A program made the position numbers and the translations under genes. Below the pieces are notes generated by a model. That model had not been told where the DNA came from, did no database searches, and saw only the letters and a program-made list of their open reading frames with translations. A stretch of DNA of 64,000 nt, from positions 62,001 through 126,000 of the forward strand of contig QOCQ01000006.1 of NCBI GenBank assembly GCA_003574685.1, given 5' to 3'. Positions within the stretch are counted from its first letter, which is position 1. Each line of letters opens with the position of its first letter. The DNA comes from Rhodospirillaceae bacterium SYSU D60007 (GTDB lineage: Bacteria > Pseudomonadota > Alphaproteobacteria > Reyranellales > Reyranellaceae). Shown here one piece after another: positions 1 through 64,000 of this stretch.

Positions 1-370
1 GCTTCTCGAACAGCTTCAGGCCTTCGGCGAAGCGGAAGCCATTGGCCATCGGCTCGCAAATGTTGAGATCGACGCGCCGCGTCCACATGTGCGTCTCGGC
101 ACGCTCTTTCGGTGTGTTGCCGATCAGCGAGGCGCCATTCTTGTGCGTGTCGTCGAGGTATTCGCAGATGGCTGTGATCTCGGCGATGATCGTGCCGTCG
201 TCCAGCTCCAGCGCCGGACACTGGCCCGACGGGTTCACCGACAGATAGGGCTCGCGCCGGTTCTCGCCGCCGCGCAGGTCCACCTCGACCATCGGCAGCT
301 CGATACCTTTCTCCTTCATGAACATGCGGACCACTTTCGGGTTCGGTCCGATCGAGTTGTACAGGCGCAT
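1..370 (-). CDS. Glutathione S-transferase family protein, 3' part outside window
   Basis: The first 123 codons of a minus-strand gene are visible; the rest lies before base 1. Translation begins MRLYNSIGPNPKVVRMFM and contains the thioredoxin-fold GST N-terminal domain: a beta strand with an S/N-type catalytic region near residues 6-10, the cis-proline region (NPSGQCPALEL, about residues 50-60) and the glutathione-binding D/E-x-T segment (IIAEITAICEYL). The start at 370 is preceded by a GAGGAG ribosome-binding site on the minus strand. GSTs conjugate or transfer glutathione in the cytosol; the substrate cannot be inferred. It is transcribed away from the exbB operon. Confidence 0.88.
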   Translation of the reverse strand, partial: MRLYNSIGPNPKVVRMFMKEKGIELPMVEVDLRGGENRREPYLSVNPSGQCPALELDDGTIIAEITAICEYLDDTHKNGASLIGNTPKERAETHMWTRRVDLNICEPMANGFRFAEGLKLFEK

Positions 371-454
371 GGCGTCTCCTCAGGGGCTGGATCACGGGCC
401 GCAGTCTAGCGGATGCGGCAAGGCGGGGTACCCGTGACCGCAACACTGCGCGAT

Positions 455-469
455 TGCGACTGACTCGCA
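455..469. promoter_or_regulatory. Candidate Fur/Mur-type iron box upstream of exbB
   Basis: TGCGACTGACTCGCA is a 15-bp interrupted palindrome (arms TGCGA/TCGCA) 97 bp before the exbB start. It resembles the TGC-N9-GCA operators bound by alphaproteobacterial Fur/Mur proteins, and ExbBD-TonB is a classic iron-regulated system. No clear -10/-35 pair was found around it, so the assignment rests on pattern and context. Confidence 0.4.
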
Positions 470-565
470 CTCGCGCTAGGGTGCCCCGTTGGCCGCGCCC
501 CGGGCCCGCACGGGCGACGCGAGCGATTCCGCGCCTTGCGCCCATCCGTCGTTTGAGAGTTCCCC

Positions 566-1426
566 ATGGATTTTGCTGCCGCCATGCCATTTCAGCTCGT
601 CAAACGGATGCGGGGGCTCGCGGGCGGGATCGTATCCACCCTGATCGCATGGCCAGCCTGGGCGCAGAACGCGCCGGACGCTCCACCGGCGATCCCGCCG
701 GTGCCGCCATCGGAGCCGCTGCCGTCGATTGCCGCCAACCTGCCGGTCGATCTGTCGCCCTGGGGGATGTTCCAGAGCGCCGATATGGTCGTGAAAGCGG
801 TGATGATCGGGCTGGCCGCGGCGTCGGTGGTGACGTGGACGGTGTGGCTGGCCAAGACGGTCGAGCTGGCCGCGGCGCGCCGGCGCGTGCGCCGTGCGCT
901 GGAAACCCTGGAAGGGGCCGACAGCCTCAGCGTGGCGGCGCTGCGGTTGGGCGGCGAAGCGGCGACGGTGCCGGCGCTGGTGCGCGCGGCCGTCGGCGAG
1001 GTCAGGCATTCGGCGGAGCTGCCCGGCGAGGGCATCAAGGAGCGCGTCGTCTCGCGGCTGGAGCGGCTCGAGGCGGCCGCGGGACGCGCCATGACGCGCG
1101 GCACCGGCCTTCTTGCCACGATCGGCGCCACGGCCCCCTTCATCGGCCTGTTCGGCACCGTCTGGGGCATCATGAACAGCTTCATCGGCATTTCGAAGGC
1201 GCAGACGACGAACCTGGCGGTGGTGGCGCCGGGCATCGCCGAGGCGCTGCTGGCGACGGCGCTGGGTCTGGTGGCGGCGATCCCGGCGGTGGTGATCTAC
1301 AACGTCTTCGCGCGCTCCATTGCCGGCTACCGCCTGCAGCTCGGCGATGCCTCATCGGCGATCCTGCGGCTGCTCAGCCGCGAGCTTGATGGCGGCGGGC
1401 TGGCGCTGCGCAAGGCGGCGGAGTAG
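566..1426 (+). CDS. exbB: TonB-system energiser ExbB (MotA/TolQ/ExbB proton channel)
   Basis: 286 aa inner-membrane proton-channel subunit that, with ExbD, converts proton motive force into movement of TonB. The N-terminus has a signal-like segment (about residues 17-33, ending AWA-Q) and a Pro-rich stretch, as in the long alphaproteobacterial ExbB type. TM1 is about 74-95, TM2 about 181-205 (ATIGATAPFIGLFGTVWGIM, the family hallmark) and TM3 about 222-247. It is followed after 4 nt by exbD and then tonB, so one operon is likely. The ATG at 566 sits after GAGAG; no other start would keep the signal segment. Confidence 0.95.
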   Translation: MDFAAAMPFQLVKRMRGLAGGIVSTLIAWPAWAQNAPDAPPAIPPVPPSEPLPSIAANLPVDLSPWGMFQSADMVVKAVMIGLAAASVVTWTVWLAKTVELAAARRRVRRALETLEGADSLSVAALRLGGEAATVPALVRAAVGEVRHSAELPGEGIKERVVSRLERLEAAAGRAMTRGTGLLATIGATAPFIGLFGTVWGIMNSFIGISKAQTTNLAVVAPGIAEALLATALGLVAAIPAVVIYNVFARSIAGYRLQLGDASSAILRLLSRELDGGGLALRKAAE

Positions 1427-1430
1427 CGCT

Positions 1431-1856
1431 ATGGCTGTCCGGCTGCATCATGGCGAGGATGATCTGGCGGAAAGCCACGAGATCAACGTCACGCCCTTCA
1501 TCGACGTGATGCTGGTGCTACTGATCATCTTCATGGTCGCGGCCCCGCTGGCCACGGTGGACGTGCCGGTGGACCTGCCGGCATCGACGGCGCCGCGCCA
1601 GCCGCGGCCGGACAAGCCGGTGTACCTCACGGTGAAGGCGGATCTCGGCCTGACGCTGGGCGAGACATCCGTGGCGCGCGAGGGGCTGGCACCGGCACTG
1701 CAGGCCGCGACCGGCGGCGACAAAGAGAAGCGCATTTTCCTGCGCGCCGCCAAAACCGTCGACTACGGCGCGCTCATGGAAGTGATGAACGCCCTGCGCG
1801 CCGCCGGCTACCTGAAGGTGGGGCTGGTCGGCCTTGAGAGCAGCGAAGCGAAATGA
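1431..1856 (+). CDS. exbD: Biopolymer transport protein ExbD
   Basis: 141 aa partner of ExbB. A short cytoplasmic N-terminus is followed by a single TM helix (about residues 22-42) within VTPFIDVMLVLLIIFMV. It carries Asp25, the membrane aspartate that is protonated during energisation and has the same position in E. coli ExbD. The periplasmic domain runs from about 45 to 141. The start ATG lies 4 nt after the exbB stop, and the stop overlaps the tonB start (ATGA), indicating translational coupling. Confidence 0.95.
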   Translation: MAVRLHHGEDDLAESHEINVTPFIDVMLVLLIIFMVAAPLATVDVPVDLPASTAPRQPRPDKPVYLTVKADLGLTLGETSVAREGLAPALQAATGGDKEKRIFLRAAKTVDYGALMEVMNALRAAGYLKVGLVGLESSEAK

Positions 1857-2734
1857 CGGAAAGTTCCGGCAGCGGCGTCCACGCCACGCTCCGCTGGGGG
1901 CTGAGCCTGCTGGCCGTGCTGGTCGTGCATCTGGGCGGGGCGGCGGCGCTGCTGGCTTGGCGCATTCCGCAGGACCCGCCCGCCTCGCTGCCGGCGGTGA
2001 TGATCGACATGGCGCCGGCCGCCACCGCGCCGTCGCCCGATGTCAGCGAGGCGCCGCCGGGTCCGAAGCAGGAAATTTCCGAACCGCCGCCCCCCGAGGT
2101 GCCGGCGATCGAGACTGCAGCGCTGGCGCGCGACCTGCCCGAGCCGCCGCCGCGGGAGCCGGTGGAGGTGCCGAAGGAGCCGGACCGGCTGGCCGAGATG
2201 CTGCCCATGCCCGAGACGCCGCCCGAGGTCGCGATCGAGGTGCCGGTGCCGCCCAAACCGGCACCGCCCAAAAAGGAGCCGCCGCCCGCGAAGCCGAAGC
2301 CGGTCGCGAAGCCTGCACCGCGCAAGCCCGAACCGCAGCGCAAGCCGCCCGCCAGGCAGACCACGGCGCCCGCCGCCGCACCCACACCACCGCAGCAGGC
2401 GGCCGCGGCGCCGCCGCCCGGCACCGCACGCCAGCCGTCGCCCGATGCGGTGCGGCGCTGGCAGTCCACGCTGGTCGCCCATTTGCAGCGGCACAAGCGC
2501 TATCCGGGTTCCGCGCGTCGCGACAACGAGGAGGGCGTCGTCTATCTGCGTTTCACGATGGACCGCCATGGTGCGGTGCTGGCGCGGCGCATCGAGCGCG
2601 CGTCCGGCCATCGCGCGCTCGACCAGGAGACGCTCGAGCTGATCGAGCGCGCCCAGCCCTTGCCGGCGCCGCCGGCGGACATGCCCGGCCAGCGCTTCGA
2701 ATTCGTCGTGCCCGTCCAGTTCCAGCTCAGGTGA
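1853..2734 (+). CDS. tonB: TonB family energy-transduction protein
   Basis: 293 aa. An N-terminal membrane anchor (about residues 13-36) is followed by a long Pro/Lys/Glu-rich periplasm-spanning region (about 45-190, many PPP and PxPKP repeats). The C-terminal TonB domain (about 200-293) has the YP signature (HKRYPGSARRDNEEG) and the GVVYLRFTMDRHG strand. It transmits energy from ExbBD to TonB-dependent outer-membrane receptors for siderophores or vitamins. The start overlaps the exbD stop by 4 nt. No TonB-dependent receptor is encoded in this window. Confidence 0.93.
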   Translation: MTESSGSGVHATLRWGLSLLAVLVVHLGGAAALLAWRIPQDPPASLPAVMIDMAPAATAPSPDVSEAPPGPKQEISEPPPPEVPAIETAALARDLPEPPPREPVEVPKEPDRLAEMLPMPETPPEVAIEVPVPPKPAPPKKEPPPAKPKPVAKPAPRKPEPQRKPPARQTTAPAAAPTPPQQAAAAPPPGTARQPSPDAVRRWQSTLVAHLQRHKRYPGSARRDNEEGVVYLRFTMDRHGAVLARRIERASGHRALDQETLELIERAQPLPAPPADMPGQRFEFVVPVQFQLR

Positions 2735-2738
2735 AATC

Positions 2739-3341
2739 ATGAACGCGCCGTCGCCTGTCGAATCAACCGTGTCGTCCATCGACATGCTGCTGTCGCGCGC
2801 CTCGGTATCGCCGCGGCTGCTGGGCGAGCCCGGCCCCGATGCGGCGCAGCTCGCGCTGATCCTCGACGCGGCGCTGCGCGCGCCGGATCACGGCAATCTC
2901 AAGCCGGCACGTTTCATCGTGATACGCGGCGATGCGCGCCGTCGTCTGGGCGACATGCTGGCCGAAGCCACGCGCCGGCGCGAGCCGCAGGCGCCCCAGG
3001 CCGTGTTCGAGAAGCACCGGAGCTGGCCCGCCGTGCCGCCGCTGGTGATCGCCGTCGGCGCAAAGCTGCACGCCGGCCATGCGATCCCCGAGATCGAGCA
3101 GATCCTCTCGGCCGGCGCGTCGGCGATGAACCTGCTCAACGCCGCCCACGCGCTGGGCTTTGCCGGCATGTGGGTGACCGGCCCCAACGCCTACGACCCC
3201 GCGGTCGTGCGCGCACTCGGCCTCGACGAGGCAGACAGGCTCATCGGCTTCGTAGGGCTGGGCACACCCACGAATGCAACACGCCCCTCCCCGCGCAAGC
3301 CCGACCGGCAGGCCTACGTATCCGAGTGGACGGGCTTGTAG
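2739..3341 (+). CDS. Nitroreductase family protein (YdjA-like)
   Basis: 200 aa flavoprotein of the nitroreductase fold, probably FMN-dependent and NAD(P)H-using. Visible family features are the N-terminal R-x-S-x-R-like FMN contact (LLSRASVSPRLL), the APDHGNLKPARFIVI strand (residues about 48-62) and the ILSAGASAMNLLNAAHALGFAGMW helix that contributes to the dimer and active site. It is short, as in the YdjA/TdsD group. It starts 4 nt after tonB stops, so it may share the tonB operon transcript. The physiological substrate is unknown. Confidence 0.88.
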   Translation: MNAPSPVESTVSSIDMLLSRASVSPRLLGEPGPDAAQLALILDAALRAPDHGNLKPARFIVIRGDARRRLGDMLAEATRRREPQAPQAVFEKHRSWPAVPPLVIAVGAKLHAGHAIPEIEQILSAGASAMNLLNAAHALGFAGMWVTGPNAYDPAVVRALGLDEADRLIGFVGLGTPTNATRPSPRKPDRQAYVSEWTGL

Positions 3342-3342
3342 T

Positions 3343-3654
3343 CGCCGGGAGCGCGCCACTAACAAGAAACAAAGGCAGGAAACTTGCGGCGGAGCGCCTG
3401 ATTTCACCTTCCCCCGGAGGGGGAAGGTGCCCGAAGGGCGGAAGGGGGATGGTGCACACCTGCGGCATCGTGCTGGTTGAGGCATCCCCCTTCCGGCGCT
3501 GCGCGCCACCTTCCCCCTCCGGGGGAAGGAAGAACACATCAGTCACTGCCGGCCGACCCTCGGGGATGAAACGATCGGCCCGTCGTATCGCGGTCACCAT
3601 CGGCCGGCCGCAAGATTCTTATCTTGGTTTCTTGTTAGTGGCGCGCGCCCGGCG
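3343..3654. repeat. 28-bp long-range inverted repeat enclosing the intergenic gap
   Basis: The left arm 3343-3370 and right arm 3627-3654 are inverted copies of each other with one mismatch in 28 bp (core CACTAACAAGAAAC). They begin 2 nt after the stop of the upstream gene and end 2 nt before the stop of the convergent downstream gene. No gene lies between them; the inside holds the palindromic element at 3406-3529. The arms could be MITE-like terminal inverted repeats or a large bidirectional hairpin; no flanking target-site duplication is obvious. Confidence 0.7.
3406..3529. repeat. Dispersed palindromic element, copy 1
   Basis: About 124 bp with mutually inverted GC-rich ends (ACCTTCCCCCGGAGGGGGAA at one end, the inverse at the other) around a unique centre containing GGCATCGTGCT. 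The same element occurs in opposite orientation at 13657-13797. Outer arms, inner GGAAGGGGGATG block and part of the loop are shared. It is intergenic in both places and encodes nothing apparent; it is REP/BIME-like in style. Confidence 0.75.
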
Positions 3655-3656
3655 GG

Positions 3657-4169
3657 TCAGTCGGCGGCGGCGGCGAAGAGGCGGCGGCGCAGGGCGGAGA
3701 CGGGGATGCGGCCGTCACCGGTGGGCTGGTAGACGGCGGTGAAGGTGTGCAGGGCGCGGCGCCAGGCTTCCAGCGGCTCGCCCTTGGCCAGCTCGAAAGC
3801 ATCGAAGCCGCAACGGCGCATGTGATGAAGCTGGTCGGGCAGGACCTGGCCGGTGGCCCGCAGCTCGCCGGTGAAGCCGTAGCGCTCGCGCAGCAGACGG
3901 GCCTGGGAGTAGGCGCGCCCGTCGCTGAATTTCGGGAACTCCAGCGCGATCAGGGCAAAACGCGCCCCATCGGGTCCCAGTTCTTCCACCGGATCGATAT
4001 TCTTCAGCAGCACGCCCATCGGTGCGTTCCGCGCCAGCAACGTCTCGCGCTCTGCGCGGAAGCGCGTGAAGCTCACAATGACAGCGGCGCCAGCCGGCAG
4101 GCTTGCGGCATCGTCGGCTACGCGCTGCCACTCGTCATCGCTGAGCGCGCCATTCCTAAGCAGGGGCAT
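3657..4169 (-). CDS. DUF934 domain protein of the sulfite-reduction cluster
   Basis: 170 aa. Residues 1-170 match the DUF934 family, normally found directly after nitrite/sulfite reductase in alpha- and betaproteobacteria, with the segments GVLLKNIDPVEEL and FPKFSDGRAYSQARLLRERYGF. The start MPLLRNG at 4169 overlaps the end of the reductase gene by 14 nt; a longer frame to 4217 exists but would extend into the reductase gene. The biochemical function is not established; its place suggests an accessory role in sulfite reduction. Confidence 0.9.
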   Translation of the reverse strand: MPLLRNGALSDDEWQRVADDAASLPAGAAVIVSFTRFRAERETLLARNAPMGVLLKNIDPVEELGPDGARFALIALEFPKFSDGRAYSQARLLRERYGFTGELRATGQVLPDQLHHMRRCGFDAFELAKGEPLEAWRRALHTFTAVYQPTGDGRIPVSALRRRLFAAAAD

Positions 4170-5811
4170 AGAGCCGCTCCTTGAAAGGCGCCGTGCCGAC
4201 GCGGCGATAGGTATCAAGGAAACGTTCGCCGTCCCGACGCTCCTTCAGATAGGTGTCGACCAGCGATTCGATGGCCTCGACCACCTGGTCGGCGGGCACG
4301 GCGGGGCCCACGATGCTGCCCAGCGAGACGTCGTCGCCGGCATGGCCGCCAAGCGTGATCTGGTAGAATTCGGTGCCGTTCTTGTCGACGCCGAGAATGC
4401 CGATGTGGCCGACATGGTGATGGCCGCAGGCATTGATGCAGCCCGAGATCTTGATCTTGAGCTCGCCGATATCATGCTGGCGCGCCAGATCGGCAAACCG
4501 CGTGGAGATGCGCTGTGCCACGGGAATGGCTCGCGCATTGGCCAGCGCGCAATAGTCGAGGCCGGGGCAGGCGATGATGTCGCTGACCAGCCCGAGATTG
4601 GGCGTGGCAAAGCCGATGCGCACCAGTCCGCGCCACACGGCCGGCAGGTCGGCGACGGCGACATGCGGCAGCACCAGGTTCTGCTCGTGGGTGACGCGAA
4701 TTTCGCCGAAGCTGTAAGCGTCGGCCAGGTCGGCGACGGCATCCATCTGCGCGGCGCTGGAATCGCCCGGCGGTGCGCCCTCGGGCTTCAGCGACAGGTT
4801 GACGATGGCGTAGCCGGGCTGGCGGTGCGGCACGACGTTGCTGCGCAGCCACAGCGCGAAGTCGCGGTCCTCGAAGCGCAGCCGCTCCGTTTCGGGCGCG
4901 AAGACCGGCTGAACCTGGTACGGCGGCGGCGCGAAGTGGCGCGCGATGCCGTCGATCACGTCCTGCGGCAGGTCGAGCGCACCGCCGCGGATCTGTTCCC
5001 ATTCTTCTTCGACCTGGCGGCGCATCTCCTCGGCGCCGATCTCGTGTACCAGGATCTTGATGCGCGCCTTGTAGATGTTGTCGCGCCGGCCGTAGCGGTT
5101 ATAGACCCGCATGATCGCTTCGAGATACGACAGCAAGTCCTGCTTCGGCAGGAACGCGCGAATGGTCTTGCCGATCATCGGCGTGCGGCCCAGCCCGCCG
5201 CCCACGATGACCTCGAAACCGGGCTCCCCCTGTTCATCGCGCAGCATGCGCAGGCCGATATCGTGCACCCGCACCGCGGCGCGGTCATTCGGCGAGCCGG
5301 TGACGGCGATCTTGAATTTTCGCGGCAGGAAGCTGAACTCGGGATGCACCGTTGACCACTGCCGGATGATCTCGCACCAGATACGGGGATCCTCGATCTC
5401 GTCGATGGCGACACCCGCCCAGTGATCAGCGGTGACGTTGCGGATGCAGTTGCCGCTGGTCTGGATGGCGTGCATCTCGACTTTGGCGAGATCGGCCAGC
5501 GCGTCGGGCGCGTCCTCCAGCCGAATCCAGTTGAACTGAAGGTTCTGGCGCGTCGTGAAGTGGCCGTAGCCGCGGTCGTAGCGGCGCGCGATGTGCGCCA
5601 GCATACGGAACTGCTTCGATGACAGCGTGCCGTAGGGAATGGCAATACGCAGCATATAGGCATGGAGCTGCAGGTAGAGGCCGTTCTGCAGGCGCAGCGG
5701 CTTGAACTCGTCCTCGGTCAGCTCGCCGGCCAAGCGGCGCCGCACCTGGTCGCGGAACTGCGCGACGCGCTCGGCGACAAAGGCGTGGTCGTATTCGTCG
5801 TAGCGGTACAT
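4156..5811 (-). CDS. cysI: Nitrite/sulfite reductase hemoprotein (assimilatory sulfite reductase)
   Basis: 551 aa, siroheme and [4Fe-4S] enzyme reducing sulfite to sulfide with six electrons in the cytosol. Two ferredoxin-like half domains each precede a siroheme-binding domain. The cluster ligands are visible as C-x5-C (CPGLDYC) and C-x3-C (SGCINACGHHH), about residues 420-465. The length suits the single-chain family. It is encoded between the siroheme synthase/DUF2849 pair upstream and DUF934 downstream, which argues for assimilatory sulfite reduction. Nitrite cannot be excluded as substrate, but no nitrate genes are nearby. Confidence 0.93.
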   Translation of the reverse strand: MYRYDEYDHAFVAERVAQFRDQVRRRLAGELTEDEFKPLRLQNGLYLQLHAYMLRIAIPYGTLSSKQFRMLAHIARRYDRGYGHFTTRQNLQFNWIRLEDAPDALADLAKVEMHAIQTSGNCIRNVTADHWAGVAIDEIEDPRIWCEIIRQWSTVHPEFSFLPRKFKIAVTGSPNDRAAVRVHDIGLRMLRDEQGEPGFEVIVGGGLGRTPMIGKTIRAFLPKQDLLSYLEAIMRVYNRYGRRDNIYKARIKILVHEIGAEEMRRQVEEEWEQIRGGALDLPQDVIDGIARHFAPPPYQVQPVFAPETERLRFEDRDFALWLRSNVVPHRQPGYAIVNLSLKPEGAPPGDSSAAQMDAVADLADAYSFGEIRVTHEQNLVLPHVAVADLPAVWRGLVRIGFATPNLGLVSDIIACPGLDYCALANARAIPVAQRISTRFADLARQHDIGELKIKISGCINACGHHHVGHIGILGVDKNGTEFYQITLGGHAGDDVSLGSIVGPAVPADQVVEAIESLVDTYLKERRDGERFLDTYRRVGTAPFKERLYAPA

Positions 5812-5827
5812 GGGATGCCTACTGCGC

Positions 5828-6145
5828 CTAGAGATAGCGCGTGGCGTCGGCGGAGATGGCCGCGAAGGTGAGCCCCTGGGCGCGGATGCGCTCGCGCAGG
5901 CTGACCGGCACGACGCTGTCGCCGTCTTCCCTGACCGCAGTCAGGTAGGGTTCAACGATACGTGACTCGGCAGCAGCGACCGTACCGATCGCCAGTAGCC
6001 GCTGCGCGGCGGCCTCGTCGCGCGCCACGGCGGCGCGGGCGATGTCCGAGGTCCATTCGCCGCTCCGGGTGAGGAACACCACCTGGCCGTCGCGCAGGCG
6101 GTTGGCGGTCACGATCTGCAGCGTGCCGGTGAGATTCTTGGCCAT
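5828..6145 (-). CDS. DUF2849 domain protein
   Basis: 105 aa small cytosolic protein matching DUF2849 (GTLQIVTANRLRDGQVVFL near the N-terminus). The family has no established activity and is found almost only between cysG and sulfite reductase genes. The start codon overlaps the last base of the cysG stop (TGATG), so it is translationally coupled to cysG. The reductase gene follows after 16 nt. Confidence 0.88.
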   Translation of the reverse strand: MAKNLTGTLQIVTANRLRDGQVVFLTRSGEWTSDIARAAVARDEAAAQRLLAIGTVAAAESRIVEPYLTAVREDGDSVVPVSLRERIRAQGLTFAAISADATRYL

Positions 6146-7545
6146 CAGGATGCCTCTGCCAGTGCGGGTTTTGCGTGCGCAACGTCGGCCAATGCCGCGA
6201 CGTCGCCGATGATCATGAGGGCCGGGCCGCCATTGGCATGGCGGGCGGCCAGCGCCGTGAGGGCGCCCAAGGTGCCGACGCTCACCTTTTGGTCAGGCCG
6301 CGAGCCGTTCTCGATAATCGCCACGGGGGTCGTACGCGCCAGCCCGGCTTCGAGCAGCCGGTCGCGAACCGTGGCAGCGGCGCTGACACCCATGTAGACG
6401 ACGATGGTCTGGCGGCTCTGCGCGAGGGTAGCCCAGTCGGCGGCGGGTTCGCCGTTCTTCAGATAGCCGGTGACGAAGGTCACGGCCGAGGCGTGCTCGC
6501 GATGGGTCAGCGGAATTCCCGATGCGGCGGCGCAGGCCAGTGCGGCGGTGACACCGGGCACCACCGTTGCCGCAATGCCATGCGCGCGCAGATATTCCAG
6601 CTCCTCGCCGCCGCGGCCGAAGATGAAGGGATCGCCGCCTTTCAGCCGCACGACCTGCTTGCCGGCACGGGCATGCGCCGCCATCAGGGCGTTGATCTCG
6701 TCCTGGCTGCGGCTGTGACGCGCCTTCTGCTTGCCGACATAGACAAGCTCGGCGTCGCGGCGGGCGCGGTCGAGCACCTCGCGGCCGGCGAGCTCGTCGT
6801 AGAGGACCACATCGGCACGCTGCAGCGCATCGAGCGCGCGCAGCGTCAGCAGGTCGGGATCGCCGGGGCCGGCGCCGACGATGGCGACGCTGCCGACCGG
6901 TCCCCTTTCGTTGGCGGGGCGGTTGAGCGCGACCAGCATCGCCTCACGCGCGGCCTGCTCGCGGCCGGCCAGCACCAGTTGTCCGATGGGGCCGTCCAGC
7001 ACGTGTTCCCAGAAGCGCCGCCGTGCAGCCACGTCGCGGAGCAGGGCGCGCGCCGTGTCGCGGAACCGCGCGGCGAAAGCCCCCAACTCGGCGAGGCGTG
7101 CCGGCAGCGCGCGCTCGATGCGTGCGCGTACAAGGCGGGCCAGCACCGGCGAGGCGCCGCCAGTGGAAACCCCGACCACCACCTCGCCGCGATCCACGAT
7201 CGCGGGCATAATGAAGTCGCTGATCCGGGGCTGGTCCGTGACGTTGACCGGCACACGTAGTTCGCGTGCCATGGCTGCCAGCGTTTCGTCGCGGATCGGA
7301 TCTCCGGTGGCGATAAATGCCAGACGCGCTTGTGTGAAATCCGCGGCGTCCGGCCAGCGGGGCTGCCAGTCGAAAGGGCTTTGCCGGCGGAGATCGTCGA
7401 AGGCGCTGTCAAGCCGGGGCGCCGCGACAGTGAGGGTACCGCCTGCGGCCACTACCAGGCGGGCGCGCTGCACGGCGGCGGGCGTACCGCCCGCCACCAG
7501 CGCGTGATGGCCCGCCAGGGAGAAAAAGGCCGGGAGATGCTTCAT
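6145..7545 (-). CDS. cysG: Siroheme synthase CysG (trifunctional)
   Basis: 466 aa. The N-terminal module (residues 1 to about 210) has a Rossmann-type NAD site near 17-30 and the NVTDQP segment holding the catalytic Asp of precorrin-2 dehydrogenase/sirohydrochlorin ferrochelatase. The C-terminal module (about 215-466) is the SAM-dependent uroporphyrinogen-III methyltransferase, with VGAGPGDPDLLTLRA and GGDPFIFGRGGEE. It makes siroheme for the reductase encoded two genes downstream, and heads the cluster cysG-DUF2849-cysI-DUF934. A small gene precedes it by 9 nt. Confidence 0.95.
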   Translation of the reverse strand: MKHLPAFFSLAGHHALVAGGTPAAVQRARLVVAAGGTLTVAAPRLDSAFDDLRRQSPFDWQPRWPDAADFTQARLAFIATGDPIRDETLAAMARELRVPVNVTDQPRISDFIMPAIVDRGEVVVGVSTGGASPVLARLVRARIERALPARLAELGAFAARFRDTARALLRDVAARRRFWEHVLDGPIGQLVLAGREQAAREAMLVALNRPANERGPVGSVAIVGAGPGDPDLLTLRALDALQRADVVLYDELAGREVLDRARRDAELVYVGKQKARHSRSQDEINALMAAHARAGKQVVRLKGGDPFIFGRGGEELEYLRAHGIAATVVPGVTAALACAAASGIPLTHREHASAVTFVTGYLKNGEPAADWATLAQSRQTIVVYMGVSAAATVRDRLLEAGLARTTPVAIIENGSRPDQKVSVGTLGALTALAARHANGGPALMIIGDVAALADVAHAKPALAEAS

Positions 7546-7554
7546 CGTCGTTCC

Positions 7555-7743
7555 TCAGCCCGCCAGCGCGCGGACCGCCACGTAGAAGAAGAGCCAGGCC
7601 GCGATCTCGACGCCGTGCAGCACCAGCCGCCGGGCAGGGCGCCGGGCGGGCTTCAGCTTCTCGTCGGCAAGGCTCACCACGGCCGCGTTCTCACTGTAAA
7701 ATCTTGCGGGCATTATCGGAATTTGGATGTGTAATTCAACCAT
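7555..7743 (-). CDS. Small single-TM protein upstream of cysG
   Basis: 62 aa if translation starts at 7743, where the ATG is preceded by a TGAGGA ribosome-binding site. The frame also opens 4 codons earlier. The middle is basic (KLKPARRPARR) and the C-terminus is a hydrophobic helix (EIAAWLFFYVAVRALAG), so a small inner-membrane protein is likely. I do not recognise a family. It ends 9 nt before cysG and its 5' end lies in an AT-rich divergent promoter region, so it may lead the sulfite/siroheme operon. Confidence 0.5.
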   Translation of the reverse strand: MVELHIQIPIMPARFYSENAAVVSLADEKLKPARRPARRLVLHGVEIAAWLFFYVAVRALAG

Positions 7744-7800
7744 AAATATCCTCATACGATGTATTATATCATATTTTACTGATCAGAAATGGAGATATGG
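7744..7800. promoter_or_regulatory. AT-rich divergent promoter region
   Basis: 57 bp between the divergently transcribed cysG-side operon and the methyltransferase gene is strikingly AT-rich compared with its surroundings. A perfect TATAAT -10 for the minus strand lies at 7763-7768, but no convincing -35 is seen 17 bp away, so an activator may be needed. The plus-strand gene has a GGAG ribosome-binding site at 7791-7794. Confidence 0.5.
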
Positions 7801-8652
7801 ATGACCAAGGACCTGCACGCCGAACAGGTCGCCTACTGGACGGGCGAGGGCGGCGAGAACTGGCTCGCGCGGGAGGCCCGCCTGGACGCGATGATCGCGG
7901 CGTTGGGCGAACGCGGGATTGCCGCCGCCGGTGCGCAGCCCGGCCAGGCTGTGCTCGACATCGGCTGCGGTACTGGCCCGACCACGCGCGCGCTGGCAAG
8001 GATCGTTGGCCCTGGCGGGTCCGTGACGGGTCTGGACCTGTCGTCAGCGATGATGGCGGAAGCCGCGCGGCGCGCCGGGGCCGAAGGTCTGACCAACGCG
8101 CGGTTCGTGGTGGGAGATGCCTCGGTCTACCCGTTCGAGCCCGGCGTGTTCGACCTGATGTTCTCCCGTTTCGGCGTGATGTTCTTCGGTGATCCGGCGG
8201 CTGCCTTCACCCATTTGCGTCGCGCCCTGAAGCCGAACGGCCGGCTGGCTTTCCTGTGTTGGCGCAGCTTCAAGGAAAACCCGTGGGCGCTGGTGCCGTT
8301 CATGGCGGGCGTGCCGTTGCTCCCTGCCATGCCGCGGCCGGGGCCGGACGATCCGGGCCCGTTCTCGTTTGGCGAGCCGGAACGTGTCCGCCGTATCCTC
8401 GGCGCAGCAGGCTTCGCCGACCTGCGGATCGAGCCGGTGGACACGGTCGTGACGCTCTCAGGGGTCGGCCTGGACGAAACAGCGCGGCTGGCGATGGATT
8501 TCGGTCCGCTCGCCCGGGCGATGCGCGATGTGCCGCCGGAAACCCGCGAGAAAGTAGCCGGAGCGGTGCGCCATGCACTGACACCGCATCTGGTGGACGG
8601 CGCGGTGCGGCTGGCGGCGGCCTGCTGGCTGGTGCGGGCGGCGAATGCCTGA
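7801..8652 (+). CDS. Class I SAM-dependent methyltransferase
   Basis: 283 aa. SAM-binding motif I is VLDIGCGTGPTTRAL (about residues 50-64), motif II LDLSSAMMAEAARRAG, and motif IV DLMFSRFGVMFF (Methyltransf_11/25 type). The start at 7801 is chosen because GGAG sits 6 nt upstream; an in-frame ATG at 7789 lacks a ribosome-binding site. The substrate is unknown. It is transcribed alone, divergent from the sulfite cluster and convergent with pip, whose stop lies 2 nt beyond its own. Confidence 0.88.
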   Translation: MTKDLHAEQVAYWTGEGGENWLAREARLDAMIAALGERGIAAAGAQPGQAVLDIGCGTGPTTRALARIVGPGGSVTGLDLSSAMMAEAARRAGAEGLTNARFVVGDASVYPFEPGVFDLMFSRFGVMFFGDPAAAFTHLRRALKPNGRLAFLCWRSFKENPWALVPFMAGVPLLPAMPRPGPDDPGPFSFGEPERVRRILGAAGFADLRIEPVDTVVTLSGVGLDETARLAMDFGPLARAMRDVPPETREKVAGAVRHALTPHLVDGAVRLAAACWLVRAANA

Positions 8653-8654
8653 CG

Positions 8655-9665
8655 CTATTCCTGCCACGGAAAGCGGGGCGCGAACAGATCGACGCTGTAG
8701 TGCTGCAGGCGGAAGGCTTCCGTGGCATTCACCAGCGCCGCACGGATGCCCGGCTCGAGCGCCGAGTGACCGGCATCCGGCACGATGACGCAACTGGCCT
8801 CCGGCCACGCCTGGCGCAATTCATCGGCCGTCACCGGCGGGCAGACGATATCGTAGCGGCCCTGCACGATGGTGCAGGGCAGGTGCCGGATGCGGTGCAA
8901 CTCCTTCCACGGCCAGCCTTCGGGCAGGAAGGTGCCGTTCACGAAGTAATGCGCCTCGATGCGGGACAGGGCCAACGCAAAGCCACCGCCCTCGGCCTCC
9001 AGAGGGCCCCTGCTGCCGGGATAGAGCGTCGAGCAGGCGGCCTCGTAGCGGCTCCAGGCGCGGGCCGCAGGCTGATGCCGCGCCGGATCGGGATCGGTCA
9101 GCCGCCGATAGTAGTTGCCCAGCACGTCGTGGCGCTCGCCAGGCGGCAGATGGCCCACGAACTCGCGCCATGCCTCGGGAAACACCGCCTTCATGCCTTG
9201 CAGGAACCACTGTACTTCCTCGTCGCGCCCCAGGAACACACCGCGCAGAATGAAGCCCAGGCATCGCTCGGGATAGCGCTGGCCATACGCAAGCGCCAGG
9301 GTCGAGCCCCACGAACCGCCGAACACCAGCCACTGGCGCACACCCAGATGCAGGCGCAGCTTCTCGAGATCATCGACCAGATGGGCGGTCGTATTGTCAG
9401 TCACCTCGCCCAGCGGGAGAGACCGGCCGGCGCCGCGCTGGTCGAAAATGATGATCCGGTAAAAGGAGGGATCGAAGAAACGCCGATGCACCGGCGCGGA
9501 GCCGGCGCCGGGTCCACCATGCAGGAACACGACCGGCACGCCGTCGGGATTGCCGCTCTGCTCCCAGTAAAGTGTATGACGATTGTCGACTGCCAGCATG
9601 CCGCTGGCGTAGGGAACGATCTCGGTAAACAGTTCCGACCGTAGCGGATTCTCCGACCTTGGCAT
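8655..9665 (-). CDS. pip: Proline iminopeptidase (alpha/beta hydrolase, S33)
   Basis: 336 aa cytosolic aminopeptidase releasing N-terminal proline. The family hallmarks are HGGPGAG (oxyanion hole, about residues 48-54), DQRGAGRS, GGSWGSTLALAY with the nucleophile Ser, the acid Asp in GRYDIVCPP and the catalytic His in DAGHSALEPG. Residues in the cap (WEAACSTLYPG-like, here YEAACSTLYPG) match prolyl aminopeptidases. The start MPRSENP at 9665 has GGGAG upstream; the frame opens 14 codons earlier. Confidence 0.92.
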   Translation of the reverse strand: MPRSENPLRSELFTEIVPYASGMLAVDNRHTLYWEQSGNPDGVPVVFLHGGPGAGSAPVHRRFFDPSFYRIIIFDQRGAGRSLPLGEVTDNTTAHLVDDLEKLRLHLGVRQWLVFGGSWGSTLALAYGQRYPERCLGFILRGVFLGRDEEVQWFLQGMKAVFPEAWREFVGHLPPGERHDVLGNYYRRLTDPDPARHQPAARAWSRYEAACSTLYPGSRGPLEAEGGGFALALSRIEAHYFVNGTFLPEGWPWKELHRIRHLPCTIVQGRYDIVCPPVTADELRQAWPEASCVIVPDAGHSALEPGIRAALVNATEAFRLQHYSVDLFAPRFPWQE

Positions 9666-9754
9666 GCGCCCGTTCGCTCCCGGCAAGGCACGACAACCGG
9701 CTGACACCGGTATCTGTCGTCCATGTCATCAATGCCGATCTTAGGCCAACCCGC

Positions 9755-10594
9755 ATGCGCGTCAAATGGTGGCAGGCCGCGGCGGTATGCCTGTTGGCCG
9801 CACTCGTGCCTTGCCTGGGCTTGTCGCCGGCCGCTGCCGGGAATTGCGGCGAGGCCTTTCGCGCCGCGGGGGGCGACGCTGCGATTGATGGCGACACTTT
9901 CCGGACCACCGACGGACAGCAGTGGCGGCTGGCCGGCGTGTTGGCCCCCAAGCGCTCCGACGGTGCGCGCATCGCACCCGAGCGCGACATCGAGGTCCGT
10001 ACTCCGCCGCGTGGCCGCAGCTCGCCAGCCGATGCGGCACGCATAGCCCTCGATGTGCTGGTCCGGCGCCAGGCGTTGTGGCTGAAGCCGCTGGACGAGA
10101 CGGCTGATCGCTATGGCCGGCGGCTTGCCGTTGTGCGGGACGCAACCTGCGCCTCGCTCGCGGAGCGCCTGCTTGCGGCCGGCCATGCGCGGGTTTACCC
10201 CACGAATCTCACAGAACTCAGGATTGCCGATCTGTACGCTGCCGAAGCGATCGCACGCACTGCCGGACACGGCCTGTGGAGCGACGCACGATATCGTGTG
10301 CTGACAGCGGCGGAGGCTGGAGGCGGCCTGGGTTCCTATATTGTCGTCGAAGACCGGCCGGTCGGTGTGCGGAATCTCCGGAGCGGCACGATCCTGCTGT
10401 TCGGCCCCGACCGCCGTCGCGACTTTCAGGTGTTCATCGGATCCAGGGTGCGCAGGCTCATGACCGCGGCGCGACTTGACCCCGCAGCTCTTGTCGGCAC
10501 CCACATACGGGTGCGCGGTTGGCTGGGCCGGCGCTTCGGCGCGCCAGCCATGGAACTTGCAGTGCCCGGGCAGATCGAGGTGGTCGGGCCATGA
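9755..10594 (+). CDS. Exported thermonuclease-like (SNase fold) protein
   Basis: 279 aa with a signal peptide (about residues 1-28, ending PAAAG). It then has an SNase-like OB-fold domain: IDGDTFRTTDGQQWRLAGVLAPK (about 45-67), LVRRQALWL, and DRYGRRLAVV. These correspond to the D-G-D-T, R-L-x-G-I-x-A-P and D-R-Y-G-R motifs of staphylococcal nuclease, but the catalytic Arg/Glu spacing is not easily matched, so activity is uncertain. An additional C-terminal domain of about 100 aa follows. The stop overlaps the M48 start (ATGA), suggesting coupled expression. Confidence 0.85.
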   Translation: MRVKWWQAAAVCLLAALVPCLGLSPAAAGNCGEAFRAAGGDAAIDGDTFRTTDGQQWRLAGVLAPKRSDGARIAPERDIEVRTPPRGRSSPADAARIALDVLVRRQALWLKPLDETADRYGRRLAVVRDATCASLAERLLAAGHARVYPTNLTELRIADLYAAEAIARTAGHGLWSDARYRVLTAAEAGGGLGSYIVVEDRPVGVRNLRSGTILLFGPDRRRDFQVFIGSRVRRLMTAARLDPAALVGTHIRVRGWLGRRFGAPAMELAVPGQIEVVGP

Positions 10595-12054
10595 TGGCGA
10601 TGCTGGCCCGCATGCTGTGGCTGTTGCTGGCGATCCTGGGCATCGCGCTGGCCGGTTGCGCGCCGCCCAACAAGGGTGCGCCGGCAACATCAGGCGCCCA
10701 GGACACGGTGGAGGAGCAGCCGACTCCGGCGGATCCGGTGAGTGCTGCGGCCCTGCGGCGCTACGGTGGTGCGTATACCGAAGGCAACATCGCGGCCTAC
10801 CTTGCCGCAACAGGGCGGCGACTGTTGATGGCCAACGGCCTCGACCCTGGTGCCTGGCGCTTTACGGTCCTCAGTTCGCCGGTCGCCAACGCCTTTGCGA
10901 CGGAGCGCAGGGATGTGTTCGTCACCCGCGGCTTGCTGGCCGTGCTGCAGGACGAGGCAGAGCTGGCGGCGGTGATTGGTCACGAGATGGCCCACATCAT
11001 GGCCGGCCATGCCGCGCAGCGACGCGCCCAGGAGGCGCGCATTTTCGAGACGGCGATCCGGGTGGCTCGGAGCACGCGCGATCCGCAGCTTGCACTGGCC
11101 TTTGCCGAGATGGAACTGGCCCAGGCCCGCGCCTATTCGCGCGAGCAGGAGTTCGAGGCCGACCGCATTGCGATCCGCCTGATCACCACGGCCGGTTATG
11201 ACTCCGGCGGCGCGCTGCGTTCCCTGCAGCGCCTGCAGGACTACACGGCGCTGCACTTGCGCGAGCTGGGACTCTCGCCCGATGCCGAAGCCCCGCAGAG
11301 CCGGTTCGCCACGCACCCCCGTACGCTGGACCGCGCGGAAGCGGCGCGTGCCGAGACAGGCAAGGGCAATGGCGGGCGGCAGGAGGGCGATGCCTATCTC
11401 GATGCCATCGACGGCATGCTTTACGGTGATGCGCCGCAGGAAGGCTTTGTGCGCGGACGCAAATTTCTGCATCCCGAGCTCGGCTTCACCTTCGAGGTGC
11501 CGCCGGGCTACACGCTGCTGAACAGGTCGAAATCGGTCCAGGCACGCGGCCCCGGCAATGCGTACATGATGTTCGCCTGCACCTCGCGACAGCCCGAGGA
11601 CGGCATGGTCGATGCAATGCGCCGGCTTTTTCCTTCTGTCCCGCTTACCGAGGCGCGGACACTGACCATTAACGGTCTCGATGCGGCAACCGGCGTCACA
11701 CCCCGCTCTGCCAACAGCGGCGATATCAGCGGCCGTGTCGTGACGATCCGCTTCCCGCCCGGCATGTGCACGTTTCTGCTGGTGTCGCGCGCACTCGGCC
11801 CGCCGGCACGCGCGCGGGAAATGTTGCGGGCGGCCCAGACCTTCCGGCGGCTCAGCCCGGCCGAAGCCGCGCAAGTGCGGCCGCTGCGGCTGGCCGTCGT
11901 GCAGGTGCGCCCCGGCGACACGGTTCAGCGGCTTGTGGCGCGCAGCCCTGGCGATGACGCGTTTCGCACCGAACGTTTCCTGATGCTGAACGACCTGCAG
12001 CCCGGTGAGCCGCTGACCCCGGGACGGCGTGTCAAGCTTGTGGTGAGTCAGTAA
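10591..12054 (+). CDS. M48 family zinc metalloprotease lipoprotein with C-terminal LysM-like domain
   Basis: 487 aa. A lipoprotein signal ends in LAGC with Cys23 as lipidation site. The M48 peptidase domain (about residues 60-250) has the zinc motif HEMAHIMAGH (H131, H135, catalytic E132) and a downstream EFEAD segment near 190 supplying the third ligand. A middle domain of unknown fold covers about 290-430, and the last 50 residues (VRPGDTVQRLVARS...LMLNDLQPGEPLTPGRRVKLV) look like a LysM peptidoglycan-binding domain. This resembles BepA/LoiP-type envelope proteases. It overlaps both neighbours by 1-4 nt. Confidence 0.9.
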   Translation: MMAMLARMLWLLLAILGIALAGCAPPNKGAPATSGAQDTVEEQPTPADPVSAAALRRYGGAYTEGNIAAYLAATGRRLLMANGLDPGAWRFTVLSSPVANAFATERRDVFVTRGLLAVLQDEAELAAVIGHEMAHIMAGHAAQRRAQEARIFETAIRVARSTRDPQLALAFAEMELAQARAYSREQEFEADRIAIRLITTAGYDSGGALRSLQRLQDYTALHLRELGLSPDAEAPQSRFATHPRTLDRAEAARAETGKGNGGRQEGDAYLDAIDGMLYGDAPQEGFVRGRKFLHPELGFTFEVPPGYTLLNRSKSVQARGPGNAYMMFACTSRQPEDGMVDAMRRLFPSVPLTEARTLTINGLDAATGVTPRSANSGDISGRVVTIRFPPGMCTFLLVSRALGPPARAREMLRAAQTFRRLSPAEAAQVRPLRLAVVQVRPGDTVQRLVARSPGDDAFRTERFLMLNDLQPGEPLTPGRRVKLVVSQ

Positions 12055-12617
12055 TGCTGTTCACGGTGGTGGCCGGGAGCGGCAACGCCATGCAGGGATC
12101 GATCGACGTTGCGGGCGCCGGTTGCCGACCCTGTGCGCTGGGACGTGGCGGCGTGCGTCGCGACAAGCAGGAGGGCGATGGCGCCACGCCGGCTGGTCGC
12201 TGGCCGTTGCGATGCGTCTGGTATCGCGCGGACCGCCTGTTGGCGCCGCCGGCCACTGTGCTCCCTGTACGGTCCATCCGCGAGAACGACGGCTGGTGCG
12301 ACGATGTGTCGTCGCCGGACTACAACCGCCATGTCGTTCTGCCGCACAGCGCACGGCACGAGAGACTGTGGCGTGACGACGAGCTCTACGACGTTCTGGT
12401 CGAGCTCGGCTACAACGATGACCCGCCCGTCGCGCCACGCGGCAGTGCCATCTTCCTGCACGTGGCGCGGCCCGGCTTTCCGTCAACGGAGGGCTGCGTG
12501 GCCCTGGCGCAGGCCGACCTGCTGGCCCTGTTGCGTGCCTGCGACGGCAACGATGCGCTTGATGTGACATGGTCCGAAGCGGCGGCTCGCCGTCGCGGGT
12601 CGCGGCCGATATACTGA
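12054..12617 (+). CDS. L,D-transpeptidase (YkuD domain) protein
   Basis: 187 aa. The YkuD catalytic motif H-x11-C is present as FLHVARPGFPSTEGCVAL (His136, Cys148). The N-terminal part contains the short beta region with GDGATPAGRWPL, typical of the ErfK/YbiS/YcfS/YnhG superfamily in its minimal form. Members cross-link peptidoglycan or attach proteins to it. No signal peptide is seen, which is common in this short subgroup. The start overlaps the stop of the M48 gene (TAATG), so the three envelope genes form one translation-coupled unit. Confidence 0.87.
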   Translation: MLFTVVAGSGNAMQGSIDVAGAGCRPCALGRGGVRRDKQEGDGATPAGRWPLRCVWYRADRLLAPPATVLPVRSIRENDGWCDDVSSPDYNRHVVLPHSARHERLWRDDELYDVLVELGYNDDPPVAPRGSAIFLHVARPGFPSTEGCVALAQADLLALLRACDGNDALDVTWSEAAARRRGSRPIY

Positions 12618-12650
12618 TGGCAACCCGACAAACAAGGACCGGTCCCCCTC

Positions 12651-13625
12651 ATGAAGGCTTCCCACGACGTGCTCGGCATCGGCAATGCGATTGTCGATGT
12701 GCTGGCGCGGACCGATGACGAGTTCCTGCAGTTGAACCACCTCGTCAAGGGCGCGATGTCCCTGATCGATGCCGATCGGGCGGAGGCCTTGTACGGGGCG
12801 ATGCAGTCTGCGGTCGAATGCTCCGGCGGCTCGTGCGCCAACACCATGGCCGGTATCGCCTCGCTGGGCGGCAAGGCGGCCTATATCGGCAAGGTGCGTG
12901 ACGATGGCCTGGGCTGGACGTTCCGTCACGACATTCGCGCGGCCGGCGTCAGTTTCGACACGCCGCCCGCCACCTCGGGTCCGCCGACGGCGCGCTGCCT
13001 GATCTTCGTGACGGAGGATGCGCAGCGCACGATGAACACCTATCTCGGTGCCTGCGTCACCTTGGGACCGGCGGATATCGACGCCGCGCTCGTTGGCTCT
13101 GCCGCAGTCACCTATATCGAAGGCTATCTGTGGGATGCGCCGGACGCCAAGGCGGCGGTGCTCAAGGGGATGGACGCTGCCCATGCCGCCGGCCGCAAGG
13201 TTTCGATGACGCTCAGCGACGCATTCTGTGTCGACCGCTGGCGGGCGGAGTTTCGCGAGCTGCTGCGTACGAAGATCGACATCCTGTTTGCCAACGAGGC
13301 CGAGCTCCTGTCGCTCTACGAGGCCACAACCTTTGACGAAGCGCTCCAGGCGGCGCGGCGCGAGGGCAAGATGGCAGCACTGACGCGCAGTGCCAGGGGC
13401 TCAGTGGTGATCAACGGCGAAGAGGTGCATGTCGTCGATGCGGCGCCGGTGTCGAAGGTCGTCGACACGACGGGTGCCGGCGATCTCTACGCCGCAGGTT
13501 TCCTCTACGGCTACACCCGCGGACTGCCGCCGGGCGAATGTGCGCGCATCGGCGGCGTGGCTGCAGCCGAGATCATCTCCCATTTCGGCGCCCGCCCCGA
13601 AACCCCGCTGAAGATGCTGCTCTAG
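12651..13625 (+). CDS. Adenosine kinase-like PfkB family sugar kinase
   Basis: 324 aa ribokinase-fold enzyme phosphorylating adenosine or a related nucleoside/sugar with ATP. Visible signatures are GIGNAIVDVLAR at the N-terminus, the substrate-site GGSCANTMAGIASLGGKAAYIGKV (about residues 60-85) and the PfkB signature 2 DTTGAGDLYAAGFLYG (about 272-287) with the catalytic Asp. Alphaproteobacterial genomes usually annotate this type as adenosine kinase. It follows the transpeptidase gene by 33 nt and is followed by the dispersed repeat element. Confidence 0.88.
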   Translation: MKASHDVLGIGNAIVDVLARTDDEFLQLNHLVKGAMSLIDADRAEALYGAMQSAVECSGGSCANTMAGIASLGGKAAYIGKVRDDGLGWTFRHDIRAAGVSFDTPPATSGPPTARCLIFVTEDAQRTMNTYLGACVTLGPADIDAALVGSAAVTYIEGYLWDAPDAKAAVLKGMDAAHAAGRKVSMTLSDAFCVDRWRAEFRELLRTKIDILFANEAELLSLYEATTFDEALQAARREGKMAALTRSARGSVVINGEEVHVVDAAPVSKVVDTTGAGDLYAAGFLYGYTRGLPPGECARIGGVAAAEIISHFGARPETPLKMLL

Positions 13626-13656
13626 TGTCGGGCGTTGAACGTATGACTCTTCATAG

Positions 13657-13797
13657 CCCTTCCCCCGGAGGGGGAAGCTGGCGCGTCAGCGCCGGAAGGG
13701 GGATGCCTCAACAAGCACGATGCCAAGATCGGAACGCCGAAGGTGTTGCACCATCCCCCTTCCGCCCTTCGGGCACCTTCCCCCTCCGGGGGAAGGT
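13657..13797. repeat. Dispersed palindromic element, copy 2
   Basis: About 141 bp, inverted relative to the copy at 3406-3529. It has the same GC-rich ends (CCCTTCCCCCGGAGGGGGAA and its inverse), the same inner GGAAGGGGGATG block and a slightly longer loop. It fills the gap between the kinase and the MFS gene and is followed by a short fragment (GTCACTGCGCTCGGAATGAC, 13811-13830) that resembles one arm of the other repeat type at 43104-43134. It may also act as the transcript end for the kinase gene. Confidence 0.75.
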
Positions 13798-13856
13798 TGT
13801 TGGGCACAGGGTCACTGCGCTCGGAATGACAGGCGTTGTGATCGACGGGGCGGGCT

Positions 13857-15296
13857 GTGGGTGAGGTCGCCGAGACCGCGGCCAGGCGCGGCTGGGCGGA
13901 GTCCGTTCTGGCTTACCGTCATGGCGCCGTGCGTGCGGCATTGTTCCTGGGGTTTTCGAGCGGGCTGCCCCTCCTGCTGGTGTTCGGCACGCTGTCCGCC
14001 CGGTTGCGCGAGACCGGCATCGATCGCACCACGATCGGCTTCATTAGCTGGGTGGCGATGACTTACGCGTGGAAGTTCGCGTGGGCGCCCCTGGTCGATC
14101 GCCTCGCAATTCCGCCGCTGACCGGCTGGCTCGGACGAAGGCGAGGCTGGATGCTGCTGACCCAGTCCGTGATCGTGCTGGGTCTGCTGCTGATGGCGAG
14201 CTTCGATCCCGGCCACGAGCTTGAGCCGCTGGTGATTGCGGCAGTCATTGTTGCTTTCGCCTCTGCCACCCAAGATATCGCCGTCGACGCCTGGCGCATC
14301 GAGGCGACAGGACCGGAGCTGCAGGGGCCGACGGCGGGGGCCTACCAGCTCGGCTACCGCATCGCGGTGCTGGCTGCCGGTGCGGGCGCGCTCTACCTCG
14401 CGGAGCTGTACGGCTGGCGCACGGCCTATCTCACGATGGCGGCTTTGGGTCTGGTCGGTATCGCAGCCACCCTGCTGATCCGCGAGCCGGTACCCGCTGC
14501 GCAGGCGGCGCCGACACCACGGATAGCAGATAACACGCAGTCGGCCCTGTTTCGGATCGCGGCATGGTTCATGACGGCGGTGGTGGGGCCCTTCGCCGAG
14601 TATTTCCGGCGCATGGGATGGCTGGGTGTGGCCATCCTGGCCTTCATCGGCCTGTTCCGCATCAGCGACATCACGCTCGGCGTGATGGCCAACCCGTTCT
14701 ACATCGACATGGGGTTCTCCAAGGCCGACATCGCGACGATCAGCAAGTTTTACGGCTTTTGGATGTCGATCGCTGGTGCCCTGGCGGGCGGCGCCATCGT
14801 CGTGCGCTACGGCTTGCGCGCACCCCTGATCTGGATGGCGCTGCTGCTGCCGCTCACGAACCTGTTGTTCGCATTGCTGGCCGCGCGCGGACGGCCTGAT
14901 CTGTGGCTGCTGGCCGCGACCATATCGGCCGACAATTTCGTCACCGGCATCTCCGGCTCGGTGTTCATTGCCTATCTCTCCAGCCTGACGAACACGGCGT
15001 ATACGGCCACGCAATATGCTCTTTTCAGCTCCTTGATGATGCTGCCCGGCAAGTTCCTCGGTGGCTGGTCGGGCGCCATCGTCGACTGGGCGCAGGTCCA
15101 TGGCTGGACCCTGCCATTCATCGGGGACCTGCTGGTGCTGGTGGCGCGCGCACCCGAGCATCAGGGCTATGTGCTCTTTTTCCTCTACACCACGATTGTC
15201 GGCTTGCCGGCAGTCATCCTCTCCATCTGGCTGACGCGCCAGGAGTTGGCAGCGCCGGCGCCGCGCGCCATGGCCGAGGCGAGCTCCGGCCGCTGA
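13857..15296 (+). CDS. AmpG-like MFS transporter (muropeptide permease family)
   Basis: 479 aa polytopic membrane protein with about 12-14 TM helices. AmpG-family features are FLGFSSGLPLLLVFGTLSARLRETGIDRTTIG near the N-terminus (split here by no gap; TM1), KFAWAPLVDR and FASATQDIAVDAWRIE. AmpG imports anhydro-muropeptides for cell-wall recycling; whether this one does is inferred from family only. It starts with GTG at 13857 directly after the repeat element. A PatZ-like gene follows 40 nt later. Confidence 0.87.
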   Translation: MGEVAETAARRGWAESVLAYRHGAVRAALFLGFSSGLPLLLVFGTLSARLRETGIDRTTIGFISWVAMTYAWKFAWAPLVDRLAIPPLTGWLGRRRGWMLLTQSVIVLGLLLMASFDPGHELEPLVIAAVIVAFASATQDIAVDAWRIEATGPELQGPTAGAYQLGYRIAVLAAGAGALYLAELYGWRTAYLTMAALGLVGIAATLLIREPVPAAQAAPTPRIADNTQSALFRIAAWFMTAVVGPFAEYFRRMGWLGVAILAFIGLFRISDITLGVMANPFYIDMGFSKADIATISKFYGFWMSIAGALAGGAIVVRYGLRAPLIWMALLLPLTNLLFALLAARGRPDLWLLAATISADNFVTGISGSVFIAYLSSLTNTAYTATQYALFSSLMMLPGKFLGGWSGAIVDWAQVHGWTLPFIGDLLVLVARAPEHQGYVLFFLYTTIVGLPAVILSIWLTRQELAAPAPRAMAEASSGR

Positions 15297-15336
15297 AGCC
15301 CTTGGCGACGACGTTGTTGAACGGCAGCATCGCGAC

Positions 15337-17760
15337 ATGAGCCTGCGTCATCTTGATGCCCTGCTGAAGCCGCGATCGGTTGCGCTGGTCGGCGCCAGCG
15401 CACGGTCGGGATCGGTAGGTGCCCTGCTGCTCGACAAGCTTGGCCGCTTCGCCGGTGAGGTATGGCTGGTCAATCCCCGGGGCCGTGTCGACGAGGCTCG
15501 CCCGGCGTTCCGCAGCCTGCGCGAGACACCGGGTGTGCCGGACCTGGCGCTGATCGCTGCGCCCGGCACCGCAATTCCCGGCATCCTGCGCGATCTTGGC
15601 CGTCGTGGCGGCAAGGCGGCGGTGATCTTCGCGACGGACCTTGGTCAGGGTGATCCGGAGCGCCACGCAAAGGCGGCGCGGCTGGTGGTACGCATCGCGC
15701 GGCGTCACGGGCTTGGCGTGCTGGGTCCCGCTTCGGTTGGCGTGCAATCGCCGGCGGTCGGCCTGGATGCCAGCCTGTCGCCGACAGCCGCGCCGGCCGG
15801 CGACCTCGCATTCGTCACCCAGTCGGCGGCGGTGGCCAGCGCGGCCGTGGACTGGGCCGCGGAACGGCGCATCGGCTTCAGCCATATCGTCACGCTGGGC
15901 GAGATGGCCGATATCGATTTCGGCATCCTGCTCGACTGGCTGGCGCTGGATTCCGCCACGCACGCCATCCTCCTGCACATGGAGTCGGTGAAGGACGCCC
16001 GCCGATTCATGTCAGCCGCGCGTGCGGCTGCGCGAGCGAAGCCGGTGATCGTGCTGAAGACCGGACGGCGCCTGGCCACCGCGCGCACGATTCATGCGCC
16101 GGCGGGTGCCTTCGCCGATGAAGTCTACGACGCTGCCTTCCGTCGCGCCGGCATGCTGCGCGTGGGTGATCTCGACGAATTGTTCGAGGCAACCGCGACG
16201 CTCGCCGGTCATCGCCAGCCTGCGGGCGATCGCCTGGCGATTCTCGCCAATGGCGGCGGCCTGGGCGTGCTCGCGGCCGACACGCTGCTGGAACTCGGCG
16301 GCAGGCTGGCGGCGATTGAGCCCGGTTCGCCCGGCTTGCCGACCTGGACGCGTGGCAATCCGCTCGACGTCAGTAGCGATGCTCCGCCAGCGCGCTACGC
16401 CGAGGCGGCGCGCGCGTTGCTCGCGAACCCTGTGGTGGATGCCCTGCTGGCCGTGCATTCACCCTCACCTTTCGTGCCGGCGGTGGAACCAGCGCGCGCG
16501 CTGATCGAGGCTTTCGGCACGAGCCGGAAGCCGGTGCTGGCAAGCTGGGTCGGCGGCGCCACGCAGGAGCCGGCCCGTCAGCTTTTCGCCGAGGCCGGCC
16601 TGCCGGCCTACGATACGCCGCGCCAGGCCGTGCGTGGCTTCATGCATCTCGTGAACTTCCGGCGCAATCGCGAAACCCTGATGGAGACGCCGCCCTCGCA
16701 ACCCGAGGCTTTCGCGATCGACGTTGCGCGGACGCGGCGTATCCTGGCCGGCGCGCGTCGCGCGGGACGCGAGGAGCTGACACCGGACGAATCGCTTGCC
16801 ATCGTTCAGTCGGCTGGGATTCCCACGGCACCCACCTTCCGCCCTGTCGAAGGCACCGCCTATGACCTCGTGGTGGCGCTGCGCGAGGATCCGGTCTTTG
16901 GACCGGTGCTGGTCTTCGGCCGGGGCGGGCTGGTGGGACGCCGCCTTGAGGACCGCGCGGTGGCGCTGCCGCCGCTGAACATGAAGCTCGCGCAGGACGT
17001 CATGGCGCGCACGCGGGTATGGAAGCTGCTGCAAGGCGGCGAGGACCACCCTGCCGCGGCGATCGATGCGCTGGCACTGACGCTGATCAAGGTGGCGCAG
17101 ATCGCGGTCGATCTGCCGGAGATCGCGTCCCTACGTATCGATTCGCTGCGGGTCGATGCCCGAACCGCGGTGGCGATGTCGGCGCGTGCCTGGTTGTTGT
17201 CGGCCGATCCGGGTGAATCGCGGCTGTCGATCCGCCCCTATCCGAAGGAGCTGGAGAGCCAGGAGCGCCTGCCGGACGGCCGCGCCTTTCTGCTGCGGCC
17301 CGTGCGGCCCGAGGACGAGCCGATGGTGGTCGAGATGGTCGATCGCATGGATCGCGACGATGTGCGCATGCGCTTCTTCGCCCCGCTGCAGCGGCTGTCG
17401 CACGACATGGCCGCGCGCCTGACGCAGCTCGACTACGACCGGCAGATGGCATTGATGGCGCTGGGCGATGGCGGCCGGGGCACCAGCGACTGTTGGGGCG
17501 TTGTGCGGATCGCTGCCGACCCTGACCGCGAGACAGCCGAGTTTGCGATTGCCGTGCGCAGCGACATGAAGAACAACGGGCTGGGGTCGCTGCTGATGGA
17601 GCGCATCATCGCCTATGCCCGCGCCAGCGGACTCAAGACGCTGACCGGGTTCGTGCTGTCGGAGAACGAAGCCATGCTGTCGCTTGGCCGCAGGCTGGGA
17701 TTCGTGCCTGTGCGCGTTGCCGACGATCCCACCGTCGTGCAGATGATGCTGCAGCTTTGA
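15337..17760 (+). CDS. PatZ-like CoA-ligase/GNAT protein with shortened ATP-grasp domain
   Basis: 807 aa. Order of domains: CoA-binding Rossmann (about residues 1-135), succinyl-CoA-synthetase-like flavodoxin domains (about 145-430), ATP-grasp remnant (about 455-620), GNAT acetyltransferase (about 640-807, with acetyl-CoA loop NNGLGSLLM). Relatives (Pat/YfiQ, protein lysine acetyltransferases) are near 900 aa. Here about 85-90 residues are missing in the ATP-grasp part: after GIPTAPTFRP (near residue 500) the chain jumps to LVVALREDPVFGPVLVFG, omitting the K-x-x-SPDIxHKSDVGGV nucleotide-binding region. Acyl-CoA synthesis is therefore unlikely, and lysine acetylation by the GNAT domain is the inferred role. 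Confidence 0.88.
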   Translation: MSLRHLDALLKPRSVALVGASARSGSVGALLLDKLGRFAGEVWLVNPRGRVDEARPAFRSLRETPGVPDLALIAAPGTAIPGILRDLGRRGGKAAVIFATDLGQGDPERHAKAARLVVRIARRHGLGVLGPASVGVQSPAVGLDASLSPTAAPAGDLAFVTQSAAVASAAVDWAAERRIGFSHIVTLGEMADIDFGILLDWLALDSATHAILLHMESVKDARRFMSAARAAARAKPVIVLKTGRRLATARTIHAPAGAFADEVYDAAFRRAGMLRVGDLDELFEATATLAGHRQPAGDRLAILANGGGLGVLAADTLLELGGRLAAIEPGSPGLPTWTRGNPLDVSSDAPPARYAEAARALLANPVVDALLAVHSPSPFVPAVEPARALIEAFGTSRKPVLASWVGGATQEPARQLFAEAGLPAYDTPRQAVRGFMHLVNFRRNRETLMETPPSQPEAFAIDVARTRRILAGARRAGREELTPDESLAIVQSAGIPTAPTFRPVEGTAYDLVVALREDPVFGPVLVFGRGGLVGRRLEDRAVALPPLNMKLAQDVMARTRVWKLLQGGEDHPAAAIDALALTLIKVAQIAVDLPEIASLRIDSLRVDARTAVAMSARAWLLSADPGESRLSIRPYPKELESQERLPDGRAFLLRPVRPEDEPMVVEMVDRMDRDDVRMRFFAPLQRLSHDMAARLTQLDYDRQMALMALGDGGRGTSDCWGVVRIAADPDRETAEFAIAVRSDMKNNGLGSLLMERIIAYARASGLKTLTGFVLSENEAMLSLGRRLGFVPVRVADDPTVVQMMLQL

Positions 17761-17780
17761 GCGCGGTACCTTCCAGTGCA

Positions 17781-19379
17781 ATGAAGACCATTATGGAGCA
17801 GCGAGTTGCCGCCTCGGTGTCGGCGCTGAAGGGGTGGCGGCGGTGGCTGCTGGCCGTCGCGCTTGGCACGGGGGCAGGTTTTTCCATGCCGCCCTGGCAT
17901 GTGTTTCCGCTGATGCCGGTGGGGCTGGTGGGCCTGGTATGGCTCATCGACGCCAGGGTGGCGAAGGATGCGATCCGTCCGCTGCGGCGCAGCTTTGGCG
18001 ACGGCCTGCTCTGGGGGCTGGGATATTTCTCGGTCGGCAGCCTCTGGATCATCGAGGCGTTCAACGTGCCGCCGGCCGATTTCGCGGCGCTGGGGCCGCC
18101 GATCGTGGGCGGCCTGGCGGTCGTGCTGGCGCTCTTCGTCGGCTTCACGTGCCTTGCCTGGACATGGGTCGTGCGCCGCTTTCACGTCTTGGCGCATAGC
18201 TGGGCGCGGATCGTGCTGTTCGGCGTGCTGGCGGCGACGTTCGAATGGCTGCGCGGCCATGTCTTCACCGGCTTTCCGTGGAATCCCTTCGGGCACGTCT
18301 GGGCCTTTGCCGCGATCCTGCTGCAGCCCGCCGCCTGGTTCGGCGTGTATGGGCTGAGCGCCATCACCGTGGCGCTGCTGGCGATGCCTGCGGCGCTTGC
18401 CGCCGGGCGGTATCGCAGCACCGCAATCGCTGTGGCCGCGCTGCTGTTGCCGTTTGTTGCCGCCGCGCCCCGGCCGTGGCTGGTGGAGCCTGCCGGGACG
18501 CCTGACGGCCCGATGCTGCGGCTGGTGCAGCCCAACGTGCCGCAGGCGGAGAAATGGCTGGTGCAGAAGCGCGACGAGCACGTGGGCAAGCTGATGCGGC
18601 TGAGCACGCTCGAGCGCCCGGACTCCGTGCGGCATGTAATCTGGCCCGAGACCGCCGTTCCCTTTCTGCTGGCGCAGTCGCCGCACTATCTGCGCCTTGT
18701 CGCCGGCGCGGCGCCGCCGGACGGCTATCTCCTTGTCGGGGCGCCACGCGGCGCCATGACGGCAGAGGAGGCGCGCATCGTCTCGCCCGGCAACCGCGAG
18801 CCGATCTGGAACAGCCTGCATGTCATCGACGGCACCGGCACTATCCGCGCCACCTATGACAAGGTGCATCTGGTGCCGCTGGGCGAATACCTGCCGCTGC
18901 GCCGGCACTTCGCCTTGCTCGCGGACACCATCGGCCGCGGCTCGTTCGAGGCGGGTCCGGACCGCCGGACCATCCGGCTGCCGGGCTTGCCGCCGGTTGG
19001 CGTCATCATCTGCTACGAGGCCATTTTCCCCGGTGCCGTGGTCGATGCGCGCGACCGTCCGGCGTGGATTCTCAACGTCACCAACGACTCCTGGTTCGGC
19101 CAGTCGAGCGGCCCCTACCAGCATCTCGTGAGCGCCCGGCTGCGCGCCATCGAGGAGGGATTGCCCCTGATCCGCGTTGCCAACACCGGCATCTCTGCCG
19201 TCATCGACCGGTTCGGCCGGATCGAGGCACAGCTCGGCATGGAAAGGACCGGTGTCATCGACCGCAACCTGCCGCCGGCCGGACCACCTACGCCCTATGC
19301 GCATTTTGGTGATTTGGCGCTTCTCGGCATATTGATCATACTTCTCGCGCCTGTCTGCTGGATCGCACTGCGAAACTGA
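17781..19379 (+). CDS. lnt: Apolipoprotein N-acyltransferase
   Basis: 532 aa inner-membrane enzyme adding the third acyl chain to the N-terminal Cys of lipoproteins. Several TM helices occupy about residues 10-200, then the nitrilase-like periplasmic domain carries the catalytic triad Glu290 (IWPETAVPF), Lys361 (YDKVHLVPLGEYLPLR) and Cys411 (GVIICYEAIFPG), with a last TM near the C-terminus. The ATG at 17781 is preferred over an upstream TTG at 17757 inside the previous gene. The lnt then PraR-type regulator order is seen in other alphaproteobacteria. Confidence 0.95.
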   Translation: MKTIMEQRVAASVSALKGWRRWLLAVALGTGAGFSMPPWHVFPLMPVGLVGLVWLIDARVAKDAIRPLRRSFGDGLLWGLGYFSVGSLWIIEAFNVPPADFAALGPPIVGGLAVVLALFVGFTCLAWTWVVRRFHVLAHSWARIVLFGVLAATFEWLRGHVFTGFPWNPFGHVWAFAAILLQPAAWFGVYGLSAITVALLAMPAALAAGRYRSTAIAVAALLLPFVAAAPRPWLVEPAGTPDGPMLRLVQPNVPQAEKWLVQKRDEHVGKLMRLSTLERPDSVRHVIWPETAVPFLLAQSPHYLRLVAGAAPPDGYLLVGAPRGAMTAEEARIVSPGNREPIWNSLHVIDGTGTIRATYDKVHLVPLGEYLPLRRHFALLADTIGRGSFEAGPDRRTIRLPGLPPVGVIICYEAIFPGAVVDARDRPAWILNVTNDSWFGQSSGPYQHLVSARLRAIEEGLPLIRVANTGISAVIDRFGRIEAQLGMERTGVIDRNLPPAGPPTPYAHFGDLALLGILIILLAPVCWIALRN

Positions 19380-19387
19380 TCCAGCAG
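19355..19387 (+). terminator. Hairpin at the end of lnt
   Basis: A perfect 10-bp inverted repeat, CTGCTGGATC (19355-19364) and GATCCAGCAG (19378-19387), spans the lnt stop codon with a 13-nt loop. No T-run follows, so it is a weak intrinsic terminator candidate or an mRNA 3'-end stabiliser. Confidence 0.4.
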
Positions 19388-19451
19388 CCCAGTCCGTTCA
19401 AGCTACGCGAAAAGTGCCCCGACACGACAACCAGACGTACCAAAAAAGGTA

Positions 19452-19479
19452 TTAACAATAGAACCTTTTAACAATAGAA
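19452..19479. promoter_or_regulatory. Direct repeat upstream of the XRE regulator gene
   Basis: TTAACAATAGAA occurs twice (19452-19463 and 19468-19479), period 16 bp, in the only AT-rich patch of the 278-bp gap before the regulator gene; another TTAACGAT follows near 19502. The arrangement looks like an operator, perhaps for autoregulation by the downstream regulator. The spacing does not fit a CtrA site. Confidence 0.45.
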
Positions 19480-19657
19480 TAACGATTGTGCGCTTCTCGT
19501 CTTAACGATGTAGAGGCGCACCTGCGTTGTACTGAAGGCAGCGGAACAGCCGCACCTAACTCCGCACGCAGCAGATGAGCACCGGGACGAAAGATTCCGG
19601 GGACTTGTCGACCGCCAGCCGGGCGGTTGGCGGGTCACAAGCAAGGAGTGTGCAAAC

Positions 19658-20113
19658 ATGGCAGGTCATCCGGTGGACGTTCACGTGGGGACGCGGGTGC
19701 GGCAACGCCGAACATTGCTCGGCATGAGCCAGGAAAAGCTGGGCGAGGCCGTGGGGCTGACGTTTCAGCAGATTCAGAAATATGAGCGCGGCGCCAATCG
19801 TATCGGTTCCAGCCGCCTCTATGAGTTCAGCAAGGTCCTCGACGTGCCGGTATCGTATTTCTTCGAGGAGATGCCGGTAAATGTCCTGGTGGGGCCGCGC
19901 CGTGGAAGAGGCCGCAAGGGCGGCTTTGGCGAGGAGAGCACCCCGTTCGAGGAAGAGAAGGATCCGCTCGCCAAGCGCGAAACGCTGGAACTGGTACGCG
20001 CCTACTACAAGATCGACGAGGCCAAGGTGCGCAAGCGCATCTTCGAGATGGTCAAGGCCGTCGGTTCGGCATCGCGGGCGCACAAGATCGCCGCGACGGG
20101 CAAGCGCAAATAA
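19658..20113 (+). CDS. XRE-family transcriptional regulator (PraR/PhrR type)
   Basis: 151 aa. The Cro/CI helix-turn-helix covers about residues 10-68 (GTRVRQRRTLLGMSQEKLGEAVGLTFQQIQKYERG, here in part), ending DVPVSYFFEEMP. This strongly resembles rhizobial PhrR/PraR, which control quorum-sensing and surface traits. A charged linker (RGRGRKGG) and a C-terminal helical region follow. It has a 278-bp leader with direct repeats and a hairpin terminator just after. The targets in this organism are unknown. Confidence 0.9.
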   Translation: MAGHPVDVHVGTRVRQRRTLLGMSQEKLGEAVGLTFQQIQKYERGANRIGSSRLYEFSKVLDVPVSYFFEEMPVNVLVGPRRGRGRKGGFGEESTPFEEEKDPLAKRETLELVRAYYKIDEAKVRKRIFEMVKAVGSASRAHKIAATGKRK

Positions 20114-20122
20114 GGTCCCGGG

Positions 20123-20145
20123 AGACGCCGACGCCGGCGTCTTTC
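20123..20145 (+). terminator. Intrinsic-type terminator after the XRE regulator
   Basis: The stem AGACGCCG (20123-20130) pairs with CGGCGTCT (20135-20142) around an ACGC loop and is followed by TTCC. It begins 10 nt after the regulator stop. The short T-run makes it moderate rather than strong. Confidence 0.55.
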
Positions 20146-20200
20146 CAAACAGGCAGCACGGGGCTAGAGGTGGGGACACGCCACCCTGCGACTGACGCCC

Positions 20201-21271
20201 ATGCCCGACAGCCATCCGCTCGCCACCCTGCCGCCGGAGCAGACCGGTCCCGCCGCCTGGTACGGCCCCGACATGGCCCGGCGGACGGACTGGATCGTGT
20301 CGCTGACACCTGCCGACATTGCCGAGATCGAGGCGGCGTGCCGGCCGCTGGTGGCACGCGAGGCGGATATCGCCGGCGTCACCCGTGCCGGTTTTCCGCT
20401 GCCGGGGCTGGGGCCGCGCGTACTGGCCCTGCTGGACGAGCAGCTCAACGGGCGCGGCTTTGTGCTGCTGCGCGGCCTGCCGGTCGAGCGCTACGACATG
20501 CGCATGGCGGCGACGGCGTTCTTCGGCATCGGCGCCTGGCTGGGCAGCGCTCGTTCGCAGAACGCCAGGGGGCATGTGCTTGGTCATGTCCGGGACATGG
20601 GCCTTTCCAGCCGTGATCCCGCCGTGCGCATCTACCAGACGAACGAGCGCCAGACCTACCACACCGATTCGTGCGACGTGGTCGGCCTGCTGTGCCTGAA
20701 GACGGCCAAACGCGGCGGTCTCTCGACGCTGGTGAGCTCGACCACGATCTTCAACGAGATGCGCCGCTGCCGTCCCGACCTTCTGGCGCTGCTGTTCCAG
20801 CCGATCGCCACCGACCGGCGCGGCGAGGTGCCGGACGGCATGAAGCCCTGGTTCGAAATCCCGGTGTTCAACTGGTACCAGGGCCATCTCACGGCGCTCT
20901 ACCAGCGCCAGTACATCGATAGCGCCCAGCGCCTGCCCGGCGCGCCGCGCCTGTCAGCCGACCAGATCGCGGCGCTGGACCTGTTCGACGCGCTGGCGAA
21001 CGATCCCGCGCTTCACCTCCACATGGAGTTCCGGCCGGGCGACATGCAGTTCGTGCACAATCACACGCTGCTGCACGATCGCACCGCCTTCGAAGACTGG
21101 GACGAGCCCGCGCGCCGGCGCCATCTGCTGCGGCTATGGCTGGCCTGCCCGGGCGCGCGGCCGCTGCCGCCGGTCTTTGCCCAGCGCTACGGCAAGGTCG
21201 ATATCGGCGACCGCGGCGGCATCATCGTGCCCGGCACGGTGGCGCTGAACGCGCCGCTGGACGCGGTGTGA
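20201..21271 (+). CDS. TauD/TfdA-family Fe(II)/2-oxoglutarate dioxygenase
   Basis: 356 aa. The iron-binding H-x-D is in QTYHTDSCDVVGLLCL (about residue 152), and the distal His with the 2-oxoglutarate Arg lies in FVHNHTLLHDRTAF and RRHLLRLWL (about 285-312). This longer subgroup (about 350 aa) is found widely in proteobacteria; the substrate is not known. The stop overlaps the GTG start of the nucleotidyltransferase gene (GTGA), which implies coupled translation. Confidence 0.9.
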   Translation: MPDSHPLATLPPEQTGPAAWYGPDMARRTDWIVSLTPADIAEIEAACRPLVAREADIAGVTRAGFPLPGLGPRVLALLDEQLNGRGFVLLRGLPVERYDMRMAATAFFGIGAWLGSARSQNARGHVLGHVRDMGLSSRDPAVRIYQTNERQTYHTDSCDVVGLLCLKTAKRGGLSTLVSSTTIFNEMRRCRPDLLALLFQPIATDRRGEVPDGMKPWFEIPVFNWYQGHLTALYQRQYIDSAQRLPGAPRLSADQIAALDLFDALANDPALHLHMEFRPGDMQFVHNHTLLHDRTAFEDWDEPARRRHLLRLWLACPGARPLPPVFAQRYGKVDIGDRGGIIVPGTVALNAPLDAV

Positions 21272-21864
21272 CACAGCGCAGCCTGCCGGCCATTCTGCAA
21301 AGCCACCGCATACTGGCGCTGATCCTGGCGCGCTTTGATGCAATCGCATTGCCCGATACGTGGCTGGTCGCCGGCGCCGTCGCCCAGGGCGTGTGGAACG
21401 CGCTCACGGGCCGGGCGCCGGAATACGGGCTGAAGGACATCGATATCGTCTATTTCGATGCCGAGGATCTGTCCCAGCAGACAGAGGTGGCGCATGAGAT
21501 GCGGCTGCGCAGGCTGTTCGCCGACCTGCCCGTGAAGCTCGACGTGAAGAATGAGGCGCGCGTGCATCTCTGGTACCCCGACGCCTTTGGCAAGACGATT
21601 GATCCCTACCATTCGACCGAAGACGCCATCGCGTCGTTTCCGACGACAGCCACCAGCATTGGTGTGCGTCCGCGATCCGGAGAGCTGGAGATCTGCGCCC
21701 CCTTCGCTTGCGATGACCTGCTGCGCGGTATCGTGCGCGCCAACAAGCGGCAGATCACGCGCGAGGTCTATGAGCGCAAGATCGCCCGCTGGCGGCCCCT
21801 ATGGCCCGAACTCACGTACCTGCCGTGGGAGGAAAGTCACACCCAGCCGCCATCCACCACGTAG
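21268..21864 (+). CDS. Nucleotidyltransferase-family protein (DUF925-like)
   Basis: 198 aa starting with GTG inside the dioxygenase stop. Features of the YdfA/DUF925 nucleotidyltransferase-like family are WLVAGAVAQGVWNALTG, the acidic pair in LKDIDIVYFDAEDLS (about residues 53-67) and PVKLDVKNEARVHLWYPDAFG. The DID resembles the metal-binding DxD of pol-beta-like nucleotidyltransferases. Its role is unknown. The last 28 nt overlap, antisense, the end of the convergent SDR gene. Confidence 0.85.
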   Translation: MTQRSLPAILQSHRILALILARFDAIALPDTWLVAGAVAQGVWNALTGRAPEYGLKDIDIVYFDAEDLSQQTEVAHEMRLRRLFADLPVKLDVKNEARVHLWYPDAFGKTIDPYHSTEDAIASFPTTATSIGVRPRSGELEICAPFACDDLLRGIVRANKRQITREVYERKIARWRPLWPELTYLPWEESHTQPPSTT

Positions 21865-22598
21865 TGCTGGCTGGTGCAGGCTGAGGCGTCGTCGGAGGCG
21901 AGGAACAGCACGAAGCGCGCGATCTCCTCGGGAACGATCCATCGCTTGAGGCACTGCGCCTCCAGCATGCGCCGTTCGCCGTCGGGCGTGATCCACTTCT
22001 CCTTTTGCCGCTCGGTCAGGATCCAGCCGGGCGCAATGGCATTGACGCGGATGTTGTGCGGCCCGTAGTCGCGCGCCAGCGAGCGGGTGAGGCCCAGGAC
22101 CGCCGACTTGGCGGCGGTGTAGACCGCCATGCCGCCCATGCCGGCCATCCACGAGATCGAGGCAAAGTTCACGATGGCGCCCTTGCCGGCCGCCTTCATG
22201 TCGGGCAGCACGGCCTGGGCCGCGAAGAACTGGTGCCGCAGGTTGACGGCCATCAGTGCATCCCATTGCTGCGGCGTCACCTCCTCGGTGGCGTGCCGTT
22301 CGTCGAAGGCGGCGTTGTTGACCAGCACGGCGATTGGGCCGATGCGCGCACGCAACGCTACGACGGCGGCGCGCAGCGCAGCGATATCGGTGAGATCCGC
22401 GTGCGCGAAATGCACCTCCGCGCCGCTGCCTTGCAGCTCGCGCACCAGCGCTTCGGCCGGTGCGTCCAGGATATCGATAAAGCCGACCCGGCTCTTCTGG
22501 CCCGCGAAGGCGCGCACGATGGCAGCGCCGATACCGCTGGCGCCGCCGGTCACCAGAACGCTGCGGCCGGCATGATCAGGGTAAATCGCATGAGCCAT
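21837..22598 (-). CDS. SDR-family oxidoreductase
   Basis: 253 aa classical short-chain dehydrogenase. NAD(P)-binding TGGASGIG (about residues 18-25), NNAAF at about 92, catalytic Ser in NFASISWM and Y-x3-K in YTAAKSAVLG (about 159-163). It has a C-terminal substrate loop and the usual YVVDGGW end. Asp in GFIDIL after beta-2 suggests NAD(H) preference. It lies 18 nt downstream of nothing on its own strand, ahead of the FAD monooxygenase stop, and could be part of the same minus-strand unit in the order SDR after monooxygenase? The monooxygenase is upstream of it at 23810-22617, ending 18 nt before the SDR start, so co-transcription is likely. Confidence 0.92.
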   Translation of the reverse strand: MAHAIYPDHAGRSVLVTGGASGIGAAIVRAFAGQKSRVGFIDILDAPAEALVRELQGSGAEVHFAHADLTDIAALRAAVVALRARIGPIAVLVNNAAFDERHATEEVTPQQWDALMAVNLRHQFFAAQAVLPDMKAAGKGAIVNFASISWMAGMGGMAVYTAAKSAVLGLTRSLARDYGPHNIRVNAIAPGWILTERQKEKWITPDGERRMLEAQCLKRWIVPEEIARFVLFLASDDASACTSQHYVVDGGWV

Positions 22599-22616
22599 GC
22601 TTCTGCTCCAGGAATG

Positions 22617-23810
22617 TCAGGCCGCGTCCGGCAGCACTGCCGCGTCGTGGCCGTAGAGCCATCCGGTGGCGGCGACAGTCCGGTCACCGGCGGCGGCGAA
22701 CTGCGCATCGCGCTGCTGCTGCTCGGGACCGTCCGGCAGGTGGAAGCGCAGCTTGTTCAGCCGCGACATTTCCTGCAGGCGGGTGGCGCGCGGCCGGCGC
22801 AGCGCCTCGTAGCGCGCCAGCGCGGCCGGAACATCGTGGCTGCCGGCGGCCAGGGAGGCGGCAAGGGTGGCGCCGTCCTCGATCGACTGCACGGCGCCCT
22901 GCGCCATGAAGGGCAGCATGGCATGGCAGGCATCGCCCAGCAGCGTGATGCGACCCACCGACCAGCGCTCAAGCGGCTCCCGGTCGAACAGGCCCCATTT
23001 GTAGGTGACATCGACAGCGCCGATGATCGCGCGCACTTGCGGATGCCAGCCCTCGAACAGGCGCAGCGCGTCGGCAACCTCACCGCGATCGACCCATGAC
23101 TCGCGTGCCCAGGACTCCTCCTCGCGCACCGCGACGAAGTTCATCAGCCGTCCGCCAGCGACGTAGTAGTGCACGAAATGGCCATGCGGCCCCATCCAGT
23201 TGCTGGACGTCACCTCCAGCTTCAGGTGAGCCAGACGTTCCGCCGGCACCAGCCCGCGATAGGCGATGCAGCCGGTAAAGCGTGGCCTGTCGGCGCCGAA
23301 CAGGATCTGGCGCACGCGGGAGTGGATGCCGTCGGCGCCCACCAGCACGTCGGTCCGGATGCTGGTGCCGTTGTCGAATCGCGCCTCGACCCGATCGCCG
23401 GTGTCGGAGGCATCCATCAGCCGGTGGGCGGTGTGCAGGCGGCCAGGTGGCAGCGCACCGGCCAGCACCGCCAGCAAGTCGGCGCGATGAAAATGGTAAT
23501 AGGGAGCGCCATAGGCTTGCTCCATCGCGTCGGCGAGCGGCGCGCACTGGAGCGTGCGACCGTCATCCCAGCGCCGCTGGTGCACGGCGACCGGCCGCAC
23601 GCCCTTCCGTGCCAACGCTTCCGCCACACCGAGGCGGTGCAGCAGGCGCGAGGCGTTAGGGCTGATCTGGATGCCGGCGCCGATTTCGCCCAGCGCCTGG
23701 GCCTGTTCGTAGACATGGACGTCAAAGCCGGCGCGCAGCAGCGACAGAGCTGCAGCCAGGCCGCCGATACCGCCACCGATGATGGCCACGGAGAGTTGCG
23801 CTTGCGCCAT
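22617..23810 (-). CDS. FAD-dependent monooxygenase (salicylate/3-hydroxybenzoate hydroxylase-like)
   Basis: 397 aa group A flavoprotein hydroxylase. FAD-binding GxGxxG is IIGGGIGGLAAALSL (about residues 9-23), the DG motif VLVGADGIHSRVRQ (about 160-173) and the GD motif ITLLGDACHAMLPFMAQGA (about 290-308). These are diagnostic of the salicylate 1-monooxygenase/3-hydroxybenzoate 6-hydroxylase/6-hydroxynicotinate 3-monooxygenase group. Start MAQAQLS at 23810; the frame opens 21 codons further up without support. It is divergent from the ThDP enzyme gene (61-bp gap) and upstream of the SDR gene, suggesting an aromatic-compound pathway. Confidence 0.92.
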   Translation of the reverse strand: MAQAQLSVAIIGGGIGGLAAALSLLRAGFDVHVYEQAQALGEIGAGIQISPNASRLLHRLGVAEALARKGVRPVAVHQRRWDDGRTLQCAPLADAMEQAYGAPYYHFHRADLLAVLAGALPPGRLHTAHRLMDASDTGDRVEARFDNGTSIRTDVLVGADGIHSRVRQILFGADRPRFTGCIAYRGLVPAERLAHLKLEVTSSNWMGPHGHFVHYYVAGGRLMNFVAVREEESWARESWVDRGEVADALRLFEGWHPQVRAIIGAVDVTYKWGLFDREPLERWSVGRITLLGDACHAMLPFMAQGAVQSIEDGATLAASLAAGSHDVPAALARYEALRRPRATRLQEMSRLNKLRFHLPDGPEQQQRDAQFAAAGDRTVAATGWLYGHDAAVLPDAA

Positions 23811-23871
23811 GGCTCCTGCTTGCCTCCCGCGCCTATGATGGCACGCCGGAACGGAAAAGCGGGAGTCGCGC

Positions 23872-25536
23872 ATGCGCGGACGTCATGTGTTCATGCAAAG
23901 CCTGGTCAAGCACGGTGTGCGCCATATCTTCGGCAACCCCGGCACTACCGAGAGTCCCCTGATCGACAGCCTGCCGGAGTATCCGCAGATCGACTATATC
24001 GTGGCGCTGCATGAAGGCGTGGCGCTGGGCGCCGCCAGCTTCTATGCCCAGGCGACGGGCCGCACCGGCGTGGTCAATCTGCATGTCGCGCCCGGACTCG
24101 GCAATGCGCTGGGCATGCTCTACGGCGCGCTCAAGGCGTCCTCGCCCCTGGTGGTGACGGCCGGCCAGCAGGATACGCGCATGCGCCTGCGCGAACCGCT
24201 GCTGGGCCACGATCTGGTCGCCATGGCAGCGCCGGTCACCAAGTGGAGCGTGCAGGCTGAACGAGCTGACGAACTCGGCCCCCTGCTGCGCCGCGCTTTC
24301 AAGATCGCCAGCGATCCGCCGGCCGGACCTGTGTTCGTATCGCTGCCGATCGACGTGATGGGGCAGGAAACCGCCATCGAATCCGTCGGGCCCGGCACGC
24401 TCTTCCGCGCAGCGCTGCCCGATCCCGCCGGCATCGCCGAAATCGTGCGCCTGCTGCTGGCCAGCCGGCAGCCGGCGATCGTGGCTGGCGACGATGTGGC
24501 ACGCGCCGATGCCACCCAGGCGCTGGTGGCGCTGGCTGAAGCCGTTGGCGCGCCGGTGTGGGTCGAGGGCCTGCGCCACCACGTATCGTTCCCGACCGCG
24601 CATCCCAATGCGCGCGGCGCCCTGCCGTTCGACGCAGCGGCCATCCGCAAGGCGCTGGACGGGGCCGACCTCGTGCTGCTGGCCGGCGGGCCGTTCTTCG
24701 AGGAGGTGTGGTTTGCCGCCGGTGATCCCTTTCCGGAAGGCGCCGCGGTGGTCCAGCTCGAGGAGTCGCACGAGCGGCTGGCCTTCAACTTCGCACCGCG
24801 AGCGGGGCTGGTCGGGCAGATGCATCATACGTTGCGTGCGCTGCATGACGGGATCGTGTCTGCTGCCGATGAGGCTTTCCGGTCGGCAGCGGCGCGGCGC
24901 AACGTGGCACTCAAGTCTGCCCGCGAAGCCGACGTAGCGGCCCAGCGGGTGCGGGCCGGGAAGGCGTGGAACCGCACGCCCATCTCCATGCCGCGCGCCA
25001 TGGCCGAAATTCGGGCGGCCCTGCCCGCCAATGCAGTGGTGGTCGATGAAGCGATCACCGCCAACATTGATCTGGCGCGCACCTTCGATTTCGAGCGGCC
25101 GGGCGACTATTACAGCGGCCGCGGTGGCGGCATCGGTCAGGGCTTGGCCGGTGCGCTCGGGGTCAAGCTGGCGCATGCCGACCGGTCGGTGGTGGCGATC
25201 TCGGGCGATGGGTCCGCGATGTACAGCATCCAGGCGCTATGGACGGCGGCGCATCACGGCCTGGGCATTGTGTTCGTGATCCTCAGCAACCGCGAATACC
25301 GCGTCCTGAAGCACAATCTCGACACCTACCGCCAGCGTTTCGCCGAACTGGCCAACCACCCCTACCCGCACATGGATCTGGCCAGCCCCGAGCTCGGCTT
25401 CGTGCACATGGCCCGCGGCATGGGCGTGGAGGGCACGCTGGTGTCGAATCCCGATGCGCTGCGCGGCGTGCTGGAGGACGCCCTGAAATCCGGCCGTCCG
25501 CATCTGATCGAGGTGCTGATCGAAGGCAAGCGCTGA
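23872..25536 (+). CDS. ThDP-dependent decarboxylase, benzoylformate decarboxylase-like
   Basis: 554 aa with the three-domain ThDP layout. PYR domain 1 to about 175 with activating Glu in LHEGVALG and the benzoylformate-decarboxylase active-site His in VNLHVAPGLGNALG; a central domain about 190-330; and PP domain about 350-554 with the diphosphate motif GDGSAMYSIQALWTAAHHGLG (here in part) ending in SNREYRVLK. The product is probably a 2-oxoacid decarboxylase or a carboligase; benzoylformate itself is inferred from family resemblance. It is divergent from the FAD monooxygenase and convergent with the LLM gene. Confidence 0.9.
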   Translation: MRGRHVFMQSLVKHGVRHIFGNPGTTESPLIDSLPEYPQIDYIVALHEGVALGAASFYAQATGRTGVVNLHVAPGLGNALGMLYGALKASSPLVVTAGQQDTRMRLREPLLGHDLVAMAAPVTKWSVQAERADELGPLLRRAFKIASDPPAGPVFVSLPIDVMGQETAIESVGPGTLFRAALPDPAGIAEIVRLLLASRQPAIVAGDDVARADATQALVALAEAVGAPVWVEGLRHHVSFPTAHPNARGALPFDAAAIRKALDGADLVLLAGGPFFEEVWFAAGDPFPEGAAVVQLEESHERLAFNFAPRAGLVGQMHHTLRALHDGIVSAADEAFRSAAARRNVALKSAREADVAAQRVRAGKAWNRTPISMPRAMAEIRAALPANAVVVDEAITANIDLARTFDFERPGDYYSGRGGGIGQGLAGALGVKLAHADRSVVAISGDGSAMYSIQALWTAAHHGLGIVFVILSNREYRVLKHNLDTYRQRFAELANHPYPHMDLASPELGFVHMARGMGVEGTLVSNPDALRGVLEDALKSGRPHLIEVLIEGKR

Positions 25537-25554
25537 GCGACGGAAGGGCAGGCG

Positions 25555-26802
25555 TCAATCGTCGCCGGTGCCAGCCTTCTTCGCCGCCGCTTCCTTCTCT
25601 GCCATGCGCGCCTTGAGCTGCTCGGGCGTGAGCCGCACGATGTGCTCGTTCTGGTGGGCAAAGATGTCGTAGGGCTGCGTGTCGAGCTCTTCCAGCGTGA
25701 TCTCGCGCGCCAGCACCTTTCGCTTCCATTCCTGGTGTTCGGCGTCGGCGGCATGGAACTCCGGCATCACCTCGCGGGCAAACAATTGCAGCGAGTCGCA
25801 GATATCCTTGTGGCTGGTTCGGCCGGCCTGGTTGAGCAGGATCACCTGATCGACCCGGCTTTGCTGGAACTGCCGCAGCTTCCGCCGGATGGTGTCGGGC
25901 GAGCCGATCAGGCCGGCATCCAGCGCCTTCTTTTCTTCCGGACCGCCGCGCCAGCTCTGATATTCCTGCCACAAATTGCTGGTGCCAGGCGCATCGACGC
26001 CTTTGCGGCCGTAATACGAGAGGGCGAAGATGAAGAACGTCCAGCCGGCCGCCTTGGCGAGCGCCTCCTCGTCGGTGGGGGCGCACATGAAGCCCGCCAC
26101 CATGGCAATGTTGGGGTTCGATGGATAGTCGGCCAGCTTTGCCGGGTTGTTCAGCATGTTGTTGTAGTATTTGTGCACCCAGGCGCGCGCCGCTTCGGGC
26201 GTCACGAAGGTGAAGCCCAGCGCACCCATGCCCCATTCGCCGGCCTTGCCGATGGTCTGGATGTTGGAGCAGGCGACCCAGAGCGGTGGATGCGGTTTCT
26301 GATACGGCTTGGGAATGACGTTGCGGGGCGGGAAGTCGTAGTACTGGCCGTGGAACTCCCAGTTCTCGTTCGTGAACATCGGGACGATGGCCTTCACGGC
26401 CTCCTCCCAGCGCTCGCGCTTGTCGCGCACCCGGATGCCGAACGGATGCAGCTCGGCGGGTCCGGCAGCCTCGCCCATCCCCAGATCGACCCGACCGCCC
26501 GATAACAGGTCCAGCGTCGCCACCTTCTCGGCCACACGATGGGGCTGGTTGGTGGTCAACTGGATCACGCCATGCCCGAGGCGGATACGCCGGGTGCGCT
26601 GGCTGGCGGCGCCGAGGAACACCTCCGGCGCCGAGGAGTGGGAATACTCCTCCAGAAAGTGGTGCTCTACCTCCCAGGCGTAGTCGTAGCCCAGCCGGTC
26701 GGCGAGCTCGATCTGGGTCAGTGAATCCTGCAGCAACTGGTACTCGCTGCGTTCCGTCCAGGGACGCGGGAGCTGGTGTTCGTAGAAAATGCCAAACTTC
26801 AT
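25555..26802 (-). CDS. LLM-class flavin-dependent oxidoreductase
   Basis: 415 aa bacterial-luciferase-like flavoprotein (FMNH2-dependent monooxygenase or F420-type fold). Starts MKFGIFYEHQLPRPW; typical TIM-barrel segments are YDYAWEVEHHFLEEYSH, RIRLGHGVIQLTTNQPHRVAEKVATLD (here in part), GRVDLGMGEAA and a C-terminal VILLNQAGR. The frame is open 32 codons before the ATG at 26802 but without family match. The substrate is unknown. It ends 18 nt from the convergent ThDP decarboxylase stop, closing the catabolic cluster. Confidence 0.9.
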   Translation of the reverse strand: MKFGIFYEHQLPRPWTERSEYQLLQDSLTQIELADRLGYDYAWEVEHHFLEEYSHSSAPEVFLGAASQRTRRIRLGHGVIQLTTNQPHRVAEKVATLDLLSGGRVDLGMGEAAGPAELHPFGIRVRDKRERWEEAVKAIVPMFTNENWEFHGQYYDFPPRNVIPKPYQKPHPPLWVACSNIQTIGKAGEWGMGALGFTFVTPEAARAWVHKYYNNMLNNPAKLADYPSNPNIAMVAGFMCAPTDEEALAKAAGWTFFIFALSYYGRKGVDAPGTSNLWQEYQSWRGGPEEKKALDAGLIGSPDTIRRKLRQFQQSRVDQVILLNQAGRTSHKDICDSLQLFAREVMPEFHAADAEHQEWKRKVLAREITLEELDTQPYDIFAHQNEHIVRLTPEQLKARMAEKEAAAKKAGTGDD

Positions 26803-27043
26803 TTGCGCTTTCCTGGCGATGGCAGCGGCTGCCCCGATTAGAGGCCCGGTCGCCGGCGGGGTGTCAACGCGCCCGGCGCAGATCTGCTGTCCCGGCAATG
26901 CGCGGCGTTTCGCCCCGACAAGCCAGTCACCTTCCGGTCAGGTCCGTCTCAGACTGGTTTTGCATGGTAAGTTTTGTCGGCCGTAGTATGTAGCGGACCT
27001 TGGTGGCCGCCTGAATCGCATTCGCGGCCGCTCCTGGCCGGAC

Positions 27044-28033
27044 ATGAATTTCAGCCACACGTTTGTCGTACCCTCGCACAACCACGGCGCGTACATCGGC
27101 CGGACGATCGAGTCGCTGCTCAGGCAGACCCGGCCTGGTTCCGAGATCGTCGTCTGCGAGGACCACAGCACCGATCACACGATGCAGGTCCTTGAGAGAT
27201 TTGGCGGCCGGATCCGGATCGTGCGGCCGCCCGAGCATCGCGGCATGGCCCATGCGTGGAACTGGGGCGTGCAGCATGCCCGCGGCGAGTGGATTTCGGT
27301 CATGGGTGCCGATGACGTCGCTCTGCCGGATTTCGTCGGCACCATCAGTGCGGCGCTGAACGCTCATCCGGGCGCCGTTCTCGCCAGCGGCGAAGTCAAT
27401 CAGATCGACGGTGAGGACCGGTACATCCGGACGCTCATGACCCTCTCGGCTCGCCCCGTCAGCTCTCCACCTGAGACGCTCTACATGCAGGCGGCGGCCA
27501 ACATGGTTCAGGCAGCCGCCCATTGCTTCCGGCGGGATGGCTGGGAGAAGACCGGCGGCTTCGACTCACGACTGGAGCTGTTCGGGGACTGGGGTCTGTG
27601 GCTCAAACTGGCGCCCCTGGGTGAGTTCGTCCACGTGCACAGGGTGATCGCGAATTATCGCATCAACTATCGCCCCGGCCTGGCACGCCAGCGCATGCCG
27701 CAGGCGATGCGTGACCTCTCGATCATCCAGCGGATCATCATCCCGGAAGTGGCGCGCGCAATGCCGGGTACCGACCTGGGCAGGCTTCGCAAGGCCAGCC
27801 TTCGGTGCTTTCGCGGCATGCTGGCGGATGCCGGCCGGGTACTTGAACGGCAGGATCGGAAGGTTGCCGGCGACTGCGTGGGTGATTGGGCCCGCGAGAT
27901 CGGGGCGGAGGCGCTGCTTGGCCGGTTTGTCTCAGGCCAGCGGGTCAGCGCGGGGTGGCGCGGCAGTTCCTTGCGGCGCGCGTTGCGGCAGATCTACCAG
28001 CAAGTCTTCATGCGCACGGCGCAGGGTTTGTAA
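27044..28033 (+). CDS. Family 2 glycosyltransferase (copy A)
   Basis: 329 aa GT-A fold enzyme, transferring a sugar from a nucleotide-sugar, probably for a surface glycan. N-terminal FVVPSHNHGAYIGRTIESLL (residues 6-25) and SEIVVCEDHSTDHT are the nucleotide-binding part; the metal-binding acidic motif lies in ISVMGADDVALPDF (about residues 84-97). It aligns from end to end with the gene at 29343-30311, so the two are paralogues. Its last 26 nt overlap the convergent GT4 gene. Confidence 0.9.
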   Translation: MNFSHTFVVPSHNHGAYIGRTIESLLRQTRPGSEIVVCEDHSTDHTMQVLERFGGRIRIVRPPEHRGMAHAWNWGVQHARGEWISVMGADDVALPDFVGTISAALNAHPGAVLASGEVNQIDGEDRYIRTLMTLSARPVSSPPETLYMQAAANMVQAAAHCFRRDGWEKTGGFDSRLELFGDWGLWLKLAPLGEFVHVHRVIANYRINYRPGLARQRMPQAMRDLSIIQRIIIPEVARAMPGTDLGRLRKASLRCFRGMLADAGRVLERQDRKVAGDCVGDWAREIGAEALLGRFVSGQRVSAGWRGSSLRRALRQIYQQVFMRTAQGL

Positions 28034-29249
28034 CGGCCGCGAGTGCCGCTTTAAGGCCGGCGAGATTTTGCGCGAAATCCCACGCTCCGATGAGTCGGCG
28101 GCTCTCGGCACCCATGGCGGCAAGCCGCACCGGATCGGCGAGGGCCTCGCACAGTCTGCAGGCCAGGGCATCGATGTCGCCGAACGGATAGATAGCGCCA
28201 TTGGTGCCGTCGCGGATCAGATCGTAGGCTGCCCCGACGCGATCGCTGGCGATGACCGCCTTGCCTGCATTCATCACTTCGTTGACCACCAGCCCCCAGG
28301 TTTCATGCGCGGAGGGCAAGACGAACAGGTCGCAGAGCGCGTAGAGCGCGGCGAGCTGCTGCTGTGACTGAAAGCCCAGCAGGCGCACGGCATGCGCCAG
28401 ATCAAGCGCAGCAATGGCTGCCTCTGCCTGCGGTCGCAGCTCGCCGTCGCCAGCGATCAGCAGGACCGGCCGCTGGTTGGGAGGCATGGCGGACAGGGCG
28501 CGCGCGAAGGCCTGAATGAGGTCGAGCGGCGCCTTGCGCGGGATCAGCTTCGCCGCATAGAGGATGGTGTGTTGTCCTTCGGCAAGGCCCAGCTCGCTGC
28601 GCAGGGATGGCAGGAGCGGCAGCGACTCCGCGATGCGCGCCTGGAACCAGGCATTGTCGACCGCATAGCCGACGCGGAAGAACTTCCCGGGATCGATGCC
28701 GAGTTCGCGGTAGTGACGCTCGTTCATCGTGCCGACTGTGAGGTAGCCATCGACGCAGCGGTTCAGCAGGGCGAACAGTCCCCGCTTGATCGCACGTTTC
28801 GCGCCGCCCGTGCTGCGGCCCAGCCCGTTGGTTTCGTCGCGTAGCATCACGCGTACGCCAGCGCTGCGCGCAGCGATCATGGCCCAGAGATGCGGAACGC
28901 GCGCGTAGCCGTGAATCCACAGGGCATCGAACCGTCCGGCAAGAAGGCGCCGCCGCAGGCCCACGCTGAACGGCCGCCAGGCATCAAAATAGCGGTCACC
29001 GGGATAGCGCGTGCCTGGCAGCGCCGGCAGGACCTCGTGCGCGTAGCCCTCGAGCACGGGTACATCCCAGGCGATCGCCTGGCCGAATTCGGGATCGTCA
29101 TAGGTGCCGGCCGAGAAGGTCGAGGCGAAGAACACCTTCAGATGAATGTCGGGGTCATGGCCGATCAGACGCAAGAGCGGCGCCTGATACTGGATGGGAT
29201 GCGTGACCAGATACGCGAGGCGGTACTTCTTGCTGACAGCCTCCGGCAC
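28008..29249 (-). CDS. Family 4 glycosyltransferase
   Basis: 413 aa GT-B fold enzyme. The N-terminal acceptor domain begins KYRLAYLVTHPIQYQAPLLR. The donor-binding C-terminal domain contains TILYAAKLIPRKAPLDLIQAF, LLIAGDGELRPQ, VRLLGFQSQQQL and the family E-x7-E region near LPSAHETWGLVVNEVMNAGK. Translation is placed at GTG 29249 because GAGGA lies just upstream and family similarity begins there; the open frame runs 209 codons further, but that part is antisense to the next glycosyltransferase gene. It sits inverted between two GT2 paralogues. Confidence 0.88.
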   Translation of the reverse strand: MPEAVSKKYRLAYLVTHPIQYQAPLLRLIGHDPDIHLKVFFASTFSAGTYDDPEFGQAIAWDVPVLEGYAHEVLPALPGTRYPGDRYFDAWRPFSVGLRRRLLAGRFDALWIHGYARVPHLWAMIAARSAGVRVMLRDETNGLGRSTGGAKRAIKRGLFALLNRCVDGYLTVGTMNERHYRELGIDPGKFFRVGYAVDNAWFQARIAESLPLLPSLRSELGLAEGQHTILYAAKLIPRKAPLDLIQAFARALSAMPPNQRPVLLIAGDGELRPQAEAAIAALDLAHAVRLLGFQSQQQLAALYALCDLFVLPSAHETWGLVVNEVMNAGKAVIASDRVGAAYDLIRDGTNGAIYPFGDIDALACRLCEALADPVRLAAMGAESRRLIGAWDFAQNLAGLKAALAAVTNPAPCA

Positions 29250-29342
29250 GATCGGATGTCCTCGCTCTGGCAGATCGCGGCGCGGCGGGCCAGTATACGG
29301 ACTGCACCGCTGTCGGCCAGAGATTTCCTCAAGACGCTTGCA

Positions 29343-30311
29343 ATGGAATTCAGTCACTCCTTCGTAGTCCCCTCGTACAATCATGCACGATACGTGGGCG
29401 AGACCATCGAGTCGCTGCTGAACCAGCAGACGGGTGGATCGGAAATCGTCGTCAGCGACGACGGCAGCACCGACGGCTCGCGCGAGGTGATCGAGCGATA
29501 TCGTGATCGGGTGCGGATCGTCTACCCGCCGCGCCGCATGGGCATGATGGGCAACTACAACCATGCTGTCGCCCAGGCACGCGGCACATGGGTGTCGCTC
29601 ATGGGCTCGGACGACAGGGCGCTGCCAGGCTTCGTGACGGCGGTACGCGCTGCCGTCGCCGCCCACCCCGAAGCGGTGCTGGTCAGCGGCAACTACCAGC
29701 ATATCGATGGCGAAGGCCGGCTGCTGAAATCCGAGAAAGTACTGTCCGTGAAGCCCGTGGCGCCGCCGCCGGAGAACTTCCATACCCAGCTCGCAGCAGT
29801 GAAGGTCCATCCCGCCGCGCACGCATTCCGCAAGTCGATGTGGGAGAACGTCGGCGGCTTCGATGAAGCGATGCACCTCTACGGCGACTGGGCGCTATGG
29901 CTGAAACTCGCGGCCTGCGGCACGTTCGTACACCGCCGGGACTTCTTCTCGCAGTACCGCATCGAGTATCGCCCTGGTCTTGCACGCCGGCGCCTGCCGG
30001 AAGTCTTGCAGGATTCAGCGCGGATCGCGCTCGACGTCATTCCCGCCGTGGGGCGGCAGATTCCCGGCGCCGATCCGGTAATCATGGCGCGTGCAAGCCG
30101 CCAGCATTTCCGCCTGAGACTCTCGGAATGCGCGCGCGACCTCGGGCCGGACGAGCGAGGCTTTGCCGTCGAATTGTTGCGTCCGTGGGCGGAAGCCATC
30201 GGCGAAGTCGCGCTTCTCGATCGCTTTGCAGCCGGAGCGCGGATCTCGGGCGGCCTGCGCGATACGGCGGTGTGGCGCCTTGCCCGCGCCGCCTACAAGG
30301 CGGTGCGCTGA
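29343..30311 (+). CDS. Family 2 glycosyltransferase (copy B)
   Basis: 322 aa GT-A enzyme starting MEFSHSFVVPSYNHARYVG. Conserved features: SEIVVSDDGSTDGS (about residues 33-46), the acidic motif VSLMGSDDRALPGF (about 84-97) and the C-terminal FDEAMHLYGDWALWLKLA with the catalytic-base region. The whole chain, including LYGDWALWLKLA versus LFGDWGLWLKLA, parallels the protein encoded at 27044-28033. It is divergent from the GT4 gene with a 93-bp gap. Confidence 0.9.
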   Translation: MEFSHSFVVPSYNHARYVGETIESLLNQQTGGSEIVVSDDGSTDGSREVIERYRDRVRIVYPPRRMGMMGNYNHAVAQARGTWVSLMGSDDRALPGFVTAVRAAVAAHPEAVLVSGNYQHIDGEGRLLKSEKVLSVKPVAPPPENFHTQLAAVKVHPAAHAFRKSMWENVGGFDEAMHLYGDWALWLKLAACGTFVHRRDFFSQYRIEYRPGLARRRLPEVLQDSARIALDVIPAVGRQIPGADPVIMARASRQHFRLRLSECARDLGPDERGFAVELLRPWAEAIGEVALLDRFAAGARISGGLRDTAVWRLARAAYKAVR

Positions 30312-30384
30312 GCGGCGGTGCAGGCTTGCTCCCGGCGGCGCGCCTGCGCTAAGCCTTCGCCCCGCCGGCCCCCGGGAGATCGCC

Positions 30385-31086
30385 ATGGCCTATGTCATTC
30401 CGCCGCCGCCGACCGTCGGCGTTCCCGTCGCCGGCACGTCCGATCTGTTCCCGGTACGGCGCATCTACTGCGTCGGCCGCAATTATGCCGCCCACGCGCG
30501 CGAGATGGGCGGCGACCCCGACCGCGAACCGCCCTTCTTCTTTGCCAAACCGAGCGACGCCATTGTGGTGGCGGGTGATCCCGCGAACCCGGTGCGCATT
30601 GCCTATCCGCCGGCGACCAGGAACCTGCACCACGAAATGGAGCTGGTGGTGGCGATCGGGCGGGGCGGCGCCGATATCAAAGTGGAGAGGGCGCTGGAGC
30701 ACGTCTACGGCTATGCCGCCGGCCTCGACATGACCCGCCGCGATCTGCAGAACGCGGCGCGGGACAAGGGCCGTCCCTGGGACATGGGAAAGGGCTTCGA
30801 CCAGTCGGCGCCGATCGGCCTGATCTACCGCGCTGCGGAGATCGGCCATCCCGCTGCCGGAGAAATCCGGCTGGAAGTTTCAGGCAAGATCCGCCAGCAC
30901 GCCAATCTTAACGAGCTGATCTGGAACGTGCCCGAAACGATCTCCTGCCTGTCGGGCCTGGTGGCGCTGGGCCCCGGCGACCTGATCTACACCGGAACGC
31001 CGGAAGGCGTCGGCGCCGTGGTGGCGGGCGACACGCTGATCGGAACGGTCGAGGGGTGCGGCAGCGTCGCCATCACCTACGTGTGA
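30385..31086 (+). CDS. Fumarylacetoacetate hydrolase (FAH) family protein
   Basis: 233 aa. The FAH-fold signature is IYCVGRNYAAHAREMG (about residues 28-43), FFFAKPSDAIV, the metal-binding acidic ligands in LHHEMELVVAIG (about 80-91) and a further Asp in YAAGLDMTRRDLQ. TGTPEGVGAV closes the active site. Enzymes of this short type hydrolyse fumarylpyruvate/maleylpyruvate or decarboxylate oxaloacetate in aromatic catabolism. The start at 30385 has GGGAG upstream. It is convergent with the deaminase gene. Confidence 0.92.
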   Translation: MAYVIPPPPTVGVPVAGTSDLFPVRRIYCVGRNYAAHAREMGGDPDREPPFFFAKPSDAIVVAGDPANPVRIAYPPATRNLHHEMELVVAIGRGGADIKVERALEHVYGYAAGLDMTRRDLQNAARDKGRPWDMGKGFDQSAPIGLIYRAAEIGHPAAGEIRLEVSGKIRQHANLNELIWNVPETISCLSGLVALGPGDLIYTGTPEGVGAVVAGDTLIGTVEGCGSVAITYV

Positions 31087-31102
31087 CACAGCATCCGCGG
31101 CA

Positions 31103-31585
31103 TTAGTACCGCACCTTGTCCGGCTTTTCCTGCCAGGCCCTGAAGACGGCGCGGGCTTCTTCGGAAGGCAGATGCACGAAGGCGAGTGTGCGCTCGGCCG
31201 GCGGCAGCGGCACCTCGCGATAGATGAATTCGTCGTCGAAGCCGATCGCCGCCGCGTCGTGCCGGGTGCTGGCGTAGACGACACGCGCGGGACGCGCCCA
31301 GTAGATCGCACCCAGACACATCGGGCAGGGCTCGCAGCTCGTGTAGATGACGCAGCCGCGCAACTCGAAATGGCCCAGCGCCTGGCAGGCGGCGCGGATC
31401 GCCGTGATTTCGGCATGCGCGGTGGGATCCCGCGCCGACGTCACCTGGTTCCAGCCGCGCGACAGAACGGTACCGTCCCGCACGACCAGCGCACCGAACG
31501 GCCCGCCAAGGCCGGCCTCCATCTTCTCGCGCGCCAGCCGGATCGCCTCGCGCAGGAATTCCGCATCTCGTGCATCGCCTGTCAT
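31103..31585 (-). CDS. Nucleoside/guanine deaminase (CMP/dCMP-type zinc deaminase)
   Basis: 160 aa cytidine-deaminase-fold enzyme. Zinc motif 1 is TAHAEITAIRAA with His ligand and catalytic Glu (about residues 56-60); motif 2 is SCEPCPMCLGAIYWA with two Cys ligands (about 85-95). The sequence is closest in style to bacterial guanine deaminases (YWARPARVVYA, and the acidic FDDEFIYRE tail). It deaminates guanine or a nucleoside in purine salvage; exact substrate is an inference. It follows ypfJ by 25 nt on the same strand. Confidence 0.9.
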   Translation of the reverse strand: MTGDARDAEFLREAIRLAREKMEAGLGGPFGALVVRDGTVLSRGWNQVTSARDPTAHAEITAIRAACQALGHFELRGCVIYTSCEPCPMCLGAIYWARPARVVYASTRHDAAAIGFDDEFIYREVPLPPAERTLAFVHLPSEEARAVFRAWQEKPDKVRY

Positions 31586-31610
31586 GCGCCGGTCCGGTGC
31601 GCGCGGCGCA

Positions 31611-32561
31611 TCACAGCTCCTGCGTATTGAAGGTATCACAGGCACGTAGCTCGCCGCTCTGCAAGCCGCGCTGGAACCAGCGCTGGCGCTGCGCCGAGGT
31701 GCCATGGGTGAAGCTTTCGGGCTGCACGTAACCGCGCGCCTGGCGCTGGAGCCGGTCGTCGCCGATGGCGGCAGCGGCGCGCAGGCCCTCCTCGACATCG
31801 CCGGGCTCAAGAATCCGGCGCTTCTGATTGGCGTGGAACGCCCATGCACCGGCGAAGCAATCGGCCTGCAGTTCGGTCCGGACCTGCAACGCGTTGGCCT
31901 GGGTGCGGCTCATCCGGCTTTTCGCTTCCTGCACCTTGGCGAGAATGCCAAGCTGGTTCTGGATATGATGGCCGACCTCGTGCCCCAGCACATAGGCTTG
32001 CGCGAAATCGCCCGGTGCCCCGAAGCGCCGCGCGAGCTGATCATAGAATGACAGGTCGATGTACACGCGGTGGTCTTCCGGGCAGTAGAACGGTCCGACT
32101 GCCGCATCGGCCATGCCGCAGGCCGACCGCACGGCGCCCGAAAACAGCACCAGCCGCGGCTTCTGGTATTGCCGGTTCGCCTGGCGCGGCAGTTGCTCGT
32201 CCCACACTTCCTCGGTGCTGCCCAGCACGCGCGCGACGAACTGGCGCATCTCGTCGTCCCGGCCGACGCGGGTGCCGGGCTGGTCGGGCCGCATCGGCCG
32301 CATCTGCGGCGGCGCCGGCACGGGCTGGTACTGGCCGCCGCCGCTGCCGCCGCCCAGCAGCGCTGCCGGATCAAGGCCAAAGAACAGCGCCAGGACCACC
32401 ACGATCACCAGGCCCAGGCCGCCGCCGCCTATCGGCAGCGGCAGGCCGCCGCCACCGGGCCCGCGACCGCCGAAGCCGCCGCCGAACGGCGAGCCGCCGC
32501 TCGCGTCCGTCCCGCGCAGATCGTCCACGTTCTGGCTTTCGGGAGTCTCGTCGAGTCGCAT
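31611..32561 (-). CDS. ypfJ: Neutral zinc metallopeptidase YpfJ family
   Basis: 316 aa. A cytoplasmic Gly-rich N-terminus (residues about 22-48) precedes one TM helix (about 50-65), so the bulk is likely periplasmic. The peptidase domain has LGHEVGHHIQNQLG, where HEVGHH is the zinc/catalytic motif (about residue 195), and a downstream TELQADCFAG with the third zinc ligand. The end (GTSAQRQRWFQRGL) is typical of the family. Substrates are unknown. It lies upstream of the deaminase gene on the same strand. Confidence 0.93.
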   Translation of the reverse strand: MRLDETPESQNVDDLRGTDASGGSPFGGGFGGRGPGGGGLPLPIGGGGLGLVIVVVLALFFGLDPAALLGGGSGGGQYQPVPAPPQMRPMRPDQPGTRVGRDDEMRQFVARVLGSTEEVWDEQLPRQANRQYQKPRLVLFSGAVRSACGMADAAVGPFYCPEDHRVYIDLSFYDQLARRFGAPGDFAQAYVLGHEVGHHIQNQLGILAKVQEAKSRMSRTQANALQVRTELQADCFAGAWAFHANQKRRILEPGDVEEGLRAAAAIGDDRLQRQARGYVQPESFTHGTSAQRQRWFQRGLQSGELRACDTFNTQEL

Positions 32562-32682
32562 GGCAGCCTCCGTGGGCCCAGTATAGCCGGACTCTGTGTC
32601 GCACGGTCACTGCCGTTCCGTTCCCGCCCGGCCATCGTTTGGCGCTACACTGGCCGTTCGTCTCCTCAACGTCCCGGTCGCC

Positions 32683-33561
32683 ATGTCCAGCAGGAATCCC
32701 CGAAAAGCCGCGCGCAGTTTCGCCCTTGCCGTCGATGATGGCGAGTTCCTGCGCCGGGACGAGCTGCGGGGCATCCGCTTCGCGCTGGAGTATGAGAAGG
32801 CCGAGCTGATCCTGCGCGACTGGAAGATCCGCTCGACCATCATCGTGTTCGGCAGTGCGCGGGCACCCTCGCCGGAGCAGCTCGAGGCGTTTCGCAGCAC
32901 GGCGCACGGCAAGGCCGCGCTGGCGCGCCTGGCGCAGCTCAAAGGCCTGGCGCCCTACTACGAGAGTGCGCGCGCCTTTGCGCGGCTGGCTTCGGAGCGT
33001 GGTGGCGCGCTGGCACCGCGCGAGGGTGAGCATTTCAACGTCATCGCCACCGGGGGCGGGCCGGGCACCATGGAGGCGGCCAATCGCGGTGCCGCCGAGG
33101 TCGGCGCGCCGTCGATCGGTTTCAACATCGTGCTGGAGCACGAGGAGGAACCCAACGGCTACTCCACACCCGACCTCACGTTCCAGTTCCATTACTTTGC
33201 GATGCGCAAGATGCACTTTGCCATGCGGGCGCGGGCGCTGGTGATCTTCCCCGGTGGATTCGGGACCTTCGACGAGCTGTTCGAGATCCTGACGCTGCAG
33301 CAGACCGGCAAGGGACGCCGTGCGCCGGTCGTGCTGTTCGGCAGCGACTTCTGGCGGAAGGCCGTCAATTTCGACTGGCTGATCGAGGCCGGTGTCATCG
33401 CCGCCGAGGATACGAGCCTGTTCGATGTCGTGGATACGCCGGAAGACGCCTGGGCTTCGCTGGTGCGCCGTGGCGTGCTCGATCCCGATGGCTTCGTCTG
33501 GCCGCGCCGCAGCGCAAAGGTGGTCACCCCGGCGCGCACCCCGCACAGCGACGAAGCCTAG
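32683..33561 (+). CDS. LOG-family protein (possible nucleotide 5'-monophosphate phosphoribohydrolase)
   Basis: 292 aa, long type of the TIGR00730/LOG family. Rossmann-like fold with IIVFGSARA (about residues 48-56), [16 protein letters not shown] (about 118-133) and the hallmark [12 protein letters not shown] (about 193-204) that carries the catalytic Arg/Glu pair. Plant LOG releases cytokinin bases; bacterial members cleave nucleoside monophosphates. The start at 32683 is favoured because homology begins near there; the frame opens 29 codons earlier. The stop overlaps the convergent kdp remnant by 4 nt. Confidence 0.88.
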
Positions 33562-34541
33562 ACAAGGCGGTAGCCGACGCCAGACTCGGTAAGCAGGTGG
33601 CGGGGGTCGGCGGGGTCGGCTTCGATCTTCTGGCGGAGCTGACGGATGTAGACACGCAGGTACTGCGGGTCGATCGTCTCGTCACGCCACACCTCGCGCA
33701 GCAAGTGGCGGTGTGTCAGCACCTTGCCGGCGTGGATCACGAGCTGCGCAAGGATATCGTATTCCTTGGGCGACAGTTTCACCTCCTGTGCCGCAAGCTG
33801 GACCTGGTGATGCACCAGATCGACCCGCAAGTTGCCGCTGTCGAAGTCTACGCCAGCTTCGGCGGCAATCGCCGCGGCCGTGACGGCGTTGTCGCCGGTA
33901 ATCATCACGGTGCGGATGCCCATCTTGCGCAGCTCGGCGAAACGCTCGCGGATGCCCCCCTTCACGATGTCCTTGAGGTGCACGATGCCCAGGATCTGGC
34001 CGTTCCTCGAAACGGCCAGCGGTGTGCCGCCCTGACGCGCGATATCGCTGGCAATGCGCCCGGCATCCGGCGGAATGATCCTGGCGATTCCGAGGCTGTG
34101 GGCGTGATCGATGATGGCCTCGACGGCACCCTTGCGAATCACAACACCGTCACGATTGACGCCGGACATGCGGGTGTTGGCGGAAAACGGCACGAAGCGG
34201 GCCTTGAGCTCCCCGATCTCCATGCCGCGCAGGCCGTGCCTTTCCTTGGCCAGCACGACGATCGACGGACCTTCTGGCGTGTCGTCGGCGAGGCTGGCCA
34301 GCCGCGCGGCCTCAGCCAGATCCAGCTCGGTGACGCCGCGCACGGGCAGGAACTCGGTCGCCTGACGATTGTCCAGTGTGATGGTACCGGTCTTGTCGAG
34401 CAGCAGCGTGTCGACGTCGCCCGCCGCCTCAACCGAGCGGCCCGACGTGGCCAGCACGTTGAAGCGCACCAGCCGGTCCATGCCGGCAATGCCGATGGCC
34501 GACAGCAAGGCGCCGATCGTGGTCGGGATCAGGGTGACGCG
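33558..34541 (-). pseudogene. kdp operon remnant: KdpB middle part fused to KdpE DNA-binding domain
   Basis: Reading on the minus strand from about 34541 the frame gives [16 protein letters not shown], the KdpB fourth-TM region, then [18 protein letters not shown] (phosphorylation Asp) and on to [19 protein letters not shown], i.e. roughly KdpB residues 260-480 of about 690. At about 33840-33848 it switches in frame to DSGNLRVDL and the KdpE winged-helix domain ([41 protein letters not shown]). KdpB's GDGTNDAP hinge and last TM helices, all of kdpC and kdpD, and the KdpE receiver are absent. No stop interrupts the frame from 34508. K+ transport by this product is impossible; whether the chimera is made is unknown. 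Confidence 0.85.
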
Positions 34542-34600
34542 TAGGCCATCATCAGCAGCATCAGCCCGCAGCCGCCGCCAAGAAATGCCAGATCGGACAT
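34529..34600 (-). pseudogene. kdp leader-type membrane peptide, cut into kdpB remnant
   Basis: A 23-codon frame, [21 protein letters not shown] followed by two codons and a stop. It resembles the small hydrophobic peptide encoded just before kdpF/kdpA in many alphaproteobacteria. The end of the frame already lies in kdpB-derived sequence (out of frame), so kdpF, kdpA and the first third of kdpB have been lost between them, with the joint near 34536-34543. Confidence 0.6.
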
Positions 34601-34656
34601 AGAGAACTCCGCTCGCGGTTCGCGTGGAACGCAGGGCGGATATCGGCTGGTGACGG

Positions 34657-34710
34657 ATAGGAATTCGAGAGGGGTGGCCGGCCCGGTTATAGGAATCGCA
34701 TAGGAATTGC
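34657..34710. promoter_or_regulatory. Helically phased ATAGGAAT repeats before the kdp remnant
   Basis: ATAGGAATTCG (34657-34667), ATAGGAATCGC (34689-34699) and ATAGGAATTGC (34700-34710) are three near-identical 11-mers; the last two abut and the first is 32 bp (about three helical turns) away. They lie 57-110 bp before the leader peptide start, an operator-like position, and may be old response-regulator sites of the kdp promoter. Confidence 0.45.
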
Positions 34711-34731
34711 GCGCCGGTGCTGCCGGCGCGC
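34709..34731 (-). terminator. Hairpin after regA
   Basis: GCGCGCCGG (34709-34717) and CCGGCGCGC (34723-34731) form a perfect 9-bp stem with a 5-nt loop, ending 6 nt after the regA stop on the minus strand. It is followed by AATTCC only, so it is a weak intrinsic or Rho-assisted terminator separating regA from the kdp remnant. Confidence 0.5.
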
Positions 34732-34736
34732 AGCCG

Positions 34737-35297
34737 TCACTGTTCCTTGGGCGCGTGCTTGCCGAGGATGCGCTGCAGGGTGCGGCGATGCATATTGAGC
34801 CGCCGCGCTGTCTCGGAGACGTTGCGATCGCATTGCTCGAAAACGCGCTGGATATGCTCCCAGCGCACACGGTCGGCCGGCATGGGATTGGAGGGTGGCG
34901 GCGGCAGGCGCGTGCCGGTGGCCAGCAGTGCTGCCTCGATCTGGTCGGCGTCGGCAGGCTTGGCGAGGTAGTCGATGGCGCCTTCCTTTACGGCCGCCAC
35001 GGCCGTGGCGATGTTGCCGTAGCCGGTCAGCATCACGATGCGGATATCCGGCCGCGCCTTGCGCAGCGCGCTCACCAGCTCAAGACCGCTGCCGTCGCCC
35101 AGTCGCATGTCGAGCACGGCGTAGGCCGGCGGCTTGTCGACGCAGGACATGGCTTCGGCGACGCTGCCGGCGGAGATCACGGTATAGCCGCGCTGTTCCA
35201 GTGCGCGCGCCAGGCGCGTGCGCAGCGGCGCATCGTCATCGGCGATCAGGATCGTGCGCTCGGCGGCGCTCTGCGCCGGGGTGACGTCTTCTGCCAC
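34737..35297 (-). CDS. regA: Redox response regulator RegA/PrrA/ActR
   Basis: 186 aa. Receiver domain about residues 15-125 with IADDDAPLRTRLARAL, phospho-acceptor Asp in AVLDMRLGDGSG and the conserved Lys in EGAIDYLAKPADADQ. A Pro-rich linker (PPPPSNP) leads to the Fis-type helix-turn-helix (CDRNVSETARRLNMHRRTLQRI), diagnostic of the RegA/PrrA family that controls respiration, photosynthesis, nitrogen and carbon fixation in response to redox. GTG start 35297 is preceded by AAGGAGG at proper spacing. It follows regB by 73 nt. Confidence 0.94.
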   Translation of the reverse strand: MAEDVTPAQSAAERTILIADDDAPLRTRLARALEQRGYTVISAGSVAEAMSCVDKPPAYAVLDMRLGDGSGLELVSALRKARPDIRIVMLTGYGNIATAVAAVKEGAIDYLAKPADADQIEAALLATGTRLPPPPSNPMPADRVRWEHIQRVFEQCDRNVSETARRLNMHRRTLQRILGKHAPKEQ

Positions 35298-35370
35298 ACG
35301 TCCCTCCTTGCGCCGCGGCCCGGGCATCGGCTGTCGCGCAGCCGGGGGCCGGACCGCGGAGGTTTCGTCT

Positions 35371-36759
35371 CTATGTATCGCGGAACACCGGGTTGCGCCA
35401 GCGCACCACCACCCGTGCACCGCCGCCCTCGGCCGGTGAGCGATTGCTGAACCGTACGGTCGCGCCGGTGCGCTCCAGCAGCGTTTTGGCGATGAAGGTG
35501 CCTAGCCCCATGTGGCCGCGGCTGCCGGCGCGTGTCGAAACGAAGGGTGAGCCCAGCTCGTCCAGCAGCATCTCGGGAAAGCCGGGACCATCGTCGGCGA
35601 TCTCCACGTCGACCCAGTCGCGGGTCCACCGCGTCGTCACGCTCACGCGCGTGCGCGCAAAACTGACAGCGTTGTGAACGAGATTGCCAACACCCTGCAG
35701 GAACTCAGGGCCGCGCACCATCACCGGCGGTGCCTGCGGCGCATCGGCTGCGGCGCGTGTCTGTGTGTACTCGATATCGATGCCCTCGCGTCGCCACGGT
35801 TCGCTCGCGGCTTCAACGAGCGCGGGAACCGACACCACACTGTAGGCCTCCGAGACATCGACGGCCGGATCCACCGTCAGCCTTGCGAGAATGGAACGGC
35901 ACCGCTCCGACTGCTCAACCAGCAGATCGACATCGGGCTTCAGCGGATCATCGAGCTCGACCTCGCGCTGCATTTCCCGCGCCGCCAGCGAGATGGTGGA
36001 GAGCGGGCTGCCCAACTCATGGGCGGCGGCTGCCGCCAGGGCGCCCAGCGAGGCCATGCGCTGCTCGTGCGCCAGTGCCGCTGATGCCGCGGCCAATGCA
36101 TCGCCCATCTGCCGGGCTTCCTCCGCAACCCGCCATGTATAGACGGCGATCAGGATGATCGACAGCGTGAGGCTGGCCCAGATCGCCACCATGTAGATGG
36201 GCGGCAGCTCGGGCGGGGGGCCGTCCCACGGCAGCGGGAAATGGAACACGGCCACGAAGCCGGCACACAATGCTGTCAGCGCGGACAGGACCACCACGCT
36301 GCGGACACCCAGCGTCGAGCCCGCGATCGCCACCGGCGCCAGCATCAGCAGCGAGAACGGATTGGAGATGCCGCCTGTGAAGAACAGCAGGAACGTGAGC
36401 TGCAGCGTATCGAAACCGAGGAAAACCGCGGTCTCGCGGTCGTTCAGGCGGGTGGCGCCGGGCTGGCTCAGCTCGAAGCCCAGGTTGAGCGCGGCCGAAA
36501 GCGCGATCGCTGCCGCCACCGGCACAACGGGATAGTCGAAGTTGAGACCCCAGGTGACAACGCCGGCGGTGAATGCCTGGCCGGCCACCGCGATCCAGCG
36601 GATCAGCACCAGCGAGCGCAGACGCACGCCGCCGCGGGAAGGCAGCCGGCGCGTGATCTCTTCGACCGTCGGCGGCATCGGGCGCCGCGGCCCCTCGGTT
36701 CCGGAGGCCGGCTCGCGCCGCGGCTGCGGTCCTGCCGACAGATCCTCGGTCACCACCAT
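35371..36759 (-). CDS. regB: Redox sensor histidine kinase RegB/PrrB/ActS
   Basis: 462 aa. Six TM helices (about residues 45-215) include the quinone-binding GGISNPF. The H-box AAAHELGSPLSTISL has phospho-His247, and Cys287 (SERCRSIL) lies exactly 40 residues later, the spacing of His225 and the redox-active Cys265 in Rhodobacter capsulatus RegB. The ATP-binding domain ends the protein (NLVHNAV, DDGPGFP, GHMGLGTFIAKTLLE). The start is MVVTED at 36759; the frame opens much further up inside the DUF3501 gene. It pairs with the RegA gene downstream. Confidence 0.94.
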   Translation of the reverse strand: MVVTEDLSAGPQPRREPASGTEGPRRPMPPTVEEITRRLPSRGGVRLRSLVLIRWIAVAGQAFTAGVVTWGLNFDYPVVPVAAAIALSAALNLGFELSQPGATRLNDRETAVFLGFDTLQLTFLLFFTGGISNPFSLLMLAPVAIAGSTLGVRSVVVLSALTALCAGFVAVFHFPLPWDGPPPELPPIYMVAIWASLTLSIILIAVYTWRVAEEARQMGDALAAASAALAHEQRMASLGALAAAAAHELGSPLSTISLAAREMQREVELDDPLKPDVDLLVEQSERCRSILARLTVDPAVDVSEAYSVVSVPALVEAASEPWRREGIDIEYTQTRAAADAPQAPPVMVRGPEFLQGVGNLVHNAVSFARTRVSVTTRWTRDWVDVEIADDGPGFPEMLLDELGSPFVSTRAGSRGHMGLGTFIAKTLLERTGATVRFSNRSPAEGGGARVVVRWRNPVFRDT

Positions 36760-36812
36760 GCGCCGATTATGCCACGAGCTTCCCTCGTGGTGACCCGGTA
36801 GTGGCGAAGGAC

Positions 36813-37394
36813 TCAGTCGAAATCGTCGGCCAGGGCGGCGCGGACGGGCTCGGGTATCACGGCCATGTGGCCATAATTGGCGTGGCTGAAGCCGGCGATC
36901 ACCTCCGTGCCGGGGCGGCGGAAGGCGGCGATCTGCGCCGGCGTGAAGGGGAAGTGCACGAAATGGACGGAGGAGGCCTTGCCCGCCTCGTTGGTGCGGT
37001 CCTGGTCTTCTTCGGCAATGCCCTTGATGGTTTCGCCGGCCACGCGCAGCCACATTGTGTGCTCGATGCCGCCCAGCGTGGCGAGCACGCGCGCGCGGCG
37101 CACGGGATCGTCGATCTCGAACATCACCGTCGCGGTGAGCTCGCGGCCATCGGGAATCAAGGGATTATAGGCCGCCAGCTCGTCGGGAATCTGTTCGGCG
37201 CCGGCCTTCTCGATGAACAGCATTTCCTGCACCTGGTGCAGCATGGTGTCGAAGTTCTCGAAATAGAAGGTCGCGAACGGTCCGACCTCGACGCGCCGCA
37301 ACCGCTTGGTCTGCGTCAGCGAACGCCGGCGCTCGGCGCGCACTTTCGCGTACTCGGAAAGCGGCAGGACATCGGCTGGGGTGATCTTGCGCAT
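36813..37394 (-). CDS. DUF3501 family protein
   Basis: 193 aa matching DUF3501 (MRKITPADVLPLSEY at the start, the FATFYFENFDTMLHQVQEML segment and HFPFTPAQIAAFR near 145). The family has no proven activity; it is recurrently encoded next to a CCG-domain Fe-S protein and rubrerythrin, as here (gap of 38 nt to the Fe-S gene upstream). A role with those in a peroxide or redox system is inferred from this context only. Confidence 0.9.
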   Translation of the reverse strand: MRKITPADVLPLSEYAKVRAERRRSLTQTKRLRRVEVGPFATFYFENFDTMLHQVQEMLFIEKAGAEQIPDELAAYNPLIPDGRELTATVMFEIDDPVRRARVLATLGGIEHTMWLRVAGETIKGIAEEDQDRTNEAGKASSVHFVHFPFTPAQIAAFRRPGTEVIAGFSHANYGHMAVIPEPVRAALADDFD

Positions 37395-37432
37395 GACAGG
37401 CGTCCAGTGCCGGCGGACCGGCGATTCGGGTG

Positions 37433-38785
37433 TCAGGGCACGAGCCCGTATGCCCTCGCGAACAGCTCGATCGGGTGATGGGCGCGCGCCGGCCGGGGTG
37501 GCTCGCCATCGGCCGCGCTGAGCTGCATGACCTGCAGCAGGTGGTCAGCCGCCAGCGGGCATTCGGAGGCGACATGCGCATGGCCCTCGCGCAACGCCTG
37601 GCGGGCAGCCGGCTTGCCGACCTTCACCGCCACGTCGAAATTCTCGCGCCGCGCGCCCCATACACCGCCGTGACCCGAGCAGCGCTCGATGACGGAGACG
37701 GTCGCGTCGGGGATCAGCCGCAGCAGCTCGGCGGCCTTGGCGCCCATGTTCTGCGCCCGCGCATGGCAGGCAAGGTGGACCGACACGCCGCCTTCGAGCG
37801 TGCCCAGACCCGGCGCCAAGCCTTCCTTCTTCGCAACGTCGACGACGTACTCGGCGATATCGTAGGTGGCCTGCGCCAGGCGCTTGACCGGCTCATCGCC
37901 GGGCAGGATCAGCGGCCACTCGAATTTCAGCATCAGCGCACAGGAGGAAGTGAGCGCGATGACGTCATAGCCGTTGTCGACCCAGGGCATCAGCGCAGCC
38001 GTCACAGTGCGCGCCGCCTCGGCGACAGCAGCGATGTCACCCAGCTCCAGCTTCGGCATGCCGCAGCAAGCAGGGTGCACCACCTCTGTTTCAACCCCGT
38101 TGTGCGCGAGAACGGCGCGCGTCGCGATGCCGATATCGGTGTTGTTGAAGTTGCCGTAGCAGGTGGCGTAAAGCACCGCCTTGCGCTTGCCACAGGCCGG
38201 TGCGTCGCGGTTGATGACGAACGTTTCCCGCTGCGCGCGATTCACGAACGTCTCGTCGGCGTAGCGCGGCAGGTGCGCGCCGTGATGGATGCCCGCGACG
38301 CTTTCCATCAGTCCGCGGGTCGTGGCGTTCTTCTCGTCGGTAGCCCAGTTCACCAGACCGGATGCCAGATTGCCCAGCCGGCCGTTGCGGTCCGTCTCTG
38401 CCATCTGCCGGTGCATGAACTTGATGCCGTGCTTCTTCGCCTGCACCGCGCGGTAGCGCAGCATGAGGTGTGGGAAGTCGAGGTTCCACGAATGCGGCGG
38501 CACGTACGGGCACTTCGTCATGAAGCACATGTCGCAGAGCGTGCAGGCATCGACCACGGTGGCGAAGTCTTCGCTCTTCACGCCCTCGACCTCGCCGACA
38601 TCCGTGGCATCGACCAGATCGAACAGGCGGGGAAAGGAGTCGCAGAGATTGAAACAGCGCCGGCAGCCGTGACAGATGTCGAAGACGCGGCGCATCTCTG
38701 CGTCGAGGCGGGCCTCGTCGTAGAACGCATCGCTGGTCCACGCCAGCGGATGCCGGGTGGGGGCTTCCAGGCTGCCTTCGCGCAT
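37433..38785 (-). CDS. CCG-domain [4Fe-4S] oxidoreductase subunit (GlpC/HdrD-like)
   Basis: 450 aa. Two [4Fe-4S] ferredoxin motifs: Cys38-41-44-48 ([11 protein letters not shown]) and Cys81-84-87-92 ([12 protein letters not shown]). Two CCG domains follow, with [14 protein letters not shown] (about residue 245) and CSGHGGVWG (about 390). This is the layout of electron-transfer subunits such as GlpC or heterodisulfide reductase D. With rubrerythrin upstream and DUF3501 downstream it probably passes electrons to a peroxide-reducing diiron protein; that link is an inference from the repeated gene neighbourhood. Confidence 0.9.
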
Positions 38786-38804
38786 GGGAATGTCGCAGGA
38801 ACGG

Positions 38805-38832
38805 CGGCGGAGACGGCAGGCCGTCTCCGCCG
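38805..38832 (-). terminator. Strong hairpin between rubrerythrin and Fe-S genes
   Basis: CGGCGGAGACGG and CCGTCTCCGCCG form a perfect 12-bp stem around a 4-nt loop, 19 nt after the rubrerythrin stop and 20 nt before the Fe-S gene start. Only a TTCC follows on the minus strand, so it may attenuate or protect the mRNA rather than end transcription, giving more rubrerythrin than downstream product. Confidence 0.5.
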
Positions 38833-38851
38833 GCTATGACAGGGAAGTGTT

Positions 38852-39271
38852 TCAGGCCAGCGTGTCGAGCGCCTTCTGGAAACGGCCAGCGTGGCTCTTC
38901 TCGGCCTTGGCCAGAGTCTCGAACCACTCGGCGATTTCCTCGAAGCCCTCTTCGCGCGCCGTGCGGGCCATGCCCGGGTACATGTCGGTGTACTCGTGCG
39001 TCTCGCCGGCAATCGCTGCCTTCAGGTTGTCGGAGGTGCCGCCGATCTTCAGACCGGTGGCCGGGTCGCCCACGGCCTCGAGGAACTCGAGATGGCCGTG
39101 CGCGTGGCCCGTTTCGCCTTCCGCGGTGGAGCGGAAGACGGCGGCAACGTCGTTGTAACCCTCGACGTCAGCCTTCTGCGCGAAATAGAGGTAGCGCCGG
39201 TTGGCCTGGCTCTCGCCGGCAAACGCGGCCTTCAGGTTGCCTTCCGTCTTGGAACCACCAAGCTTGCTCAT
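38852..39271 (-). CDS. Rubrerythrin (diiron peroxidase, no rubredoxin domain)
   Basis: 139 aa four-helix ferritin-like protein. Diiron ligands are visible as [14 protein letters not shown] (helix 1), [10 protein letters not shown] (E-x2-H, helix 2), [11 protein letters not shown] (helix 3) and EKSHAGRF (helix 4). The usual C-terminal rubredoxin-like domain is absent, giving the short type common in alphaproteobacteria. It reduces hydrogen peroxide using an external electron donor, likely the Fe-S protein encoded next. Start MSKLGG at 39271. An ICE-like palindrome and a good promoter lie upstream. Confidence 0.93.
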
Positions 39272-39345
39272 CGGATTGTCTCCCTCTCGGTGCGGCGGGC
39301 GGGCGCCGCAGGCGGTCACACAAGGTCCGCAGGTGACCGCTGCCG

Positions 39346-39374
39346 TTTATAGGAAGGCCCCGGCAGGTGGTCAA
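39346..39374 (-). promoter_or_regulatory. Sigma70-type promoter of the rubrerythrin operon
   Basis: On the minus strand TTGACC (39374-39369) and TATAAA (39351-39346) are separated by exactly 17 bp. It is the best-matched promoter noticed in the window. The -10 is about 75 nt from the rubrerythrin start. Confidence 0.7.
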
Positions 39375-39377
39375 CAG

Positions 39378-39394
39378 TTTAGAGGGATTCTAAA
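39378..39394. promoter_or_regulatory. ICE-like Irr-binding palindrome
   Basis: TTTAGAGGGATTCTAAA has perfect arms TTTAGA/TCTAAA over a 5-nt centre and closely matches the iron control element (TTTAGAA-N3-TTCTAAA) bound by Irr in rhizobia. It ends 4 bp upstream of the -35 of the rubrerythrin promoter and lies 30 bp after the irr stop. Position immediately upstream of -35 is compatible with either activation or repression. Confidence 0.65.
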
Positions 39395-39423
39395 AAGGGT
39401 GAGCGGTCGGTCGCCGCTGTCAG

Positions 39424-39831
39424 CTAGCGGCGGACGCGCACCACGACGTCAACGCGCTCCAGCCGCATGCCCTCGGGGGCCGAAGGCAGGCGCGCAATCG
39501 CCACCCGGTCAGCCGGGATGTCGAGCAGGGTGCCCTCGTTCTCGATGTAGAAATGGTGGTGATCGCCGACGTTGGTGTCGAAGTAGAGCCGGCCGGGCCC
39601 GACCACCACCTCGCGCAGCAATCCTGCCGCCGTGAACTGGTTCAGCGCGTTGTAGACGGTTGCCAGGGAAACCCGACCGCCGCGCGCCGCCACCTCGGCA
39701 TGCAGTTGCTCGGCCGTGACATGCCGGTCGCGGCCGCCGCCGAACAGCAGCGCCCCCAGCGCCAGGCGCTGGCGGGTGGGCCGCAGGCCGGCCGTACGCA
39801 AACGATCGGCGATGGCGGACGTGCTGCACAT
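39424..39831 (-). CDS. irr: Iron response regulator Irr (Fur family)
   Basis: 135 aa. Fur-type winged helix (residues about 5-85: [42 protein letters not shown] here in parts) followed by the Irr-specific [17 protein letters not shown] with the His triplet involved in heme binding, and the [15 protein letters not shown] end. The N-terminal Cys-Pro heme regulatory motif of Bradyrhizobium Irr is absent (MCSTSAI), as in many other Irr proteins. Irr reads heme availability. It is divergent from fabA, an arrangement common in alphaproteobacteria. Confidence 0.93.
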
Positions 39832-39893
39832 GCGACGCTCTATTACGCCAAGCCGCGGCGGTTGCCTAGTGGCGGGTTCAGGCCGCCAGGTGC

Positions 39894-39899
39894 TTGACA
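39894..39899 (+). promoter_or_regulatory. Possible -35 element of the fab operon
   Basis: TTGACA lies 75 bp before the fabA start in the 142-bp irr-fabA divergent gap. No clear -10 stands 16-18 bp downstream (TTTCCG), so only the -35 is supported. Confidence 0.35.
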
Positions 39900-39973
39900 C
39901 GGCGGGGAATTGTTTGTTTCCGGGCCCCACCCTATCTGTTAGAACGCCTGCGACCCTGGAGCATGGACGGCAC

Positions 39974-40486
39974 GTGACCGGCAAGAGCAGCTACACCTAC
40001 GACGACCTCATCCAGTGTGCAAAGGGCCTGCTCTTCGGGCCCGGTAATGCCCAGCTACCGCTGCCGCCGATGCTGATGCTCGACCGCATCGTGCGCATCT
40101 CCGACAAGGGCGGCAAGTACGGCAAGGGCGAGATCGTCGCGGAGCTGGACGTCAAGCCGGACCTCTGGTTCTTCCCTGTCCATTTCCAGGGAGATCCGGT
40201 GATGCCGGGCTGCCTCGGACTGGATGCCATGTGGCAGCTCGTCGGTTTCTTCCTGGGCTGGATGAAGGCACCGGGACGCGGCCGCGCCCTGGGCGTGGGC
40301 GAGGTGAAGTTCAGCGGCATGGTGACGCCGGCCATCCGCAAGGTCACCTATCACATCCACCTCAAGCGTGTGATTCTGCGCAAGCTGGTAATGGGCATTG
40401 CTGACGGTGTGGTAGAGGCCGACGGCAAGCCCATCTTTGAAGCCAGCGATATCAAGGTCGGACTCTTCCAGCCACAGGCAGCCTGA
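39974..40486 (+). CDS. fabA: 3-hydroxydecanoyl-ACP dehydratase/isomerase FabA
   Basis: 170 aa hot-dog fold enzyme that introduces the cis double bond for unsaturated fatty acids. Active-site His70 in [14 protein letters not shown] and Asp84 in [15 protein letters not shown] sit at the same numbers as in E. coli. GTG start at 39974. It is followed by fabB (1-nt gap) and fabI, and is divergent from irr. Confidence 0.96.
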
Positions 40487-40487
40487 C

Positions 40488-41720
40488 GTGCGCCGCGTTG
40501 TCGTCACCGGAATCGGGGTGGTTTCCAGCATCGGCAACAATGCTGGCGAGGTGGCGGCTGCACTGAAGGAAGGCCGCTCCGGCATCGAGTTTGCGCCTCA
40601 ATACCGCGACTTTGGCTTCCGCTGCCAGGTGCACGGCACGCTCAAGGTCGATCTTGACGCCACCGTCGACCGCCGTCTGCGGCGTTTCATGGGCGACGGC
40701 TCGGCCTATGCGTGGCTCGCCATGAAGGAAGCGATCGGCGATGCGGGCCTCGACGAGAAGGACATCTCCAACGACCGCACCGGCCTGATCGCGGGCTCAG
40801 GCGGGCCGACAACCGGCGCCATCGTGCAGGCGGCACAGATCACGCGGGAGAAGGGACCCAAGCGGATTGGGCCGTTCAGCGTGCCAAAAGCGATGTCGAG
40901 CACGGTGTCGGCCAACCTCGGCACCGCCTTCAGGGTCAAGGGGCCGACCTATTCGATCACCTCGGCGTGCTCCACCTCTGCGCATTGCATCGGCAACGCG
41001 GCCGAGACGATCATGCTTGGCAAGGCCGATCGCATGTTTGCGGGCGGCGGCGAGGAGCTCGACTGGACGCTGTCGGTGTTGTTCGATGCAATGGGTGCGA
41101 TGTCGGCAAAGTACAACGACACCCCCGCGCGTGCCAGCCGCGCCTACGATCGTGACCGTGACGGCTTCGTGATCTCTGGCGGCGGCGGTATCCTCGTCCT
41201 GGAAGATTACGAGCTGGCGAGGGCACGCGGCGCCAAAATGTATGGCGAGATTATCGGTTACGGCGCCACGGGCGACGGAGCCGACATGGTGGCGCCATCG
41301 GGCGAAGGTGCGGTGCGCGCCATGCGGCTGGCGCTGGACGGCTTTGGCGGTGCGCGCGGCAACCGGCGCATCGACTACATCAACACGCACGGCACCTCCA
41401 CGCCGGTCGGCGACATTACCGAGTTGGAGGCGATCCGCGAGGTCTTCGGCGAGGATCTGCCCGCGATCAGCTCGACCAAGTCGCTGGCTGGCCACAGCCA
41501 GGGTGCGACCGGCGTGCACGAGGCGGTCTATTCGCTGTTGATGCTCCGCGACGATTTCGTTGCCGCCTCGGCCAACATCGAGAACCTCGATCCCGGCGCC
41601 GAAGGCTTTCCGATCGCGCGGCAGCGCATCGATCAGGCGGGGCTGGAGACCGTGATGACCAACAGCTTCGGCTTCGGCGGCACCAATGCGGTGCTGGTGT
41701 TTCAGCGGGTGGAGGGATGA
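40488..41720 (+). CDS. fabB: 3-oxoacyl-ACP synthase I FabB
   Basis: 410 aa condensing enzyme elongating FabA's unsaturated product. Catalytic triad Cys161 ([11 protein letters not shown]), His301 ([11 protein letters not shown]) and His336 ([12 protein letters not shown]). The GTG start at 40488 comes one nt after the fabA stop and begins [13 protein letters not shown]; the frame is open 17 codons earlier inside fabA. The stop overlaps the fabI start (ATGA). Confidence 0.96.
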
Positions 41721-42610
41721 CCCTGCCATCAGATCGCCCGCTGCCGCGGGCTCCCGATTCCGGCAATGGTCACGGCCGTCCGTCCGCTGCCAGCGTGGCG
41801 GCCGCCCGCGCTGCGGGTCTGATGGTCGGCCGCCGCGGCCTGATCATGGGCGTAGCCAACGACCGCTCGATTGCCTGGGGCATTGCCAAGGCCTGCCACG
41901 CAGCGGGTGCGGAGCTTGCCTTCACCTACCAAGGTGAAACCTTTGGCTCGCGGGTGAGGCCGCTGGTGCAGTCCCTCGGCGCCGGAATCGTGCTGCCGGC
42001 CGATGTCGAGGACGAGGCCAGCCTCGATGCGCTGTTCGCGGAGCTGGCGAAGAGCTGGGGCCGTCTCGACTTCGTCGTGCACGCCATCGCCTACTCCGAC
42101 AAGGACGAGCTGAAGGGGCGCTACGTCGATACCTCGCGCACCAATTTCCAGCGCAGCCTCACCATCTCCTGCTATTCGTTCACGGACCTTGCGCGACGCG
42201 CCGAGCCGCTGATGACCAACGGCGGCAGCCTGCTGACGCTGACCTATAGCGGCGCGCGCCATGTCATGCCGAGCTACAACGTGATGGGCGTGGCCAAGGC
42301 AGCGCTGGAGGCGAGCGTACGCTACCTCGCGGCCGACCTCGGCCCCAAGAACATCAGGGTCAACGCCATCTCCGCCGGCCCGATGCGCACGCTGGCCGCG
42401 GCCGTGATCGGTGACGGCCGCTATGTCTATCGCGTCACCCGGGAAACCGCGCCATTGCGGCGCAATATCGACCAGGCCGATGTTGGTGGCGCCGCCCTTT
42501 ATTTGCTGTCCGATCTCTCGGCCGGCGTGACCGGCGAGCTGCACCACGTCGATTCCGGCTACCACATCATGGGCATGGCCCCCGCCCACGCGAACGGCGA
42601 GCGGGAATAG
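41717..42610 (+). CDS. fabI: Enoyl-ACP reductase FabI
   Basis: 297 aa SDR-type NADH-dependent reductase completing the elongation cycle. The family core starts at about residue 38: [18 protein letters not shown] (NAD-binding), [21 protein letters not shown] with the Y-x6-K catalytic pair, and GPMRTLAA. Residues 1-35 form a Ser/Pro-rich extension not seen in E. coli FabI. A second ATG (41822, MVGRRG) would remove it, but the first ATG overlaps the fabB stop, which favours coupled use of it. Confidence 0.93.
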
Positions 42611-42626
42611 GGGGTAGGCGACACTC

Positions 42627-42842
42627 TCATCGCCGACGGCGGCGTGCACTACTGTACGCCCGATCCTCCATCTCCAGCAGCGCAGCGGTGTCGTTCAGGT
42701 CGATGCCGGGCATTGGTCCGCCGGTCGCCGTGCTTACGGGCGGCGCAACACGCTTCGTCTTCTGGTCTGACGACGAGCGATCCTTAGGGACAACCTTGTG
42801 CTTGGTCCGTTGAACGAAACCGTCGGATAGTCGCTTGGCCAT
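42627..42842 (-). CDS. Hypothetical 71-aa basic protein
   Basis: Weakly supported. Begins MAKRLSDGFVQRTKHKV, with many Lys/Arg and a C-terminal RRRRR tail and a mixed middle (GIDLNDTAALLEMEDRAYSS). No family recognised. It starts at 42842 in an otherwise empty 566-bp gap between fabI and the lyase gene; no clear ribosome-binding site. Its composition does not look like a shadow of another gene, since none lies opposite. Confidence 0.35.
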   Translation of the reverse strand: MAKRLSDGFVQRTKHKVVPKDRSSSDQKTKRVAPPVSTATGGPMPGIDLNDTAALLEMEDRAYSSARRRRR

Positions 42843-43011
42843 ATCTCATACCATACTCGATACGCGGTATCGTGCCAGCAGGCGTGCCGCGCGCACTGCA
42901 GCCTTTGAGGCGCGAGCCTGCGCCGGGAGGGCCGGGTAGACACCGGCGGTGGACGCCGTCATCGTGCGGCCCACGCAGGGAGATCAGGGTTGTCGCATGT
43001 GGTGATTTCCC

Positions 43012-43134
43012 GTCGTCCTGAGCGAAGCGAAGGACCTTGCGGCCGTGCGATCCGTAGGGACGGGCCATTGATTCACCGGTGCCGTCGTTCTTTGGTCGAA
43101 CCTCCGCAAGGTCCTTCGCTGCGCTCAGGATGAC
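43012..43134. repeat. Palindromic repeat of a second type
   Basis: The 31-bp arms 43012-43042 and 43104-43134 are inverted copies with two mismatches (core GCGAAGGACCTTGCGG), separated by 61 bp. This TCCTGAGCGAAGCGAAGGA type of sequence is a common dispersed intergenic repeat in soil bacteria. It is the only notable feature of 42843-43176 besides the lyase ribosome-binding site. Confidence 0.7.
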
Positions 43135-43176
43135 GAAGAGCTCACATATGCGATGGCCCCTCGCAGGGAGAGGGGC

Positions 43177-44520
43177 ATGGGCAGCACGGTTTTCGATTCG
43201 GCATTGTTTCGCGACATGTTCGGTACGCCGGACATGCGTGCCATCTTCGACGACCGGGCGCTGGTGGCGCGCTACGTCGACGTTGAAGTGGCACTGGCGC
43301 GGGCGGAGGCGCGGGTCGGGGTAATTCCGGCCGATGCCGGCGAGGCCATTGCACGCGCCGCTGAAACGGTGACGCTGGATTTCGAGCGGCTGAAGCGCGA
43401 AACCGACAATGTCGGCTATCCCATCCTGCCGGTGGTGGCGCAGCTCTCGACCCTTTGTGGTGAGGCCGGGCGCTACGTTCATTGGGGCGCCACGACGCAG
43501 GACATCATGGACACCGGCACCGTGCTGCAGTTGCGCGCGGCGCTCGATCTGGTGCAGGCGGATGTGGAGACTCTGCGCGGCACGCTCGCGTCACTGGCCG
43601 CCAAGCACCGCGACACGCCGATGGCCGGCCGCACGCATCTCCAGCAGGCGCTGCCGATCACGTTCGGCTACAAGATCGCGATCTGGCTGGCGGCACTGGA
43701 CCGTCATGCCGAGCGGTTGGCGCAGCTTCGCCCCCGCGTGCTGGTCGTGCAGTTCGCCGGCGCGGCGGGCACGCTGGCGTCGATCGGCGATCGCGGTCTG
43801 GAGGTGCAGCGCGCGCTTGCCCGCGAGCTGGGGCTGGGCGAGCCGGCGTCGACCTGGCATGTGGCGCGCGACGGGTTCGCCGAGGCAGTCAATGCGCTGG
43901 CATTGGTGTGCGGCACGCTGGGCAAGATCGCCTTCGACGTGATGATCATGATGTCGACCGAATTCGGCGAGGTGTTCGAGCCCTTCGTGCACGGTCGCGG
44001 CGCTTCCAGCACAATGCCGCAGAAGCGCAACCCGATCTCCTCGGAGCTGATTCTCGCCGCCTCCCGCATCGTGCGCCAGCAGGCCGGCTTGATGCTCGAT
44101 GCGCTGGTGACGGACTTCGAGCGGGCCACCGGACCGTGGCATATGGAATGGGCGGCGATCCCGGAAGCCTTCCTGGCGGCGTCCAGCGCATTGCACCAGG
44201 CCAAGTTCATGCTCGGCGGGCTGATCGTTGATGCCGCGCGCATGCGCCGCAACCTCGACATCACCTCCGGGCTGATCGTGGCCGAAGCCGTCATGATGGG
44301 CCTCGCACCGCACATGGGCCGGCAGACGGCGCACGATGTTGTCTATGATTCATGCCGGCTGGCAGCCGAACGCGGTATCTCGCTGCTTGACGCACTAATG
44401 CAATCATCCGACGTCACAAGGCATCTGGATCGGCCGGCGCTGGCAAGGCTCTGCGATCCGGCCAATTACCTCGGCCTTGCACCGCAGATGGTTGACAGGG
44501 TGGTTGCGGGACGTGGTTGA
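43177..44520 (+). CDS. Fumarase/aspartase-superfamily lyase (adenylosuccinate lyase/carboxymuconate cycloisomerase type)
   Basis: 447 aa. The superfamily signature GSSTMPQKRNPISSE (about residues 275-289) carries the catalytic Ser loop; HWGATTQDIMDTG (about 103-115) and GRTHLQQALPITFGYK (about 152-167) are the other two conserved active-site regions. The sequence is typical of proteins annotated 3-carboxy-cis,cis-muconate cycloisomerase (pcaB) or adenylosuccinate lyase; no protocatechuate genes are adjacent, so the substrate is open. The ATG at 43177 follows GGGAGAGGGGC. It ends 14 nt from the convergent enolase-family gene. Confidence 0.88.
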   Translation: MGSTVFDSALFRDMFGTPDMRAIFDDRALVARYVDVEVALARAEARVGVIPADAGEAIARAAETVTLDFERLKRETDNVGYPILPVVAQLSTLCGEAGRYVHWGATTQDIMDTGTVLQLRAALDLVQADVETLRGTLASLAAKHRDTPMAGRTHLQQALPITFGYKIAIWLAALDRHAERLAQLRPRVLVVQFAGAAGTLASIGDRGLEVQRALARELGLGEPASTWHVARDGFAEAVNALALVCGTLGKIAFDVMIMMSTEFGEVFEPFVHGRGASSTMPQKRNPISSELILAASRIVRQQAGLMLDALVTDFERATGPWHMEWAAIPEAFLAASSALHQAKFMLGGLIVDAARMRRNLDITSGLIVAEAVMMGLAPHMGRQTAHDVVYDSCRLAAERGISLLDALMQSSDVTRHLDRPALARLCDPANYLGLAPQMVDRVVAGRG

Positions 44521-44534
44521 TGCCGGTTCGCATT

Positions 44535-45623
44535 TCAGCCCACGCGATAGAGCCTGATGGCGTCGGGGTCGGGGGCGCAGCCCAGGCCGGGCGCCTGCGG
44601 GACCGCGACGCGGCCGTTTCGCGGCTTCACGCTCTCGCCCAGCGGCTCGACTGCCAGCTCGACGTAGTAGCGCTCCAGCAGCGGCACCTCCAGGGCGGCC
44701 GCCAGGTGCAGCGTGTGGACGTAGCCCGGTCCGATCATGAAACAGTGCGGCATGAACTGAACATTGTGCGCATCGGCCAGCGCCGCGATCCTGAGCGCCT
44801 CGCTCAACCCGTGTGCCTTGGCGATGTCGGGCTGCACGATATCCACGGCGCCGGCCTCGAACATCACGCGGTAGTCGGCGAGGCTGCCAGCATTCTCGCC
44901 GGCCGCGATGGGGATCGTGGTTGAGCGCCGCAGCTCGGCCAGCGCATGCACATTCTCCGGCGGCCAGGTCGGCTCTTCGAGCCACGCGAGATCGTAGGGC
45001 TCCATGCGCCTGGCGTTGCGCCGCGCCTCGGCGAGCGTCCAGGGACAGTTGGTGTCGAGCATCAGCGCGACCTCGCGGCCGGCCGCCGCGCGCGCCGATA
45101 CCACGGTTTCGACCAGCACCTCGTGCAGCTTCACCGCGCCGTAACCCTCCTTCACGGCACGCTCGACCGTGTCGGCAACGGCGCGCGGGTCGCCATAGCG
45201 CGTCAGGCTGGCATAGAGCGGCACCTCGCTGCGTGTGGCGCCGCCCAGCAGACGGTAGAGCGGCAAGCCGGCCGCCTGGCCGAGGATATCCCATAGCGCC
45301 AGATCGACGGCCGAGACGCAAAAGGCCATCAGCCCGACGCGGCCGAAATTGTGATGCAGTTTTTCCAGGTCGCGCCTGATGGCGCCGATCTGCGTCGCGT
45401 CGCGGCCGATCAGTACCGGTGCGACGTGCGTATCGAACACGGACTTCAGCGCCAGCTCGCCGTTCTTGGTGAAGACCTCGCCCCAGCCGCTGAGGCCTTG
45501 ATCAGTGTCGATGCGCACCATCAGTGTCTGGAACGCCTTGCGGCTGCCGCCCATCCGCCAGATGCCGCCGTGGTCCTCGAACGGCACCGCCAGCAGGACC
45601 GACTCCACATGCGAGATCTTCAT
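44535..45623 (-). CDS. Mandelate racemase/muconate lactonising enzyme family protein
   Basis: 362 aa enolase-superfamily enzyme. Capping domain 1 to about 120; barrel with AVKLHE (Lys base), metal ligands Asp in LMLDTNCPW, Glu in WLEEPTWP and Glu in AAGENAGS, then VDIVQPDIAKAHG and MPHCFMIGPG (His). These fit the MR subgroup acting on acid sugars or mandelate-like acids. The ATG at 45623 has an excellent GGAGG Shine-Dalgarno 6 nt upstream, although this start lies 122 nt inside the preceding O-antigen-ligase-like gene. It is convergent with the lyase gene. Confidence 0.9.
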   Translation of the reverse strand: MKISHVESVLLAVPFEDHGGIWRMGGSRKAFQTLMVRIDTDQGLSGWGEVFTKNGELALKSVFDTHVAPVLIGRDATQIGAIRRDLEKLHHNFGRVGLMAFCVSAVDLALWDILGQAAGLPLYRLLGGATRSEVPLYASLTRYGDPRAVADTVERAVKEGYGAVKLHEVLVETVVSARAAAGREVALMLDTNCPWTLAEARRNARRMEPYDLAWLEEPTWPPENVHALAELRRSTTIPIAAGENAGSLADYRVMFEAGAVDIVQPDIAKAHGLSEALRIAALADAHNVQFMPHCFMIGPGYVHTLHLAAALEVPLLERYYVELAVEPLGESVKPRNGRVAVPQAPGLGCAPDPDAIRLYRVG

Positions 45624-47331
45624 AACGTTCCTCCGCGCGGCGTGTCGTGCCAGTCACCGGTTCCATCTTGCGCACGGCGCGCCAGCGCGCCAGCGCTGCG
45701 GTGTAGTCATCATCGCGACCGGGCGAACCGTGAGCCACGGCGGAAGTCTCCTTCGACAGAGCGCCGTGATTGTGGCGCGTGCCGGGCGGGGTGCAATCGT
45801 CCGCGGACGGCGGCGTCTCCATGACATCTACCGGGGTGGCGACAGTCGCATCCGCGCGGCGTACTCGGGCTTGGCCGAAGCGGCGCGAGGGGTCGGTTAC
45901 CGACAGCACGGTCGCCGTTTCCGCCGTTAGCCCCTGGGCCATGGCCACGCCCATCAGCAGCATGAATGTGGCGGCGACGGCCGGCATCTGGATACCGAAG
46001 TCGACCAGGCTGTGCACGCCGACGAGCGCAGCGATGGCAATCGCCGCGATGCATGTGCTGGAGCCGCGCTCACGCGCGCGCAGGCCACGGAAACAGGAGA
46101 GCACCACGACGCCGAGCAGCGCCAGGTTGAGCAGCAGCGCCGGAAAGCCTGCTTCAACCGCCAGCTCCAGATAGCTGTTGTGGGCAAGATCGACGTAGGT
46201 ATCGAAGACGGCACGACCGTCGTTGGCACGGTTGAACGCGGGGCCGAACCCACCCAGACCCTGGCCTGTCCAGGGCCTGGCCTTCACGGCCGAACGGGCC
46301 ACATCGAAGACGGCAGCGCGCGCCTCGGGCGCGGTTTCGGTGGTCAGCCGCTTGGCAAGGAAGCCGCCACTCAACAGCAGCATGCCCGCCAGCGCCGCGC
46401 TGCCCAGCAGGGCGCCGACAACGAAGGTCCGCGGACGGATGTCACGCGCAATCAGCAGACCGATCGCGAACACGGCCAACCCCAGCACGGTGCAGACGAC
46501 ACCGGCGCGCGAGCCGGTCAGTACGACGGCAACGAATCCGGTCAGGATGGCGGCGATTGTCAGATAGAGCGCGAACGAGCCGCGTTCCGAGAGCAGCGCG
46601 AGGAACCCCAGCAGCGACATGTGATCGCGTCTGAGGCGGCGCAGCTCCGAGAGCAAGGGCGCGAAACCGGCCAGCAGCGCCATGCCGGCGTAGGTCGCAT
46701 AGGCATTGCGGTTGATGAAGGTGGACGTAACGCTGTCGGGATACGCGTCCTTGGCAAACCACAGGACGGTGCCGGCACGGGTGAAATGCACGACGAGGCC
46801 GTAGATGGCATAGGCGAAACCGCACAGACAGATCACCCGGAAGGCCATGCGTGCCCGGTCGACATCGCGGCCGAACTGGAGGGCGAGGAGCAGGATCCCG
46901 CCGTAGGCCACGATCTTCATCATCAGCGTTTCGCCGGCGGCCGGGCTGAGGCTGATGGCTGCCGGCAGACTCTCGCCCAGGGCGGCAGACGCCTCGGACC
47001 AGGCGGGATGTGCCCAGCGGCCGGAAAAGTCCGGCGATGCCTGCACCCAGTACCAGGCTATCAAAAGGGCAAAGCCAAGCGTCAGCAGCGCGGCCCGACG
47101 GTCGATCCGCCAGCCTGTTGCCAGTCGGGGGTCAAGGTCGCCCGGCCCTTGCAGATCGGCTGCGACTCTGGCGCTGCGCGTGGCGGCCAGCAGACGATGG
47201 CCGCCCCACAGCAACAGCAGCACGCCAACCAGCAGCGACAGCAGGCTCCAGGGCAGGGGGCGGTTCGATGCCAGCGGCAGCGGCGAGAGGCACACCACGG
47301 CCATCAAGGCCCAGAAAACAAACGAAGGCAT
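45502..47331 (-). CDS. O-antigen ligase/polymerase-like membrane protein (Wzy_C)
   Basis: 609 aa. About 12 TM helices; a signature periplasmic loop with TSTFINRNAYATYAGMALL, the Wzy_C region LTGSRAGVVCTVLGLAVF, and WTGQGLGGFGPAFN then DLAHNSYLELAVEAGFPALLL near 370-400, which holds the conserved His of ligases. It may attach O-antigen or other glycan, or polymerise it. The last 40 or so residues are read from the start of the mandelate-racemase-like gene in another frame and look non-homologous (GPAGGAVRGPRRHL), so the natural end may have been lost by a frameshift or deletion. Confidence 0.85.
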   Translation of the reverse strand: MPSFVFWALMAVVCLSPLPLASNRPLPWSLLSLLVGVLLLLWGGHRLLAATRSARVAADLQGPGDLDPRLATGWRIDRRAALLTLGFALLIAWYWVQASPDFSGRWAHPAWSEASAALGESLPAAISLSPAAGETLMMKIVAYGGILLLALQFGRDVDRARMAFRVICLCGFAYAIYGLVVHFTRAGTVLWFAKDAYPDSVTSTFINRNAYATYAGMALLAGFAPLLSELRRLRRDHMSLLGFLALLSERGSFALYLTIAAILTGFVAVVLTGSRAGVVCTVLGLAVFAIGLLIARDIRPRTFVVGALLGSAALAGMLLLSGGFLAKRLTTETAPEARAAVFDVARSAVKARPWTGQGLGGFGPAFNRANDGRAVFDTYVDLAHNSYLELAVEAGFPALLLNLALLGVVVLSCFRGLRARERGSSTCIAAIAIAALVGVHSLVDFGIQMPAVAATFMLLMGVAMAQGLTAETATVLSVTDPSRRFGQARVRRADATVATPVDVMETPPSADDCTPPGTRHNHGALSKETSAVAHGSPGRDDDYTAALARWRAVRKMEPVTGTTRRAEERYEDLACGVGPAGGAVRGPRRHLADGRQPQGVPDTDGAHRH

Positions 47332-47428
47332 CGCGACGTTAACGAACCCCTGCGGCTTTACAGCATCTGATTATTGCCGGCCCTTTTACAGGTTTCTGCC
47401 GCAGCGTTCGAGACGCAGCATGCCCACT

Positions 47429-48325
47429 TCAGGAGATCTCGAAGCGCTCGGCAATCAAATCGGCAGCCGCCGCACTCGATCCATACTCCACCCTCAGGCA
47501 GGTGACGCTGCCCACGATCAGCGCTGCGGCGGCAACCAGACCCCTGGCGTCCATGCCGGCGGAGGTCGACTGGCGTACCAGCGCCAGCGCCGTGTCGCCT
47601 TTGGAGCCAAGCTCGAACTCCAGCGTATCGGGATCGTCGCGCTGGACGAGCAGGATCACAGCCGACACGCGCAGGGCCGTGCCGAAGGGCGCTGCGTCGA
47701 AGGTATCGCGCTCGAGGTCAACCCAGGCAACGATCGGGTTGCCCTGCCAGTCCATGTGCTCGACAACCGAGTTTGCAGCCACGAAAGCCGCCAGCGCGCC
47801 GCCAGCGCTTTCATGCACCGGCAGGTGCATGCGCGGCGTCAGGCCGAGCCCAATACCTGTCGGGTCCTGCTGGCCGTCCGTGCCCGCCGGTGCCACCAGC
47901 AGCCGATCGCCGCCAAAGAAGCGCGCGCCGCGGCGTGCGAGCTGCAGCGCCAGGGTGCTTTTTCCGCAACCTGGCTCGCCCACGAACAGCAGCAGTCCGC
48001 GGGGCCCCGCGGCGGCGCCGGCCTGCAGCGCGATGAGGTCTTTGCGCCGGGCAAGTTGCTCGGCGACCAGAAGGTCGGCAAGGCGGCTCGCAGCCTCCGC
48101 TGCCTCCGGCACTTCCAGCGTGCCACCTTCCAGTGAGGGGTGATGCAGGCGGAAGCCGTCGGCGATCGCCTCGATGGTGATGTCGGCAAGGCCGGCGATC
48201 GCCGTGCCTTCCTCGTCGAACGGCCACATGCCGAAGAAGCGGGCGGTGAAGTCGAGCAGCGGGGCATCGCTGGCGACATGGATCGGCCGCCCGTCGAGTC
48301 CGGCAAAACGGTACATTGTGCTCAT
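47429..48325 (-). CDS. HprK-like P-loop serine kinase-related protein
   Basis: 298 aa. Walker A GEPGCGKST (residues 116-124), followed by ARFFGGDRLLVAP, which fits the HPr kinase/phosphorylase-like fold; the N-terminal 110 residues have no recognised domain. Such HprK-like proteins occur in glycan or peptide biosynthesis clusters without any PTS, and their targets are unknown. Start MSTMYR at 48325 has GGGGGAGG upstream. It lies between the glycosidase-like gene and the O-antigen-ligase-like gene, all on the minus strand. Confidence 0.78.
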   Translation of the reverse strand: MSTMYRFAGLDGRPIHVASDAPLLDFTARFFGMWPFDEEGTAIAGLADITIEAIADGFRLHHPSLEGGTLEVPEAAEAASRLADLLVAEQLARRKDLIALQAGAAAGPRGLLLFVGEPGCGKSTLALQLARRGARFFGGDRLLVAPAGTDGQQDPTGIGLGLTPRMHLPVHESAGGALAAFVAANSVVEHMDWQGNPIVAWVDLERDTFDAAPFGTALRVSAVILLVQRDDPDTLEFELGSKGDTALALVRQSTSAGMDARGLVAAAALIVGSVTCLRVEYGSSAAAADLIAERFEIS

Positions 48326-48396
48326 GGTGGCCTCCCCCAGGCTCCAGTTCCGCATAGTAGCGCGGATTGCCGGCTGCTGGTACGAGGCGTTCGCCC

Positions 48397-49440
48397 CTAT
48401 GCGCCCGTGACCTCTTTCAGCAGTGCGAAAAAGGCGCGTTTGCGGGCCGAGCGGATCGACCAATCCACCGGCAGCGACTGGAAGCCGTCCTCGAACCGCT
48501 CGCGGATACGGCGGTAGTCGAAAAATCCCCAGCCGGCACCGCTGTCGATCGCGGCCAGCAGATTGTTGTCCGGCGCCGCAAAATCGTAATGGTCGTCCTC
48601 GTTGAAGGTGATGGGCTGGCCGCGATAGCCGGGGGCGATACGCGTGCGCAGCACGTGCAGACGGATACCATCGGGCGTCTCGATGCGGTTGCCATGCGGC
48701 AGGAGGATATCGGCGACGGCGAGGATGTTGTCCGGCGGCGCTGCCGGTCCGACCAGGCTGGTGCCCACCAGCAGCCGTCCGGCCGGAGTCGGCAGCCGGC
48801 CCGCGCTGCGCTGCTGCGCCAGGGCGATCAGCTCGTGACAGCGCGCTGCGCCGATCACGGCATGCGAGAAGACGGGCAGGTCGACCTCGTTGCCGATTTC
48901 CAGCAGCACGTTGCATGCACCACGTTCAACGAGCCAGTCGACTGTCGCGGCGACGGCGGCGCGCACCACATTTTCATCGCGCAACCGGTGGCTCTGGCGG
49001 CCATAGAAAAGGCCCAGGATCAGCACCATGCCCTGGGCATCGGCAGCCGCGATCAGCTTTTCAAGCCTGGCGGCATAGTCGGGCTTCAGGGCGCCCTCCG
49101 CGGTGAAGCCGCAGATGTGCCACGGCTGATGCCAGGAATAGCCCTGCGGGCTGCCGCCGCTGAGGTTCACCGCGAGTGCCAGCAACCCATGCCGGCGGTA
49201 TTCGGGCAATGCCGCGATCAGCTCGCGCGTATTGCGCTCGGCATCCCAGTCGCTATCGGCATACGACCACGCACCGCGGGTTGCGGGGTTCTCGTCATCG
49301 ACGATCGCGTTGGCCATGCGGCTGTTCAGCAGCAGGCCGTCAATGCGCATGCCGCGCCACGTGCGGCCGGCATAGGTCGGCTTGCCGTTGATACGGAAAC
49401 GATCGCCGTCGGCAGCGATCACCGTGGCCGTTTGTGCCAT
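48397..49440 (-). CDS. Glycoside-hydrolase-like TIM-barrel protein (GH5-type fold)
   Basis: 347 aa. N-terminal FRINGKPTYAGRTWRG is typical of the start of cellulase-like proteins. NVLLEIGNEVD (about residue 165) resembles the NE catalytic acid/base motif of clan GH-A, and QPITFNEDDHYDF (about 280) the second Glu. No signal peptide is present, so a cytosolic or non-classically placed role. The reaction is uncertain; activity on a glycan made by the nearby genes is only inferred. Ends 71 nt before the HprK-like gene. Confidence 0.75.
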   Translation of the reverse strand: MAQTATVIAADGDRFRINGKPTYAGRTWRGMRIDGLLLNSRMANAIVDDENPATRGAWSYADSDWDAERNTRELIAALPEYRRHGLLALAVNLSGGSPQGYSWHQPWHICGFTAEGALKPDYAARLEKLIAAADAQGMVLILGLFYGRQSHRLRDENVVRAAVAATVDWLVERGACNVLLEIGNEVDLPVFSHAVIGAARCHELIALAQQRSAGRLPTPAGRLLVGTSLVGPAAPPDNILAVADILLPHGNRIETPDGIRLHVLRTRIAPGYRGQPITFNEDDHYDFAAPDNNLLAAIDSGAGWGFFDYRRIRERFEDGFQSLPVDWSIRSARKRAFFALLKEVTGA

Positions 49441-49453
49441 TGCCCGCCCTGCC

Positions 49454-51400
49454 CTAGGCGCCGATCTCGCCGCCATCCTCCCGGGTGATGACCACCACGC
49501 TGGGCCTTGGCGGCATGTCATCCCGGAAGTCGGGCCAGCGGGTGGCCGGCGTGTCAAAGCTGGAGCCGGGTAGGCCGTCAGTGCCCGGGTGCTGGACCGA
49601 CACGAACAGGGTACGGTTGTCGGGCGTGAATTCCGGACCGCACAGCTCGCTGCCCAGCGGACAGGCGAACAAGCGCCTGGTCAGCCAAGCCCCTGGTCCG
49701 GCCGTATCGCAGGCGAACAGCCCATCGGCGATACTGTACTTCGACCAGTTGCGGCCCGTATCAGTGCCGATCCACAACCGGCCCCTGGCATCAAAGGCCA
49801 CGTTGTCGGGCGCGCTGAGCCAGCCGTCGGCAGAAACGCCGGGATGGTACTTCGCGCCGTCCTCTGGCTTCGCGGGGTCTCCTCCCAGAATCGGAATGGT
49901 CCAGGTGAAGACGTCGGCGGCGTGATCCGCGTCCTTGCCGCTGCCGCCGGGCGGGATCATGGCCACGATGTGCCCATGCACGTTGCTGGCCCTGGGATTG
50001 ACCGCATCCACCTCTTCTTCCTTGCGCGCCGCGTTGTTCGTCAGCATGGCATAGACGATGCCCGTCACCGGGTTCGGCTCGACATCCTCCGGCCGGTCCA
50101 TCTTCGTCGCGCCCAGGAGGTCGGCCGCGCGGCGCGCCTCAATCAGCACATCCGCCTGAGAGGCGAAGCCGTTGGCCTCGGTCAGCGGTCCCTCGCCGTG
50201 CACCAACCGGCGCCAGTGCAGCGAGCCGTCGGCCTCGAACCGGGCCACCGACAGCACGCCTGAATCGAGCAGATCGCGATTGGCCGCGCGATTGGCGGGA
50301 TCAAAGACGCCAGAAGTGACAAAGCGATAGATGTACTCAAAGCGTTCGTCGTCACCGCTGTAGAGCACGACGCGTCCGTCCTTGTTGACGATGGTGGATG
50401 CGCCCTCGTGCTTGAAGCGCCCCAGTGCCGTTCGCTTCACCGGAGTTGAGGCCGGATCGTAGGGATCGAGCTCCACGATCCAGCCGAAGCGGTTAGGCTC
50501 GTTGGGTTCGAGCGCGAGATTGAACCGGTCGATATGGCGGCCCCACCATTTGTAGCGGCCGGCGCCTACGCCATAGCGTTCCCGTGCTGCCGCCTCGCCA
50601 TCGGCGGGCGCATCGCCGGAGAAATAGCCGTGAAAGTTCTCCTCGCCGTGCAGCGTGGTGCCCCACGGCGTCTTGCCGCCGGCGCAATTGTTGAGCGTAC
50701 CCAGCACACGTGTGCCGGCGGGGTCGGCACGGGTTTGCAGCCGGGCATGGCCAGCGGCCGGACCGGAAATGCGAACCGGCGTCGTCATGGGCACGCGACG
50801 GCTGAGCCGGCTGTCGGCAACCACCGCCCAGGTGCCGCCGGTGCGGCGCACCTCCACGACCGATAGCCCATGCGCGGCGAGCTCGACCTCGGTACGCTCG
50901 CGGGTCATCAGCTCCAGCACCGATTCGCTCGTGATGCCGGGCCACATGAAGGAGGTGTTGGTGTATTCGTGATTGACGACCAGCAGGCCATGCGTGCTGT
51001 TGTCCGAGCCGGCCGGCAAGGGCAGGTAGGCGAGGAAATCGTTATTATAGCCGAACTGCCGTTCCTGTGCCGCGGCCGTCAGGTTGTGCACCTCGAAAGG
51101 CGGCGCGCCGGCCACGACGGGATCACCCCAGCGGATCAGGATGTCGGCGCGGTAGCCGGGTGCTACGGCATGCGTGGTCGAGGGTTGCGCTGAAACTTCG
51201 GTAAAGGTGAGGCTCGATGCGGTGCGCGCCGCCGATTCGCGTGCTGCCTGCGGCGCCAGCACGCCGGCAACGGCCGTCGAGGCCAGCGCGCGCAACGCCG
51301 CCCGCCGCGACAGGCGCAAGGCCACGATCTCGCCAAAGGCGGGATTTGCGCTGGGGTTGCGGCCGATATCCTCGACAGGATCGTCGTGGCTCAGGTCCAT
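49454..51400 (-). CDS. Tat-exported PhoX-family (DUF839) protein
   Basis: 648 aa. A Tat-type signal with SRRAALRALASTAVAGVL (twin Arg at residues 32-33). The mature part is a beta-propeller with NHEYTNTSFMWPG, AGGKTPWGTTLHGEENFHGYF (here in part), FKHEGASTIV and APDNVAFDARGRLWIGTDT, matching PhoX-like phosphatases that use Ca/Fe. Alkaline phosphatase activity is likely but not certain within DUF839. Start at 51400 follows AAGGGGAG. No Pho-box seen upstream although the pho genes lie 1 kb away. Confidence 0.88.
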   Translation of the reverse strand: MDLSHDDPVEDIGRNPSANPAFGEIVALRLSRRAALRALASTAVAGVLAPQAARESAARTASSLTFTEVSAQPSTTHAVAPGYRADILIRWGDPVVAGAPPFEVHNLTAAAQERQFGYNNDFLAYLPLPAGSDNSTHGLLVVNHEYTNTSFMWPGITSESVLELMTRERTEVELAAHGLSVVEVRRTGGTWAVVADSRLSRRVPMTTPVRISGPAAGHARLQTRADPAGTRVLGTLNNCAGGKTPWGTTLHGEENFHGYFSGDAPADGEAAARERYGVGAGRYKWWGRHIDRFNLALEPNEPNRFGWIVELDPYDPASTPVKRTALGRFKHEGASTIVNKDGRVVLYSGDDERFEYIYRFVTSGVFDPANRAANRDLLDSGVLSVARFEADGSLHWRRLVHGEGPLTEANGFASQADVLIEARRAADLLGATKMDRPEDVEPNPVTGIVYAMLTNNAARKEEEVDAVNPRASNVHGHIVAMIPPGGSGKDADHAADVFTWTIPILGGDPAKPEDGAKYHPGVSADGWLSAPDNVAFDARGRLWIGTDTGRNWSKYSIADGLFACDTAGPGAWLTRRLFACPLGSELCGPEFTPDNRTLFVSVQHPGTDGLPGSSFDTPATRWPDFRDDMPPRPSVVVITREDGGEIGA

Positions 51401-51474
51401 GGTGCTCCCCTTCCTTACCCCGTTCCCGCGGTGACAAACTAGGCCCTTCGGGCCGGGCGGCCAATGGAGGTTCC

Positions 51475-52302
51475 ATGAGCGGGTTGGGTGATCTGATCGA
51501 GCGCCGCTTTGGCGAGCGGGTTGAGGCGGACGTGCCGCCGGAAACGGACGCGATACTGCAGCGCATGCTGTCGCGCAGCGTACGACGGGCGTTCCTCGAA
51601 AAGCCGGTAGAGCCGGCGTTGCTGCGCATGCTCTGCGCCGCGGCCTTGGCATCGCCCACCAAGAGCGACCTTCAGCAGGGCGATATCCTGATTGTCGATG
51701 ATCCGGCACGCCGGGCGGCGATCTTTGCCACCATTCCCGACCATCCCTGGCTTGCCGCCGCGCCGGTGTTCCTCGTCTTCCTCGGCAACAACCGCCGGCA
51801 GCGGCAGATCCATGCCTGGCGCGGCAAGCCCTTCGCCAACGATCATCTCGACGCCTTCTTCAACGCCGCCGTGGACGGGGCGATCGTGCTGGCAAGCTTC
51901 GTCGCGGCCGCGGAGGCCGTCGGGCTGGGCTGTTGCCCGATCAGCCAGATACGCAATCAGGCCCGGCTGGTTTCCGACACGCTGGAACTGCCCGCGCATG
52001 TGTTCCCGATCGCCGGCCTGGCGATGGGATGGCCGGCCCGTCCGGGCGAGCTCAGCCTGCGCCTGCCGCTTGACGTGAGGGTGCATCAGGACCGCTTCGG
52101 CGAGACGGGGCTTTCGGACAGGATCGATGCCTACGACCGTCGTCGTGCTACGGTGCAGCCCTACCGCCGGCAGCGGGATGAGGCGCGCTTCGGGCATGCA
52201 CCCTTCTACGGCTGGTCGGAGGACAAGGCCCGCCAGTATGCGCGTGTCGAGCGTGATACTTTCGGTGACTATGTACGTGCCCAAGGGTTCACCCTGGAGT
52301 AA
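51475..52302 (+). CDS. Nitroreductase (NfsA/FRP-type, NADPH-dependent)
   Basis: 275 aa FMN protein. Features of the group: RMLSRSVRRAFLEKPVEPALLRMLCAAALASPTKSDLQ (here in part; FMN-phosphate binding), VDGAIVLASFVAAAEAVGLGCCPISQIR (dimer/active site, about residues 125-152) and a C-terminal DRIDAYDRRRA. It reduces quinones or nitroaromatics; native substrate unknown. Different from the short nitroreductase at 2739-3341. It is divergent from the phoX-like gene (74-bp gap) and convergent with phoB. Confidence 0.9.
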   Translation: MSGLGDLIERRFGERVEADVPPETDAILQRMLSRSVRRAFLEKPVEPALLRMLCAAALASPTKSDLQQGDILIVDDPARRAAIFATIPDHPWLAAAPVFLVFLGNNRRQRQIHAWRGKPFANDHLDAFFNAAVDGAIVLASFVAAAEAVGLGCCPISQIRNQARLVSDTLELPAHVFPIAGLAMGWPARPGELSLRLPLDVRVHQDRFGETGLSDRIDAYDRRRATVQPYRRQRDEARFGHAPFYGWSEDKARQYARVERDTFGDYVRAQGFTLE

Positions 52303-52311
52303 CGCGGGCCG

Positions 52312-52346
52312 CGGAAAAAAGAACCCCTCTCCGTGGGAAAGAGGGG
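52312..52346 (-). terminator. Intrinsic terminator after phoB
   Basis: On the minus strand CCCCTCT (52346-52340) pairs with AGAGGGG (52330-52324) over a 9-nt loop and is followed by TTCTTTTTTCC. It ends the phoB side of the Pho operon, about 150 bp after the phoB stop. The 52347-52495 remainder has no gene. Confidence 0.7.
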
Positions 52347-52495
52347 CTCGAGTTTGGCGTCGCGGGCCCGTCAGGGGTTGGACCGGACGACGCGCGGGGA
52401 AATGATCGTGGGTGCAGGTCTATGGGCTGCGGGTTGCCCGGGGATGACCGCGGCATGTCACGGCCATGACAGGCTGTGAAGAGCGGGGAAGGCGC

Positions 52496-53197
52496 TCAGC
52501 TTGCCTGGGCGTCCAGCGCGTAGCCGGCGGCGCGCACGGTGCGGATCAGATCGGGATGGCCGTCCATGTTGAGGGCGACCCGCAGGCGGCGGATATGCAC
52601 GTCCACGGTGCGCGCCTCGATATAGACGTCGCGACCCCACACCGAGTCGAGAAGCTGCTCGCGCGTGAAGACACGCCCGGGATGCTCCATGAAATGCCGC
52701 AGCAGGCGGAATTCGGTTGGACCGAGATGCACCGGCTTGCCCTGCCGGGTGACGCGGTGCTGCACGAGGTCCATCGTCAGGTCGGCATAGGTCAGCACCT
52801 CATCCGCCAGCGCCGGGCGGATGCGCCGAAGCACGGCGCGGATGCGCGCGATCAGCTCGGCCGGTGAGAATGGCTTGCTGACGTAGTCGTCGGCGCCCGC
52901 ATCCAGCCCGCGCACACGGTCATGTTCCTCGCCGCGCGCGGTCAGCAGGATGATCGGGATGTTGGCCGTGCCCGGCGCGCGGCGGAGCTGCCGGCAGACC
53001 TCGATGCCCGACATCAGCGGCAGCATCCAGTCCAGCAACACCAGATCGGGCCGGTCGTCCTCGACAGCGTGCATCGCCGCCTCGCCGTCGGCGGCGGTCG
53101 ACACGCGGTAGCCGGCGCGTTCGAGGTTGTAGCGCAGCAACTCGACCAGCGGCGCCTCGTCCTCGACGATCAGGATATGGGTTCTGTTGGCGCTCAT
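52496..53197 (-). CDS. phoB: Phosphate regulon response regulator PhoB
   Basis: 233 aa OmpR-family regulator. Receiver (residues 1-120: ILIVEDEAPLVELLRYNL, phospho-Asp in VLLDWMLPLMSG, Lys in DYVSKPFSPAEL). Winged-helix DNA-binding domain 135-233 with GPTEFRLLRHFMEHPGRVFTREQLLDSVWG (here in part) and RTVDVHIRRLRVAL. Activated by PhoR when phosphate is low; binds Pho boxes. It is the last gene of the pst-pho series, 37 nt after phoU. Confidence 0.95.
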   Translation of the reverse strand: MSANRTHILIVEDEAPLVELLRYNLERAGYRVSTAADGEAAMHAVEDDRPDLVLLDWMLPLMSGIEVCRQLRRAPGTANIPIILLTARGEEHDRVRGLDAGADDYVSKPFSPAELIARIRAVLRRIRPALADEVLTYADLTMDLVQHRVTRQGKPVHLGPTEFRLLRHFMEHPGRVFTREQLLDSVWGRDVYIEARTVDVHIRRLRVALNMDGHPDLIRTVRAAGYALDAQAS

Positions 53198-53234
53198 GCC
53201 GACGGGGGATCGGTCGGCGCCGGGGTGGCTGATC

Positions 53235-53921
53235 TCATGAAGTCCCACGGGGTCGCTCCTCGACAACCTCCTCACCGGTCCACCGGTAGAGGAGGAGCTC
53301 CGCGATATTGGTGGCGTGATCGCCGATGCGTTCGATGTTCTTGGCCATGAACATGAGCTGGGTGCAGGCAGAGATGTTGCGGGCATCCTCCATCATGTAG
53401 GTCAGCAATTCGCGTACCAGTCCGTGATAGACGTCATCGATCTCCGCATCGCGCGTCCATACGGCGCGGGCCCGCGCTACATCCTTCGAAGCCAGCGAAT
53501 CGAGCACGTCCTTCAGCAGCGCCTGCACCAGCCTGCCGAGACGCTCCACGCCGGTCAGCGCCGGGGACGGCGTGGTCAGCGACTGCAGCTGGAGCGAGCG
53601 CTTGGCGACGTTCTTGGCGTAGTCGGCGATGCGCTCCAGGGCGCTCGCGATCTTGATGGCGGTCACGATGACGCGCAGGTCGTCGGCCATCGGCTGGCGC
53701 AGCGCCAGCATGCGCACCACCTGGTTCTGGACCGTGCGGTCGAGTTCGTCGACACGGTGATCGGCCTTCATCACCTTCTCGGCCGTCGCGGAGTCGCGCT
53801 CGCGCAGGGCGGAGAGGGCCATGGCGAGCTGCGATTCGGAGAGACCGCCCATCTCGGAGATGGAGGCATCGAGCTTGCGCAACTCGTCGTCGAAACGCTT
53901 GACCAGATGCTCGGCAGGCAT
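53235..53921 (-). CDS. phoU: Phosphate signalling protein PhoU
   Basis: 228 aa all-helical protein with two PhoU domains (about residues 18-105 and 120-210). E-x-x-D/metal-binding helices appear in KADHRVDELDRTVQNQVVRML and RDAEIDDVYHGLVRELL and the second-half NIERIGDHATNIAE. It mediates inhibition of PhoR by the Pst transporter when phosphate is ample. It follows pstB by 23 nt and precedes phoB by 37 nt. Confidence 0.95.
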   Translation of the reverse strand: MPAEHLVKRFDDELRKLDASISEMGGLSESQLAMALSALRERDSATAEKVMKADHRVDELDRTVQNQVVRMLALRQPMADDLRVIVTAIKIASALERIADYAKNVAKRSLQLQSLTTPSPALTGVERLGRLVQALLKDVLDSLASKDVARARAVWTRDAEIDDVYHGLVRELLTYMMEDARNISACTQLMFMAKNIERIGDHATNIAELLLYRWTGEEVVEERPRGTS

Positions 53922-53944
53922 CGTTCACTCCCGGGATGGCAGCT

Positions 53945-54760
53945 TCAGCCGAAGCGACCGGTGATGTAGGCCCGTGTCCGCTCTTCCCTCGGATTGGTGA
54001 AGATCTGCGAGGTTTCACCAACCTCCACAAGATCGCCGAGATGGAAGAACGCGGTACGCTGCGACACGCGCGCGGCCTGCTGCATGGAATGCGTCACGAT
54101 CACGATCGTGAAGTTCTCGCGCAGCTCGTCCATCAGCTCCTCGATCCGGGCCGTGGCGATCGGGTCGAGTGCCGAACAGGGCTCGTCCATCAGGATCACC
54201 TCCGGGCTCACCGCGATGGCACGGGCGATGCAGAGGCGCTGCTGCTGGCCGCCGGACAGTCCGGTCCCCGGCTTCTCCAGGCGATCCTTGACTTCGTTCC
54301 ACAGGCCGGCGCGCACAAGGCTGCTCTCGACGATCTCGTCGAGCTCGTCCTTGCCCTGGGCGATGCCGTGGATCTTCGGGCCGTACGCCACGTTCTCGTA
54401 GATGGACTTGGGGAACGGGTTCGGTTTCTGGAACACCATGCCGACCCTGGCGCGCAACTGCACCACATCGATGTCGCGATCGTAGATGTCGTCGCCGTCG
54501 ATCTCGATCCGGCCCTCGACCCGGCAACCCTCGACGACGTCGTTCATGCGGTTCAGGCAGCGCAGGAAGGTCGACTTGCCGCAGCCCGACGGCCCGATCA
54601 GGGCCGTCACCTCGCGTTCGTGGATGTCGAGATCGATCCCGTGCAACGCTTCCTTGTCGCCATAGAAGACCTTGACGCCGCGCGATATCACCTTCGGCGC
54701 CCGGTTGGCTTGCGCGGCGTTGCCGGCAGCAGCGACCGGTTCGACTGTCAGGGCATTCAT
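53945..54760 (-). CDS. pstB: Phosphate ABC transporter ATPase PstB
   Basis: 271 aa. Walker [10 protein letters not shown] (about residues 52-60), Q-loop [14 protein letters not shown] signature LSGGQQQRL (about 165-173), Walker [14 protein letters not shown] (about 183-195) and H-loop VTHSMQQA. It drives phosphate uptake with PstC and PstA. pstA stops 10 nt before its start and phoU follows. Confidence 0.97.
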
Positions 54761-54770
54761 CGCTTTCTCC

Positions 54771-56096
54771 CTACCACCGCCGCTCGAACCTGCGACGCAG
54801 GATCACGGCGGTGGCGTTCATCACCACCAGGAAGGCCAGCAGGATAAGAATGGCCGCGGATGTGCGCTCCACAAAGGCGCGTTCCGAAGCGCCGGCCCAC
54901 ATGTAGATCTGCACCGGCAGGGCGGTCGCCGGATCGAACGGTGTCGCCGGGTAGGCAACCACGAAGGCCACCATGCCGATCAGCAGCAGCGGAGCCGTCT
55001 CCCCCAGCGCACGGGCCATGCCGATGATGGTGCCGGTCAGCACGCCGGGCATCGCCAGCGGCACCACATGATGCATGATCACCTGCATCTTCGAGGCGCC
55101 GACACCCAGCGCCGCCTCGCGGATCGAGGGCGGCACGGCCTTGATCGAGGCGCGCGTGGCGATGATCACGACCGGCAGGGTCATCAGCGACAGCACGAGG
55201 CCGCCGACGACCGGGGCCGAACGCGGCATGCCGAAGAAATTGAGGAAGATCGCCAGCCCCAGCAGGCCGAAGACGATCGAGGGCACGGCAGCGAGGTTGT
55301 TGATGTTGACTTCGATGAGGTCGGTCCAGCGATTGCGCGGCGCGAATTCCTCCAGATACACGGCTGCTGCCACGCCGACCGGCAAGGCGGTCAGCAGCAC
55401 CACCAGCATCATGTAGAGCGAACCCACGATGGCCACGCCCATGCCGGCCTGCTCCGGGTCGCTGGAGGCGCCATTGACGAAGAGCGCCGTGTTGAACTGC
55501 CTGTCGATGCGCCCGTCTGCCGTCAGCCTGTCGATCCAGGCGATCTGGCGATCGTTCAGGCGGCGGCGGTCCTCGGCGAGCTGGCGCTGCTTCTGGTCCT
55601 TGAGGAACGTGTCGACGTCGGCCGACGCCGAGATCCAGACCGGCACTGTCTTGCCGATCAACGTCGGATCGGCCAGTACGATCCGCCGCAGTTCGCTGTC
55701 GGCGCCGTTGGACATCAGGGCGTAAGCCTCGCGCCGTGCGACGCGGTCGCTGCCGATACCCAGTGTCGTGCGCAGGGCCGTGCGCACCATCGCCGTGTAG
55801 TCTGCCGTACGCAGCGCCGTGTCGTCGACCGTGCCGCCCGGCGCGAGAATCTCGCGGTCAAGCGTGACATCGAACTTGATGCGCGTCTGCTGCAGGGCGC
55901 CATAGCCTTGCAGGATCAGCGTGGCGAAGAGCCACACCAGAAATGCCAATCCGAAGACGATCGCAGCCACGCCGTAGGCGCGAAAGCGCCGCTCGGCCGC
56001 GTAGCGTGCGCGTATGCGCTTGCTGTCGAACGTCAGCTTGCGCGGCGTACGTGCGAGGGGGTCGGCGGTGGACATGCGAAGCGTTGAGTCGGTCAT
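54771..56096 (-). CDS. pstA: Phosphate ABC transporter permease PstA (long form)
   Basis: 441 aa, about 145 residues longer than E. coli PstA. N-terminal TM at about 38-62 and a large periplasmic region (about 65-205, DUF3333) precede the permease domain: [46 protein letters not shown] and the [28 protein letters not shown] loop (here in part) contacting PstB. The long form is the usual type in alphaproteobacteria. It lies 18 nt after pstC. Confidence 0.95.
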
Positions 56097-56114
56097 GGTG
56101 CGGTTCCGCGCGTC

Positions 56115-57494
<1,380 letters not shown>

Positions 57495-57553
57495 GGCAGG
57501 TTCCGTCGGAGCCAGAGGCGGCCGGCGTGCGACCGGCACGCCGGCCGCAAGCG

Positions 57554-58585
57554 TCAGTTCACCAGCGCGCCCTTGCCGAAGGCTGCGCGAACGGCTGCGC
57601 GCTCGGCAGCCGGCATGGGAATGAGGCCCTTGTCGACAGCCATGCCTTCATCGCCCACGATCTTGTCGCTGAGAAAGAACTGCACGTATTCCTTCAGGCC
57701 CGGAATGACCCCGATGTGGGCCTTCTTGACGTAGAAGTAGAGAGGCCGCGAAACGGGATACTTGCCATCAGCGATGGTCTCGACGCTGGGCTCGATGCCC
57801 GACACGGTCGCCACCTGGATCTTGTCCCGGTTCTGGTCGTAGAAGCTGAGGCCGAACACACCCACCGCGGTCGGCGTGCGCTGCAGGCGCGCCAGCGTCT
57901 CGGTGTAGTCCCCGTCGATATCCACTGACAGGCCATCCTTGCGCACGGCCTTGCAGGCGTTGGCCCTGGCCTTGGCATCGGTGATCGCCTTGATCTCGGG
58001 GAAGTCGTGGCAGCCTGCCTCGAGCACCTTCTCCTCGAAGACCTCGCGCGTGCCGTGCTTCTCGCCGGGGATGAAGAGCTGGATCGGCTGATCCGGCAGC
58101 TTCGGGTCGATCTCCTTCCAGTTCCTGTAGGGGTTCGCCGCCAGCTTGCCCTTCACGGGCACCTGAGCGGCCACTGCCAGGTAGATGTGCTTCGGCTCGA
58201 GCGCGAACTTGCCGCTTTGGGTGCTGCTGGCAAAGACGATGCCGTCATAGCCGATCTTGATTTCCTGGATCTCTGCGACGCCGTTCTTCTTGCACTCCTC
58301 GATCTCCCGCGGCCTGATCTTGCGGGAGGAGTTGGCGATATCGATCGTGTTCTCGCCGATGCCGCCGCAGAAATTCTTCAGGCCCGCCGACGATCCGCCC
58401 GATTCGACGATCGGCGTCTTGAACTTGCCGGCGAACGCCTTTCCGAACTGCTCGGCGGCGATGTTCGCGAACGGCAAGACTGTCGATGAGCCGGCAATCT
58501 GGATCTGGTCGCGCGCCTGCGCGGTGCCTGTCGCCAGCACGGCCAGCGCCGTGAATGTCCCGGCGGCAATGGTTCTGACCAGCAT
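57554..58585 (-). CDS. pstS: Phosphate-binding periplasmic protein PstS
   Basis: 343 aa with signal peptide (1-24, ending TAQA). Phosphate-binding loops: IQIAGSSTVLPF near the N-terminus, ESGGSSAGLKNFCGG and HGTREVFEEKV, plus DIANSSRKI. It delivers phosphate to PstCAB. A Pho-box-like site lies upstream, and it is the first gene of the operon's transport part. It has several Cys residues, so disulfides in the periplasm are possible. Confidence 0.95.
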   Translation of the reverse strand: MLVRTIAAGTFTALAVLATGTAQARDQIQIAGSSTVLPFANIAAEQFGKAFAGKFKTPIVESGGSSAGLKNFCGGIGENTIDIANSSRKIRPREIEECKKNGVAEIQEIKIGYDGIVFASSTQSGKFALEPKHIYLAVAAQVPVKGKLAANPYRNWKEIDPKLPDQPIQLFIPGEKHGTREVFEEKVLEAGCHDFPEIKAITDAKARANACKAVRKDGLSVDIDGDYTETLARLQRTPTAVGVFGLSFYDQNRDKIQVATVSGIEPSVETIADGKYPVSRPLYFYVKKAHIGVIPGLKEYVQFFLSDKIVGDEGMAVDKGLIPMPAAERAAVRAAFGKGALVN

Positions 58586-58696
58586 GGGAACTCCATATTC
58601 TGTAGCCGCGGTCCAGGGCTCGAGCGGCGGGGACCGGCAAATCCGCCGTTGGGCGGCAGTCCTAGGAAGCGGACAACAAGCTTTTATTTCGTATTT

Positions 58697-58714
58697 GTTT
58701 CGGTTGGATGACAG
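58697..58714 (-). promoter_or_regulatory. Pho-box-like PhoB site upstream of pstS
   Basis: On the minus strand CTGTCATCCAACCGAAAC has a perfect first 7-mer of the Pho box (CTGTCAT) and, 11 bp on, a poor second one (CCGAAAC). A TTTGACG 11 bp further upstream could be another half-site. It is 112 bp before pstS, in the 194-bp gap after phoR, a place expected for PhoB autocontrol. Confidence 0.5.
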
Positions 58715-58779
58715 GCGGTGCGTCAAACCTGCACGCAGATTGTGAGATGACCCGCTTGTGGCTTGAGATGCTGCGGTTT

Positions 58780-60180
58780 TCAGCTTCCCGCAGGTTTCCG
58801 TGCGGTGGTGGAAAACTGCTCGGCGGGCAGCAGAACGGTGAAGCTCGATCCTTCCCCGACCGTGCTTGTGACCTCGAGCCGGCCGCGGTGCCGGTTCAGC
58901 ACGTGCTTCACGATCGCCAGACCCAGGCCTGTTCCACCCATTTGGCGGGAGCGCGCGGTGTCGACCCGATAGAACCGCTCCGTGAGGCGCGGTAGGTGCT
59001 CGGCGGCGATTCCTTCGCCCTGGTCGTGTACCACCAGCCGCACGCCACCATTGACCGGCGCCGCCTCGACCATCACCTGGGTGCCCGGGCGCGTGTACTT
59101 CACCGCATTGTCGATCAGGTTCTGGAACGCCATGGCCAGCTCGTCGCGATCGCCGATAACCGCGGGCAGGTCCGCCGCGACCTGCAGGCGCAACGTCACG
59201 TCGCGCGGGCGCGCCTTCATTTCCAGCATCTCGACAAGGCCCTTCAGCAGGGGACCGAGCTCAACACGTCCTGTCGGCGGTTCGTGCTCGCGCTGCTCGA
59301 TACGTGACAGCGACAGCAGGTCCTCGACCAGCCGGCGCATGCGGCCGGTCTGCTCGGCCATGATACCAAGGAAGCGGTCCCGCGCCTCGGCATCGTCCCG
59401 CGCCGAACCGCGCAGGGTCTCGACGAAACCCACCAGGCTGGCCAGCGGCGTGCGCAGCTCGTGGCTGGCGTTGGCCACGAAATCGGCGCGCATGCGCTCG
59501 GCACGCCGCAGCGCCGTCATGTCATGCAGCACGACCAGCACCGATGAACCATCGTCGGTGGGGCGCGGCAGCACGGCAACATGCGCCGCCAGGATGCGCT
59601 CGGGCGGCCCGGGCACAACGATCTCGGCCGGTTCTTGAACGGGCGTGCCGGCCAGCGCCGCATCGACGGCATCGAGCAGGGCCGGTTGCCGCAAGGTGGC
59701 CGAAAGGTCGCGGCCGGTCTCGATCGGACCCAGCAAGGTGCTGGCCGCGCGATTGAACCGCACGACCCGGCGGTTGCGGTCGATGCCCAGCAGCGGATCG
59801 GGCAGTCCATCGACGATGGCCTGCGCCGAGGCGGAGAGCGAATCGATCGAGGCGCGCTGGCGCCGCCAAAGGCGCGCGAGCGCAGCCACGCCGCCGGCCA
59901 GCTCCTCGGCGGCCGGAGAGAGGACGAAACGCGGTACCTCCGCCTCGTCGCCATGAGACAAGGCTTCGACGAAGCGCGCAAACCGGCCGACCGACAGCAG
60001 ATAGCGACGCACGACGATAGCCGTGACGAAAGTAATGGCGCCGAAGGCGACCAGTGCGTGCAGCAGCGGCAGGGCGCCGATCCAGACGAGCACCACCAAC
60101 GCCACGCCGGATGGCGCCAGCGCGATGGCGTTGGCAACCAGGTGACGGCGCAGCGGCAGCGGCGGCAGTAGCTCGGCCAT
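58780..60180 (-). CDS. phoR: Phosphate regulon sensor histidine kinase PhoR
   Basis: 466 aa. Two TM helices near the N-terminus (about residues 13-60), a PAS domain (about 115-220) and a kinase core: H-box FVANASHELRTPLASLVGF (about residue 242-247), N-box NLIDNAVKYT, G1 HDQGEGIAAEHLPRLTERFYR (here in part) and G2 GTGLGLAIVKHVL. It phosphorylates PhoB at low phosphate. Its gene is the first of the pho/pst series, with the pstS promoter between them. Confidence 0.94.
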   Translation of the reverse strand: MAELLPPLPLRRHLVANAIALAPSGVALVVLVWIGALPLLHALVAFGAITFVTAIVVRRYLLSVGRFARFVEALSHGDEAEVPRFVLSPAAEELAGGVAALARLWRRQRASIDSLSASAQAIVDGLPDPLLGIDRNRRVVRFNRAASTLLGPIETGRDLSATLRQPALLDAVDAALAGTPVQEPAEIVVPGPPERILAAHVAVLPRPTDDGSSVLVVLHDMTALRRAERMRADFVANASHELRTPLASLVGFVETLRGSARDDAEARDRFLGIMAEQTGRMRRLVEDLLSLSRIEQREHEPPTGRVELGPLLKGLVEMLEMKARPRDVTLRLQVAADLPAVIGDRDELAMAFQNLIDNAVKYTRPGTQVMVEAAPVNGGVRLVVHDQGEGIAAEHLPRLTERFYRVDTARSRQMGGTGLGLAIVKHVLNRHRGRLEVTSTVGEGSSFTVLLPAEQFSTTARKPAGS

Positions 60181-60237
60181 ACGCTGATTATACGCCGGAA
60201 GCGTGCGCCACCGGCGCAGGCTGAAGTCGAGTGACGG

Positions 60238-62535
60238 TCAGCGCCGGATCGAGTGGTAGGCGGCGAGCGCGGCGTGGCTCACCAGATCGCTGACGGTGGC
60301 GCCCATCTGCACGATCTGCACCGGCTTGCGCAGCCCGTCGATCACCGGCCCGATGACGGTGACACCGCCCAGGCTTTGCATCAGCCGCGAGGAGATGTGG
60401 GCCGAATGCAGGCCGGGCATGATCAGGATATTGGCGGGACCCGTGAGCCGGCAGAACGGATAGGTGGCCTTCAGCAGCTCGTAGTCCAGCGCCATATCGG
60501 CCTGCATTTCGCCGTCGAACTCGAAATCCACTTCCGCCTCGGCCAGCAGGCGGATCGCCTCGCGGATGCGCGACGTCCGCTCGATCTCGCGCGATCCGAA
60601 ATTGGAGAAGGAAAGGAAGGCAACGCGCGGCTCATGTCCCATCTGGCGCGCGTGCTGCACCATCTGCCGGGCAATGGTCGCGAGCTGCGCCGAGGTTGGC
60701 GTCTCGTTCACCGACGTATCGGCGAGGAAGACCGTGCCGTGGCGCGAGACCACGATCGAATATCCGATCGGCACCTTGTCGGCCTCCGAATCGACTACCC
60801 GCGTAACATCGGCGTAGCACTCGGGGAAGCGGCGGGTGATGCCGGTGACCATGCCGTCTGCATCGCCGGCCGCCACCATGCAGGCGCCGAATACGTTGCG
60901 GCCCTGGTTGACCATGCGCTGCACGTCGCGCCGCAGGAAGCCGTGGCGCTGCACGCGGGCATAGACCATGTCGGTATATTCCTGGTTCTTGGTCGAGAGC
61001 CGCGCATTGTGAATCTCAAGGCCCTCGATATCGGTGATGCCCAGCGACTTCATGGTCTCGCGCACCAGCTCGTCGCGGCCGATCAGTATCGGCGTGCCGT
61101 AGCCGTTGTCGCGGAAGGCGACCGCGGCGCGGATCGTGCGCTCCTCCTCCCCCTCGGCGAAGACGATGCGGCGCGGATTGGCCTTCACCTGGTCGAACAG
61201 GCTCTGCAGCCATGCCGTGGTCGGATCAAGGCGACTCGAGAGCTGGCGCTTGTACTCCGCCATGTCGATGATCGGCCGGCGCGCGACGCCCGAGTCCATG
61301 GCCGCCTGGGCCACGGCTGCCGATACCTCGACAATCAGGCGGGGATCGAACGGCACCGGCATGATGTAGTCCGGGCCGTAGCGCAAGCGCCGTCCGGCAT
61401 AGGCGCGGTCGACCTCGTCGGGCACATCCTCGCGCGCCAGCTCGGCCAGCGCATGGGCGGCAGCGATCTTCATCTGCTCGTTGATGGTGCGTGCCCGTAC
61501 GTCCAGCGCGCCGCGGAAGATGTAGGGGAAGCCCAGCACGTTATTGACCTGGTTGGGGTAGTCGCTGCGGCCGGTGGCGATGATGGCATCGCCGCGCACC
61601 GCCTTGACGTCCTCCGGCGTGATCTCCGGGTCAGGATTGGCCATGGCGAAAATGATCGGCTTGGCCGCCATGCTGCGCACCATGTCAGGCGTGACCGCGC
61701 CCTTCACCGACAGGCCGAAGAAGACGTCGGCGCCTTTCATGGCCTCTTCCAGCGTGCGTGCTTTCGTGCGCACGGCATGGGCCGATTTCCACTGGTTCAT
61801 GCCCTCGGTGCGGCCTTGATAGATCACGCCCTTGGTGTCGCACAGGATGGCGTTCTCGTGCGGCAGGCCCATGGCCTTGACCAGCTCGATGCAGGCGATC
61901 GACGCGGCGCCCGCACCATTGACCACCATCTTCACGTCCTTGAGGTCGCGGCCGGTCAGGTGCAGCGCGTTGATCAGTCCTGCGGCGGAGACGATGGCGG
62001 TACCGTGCTGGTCGTCGTGGAAGACCGGAATGTCCATCAGCTCGCGCAGGCGCTGCTCGATGATGAAGCACTCCGGTGCCTTGATGTCTTCCAGATTGAT
62101 GCCGCCGAAGCTGGGCCCCAGCAGTTTGATGCAATTGATGAAGGCATCCGCGTCCCTGGTGTCGACCTCCAGGTCGATGCCGTCGACATCGGCGAAGCGT
62201 TTGAACAGGACCGCCTTGCCTTCCATGACGGGCTTGCCGGCCAGCGCGCCCAGATCGCCCAGCCCCAGCACGGCGGTGCCGTTCGAGATGATGGCGACCA
62301 GATTGCCCTTGGAGGTGTAGTCATAGGCGGTGGAGGGATCGCGCTGGATCTCCAGGCAGGGCGCGGCGACGCCCGGCGAATACGCCAGCGACAGATCGCG
62401 CTGCGTGGTCAGCGGCTTGGTCGGAATGATCTCGATCTTGCCCGGCCGGCCGCTGGCATGCATGCGCAGCGAGTCCACCGCCAGGTCTCCCGACTCGACC
62501 TGTTTCGGCTCGACAATGAAGGTGGTTTCGGCCAC
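60238..62535 (-). CDS. maeB: NADP-dependent malic enzyme with phosphotransacetylase-like domain (MaeB)
   Basis: 765 aa. Malic enzyme part (about residues 1-430) with LAYSPGVAAPCLEI, YDYTSKGNLVAIISNG, ECFIIEQRLRELMDIPVFHDDQHGTA (here in part; metal ligands E/D) and VVNGAGAASIACIEL (NADP). The phosphotransacetylase-like domain (about 440-765) has RIVFAEGEEERTIRAA and GYSIVVSRHGTVFLADTSVN (here in part), and usually acts as a regulatory, non-catalytic domain in MaeB. It makes pyruvate and NADPH from malate. Divergent from mutS. Confidence 0.95.
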   Translation of the reverse strand: MAETTFIVEPKQVESGDLAVDSLRMHASGRPGKIEIIPTKPLTTQRDLSLAYSPGVAAPCLEIQRDPSTAYDYTSKGNLVAIISNGTAVLGLGDLGALAGKPVMEGKAVLFKRFADVDGIDLEVDTRDADAFINCIKLLGPSFGGINLEDIKAPECFIIEQRLRELMDIPVFHDDQHGTAIVSAAGLINALHLTGRDLKDVKMVVNGAGAASIACIELVKAMGLPHENAILCDTKGVIYQGRTEGMNQWKSAHAVRTKARTLEEAMKGADVFFGLSVKGAVTPDMVRSMAAKPIIFAMANPDPEITPEDVKAVRGDAIIATGRSDYPNQVNNVLGFPYIFRGALDVRARTINEQMKIAAAHALAELAREDVPDEVDRAYAGRRLRYGPDYIMPVPFDPRLIVEVSAAVAQAAMDSGVARRPIIDMAEYKRQLSSRLDPTTAWLQSLFDQVKANPRRIVFAEGEEERTIRAAVAFRDNGYGTPILIGRDELVRETMKSLGITDIEGLEIHNARLSTKNQEYTDMVYARVQRHGFLRRDVQRMVNQGRNVFGACMVAAGDADGMVTGITRRFPECYADVTRVVDSEADKVPIGYSIVVSRHGTVFLADTSVNETPTSAQLATIARQMVQHARQMGHEPRVAFLSFSNFGSREIERTSRIREAIRLLAEAEVDFEFDGEMQADMALDYELLKATYPFCRLTGPANILIMPGLHSAHISSRLMQSLGGVTVIGPVIDGLRKPVQIVQMGATVSDLVSHAALAAYHSIRR

Positions 62536-62704
62536 GGGTTTCCCCCTCGAACCCTACGTCTCTATGCGCAGTGTGCTGCCAGACCTGTGCCAGCCGCAGC
62601 CGCACCGCTTGTCCCCAGCGTTCTAGCCGACATGCATCGACGTGGAAACTCCCGCCGTGCTAGGGTGAGATCATAAATCCTTTGACATCAAGGCGTTGGT
62701 TCCC

Positions 62705-64000
62705 GTGCCCGATACGCGCACGCCAGATGGCCTGTCCCGGCCAACCCCGCACCCCGCCGAGCCGGCCACTGTCACCCCGATGATGGCCCAGTATCTGGCC
62801 ATCAAGCGGCGCCATCCCGAGCATTTGCTCTTTTATCGCATGGGCGATTTCTACGAGCTGTTCTTCGACGATGCCGTCAGGGCTTCGGCGGCCCTCGACA
62901 TCGCCTTGACGAAGCGCGGCCAGCATCTCGGCGACGACATTCCGATGTGCGGCGTGCCCGTGCACAGCCACGAGGCCTATCTCTCGCGGCTGATCCGGCT
63001 GGGCTTCAAGGTCGCCGTCTGCGAGCAGACCGAGGACCCTGCCGAGGCGCGCAAGCGCGGCACCAAATCGGTGGTGAACCGGGAGGTGGTGCGCGTCATC
63101 ACGCCGGGCACGCTGACCGAAGACGCGCTGCTGGATGCGCGCACCCATAACTATCTCGCGGCGCTGTCCGAGGCGCAGGGAGCGCTCGGCCTGGCCTGGC
63201 TCGATCTTTCGACGGGGGCGTTCGCGGTGCAGCCGGTCGCAGCGGCCGGACTGGCGGCGGCCCTGGCGCGGCTGGAACCGGGCGAGATCCTGCTGCCCGA
63301 CCGCCTACTGGCGCGGCCGGAAATCTCCACGTCGCTGACGGACTGGAAGAACGCGCTTTCGCCCCTGCCGTCGGCGCGCTTCGACAGTGACAATGCGCGC
63401 CAGCGATTGCAGCGCCTCTTCGAGGTCGGCGCCCTGGACGGGTTCGGCAATTTTGGCCGCGCCGAAATCGCGGCCTGTGGTGCCCTGGTCGATTATGTCG
63501 AGCTGACGCAAGCGGGCAAGGTGCCGGCATTGCAGCCGCCGCGCCGCGAGAGTGCCGCCGGCACCATGGAGATCGATCCGGCGACGCGGCGCAACCTGGA
63601 GCTGGCGCGCGCACTGGATGGCCGCCGCGACGGCAGCCTGCTGGGCACCATCGACCTGACCCTGACCGGGCCGGGCGCGCGCTTGCTGGCGGAGCGGCTG
63701 GCAGCACCGCTGACTGATCCGGCGGCGATCGAGGCGCGGCTTGATCTCGTCCAGTTCTGCGTCGAGCAGCCGGCGTTGCGCGAGGAGCTGCGCCAGCGGC
63801 TGCGGCGCGTGCCGGACATCGAGCGCGCCCTGCAACGCCTCTCTGTTGGCCGCGGCGGTCCGCGCGATCTCGCGGCTATGCGCGACGGTCTCGCGCAGGC
63901 GGGCGGCATCGCTGCCCTGTTGGAGGGTACGACGGCGCTGCGCCGGCCGGTGCAACTCGCTGACATGACGGCCTGTTTGCAAGACCATGACGCGCTGGTC
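62705..64000 (+). CDS. mutS: DNA mismatch repair protein MutS, 5' part
   Basis: 432 codons to the window end. Domain I is complete, with [30 protein letters not shown] (here in part), where the mismatch-contacting F-x-E motif is DFYELF. Then GVAVCEQ-like [19 protein letters not shown] and the connector start domain II; the lever and ATPase are beyond the window. A GTG at 62705 is used as start; the ATG at 62780 would remove 25 residues before the family-conserved part. Divergent from maeB with a 169-bp gap. Confidence 0.93.

Follow-up and report, generated by a model that had tools for sequence, protein, structure and literature searches.

A collapsed kdp operon, probably a young pseudogene, with a chance in-frame kdpB-kdpE fusion in a Reyranellaceae genome

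The window analyzed here, a stretch of 64,000 nucleotides from Rhodospirillaceae bacterium SYSU D60007 (G000), holds on its minus strand, at 33558-34708, the remains of a kdp operon that very probably represent a pseudogenized operon of recent date, in which two genes were fused in frame by chance. In operon order and orientation, three pieces survive: the promoter together with the 5' part of a short leader ORF, a central stretch of kdpB, and that half of kdpE which encodes the DNA-binding domain. The collapsed operon measures ~1.15 kb. The source of all three pieces is a kdpFABC-kdpDE operon, which encodes a high-affinity K+ P-type ATPase and a two-component system. The locus resembles the kdpFABC-kdpDE operons of the same genus in its order, promoter region and leader ORF. 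Unlike them, it is devoid of kdpF, kdpA, kdpC, kdpD and most of kdpB and kdpE, so that neither a transporter nor a sensor is possible. An earlier sequence-only reading had proposed the same anatomy of leader, central kdpB and kdpE DNA-binding half, which profile, PDB and blastn comparisons bear out (Table 1).

Table 1. Features of the collapsed kdp locus in window coordinates, and a repeat in a related operon
Feature	Position	Strand	Description
Leader-like small ORF	34529..34600	-	23 codons plus stop; 3' end replaced at joint 1
Kept kdp promoter region and leader 5' end	34540..34708	-	blastn to G001, G003, G002
Tandem TTCCTAT-N4-TTCCTAT	34689..34706	-	Perfect; putative KdpE-binding box
Joint 1 (leader / kdpB)	34539..34540	-	2627-2762 bp absent relative to three relatives
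kdpB piece	33846..34539	-	85-88% DNA identity to three same-genus kdpB genes; sharp ends
Joint 2 (kdpB / kdpE)	33845..33846	-	Frame kept; 4344-10431 bp absent relative to three relatives
kdpE piece	33558..33845	-	Winged-helix DNA-binding domain to stop codon; 81-83% DNA identity to same-genus kdpE
KdpB-KdpE chimera ORF	33558..34508	-	316 codons from TTG; ORF listing, profile and PDB searches; most likely a non-working gene
LOG-family gene stop codon	33559..33561	+	Convergent with chimera; read from sequence
Repeat in G003 kdp operon	L117 11837-11952 and 17963-18095	both orientations	Also at several intergenic places in G001

The chimera contains no stop codon or frameshift along its entire length, and the ORF listing confirms the claimed count of open codons, with TTG as the start. 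Residues 1-221 correspond to KdpB (TIGR01497 positions 268-486 of 675, E 3e-85) and align in a phmmer search of the PDB to residues 262-480 of KdpB chain 5mrw_B. With 286.7 bits against the TIGR01497 cut-off of 527.9 bits, the chimera falls short of a full-length KdpB equivalog. The kdpB piece spans VTLIPTTIG, which we take to be TM4, through DKTGT and the N domain to TGDN...AGVD, and the phosphorylation motif DKTGT is present in a stretch at residues 35-44. Missing from the P domain is its second half with the TGDGTNDAPAL motif, as is all that comes after it in KdpB, since the match stops at 5mrw_B residue 480 and the motif follows after residue 503.

Residues 213-315 correspond to KdpE (NF007820 positions 122-223 of 225, E 2.8e-26), with residues 225-315 aligning to residues 134-225 of KdpE chain 4kny_A in the phmmer search, and the homology reaches downstream to the last coding bases (33559). 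KdpB and KdpE similarity, whose absence on either side of the joint had been named as a refutation of the fusion, is present on both sides. Like OmpR/PhoB-type response regulators, to which KdpE belongs, the chimera carries a complete PF00486 winged helix (residues 241-315, E 1.8e-22); unlike them, it is fused to a P-type ATPase fragment and has no receiver domain, PF00072 (Response_reg) giving no match to it at E 0.01 or better. The opposite strand of the same DNA carries an ORF of 315 aa, which indicates that open frames are cheap in this G+C-rich sequence. As the openness of the frame goes back to the two parent genes, luck was needed only for the phase at a single joint (1 in 3). Structure prediction of the chimera from a 15-row alignment was uninformative (mean pLDDT 39.8, pTM 0.33).

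Both joints were placed by blastn against the kdp operons of three same-genus genomes (G001, G002 and G003, referred to as sisters), using the alignments that reach the joint base; the G003 kdpB DNA alignment ends ten bases before joint 2, while the protein alignment reaches residue 221. The two deletions claimed by the sequence-only reading could be located at single positions, each inside its predicted interval (34520-34560 and 33820-33870), and the claimed retention of the frame at the second joint was confirmed by the continuous chimera. In G003, G001 and G002, respectively, the relatives hold 2719, 2762 and 2627 bp of extra DNA at joint 1 and 7858, 10431 and 4344 bp at joint 2. The large values at joint 2 include additional DNA between kdpC and kdpD in G001 and G003, while the G002 operon is compact. 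The proposed losses of roughly 2.5 and 4 kb hold for the compact G002 operon. No obvious long shared sequence or repeat was seen at either joint in the printed joint sequences, which fits illegitimate deletion. As a side observation, the kdpC-kdpD interval of G003 holds extra genes (Gcw_chp, DHDPS-like), with similar DNA at that place in G001, and a repeat of ~115-130 bp occurs in both orientations between the kdp genes of G001 and G003.

The upstream piece keeps the kdp promoter. In blastn, the promoter region matches G001 at 75.9% over 174 bp and G003 at 72.5% over 182 bp, and the homology ends at 34707/34708 in both; in G002 the alignment covers the leader end only (81% over 48 bp) and reaches no further than 34585. 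Leader homologues of ~27 residues precede kdpF in G001, G002, G003, G005, G010, G021, G023 and G041. The conserved leader ORF looks like a membrane peptide, and a Pfam search of the G003 copy gave no match.

The tandem TTCCTAT element is probably a KdpE box, judged by its place and the type of KdpE. It is the sole site in its own genome with at most one mismatch, and a reversed-pattern control gave 0. In the sisters the same threshold returned four sites, only that of G001 lying at the kdp promoter, where G002 and G003 carry weaker forms. By eye, the element stands ahead of kdp with at most one mismatch in G001, G010, G021 and G023 and in weaker form in G002, G003 and G005, and none was seen in G041. 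A scan at up to two mismatches of the 80 loci listed of 583 confirmed found a match somewhere in 15, and several of these lie ~3 kb ahead of the KdpB match, which is the place of the kdp promoter.

Pairing with the anti-Shine-Dalgarno sequence is weak (-1.7 kcal/mol) at both the TTG at 34508 and an ATG at 34481, whereas an internal GTG at 34193 pairs well (-7.3). The case that the chimera may be without a convincing start is a weak argument, because of this GTG and because two of five control starts were no better than -3.0; the controls ranged from -9.5 to +0.4 and included some mechanical ORF starts that are perhaps not true starts.

The genomic place of the remnant differs from that of the intact operons in the genus. 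The window block 31105-40928 is collinear with contig C34 of G001 and likewise with contig C26 of G003. An intact kdpFABCDE, expected at the same place between the LOG gene and regA, is not there in either of these same-genus genomes with the collinear block. In G001 the LOG gene adjoins regA, with 28 bp corresponding to window 33511-34723, and in G003 the gap is filled by an unrelated 568-codon ORF (L149 10872-12578) without a Pfam match. The convergent LOG-regA gap seems to accept insertions repeatedly. Elsewhere in the block, G003 has ~4.8 kb between regB and the DUF3501 gene (L149 3840-8693) that are all but missing from the window and from G001.

The kdp operons of all three sisters sit instead between aroA and cmk-rpsA, and in G001 and G003 some additional sequence separates aroA from the kdp promoter. 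Judging by these neighbours, the kdp operon has moved to another place within the genus. In G000, just a few bases separate aroA from cmk. An excision of kdp from this site was considered, and the tight spacing rather suggests that the operon was never there. Among five other kdp loci with flanks (four from another genus of the family, one from another family), no aroA, cmk, rpsA, LOG or regAB neighbour was found at the thresholds used; the single regA-type match in G010 (42% identical) is located at kdpE. The operon is also patchy across the family: of 36 family genomes, some incomplete drafts among them, 24 reached E 1e-89 or better for KdpB, 3 had a match only at 1e-37 to 1e-44 (KdpE side), and the remaining 9 reached neither this KdpB level nor ~1e-37 on the KdpE side.

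The rest of the parent operon was not found in the genome, and the parent genes are incomplete compared with those of relatives. The assembly comprises 58 contigs (5.34 Mb, 99.81% complete) and contains no KdpC and no second close match to the chimera. Six other matches are distant: a single one concerns the KdpB part, at 33% identity, and the KdpE part accounts for five (31-41%). With the whole G003 operon (11,951 bases) as a DNA query, 19 matches were obtained, of which three are this locus (C55:95847-96577, 95559-95845 and 96540-96708). The one other strong match (C55:13239-13982) is to the extra Gcw_chp gene between kdpC and kdpD of G003, the remainder are 15 short or weak matches with E 3e-11 at best, and no further kdp gene DNA was found with this query. 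One Kup-type potassium transporter is present.

The fusion is apparently private to this genome. As a query we used 81 residues around the joint, which finds fusions with this joint only, and among the matches listed the sole full-length match was the genome itself. The database search suggested by the sequence-only reading yielded no high-scoring match across the joint elsewhere: judged by the best E of each genome with a match, the best match was 2.8e-19 in 74 other family genomes and 2.1e-18 in 384 other genomes of a class sample, in both cases on the KdpB side only. Any match at all was obtained in 73 of 75 family genomes and 185 of the 385 in the class sample, four of which are also in the family set. 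In these genomes the same fusion was not found in more than one lineage. Weak matches across the joint position, among the matches listed, came from G242 (44% identity over 2-64, E 9e-10) and G064 (44% identity over 8-75), and the family search with the whole chimera returned G015 (55% identity over residues 151-316). From the lengths of their open frames, G242 and G064 (746 and 838 codons) look like ordinary P-type ATPases and G015 (233 codons) looks like a whole KdpE. The 80 listed loci of the 583 confirmed match chimera residues 1-221 only.

To assess conservation, the KdpB piece was compared with 104 others (24 family loci and the 80 listed loci of 583 confirmed). Two changes, G46D just after DKTGTITL and R81P in TPEGRS, fall in columns that are invariant in all 104 and unchanged in the three sisters. 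At the 99% level (86 columns), G000 shows three changes and each sister one, common to all four genomes; at the 95% level (111 columns), G000 deviates at 5 and the sisters at 2, 3 and 3. In the kdpE piece, none of 19 columns at the 95% level is changed in G000 or the sisters, a low-power test for which a match was obtained from 62 of the 86 loci supplied.

Selection was assessed on three topologies for omega and on two for the neutral tail, because the root of the genus is not settled. In the regAB protein tree, which is without G002 (no regB match), G000 falls outside G001+G003 with support 98, and the corresponding tree from DNA is undecided (60). Within the genus, the tree of the kdp pieces reaches supports of 44 and 60, and aroA-cmk-rpsA gives an unrooted quartet. 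For the G000 branch, omega comes to 0.045-0.051 with a background of 0.033-0.034, a difference that is not significant (2 delta lnL 1.1-1.2), and omega = 1 on this branch is rejected on all three topologies (2 delta lnL 16 to 91). Taken alone on one topology, the kdpB piece gives 0.054 versus 0.027 (2 delta lnL 2.97) and the kdpE piece 0.034 versus 0.067 (2 delta lnL 1.09). A model with a neutral tail prefers 0-1% of the branch and allows ~3% (T1) to 6% (T2) within two log units, limits that are rough because the codon-model branch lengths look saturated (2-3; third-position G+C 0.89). The kdp-piece branch of G000 is long (0.141 versus 0.045-0.069 in the sisters), and so is its aroA-cmk-rpsA branch (0.157 versus 0.069-0.110). 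Both the low dN/dS and the changes at invariant sites would fit a young collapse, confined to the last few per cent of the branch.

The way in which the pieces are ordered and oriented, and where their outer ends lie, suggests that a complete kdp operon once stood in the convergent LOG-regA gap. There it may have become dispensable, with another potassium transporter present, and two illegitimate deletions, whose order we infer, would have removed the interior. What remains is the promoter, a shortened leader ORF, the central part of kdpB and the terminal part of kdpE. The frame across joint 2 would have been kept by a 1-in-3 chance, with little time so far for the remnant to gather stops. A patchwork origin would mean that individual kdp fragments became linked and entered the LOG-regA gap without a complete operon ever having been there. 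In its favour, sisters with the same block lack kdp at this place (G001 has 28 bp, G003 an unrelated ORF), so that the place accepts foreign DNA. We consider such an origin highly improbable, as the three pieces keep operon order and orientation and their outer ends lie at the promoter and the kdpE stop, as expected for a shrunken whole unit. An assembly or binning artefact, with a whole operon in the true genome and a contig that skips its interior, is conceivable in a draft of 58 contigs. It is extremely unlikely given that the missing kdp genes are not found elsewhere in this nearly complete genome, that the contig of 233 kb is collinear with two sisters on both sides, that both joints lie inside coding sequence with no evident shared repeat, and that the pieces carry private changes.

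The open 316 codons and the low dN/dS fit a maintained protein as well, and the promoter box is perfect, which runs contrary to a pseudogene. The chimera could be viewed as a domesticated regulator, in which a receiver-less KdpE winged helix on a KdpB nucleotide-binding domain, made from the kdp promoter, binds DNA constitutively or in an ATP-dependent manner. The open frame, the kept promoter with its perfect tandem box, the complete kdpE domain with unchanged conserved columns, and the rejection of omega = 1 are all compatible with such a role. Against it stand the restriction of the fusion to one genome, two radical changes at invariant KdpB sites, the weak 5' start codons, and the lack of a second close box (at most one mismatch) in the genome as a target, while the low omega can predate the collapse. 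We regard a domesticated regulator as very unlikely, and the more specific picture of a newly arisen, deletion-born and self-regulating protein that binds its own TTCCTAT box as highly doubtful. If made, the chimeric protein should do nothing useful, given that the P domain is cut before TGDGTND, that most of the membrane part is gone together with KdpF, KdpA and KdpC, that the KdpE domain lacks a receiver, and that the only close box found is that of its own promoter; from these losses we infer that the chimera lacks function. Among the three explanations offered by the sequence-only reading, the recent pseudogene is best supported, the domesticated regulator is without positive evidence, and the artefact is unlikely.

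A comparable loss has been described in Francisella tularensis SchuS4, where kdpE and kdpA are listed as pseudogenes (PMC6584805). Both cases share a loss of kdp function by gene decay; in Francisella single genes are broken in a standing operon, whereas here two large deletions would have led to a chance in-frame fusion. Among the papers listed by literature searches on kdp pseudogenes and kdpB-kdpE fusions, none names such a fusion in its title or abstract opening. Read as a pseudogene, the ruin would be a clean example of a dispensable operon collapsing by deletion and of the chance origin of in-frame chimeras, next to a relocation of the kdp operon within one genus. The locus would bear on the origin of new regulators only if the chimera is expressed.

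Further minor observations concern the edges of the remnant. The palindrome CTAG (33558-33561) is common to the stop codons of the LOG gene and the chimera at their convergent ends, and the LOG tail is about a dozen residues longer than that of LOG in G001. At the opposite edge, between regA and the kdp promoter, the window carries a perfect hairpin with 9-bp arms, GCGCGCCGG-TGCTG-CCGGCGCGC, at 34709-34731, and the LOG-regA gap of G001 contains a different G+C-rich palindrome.
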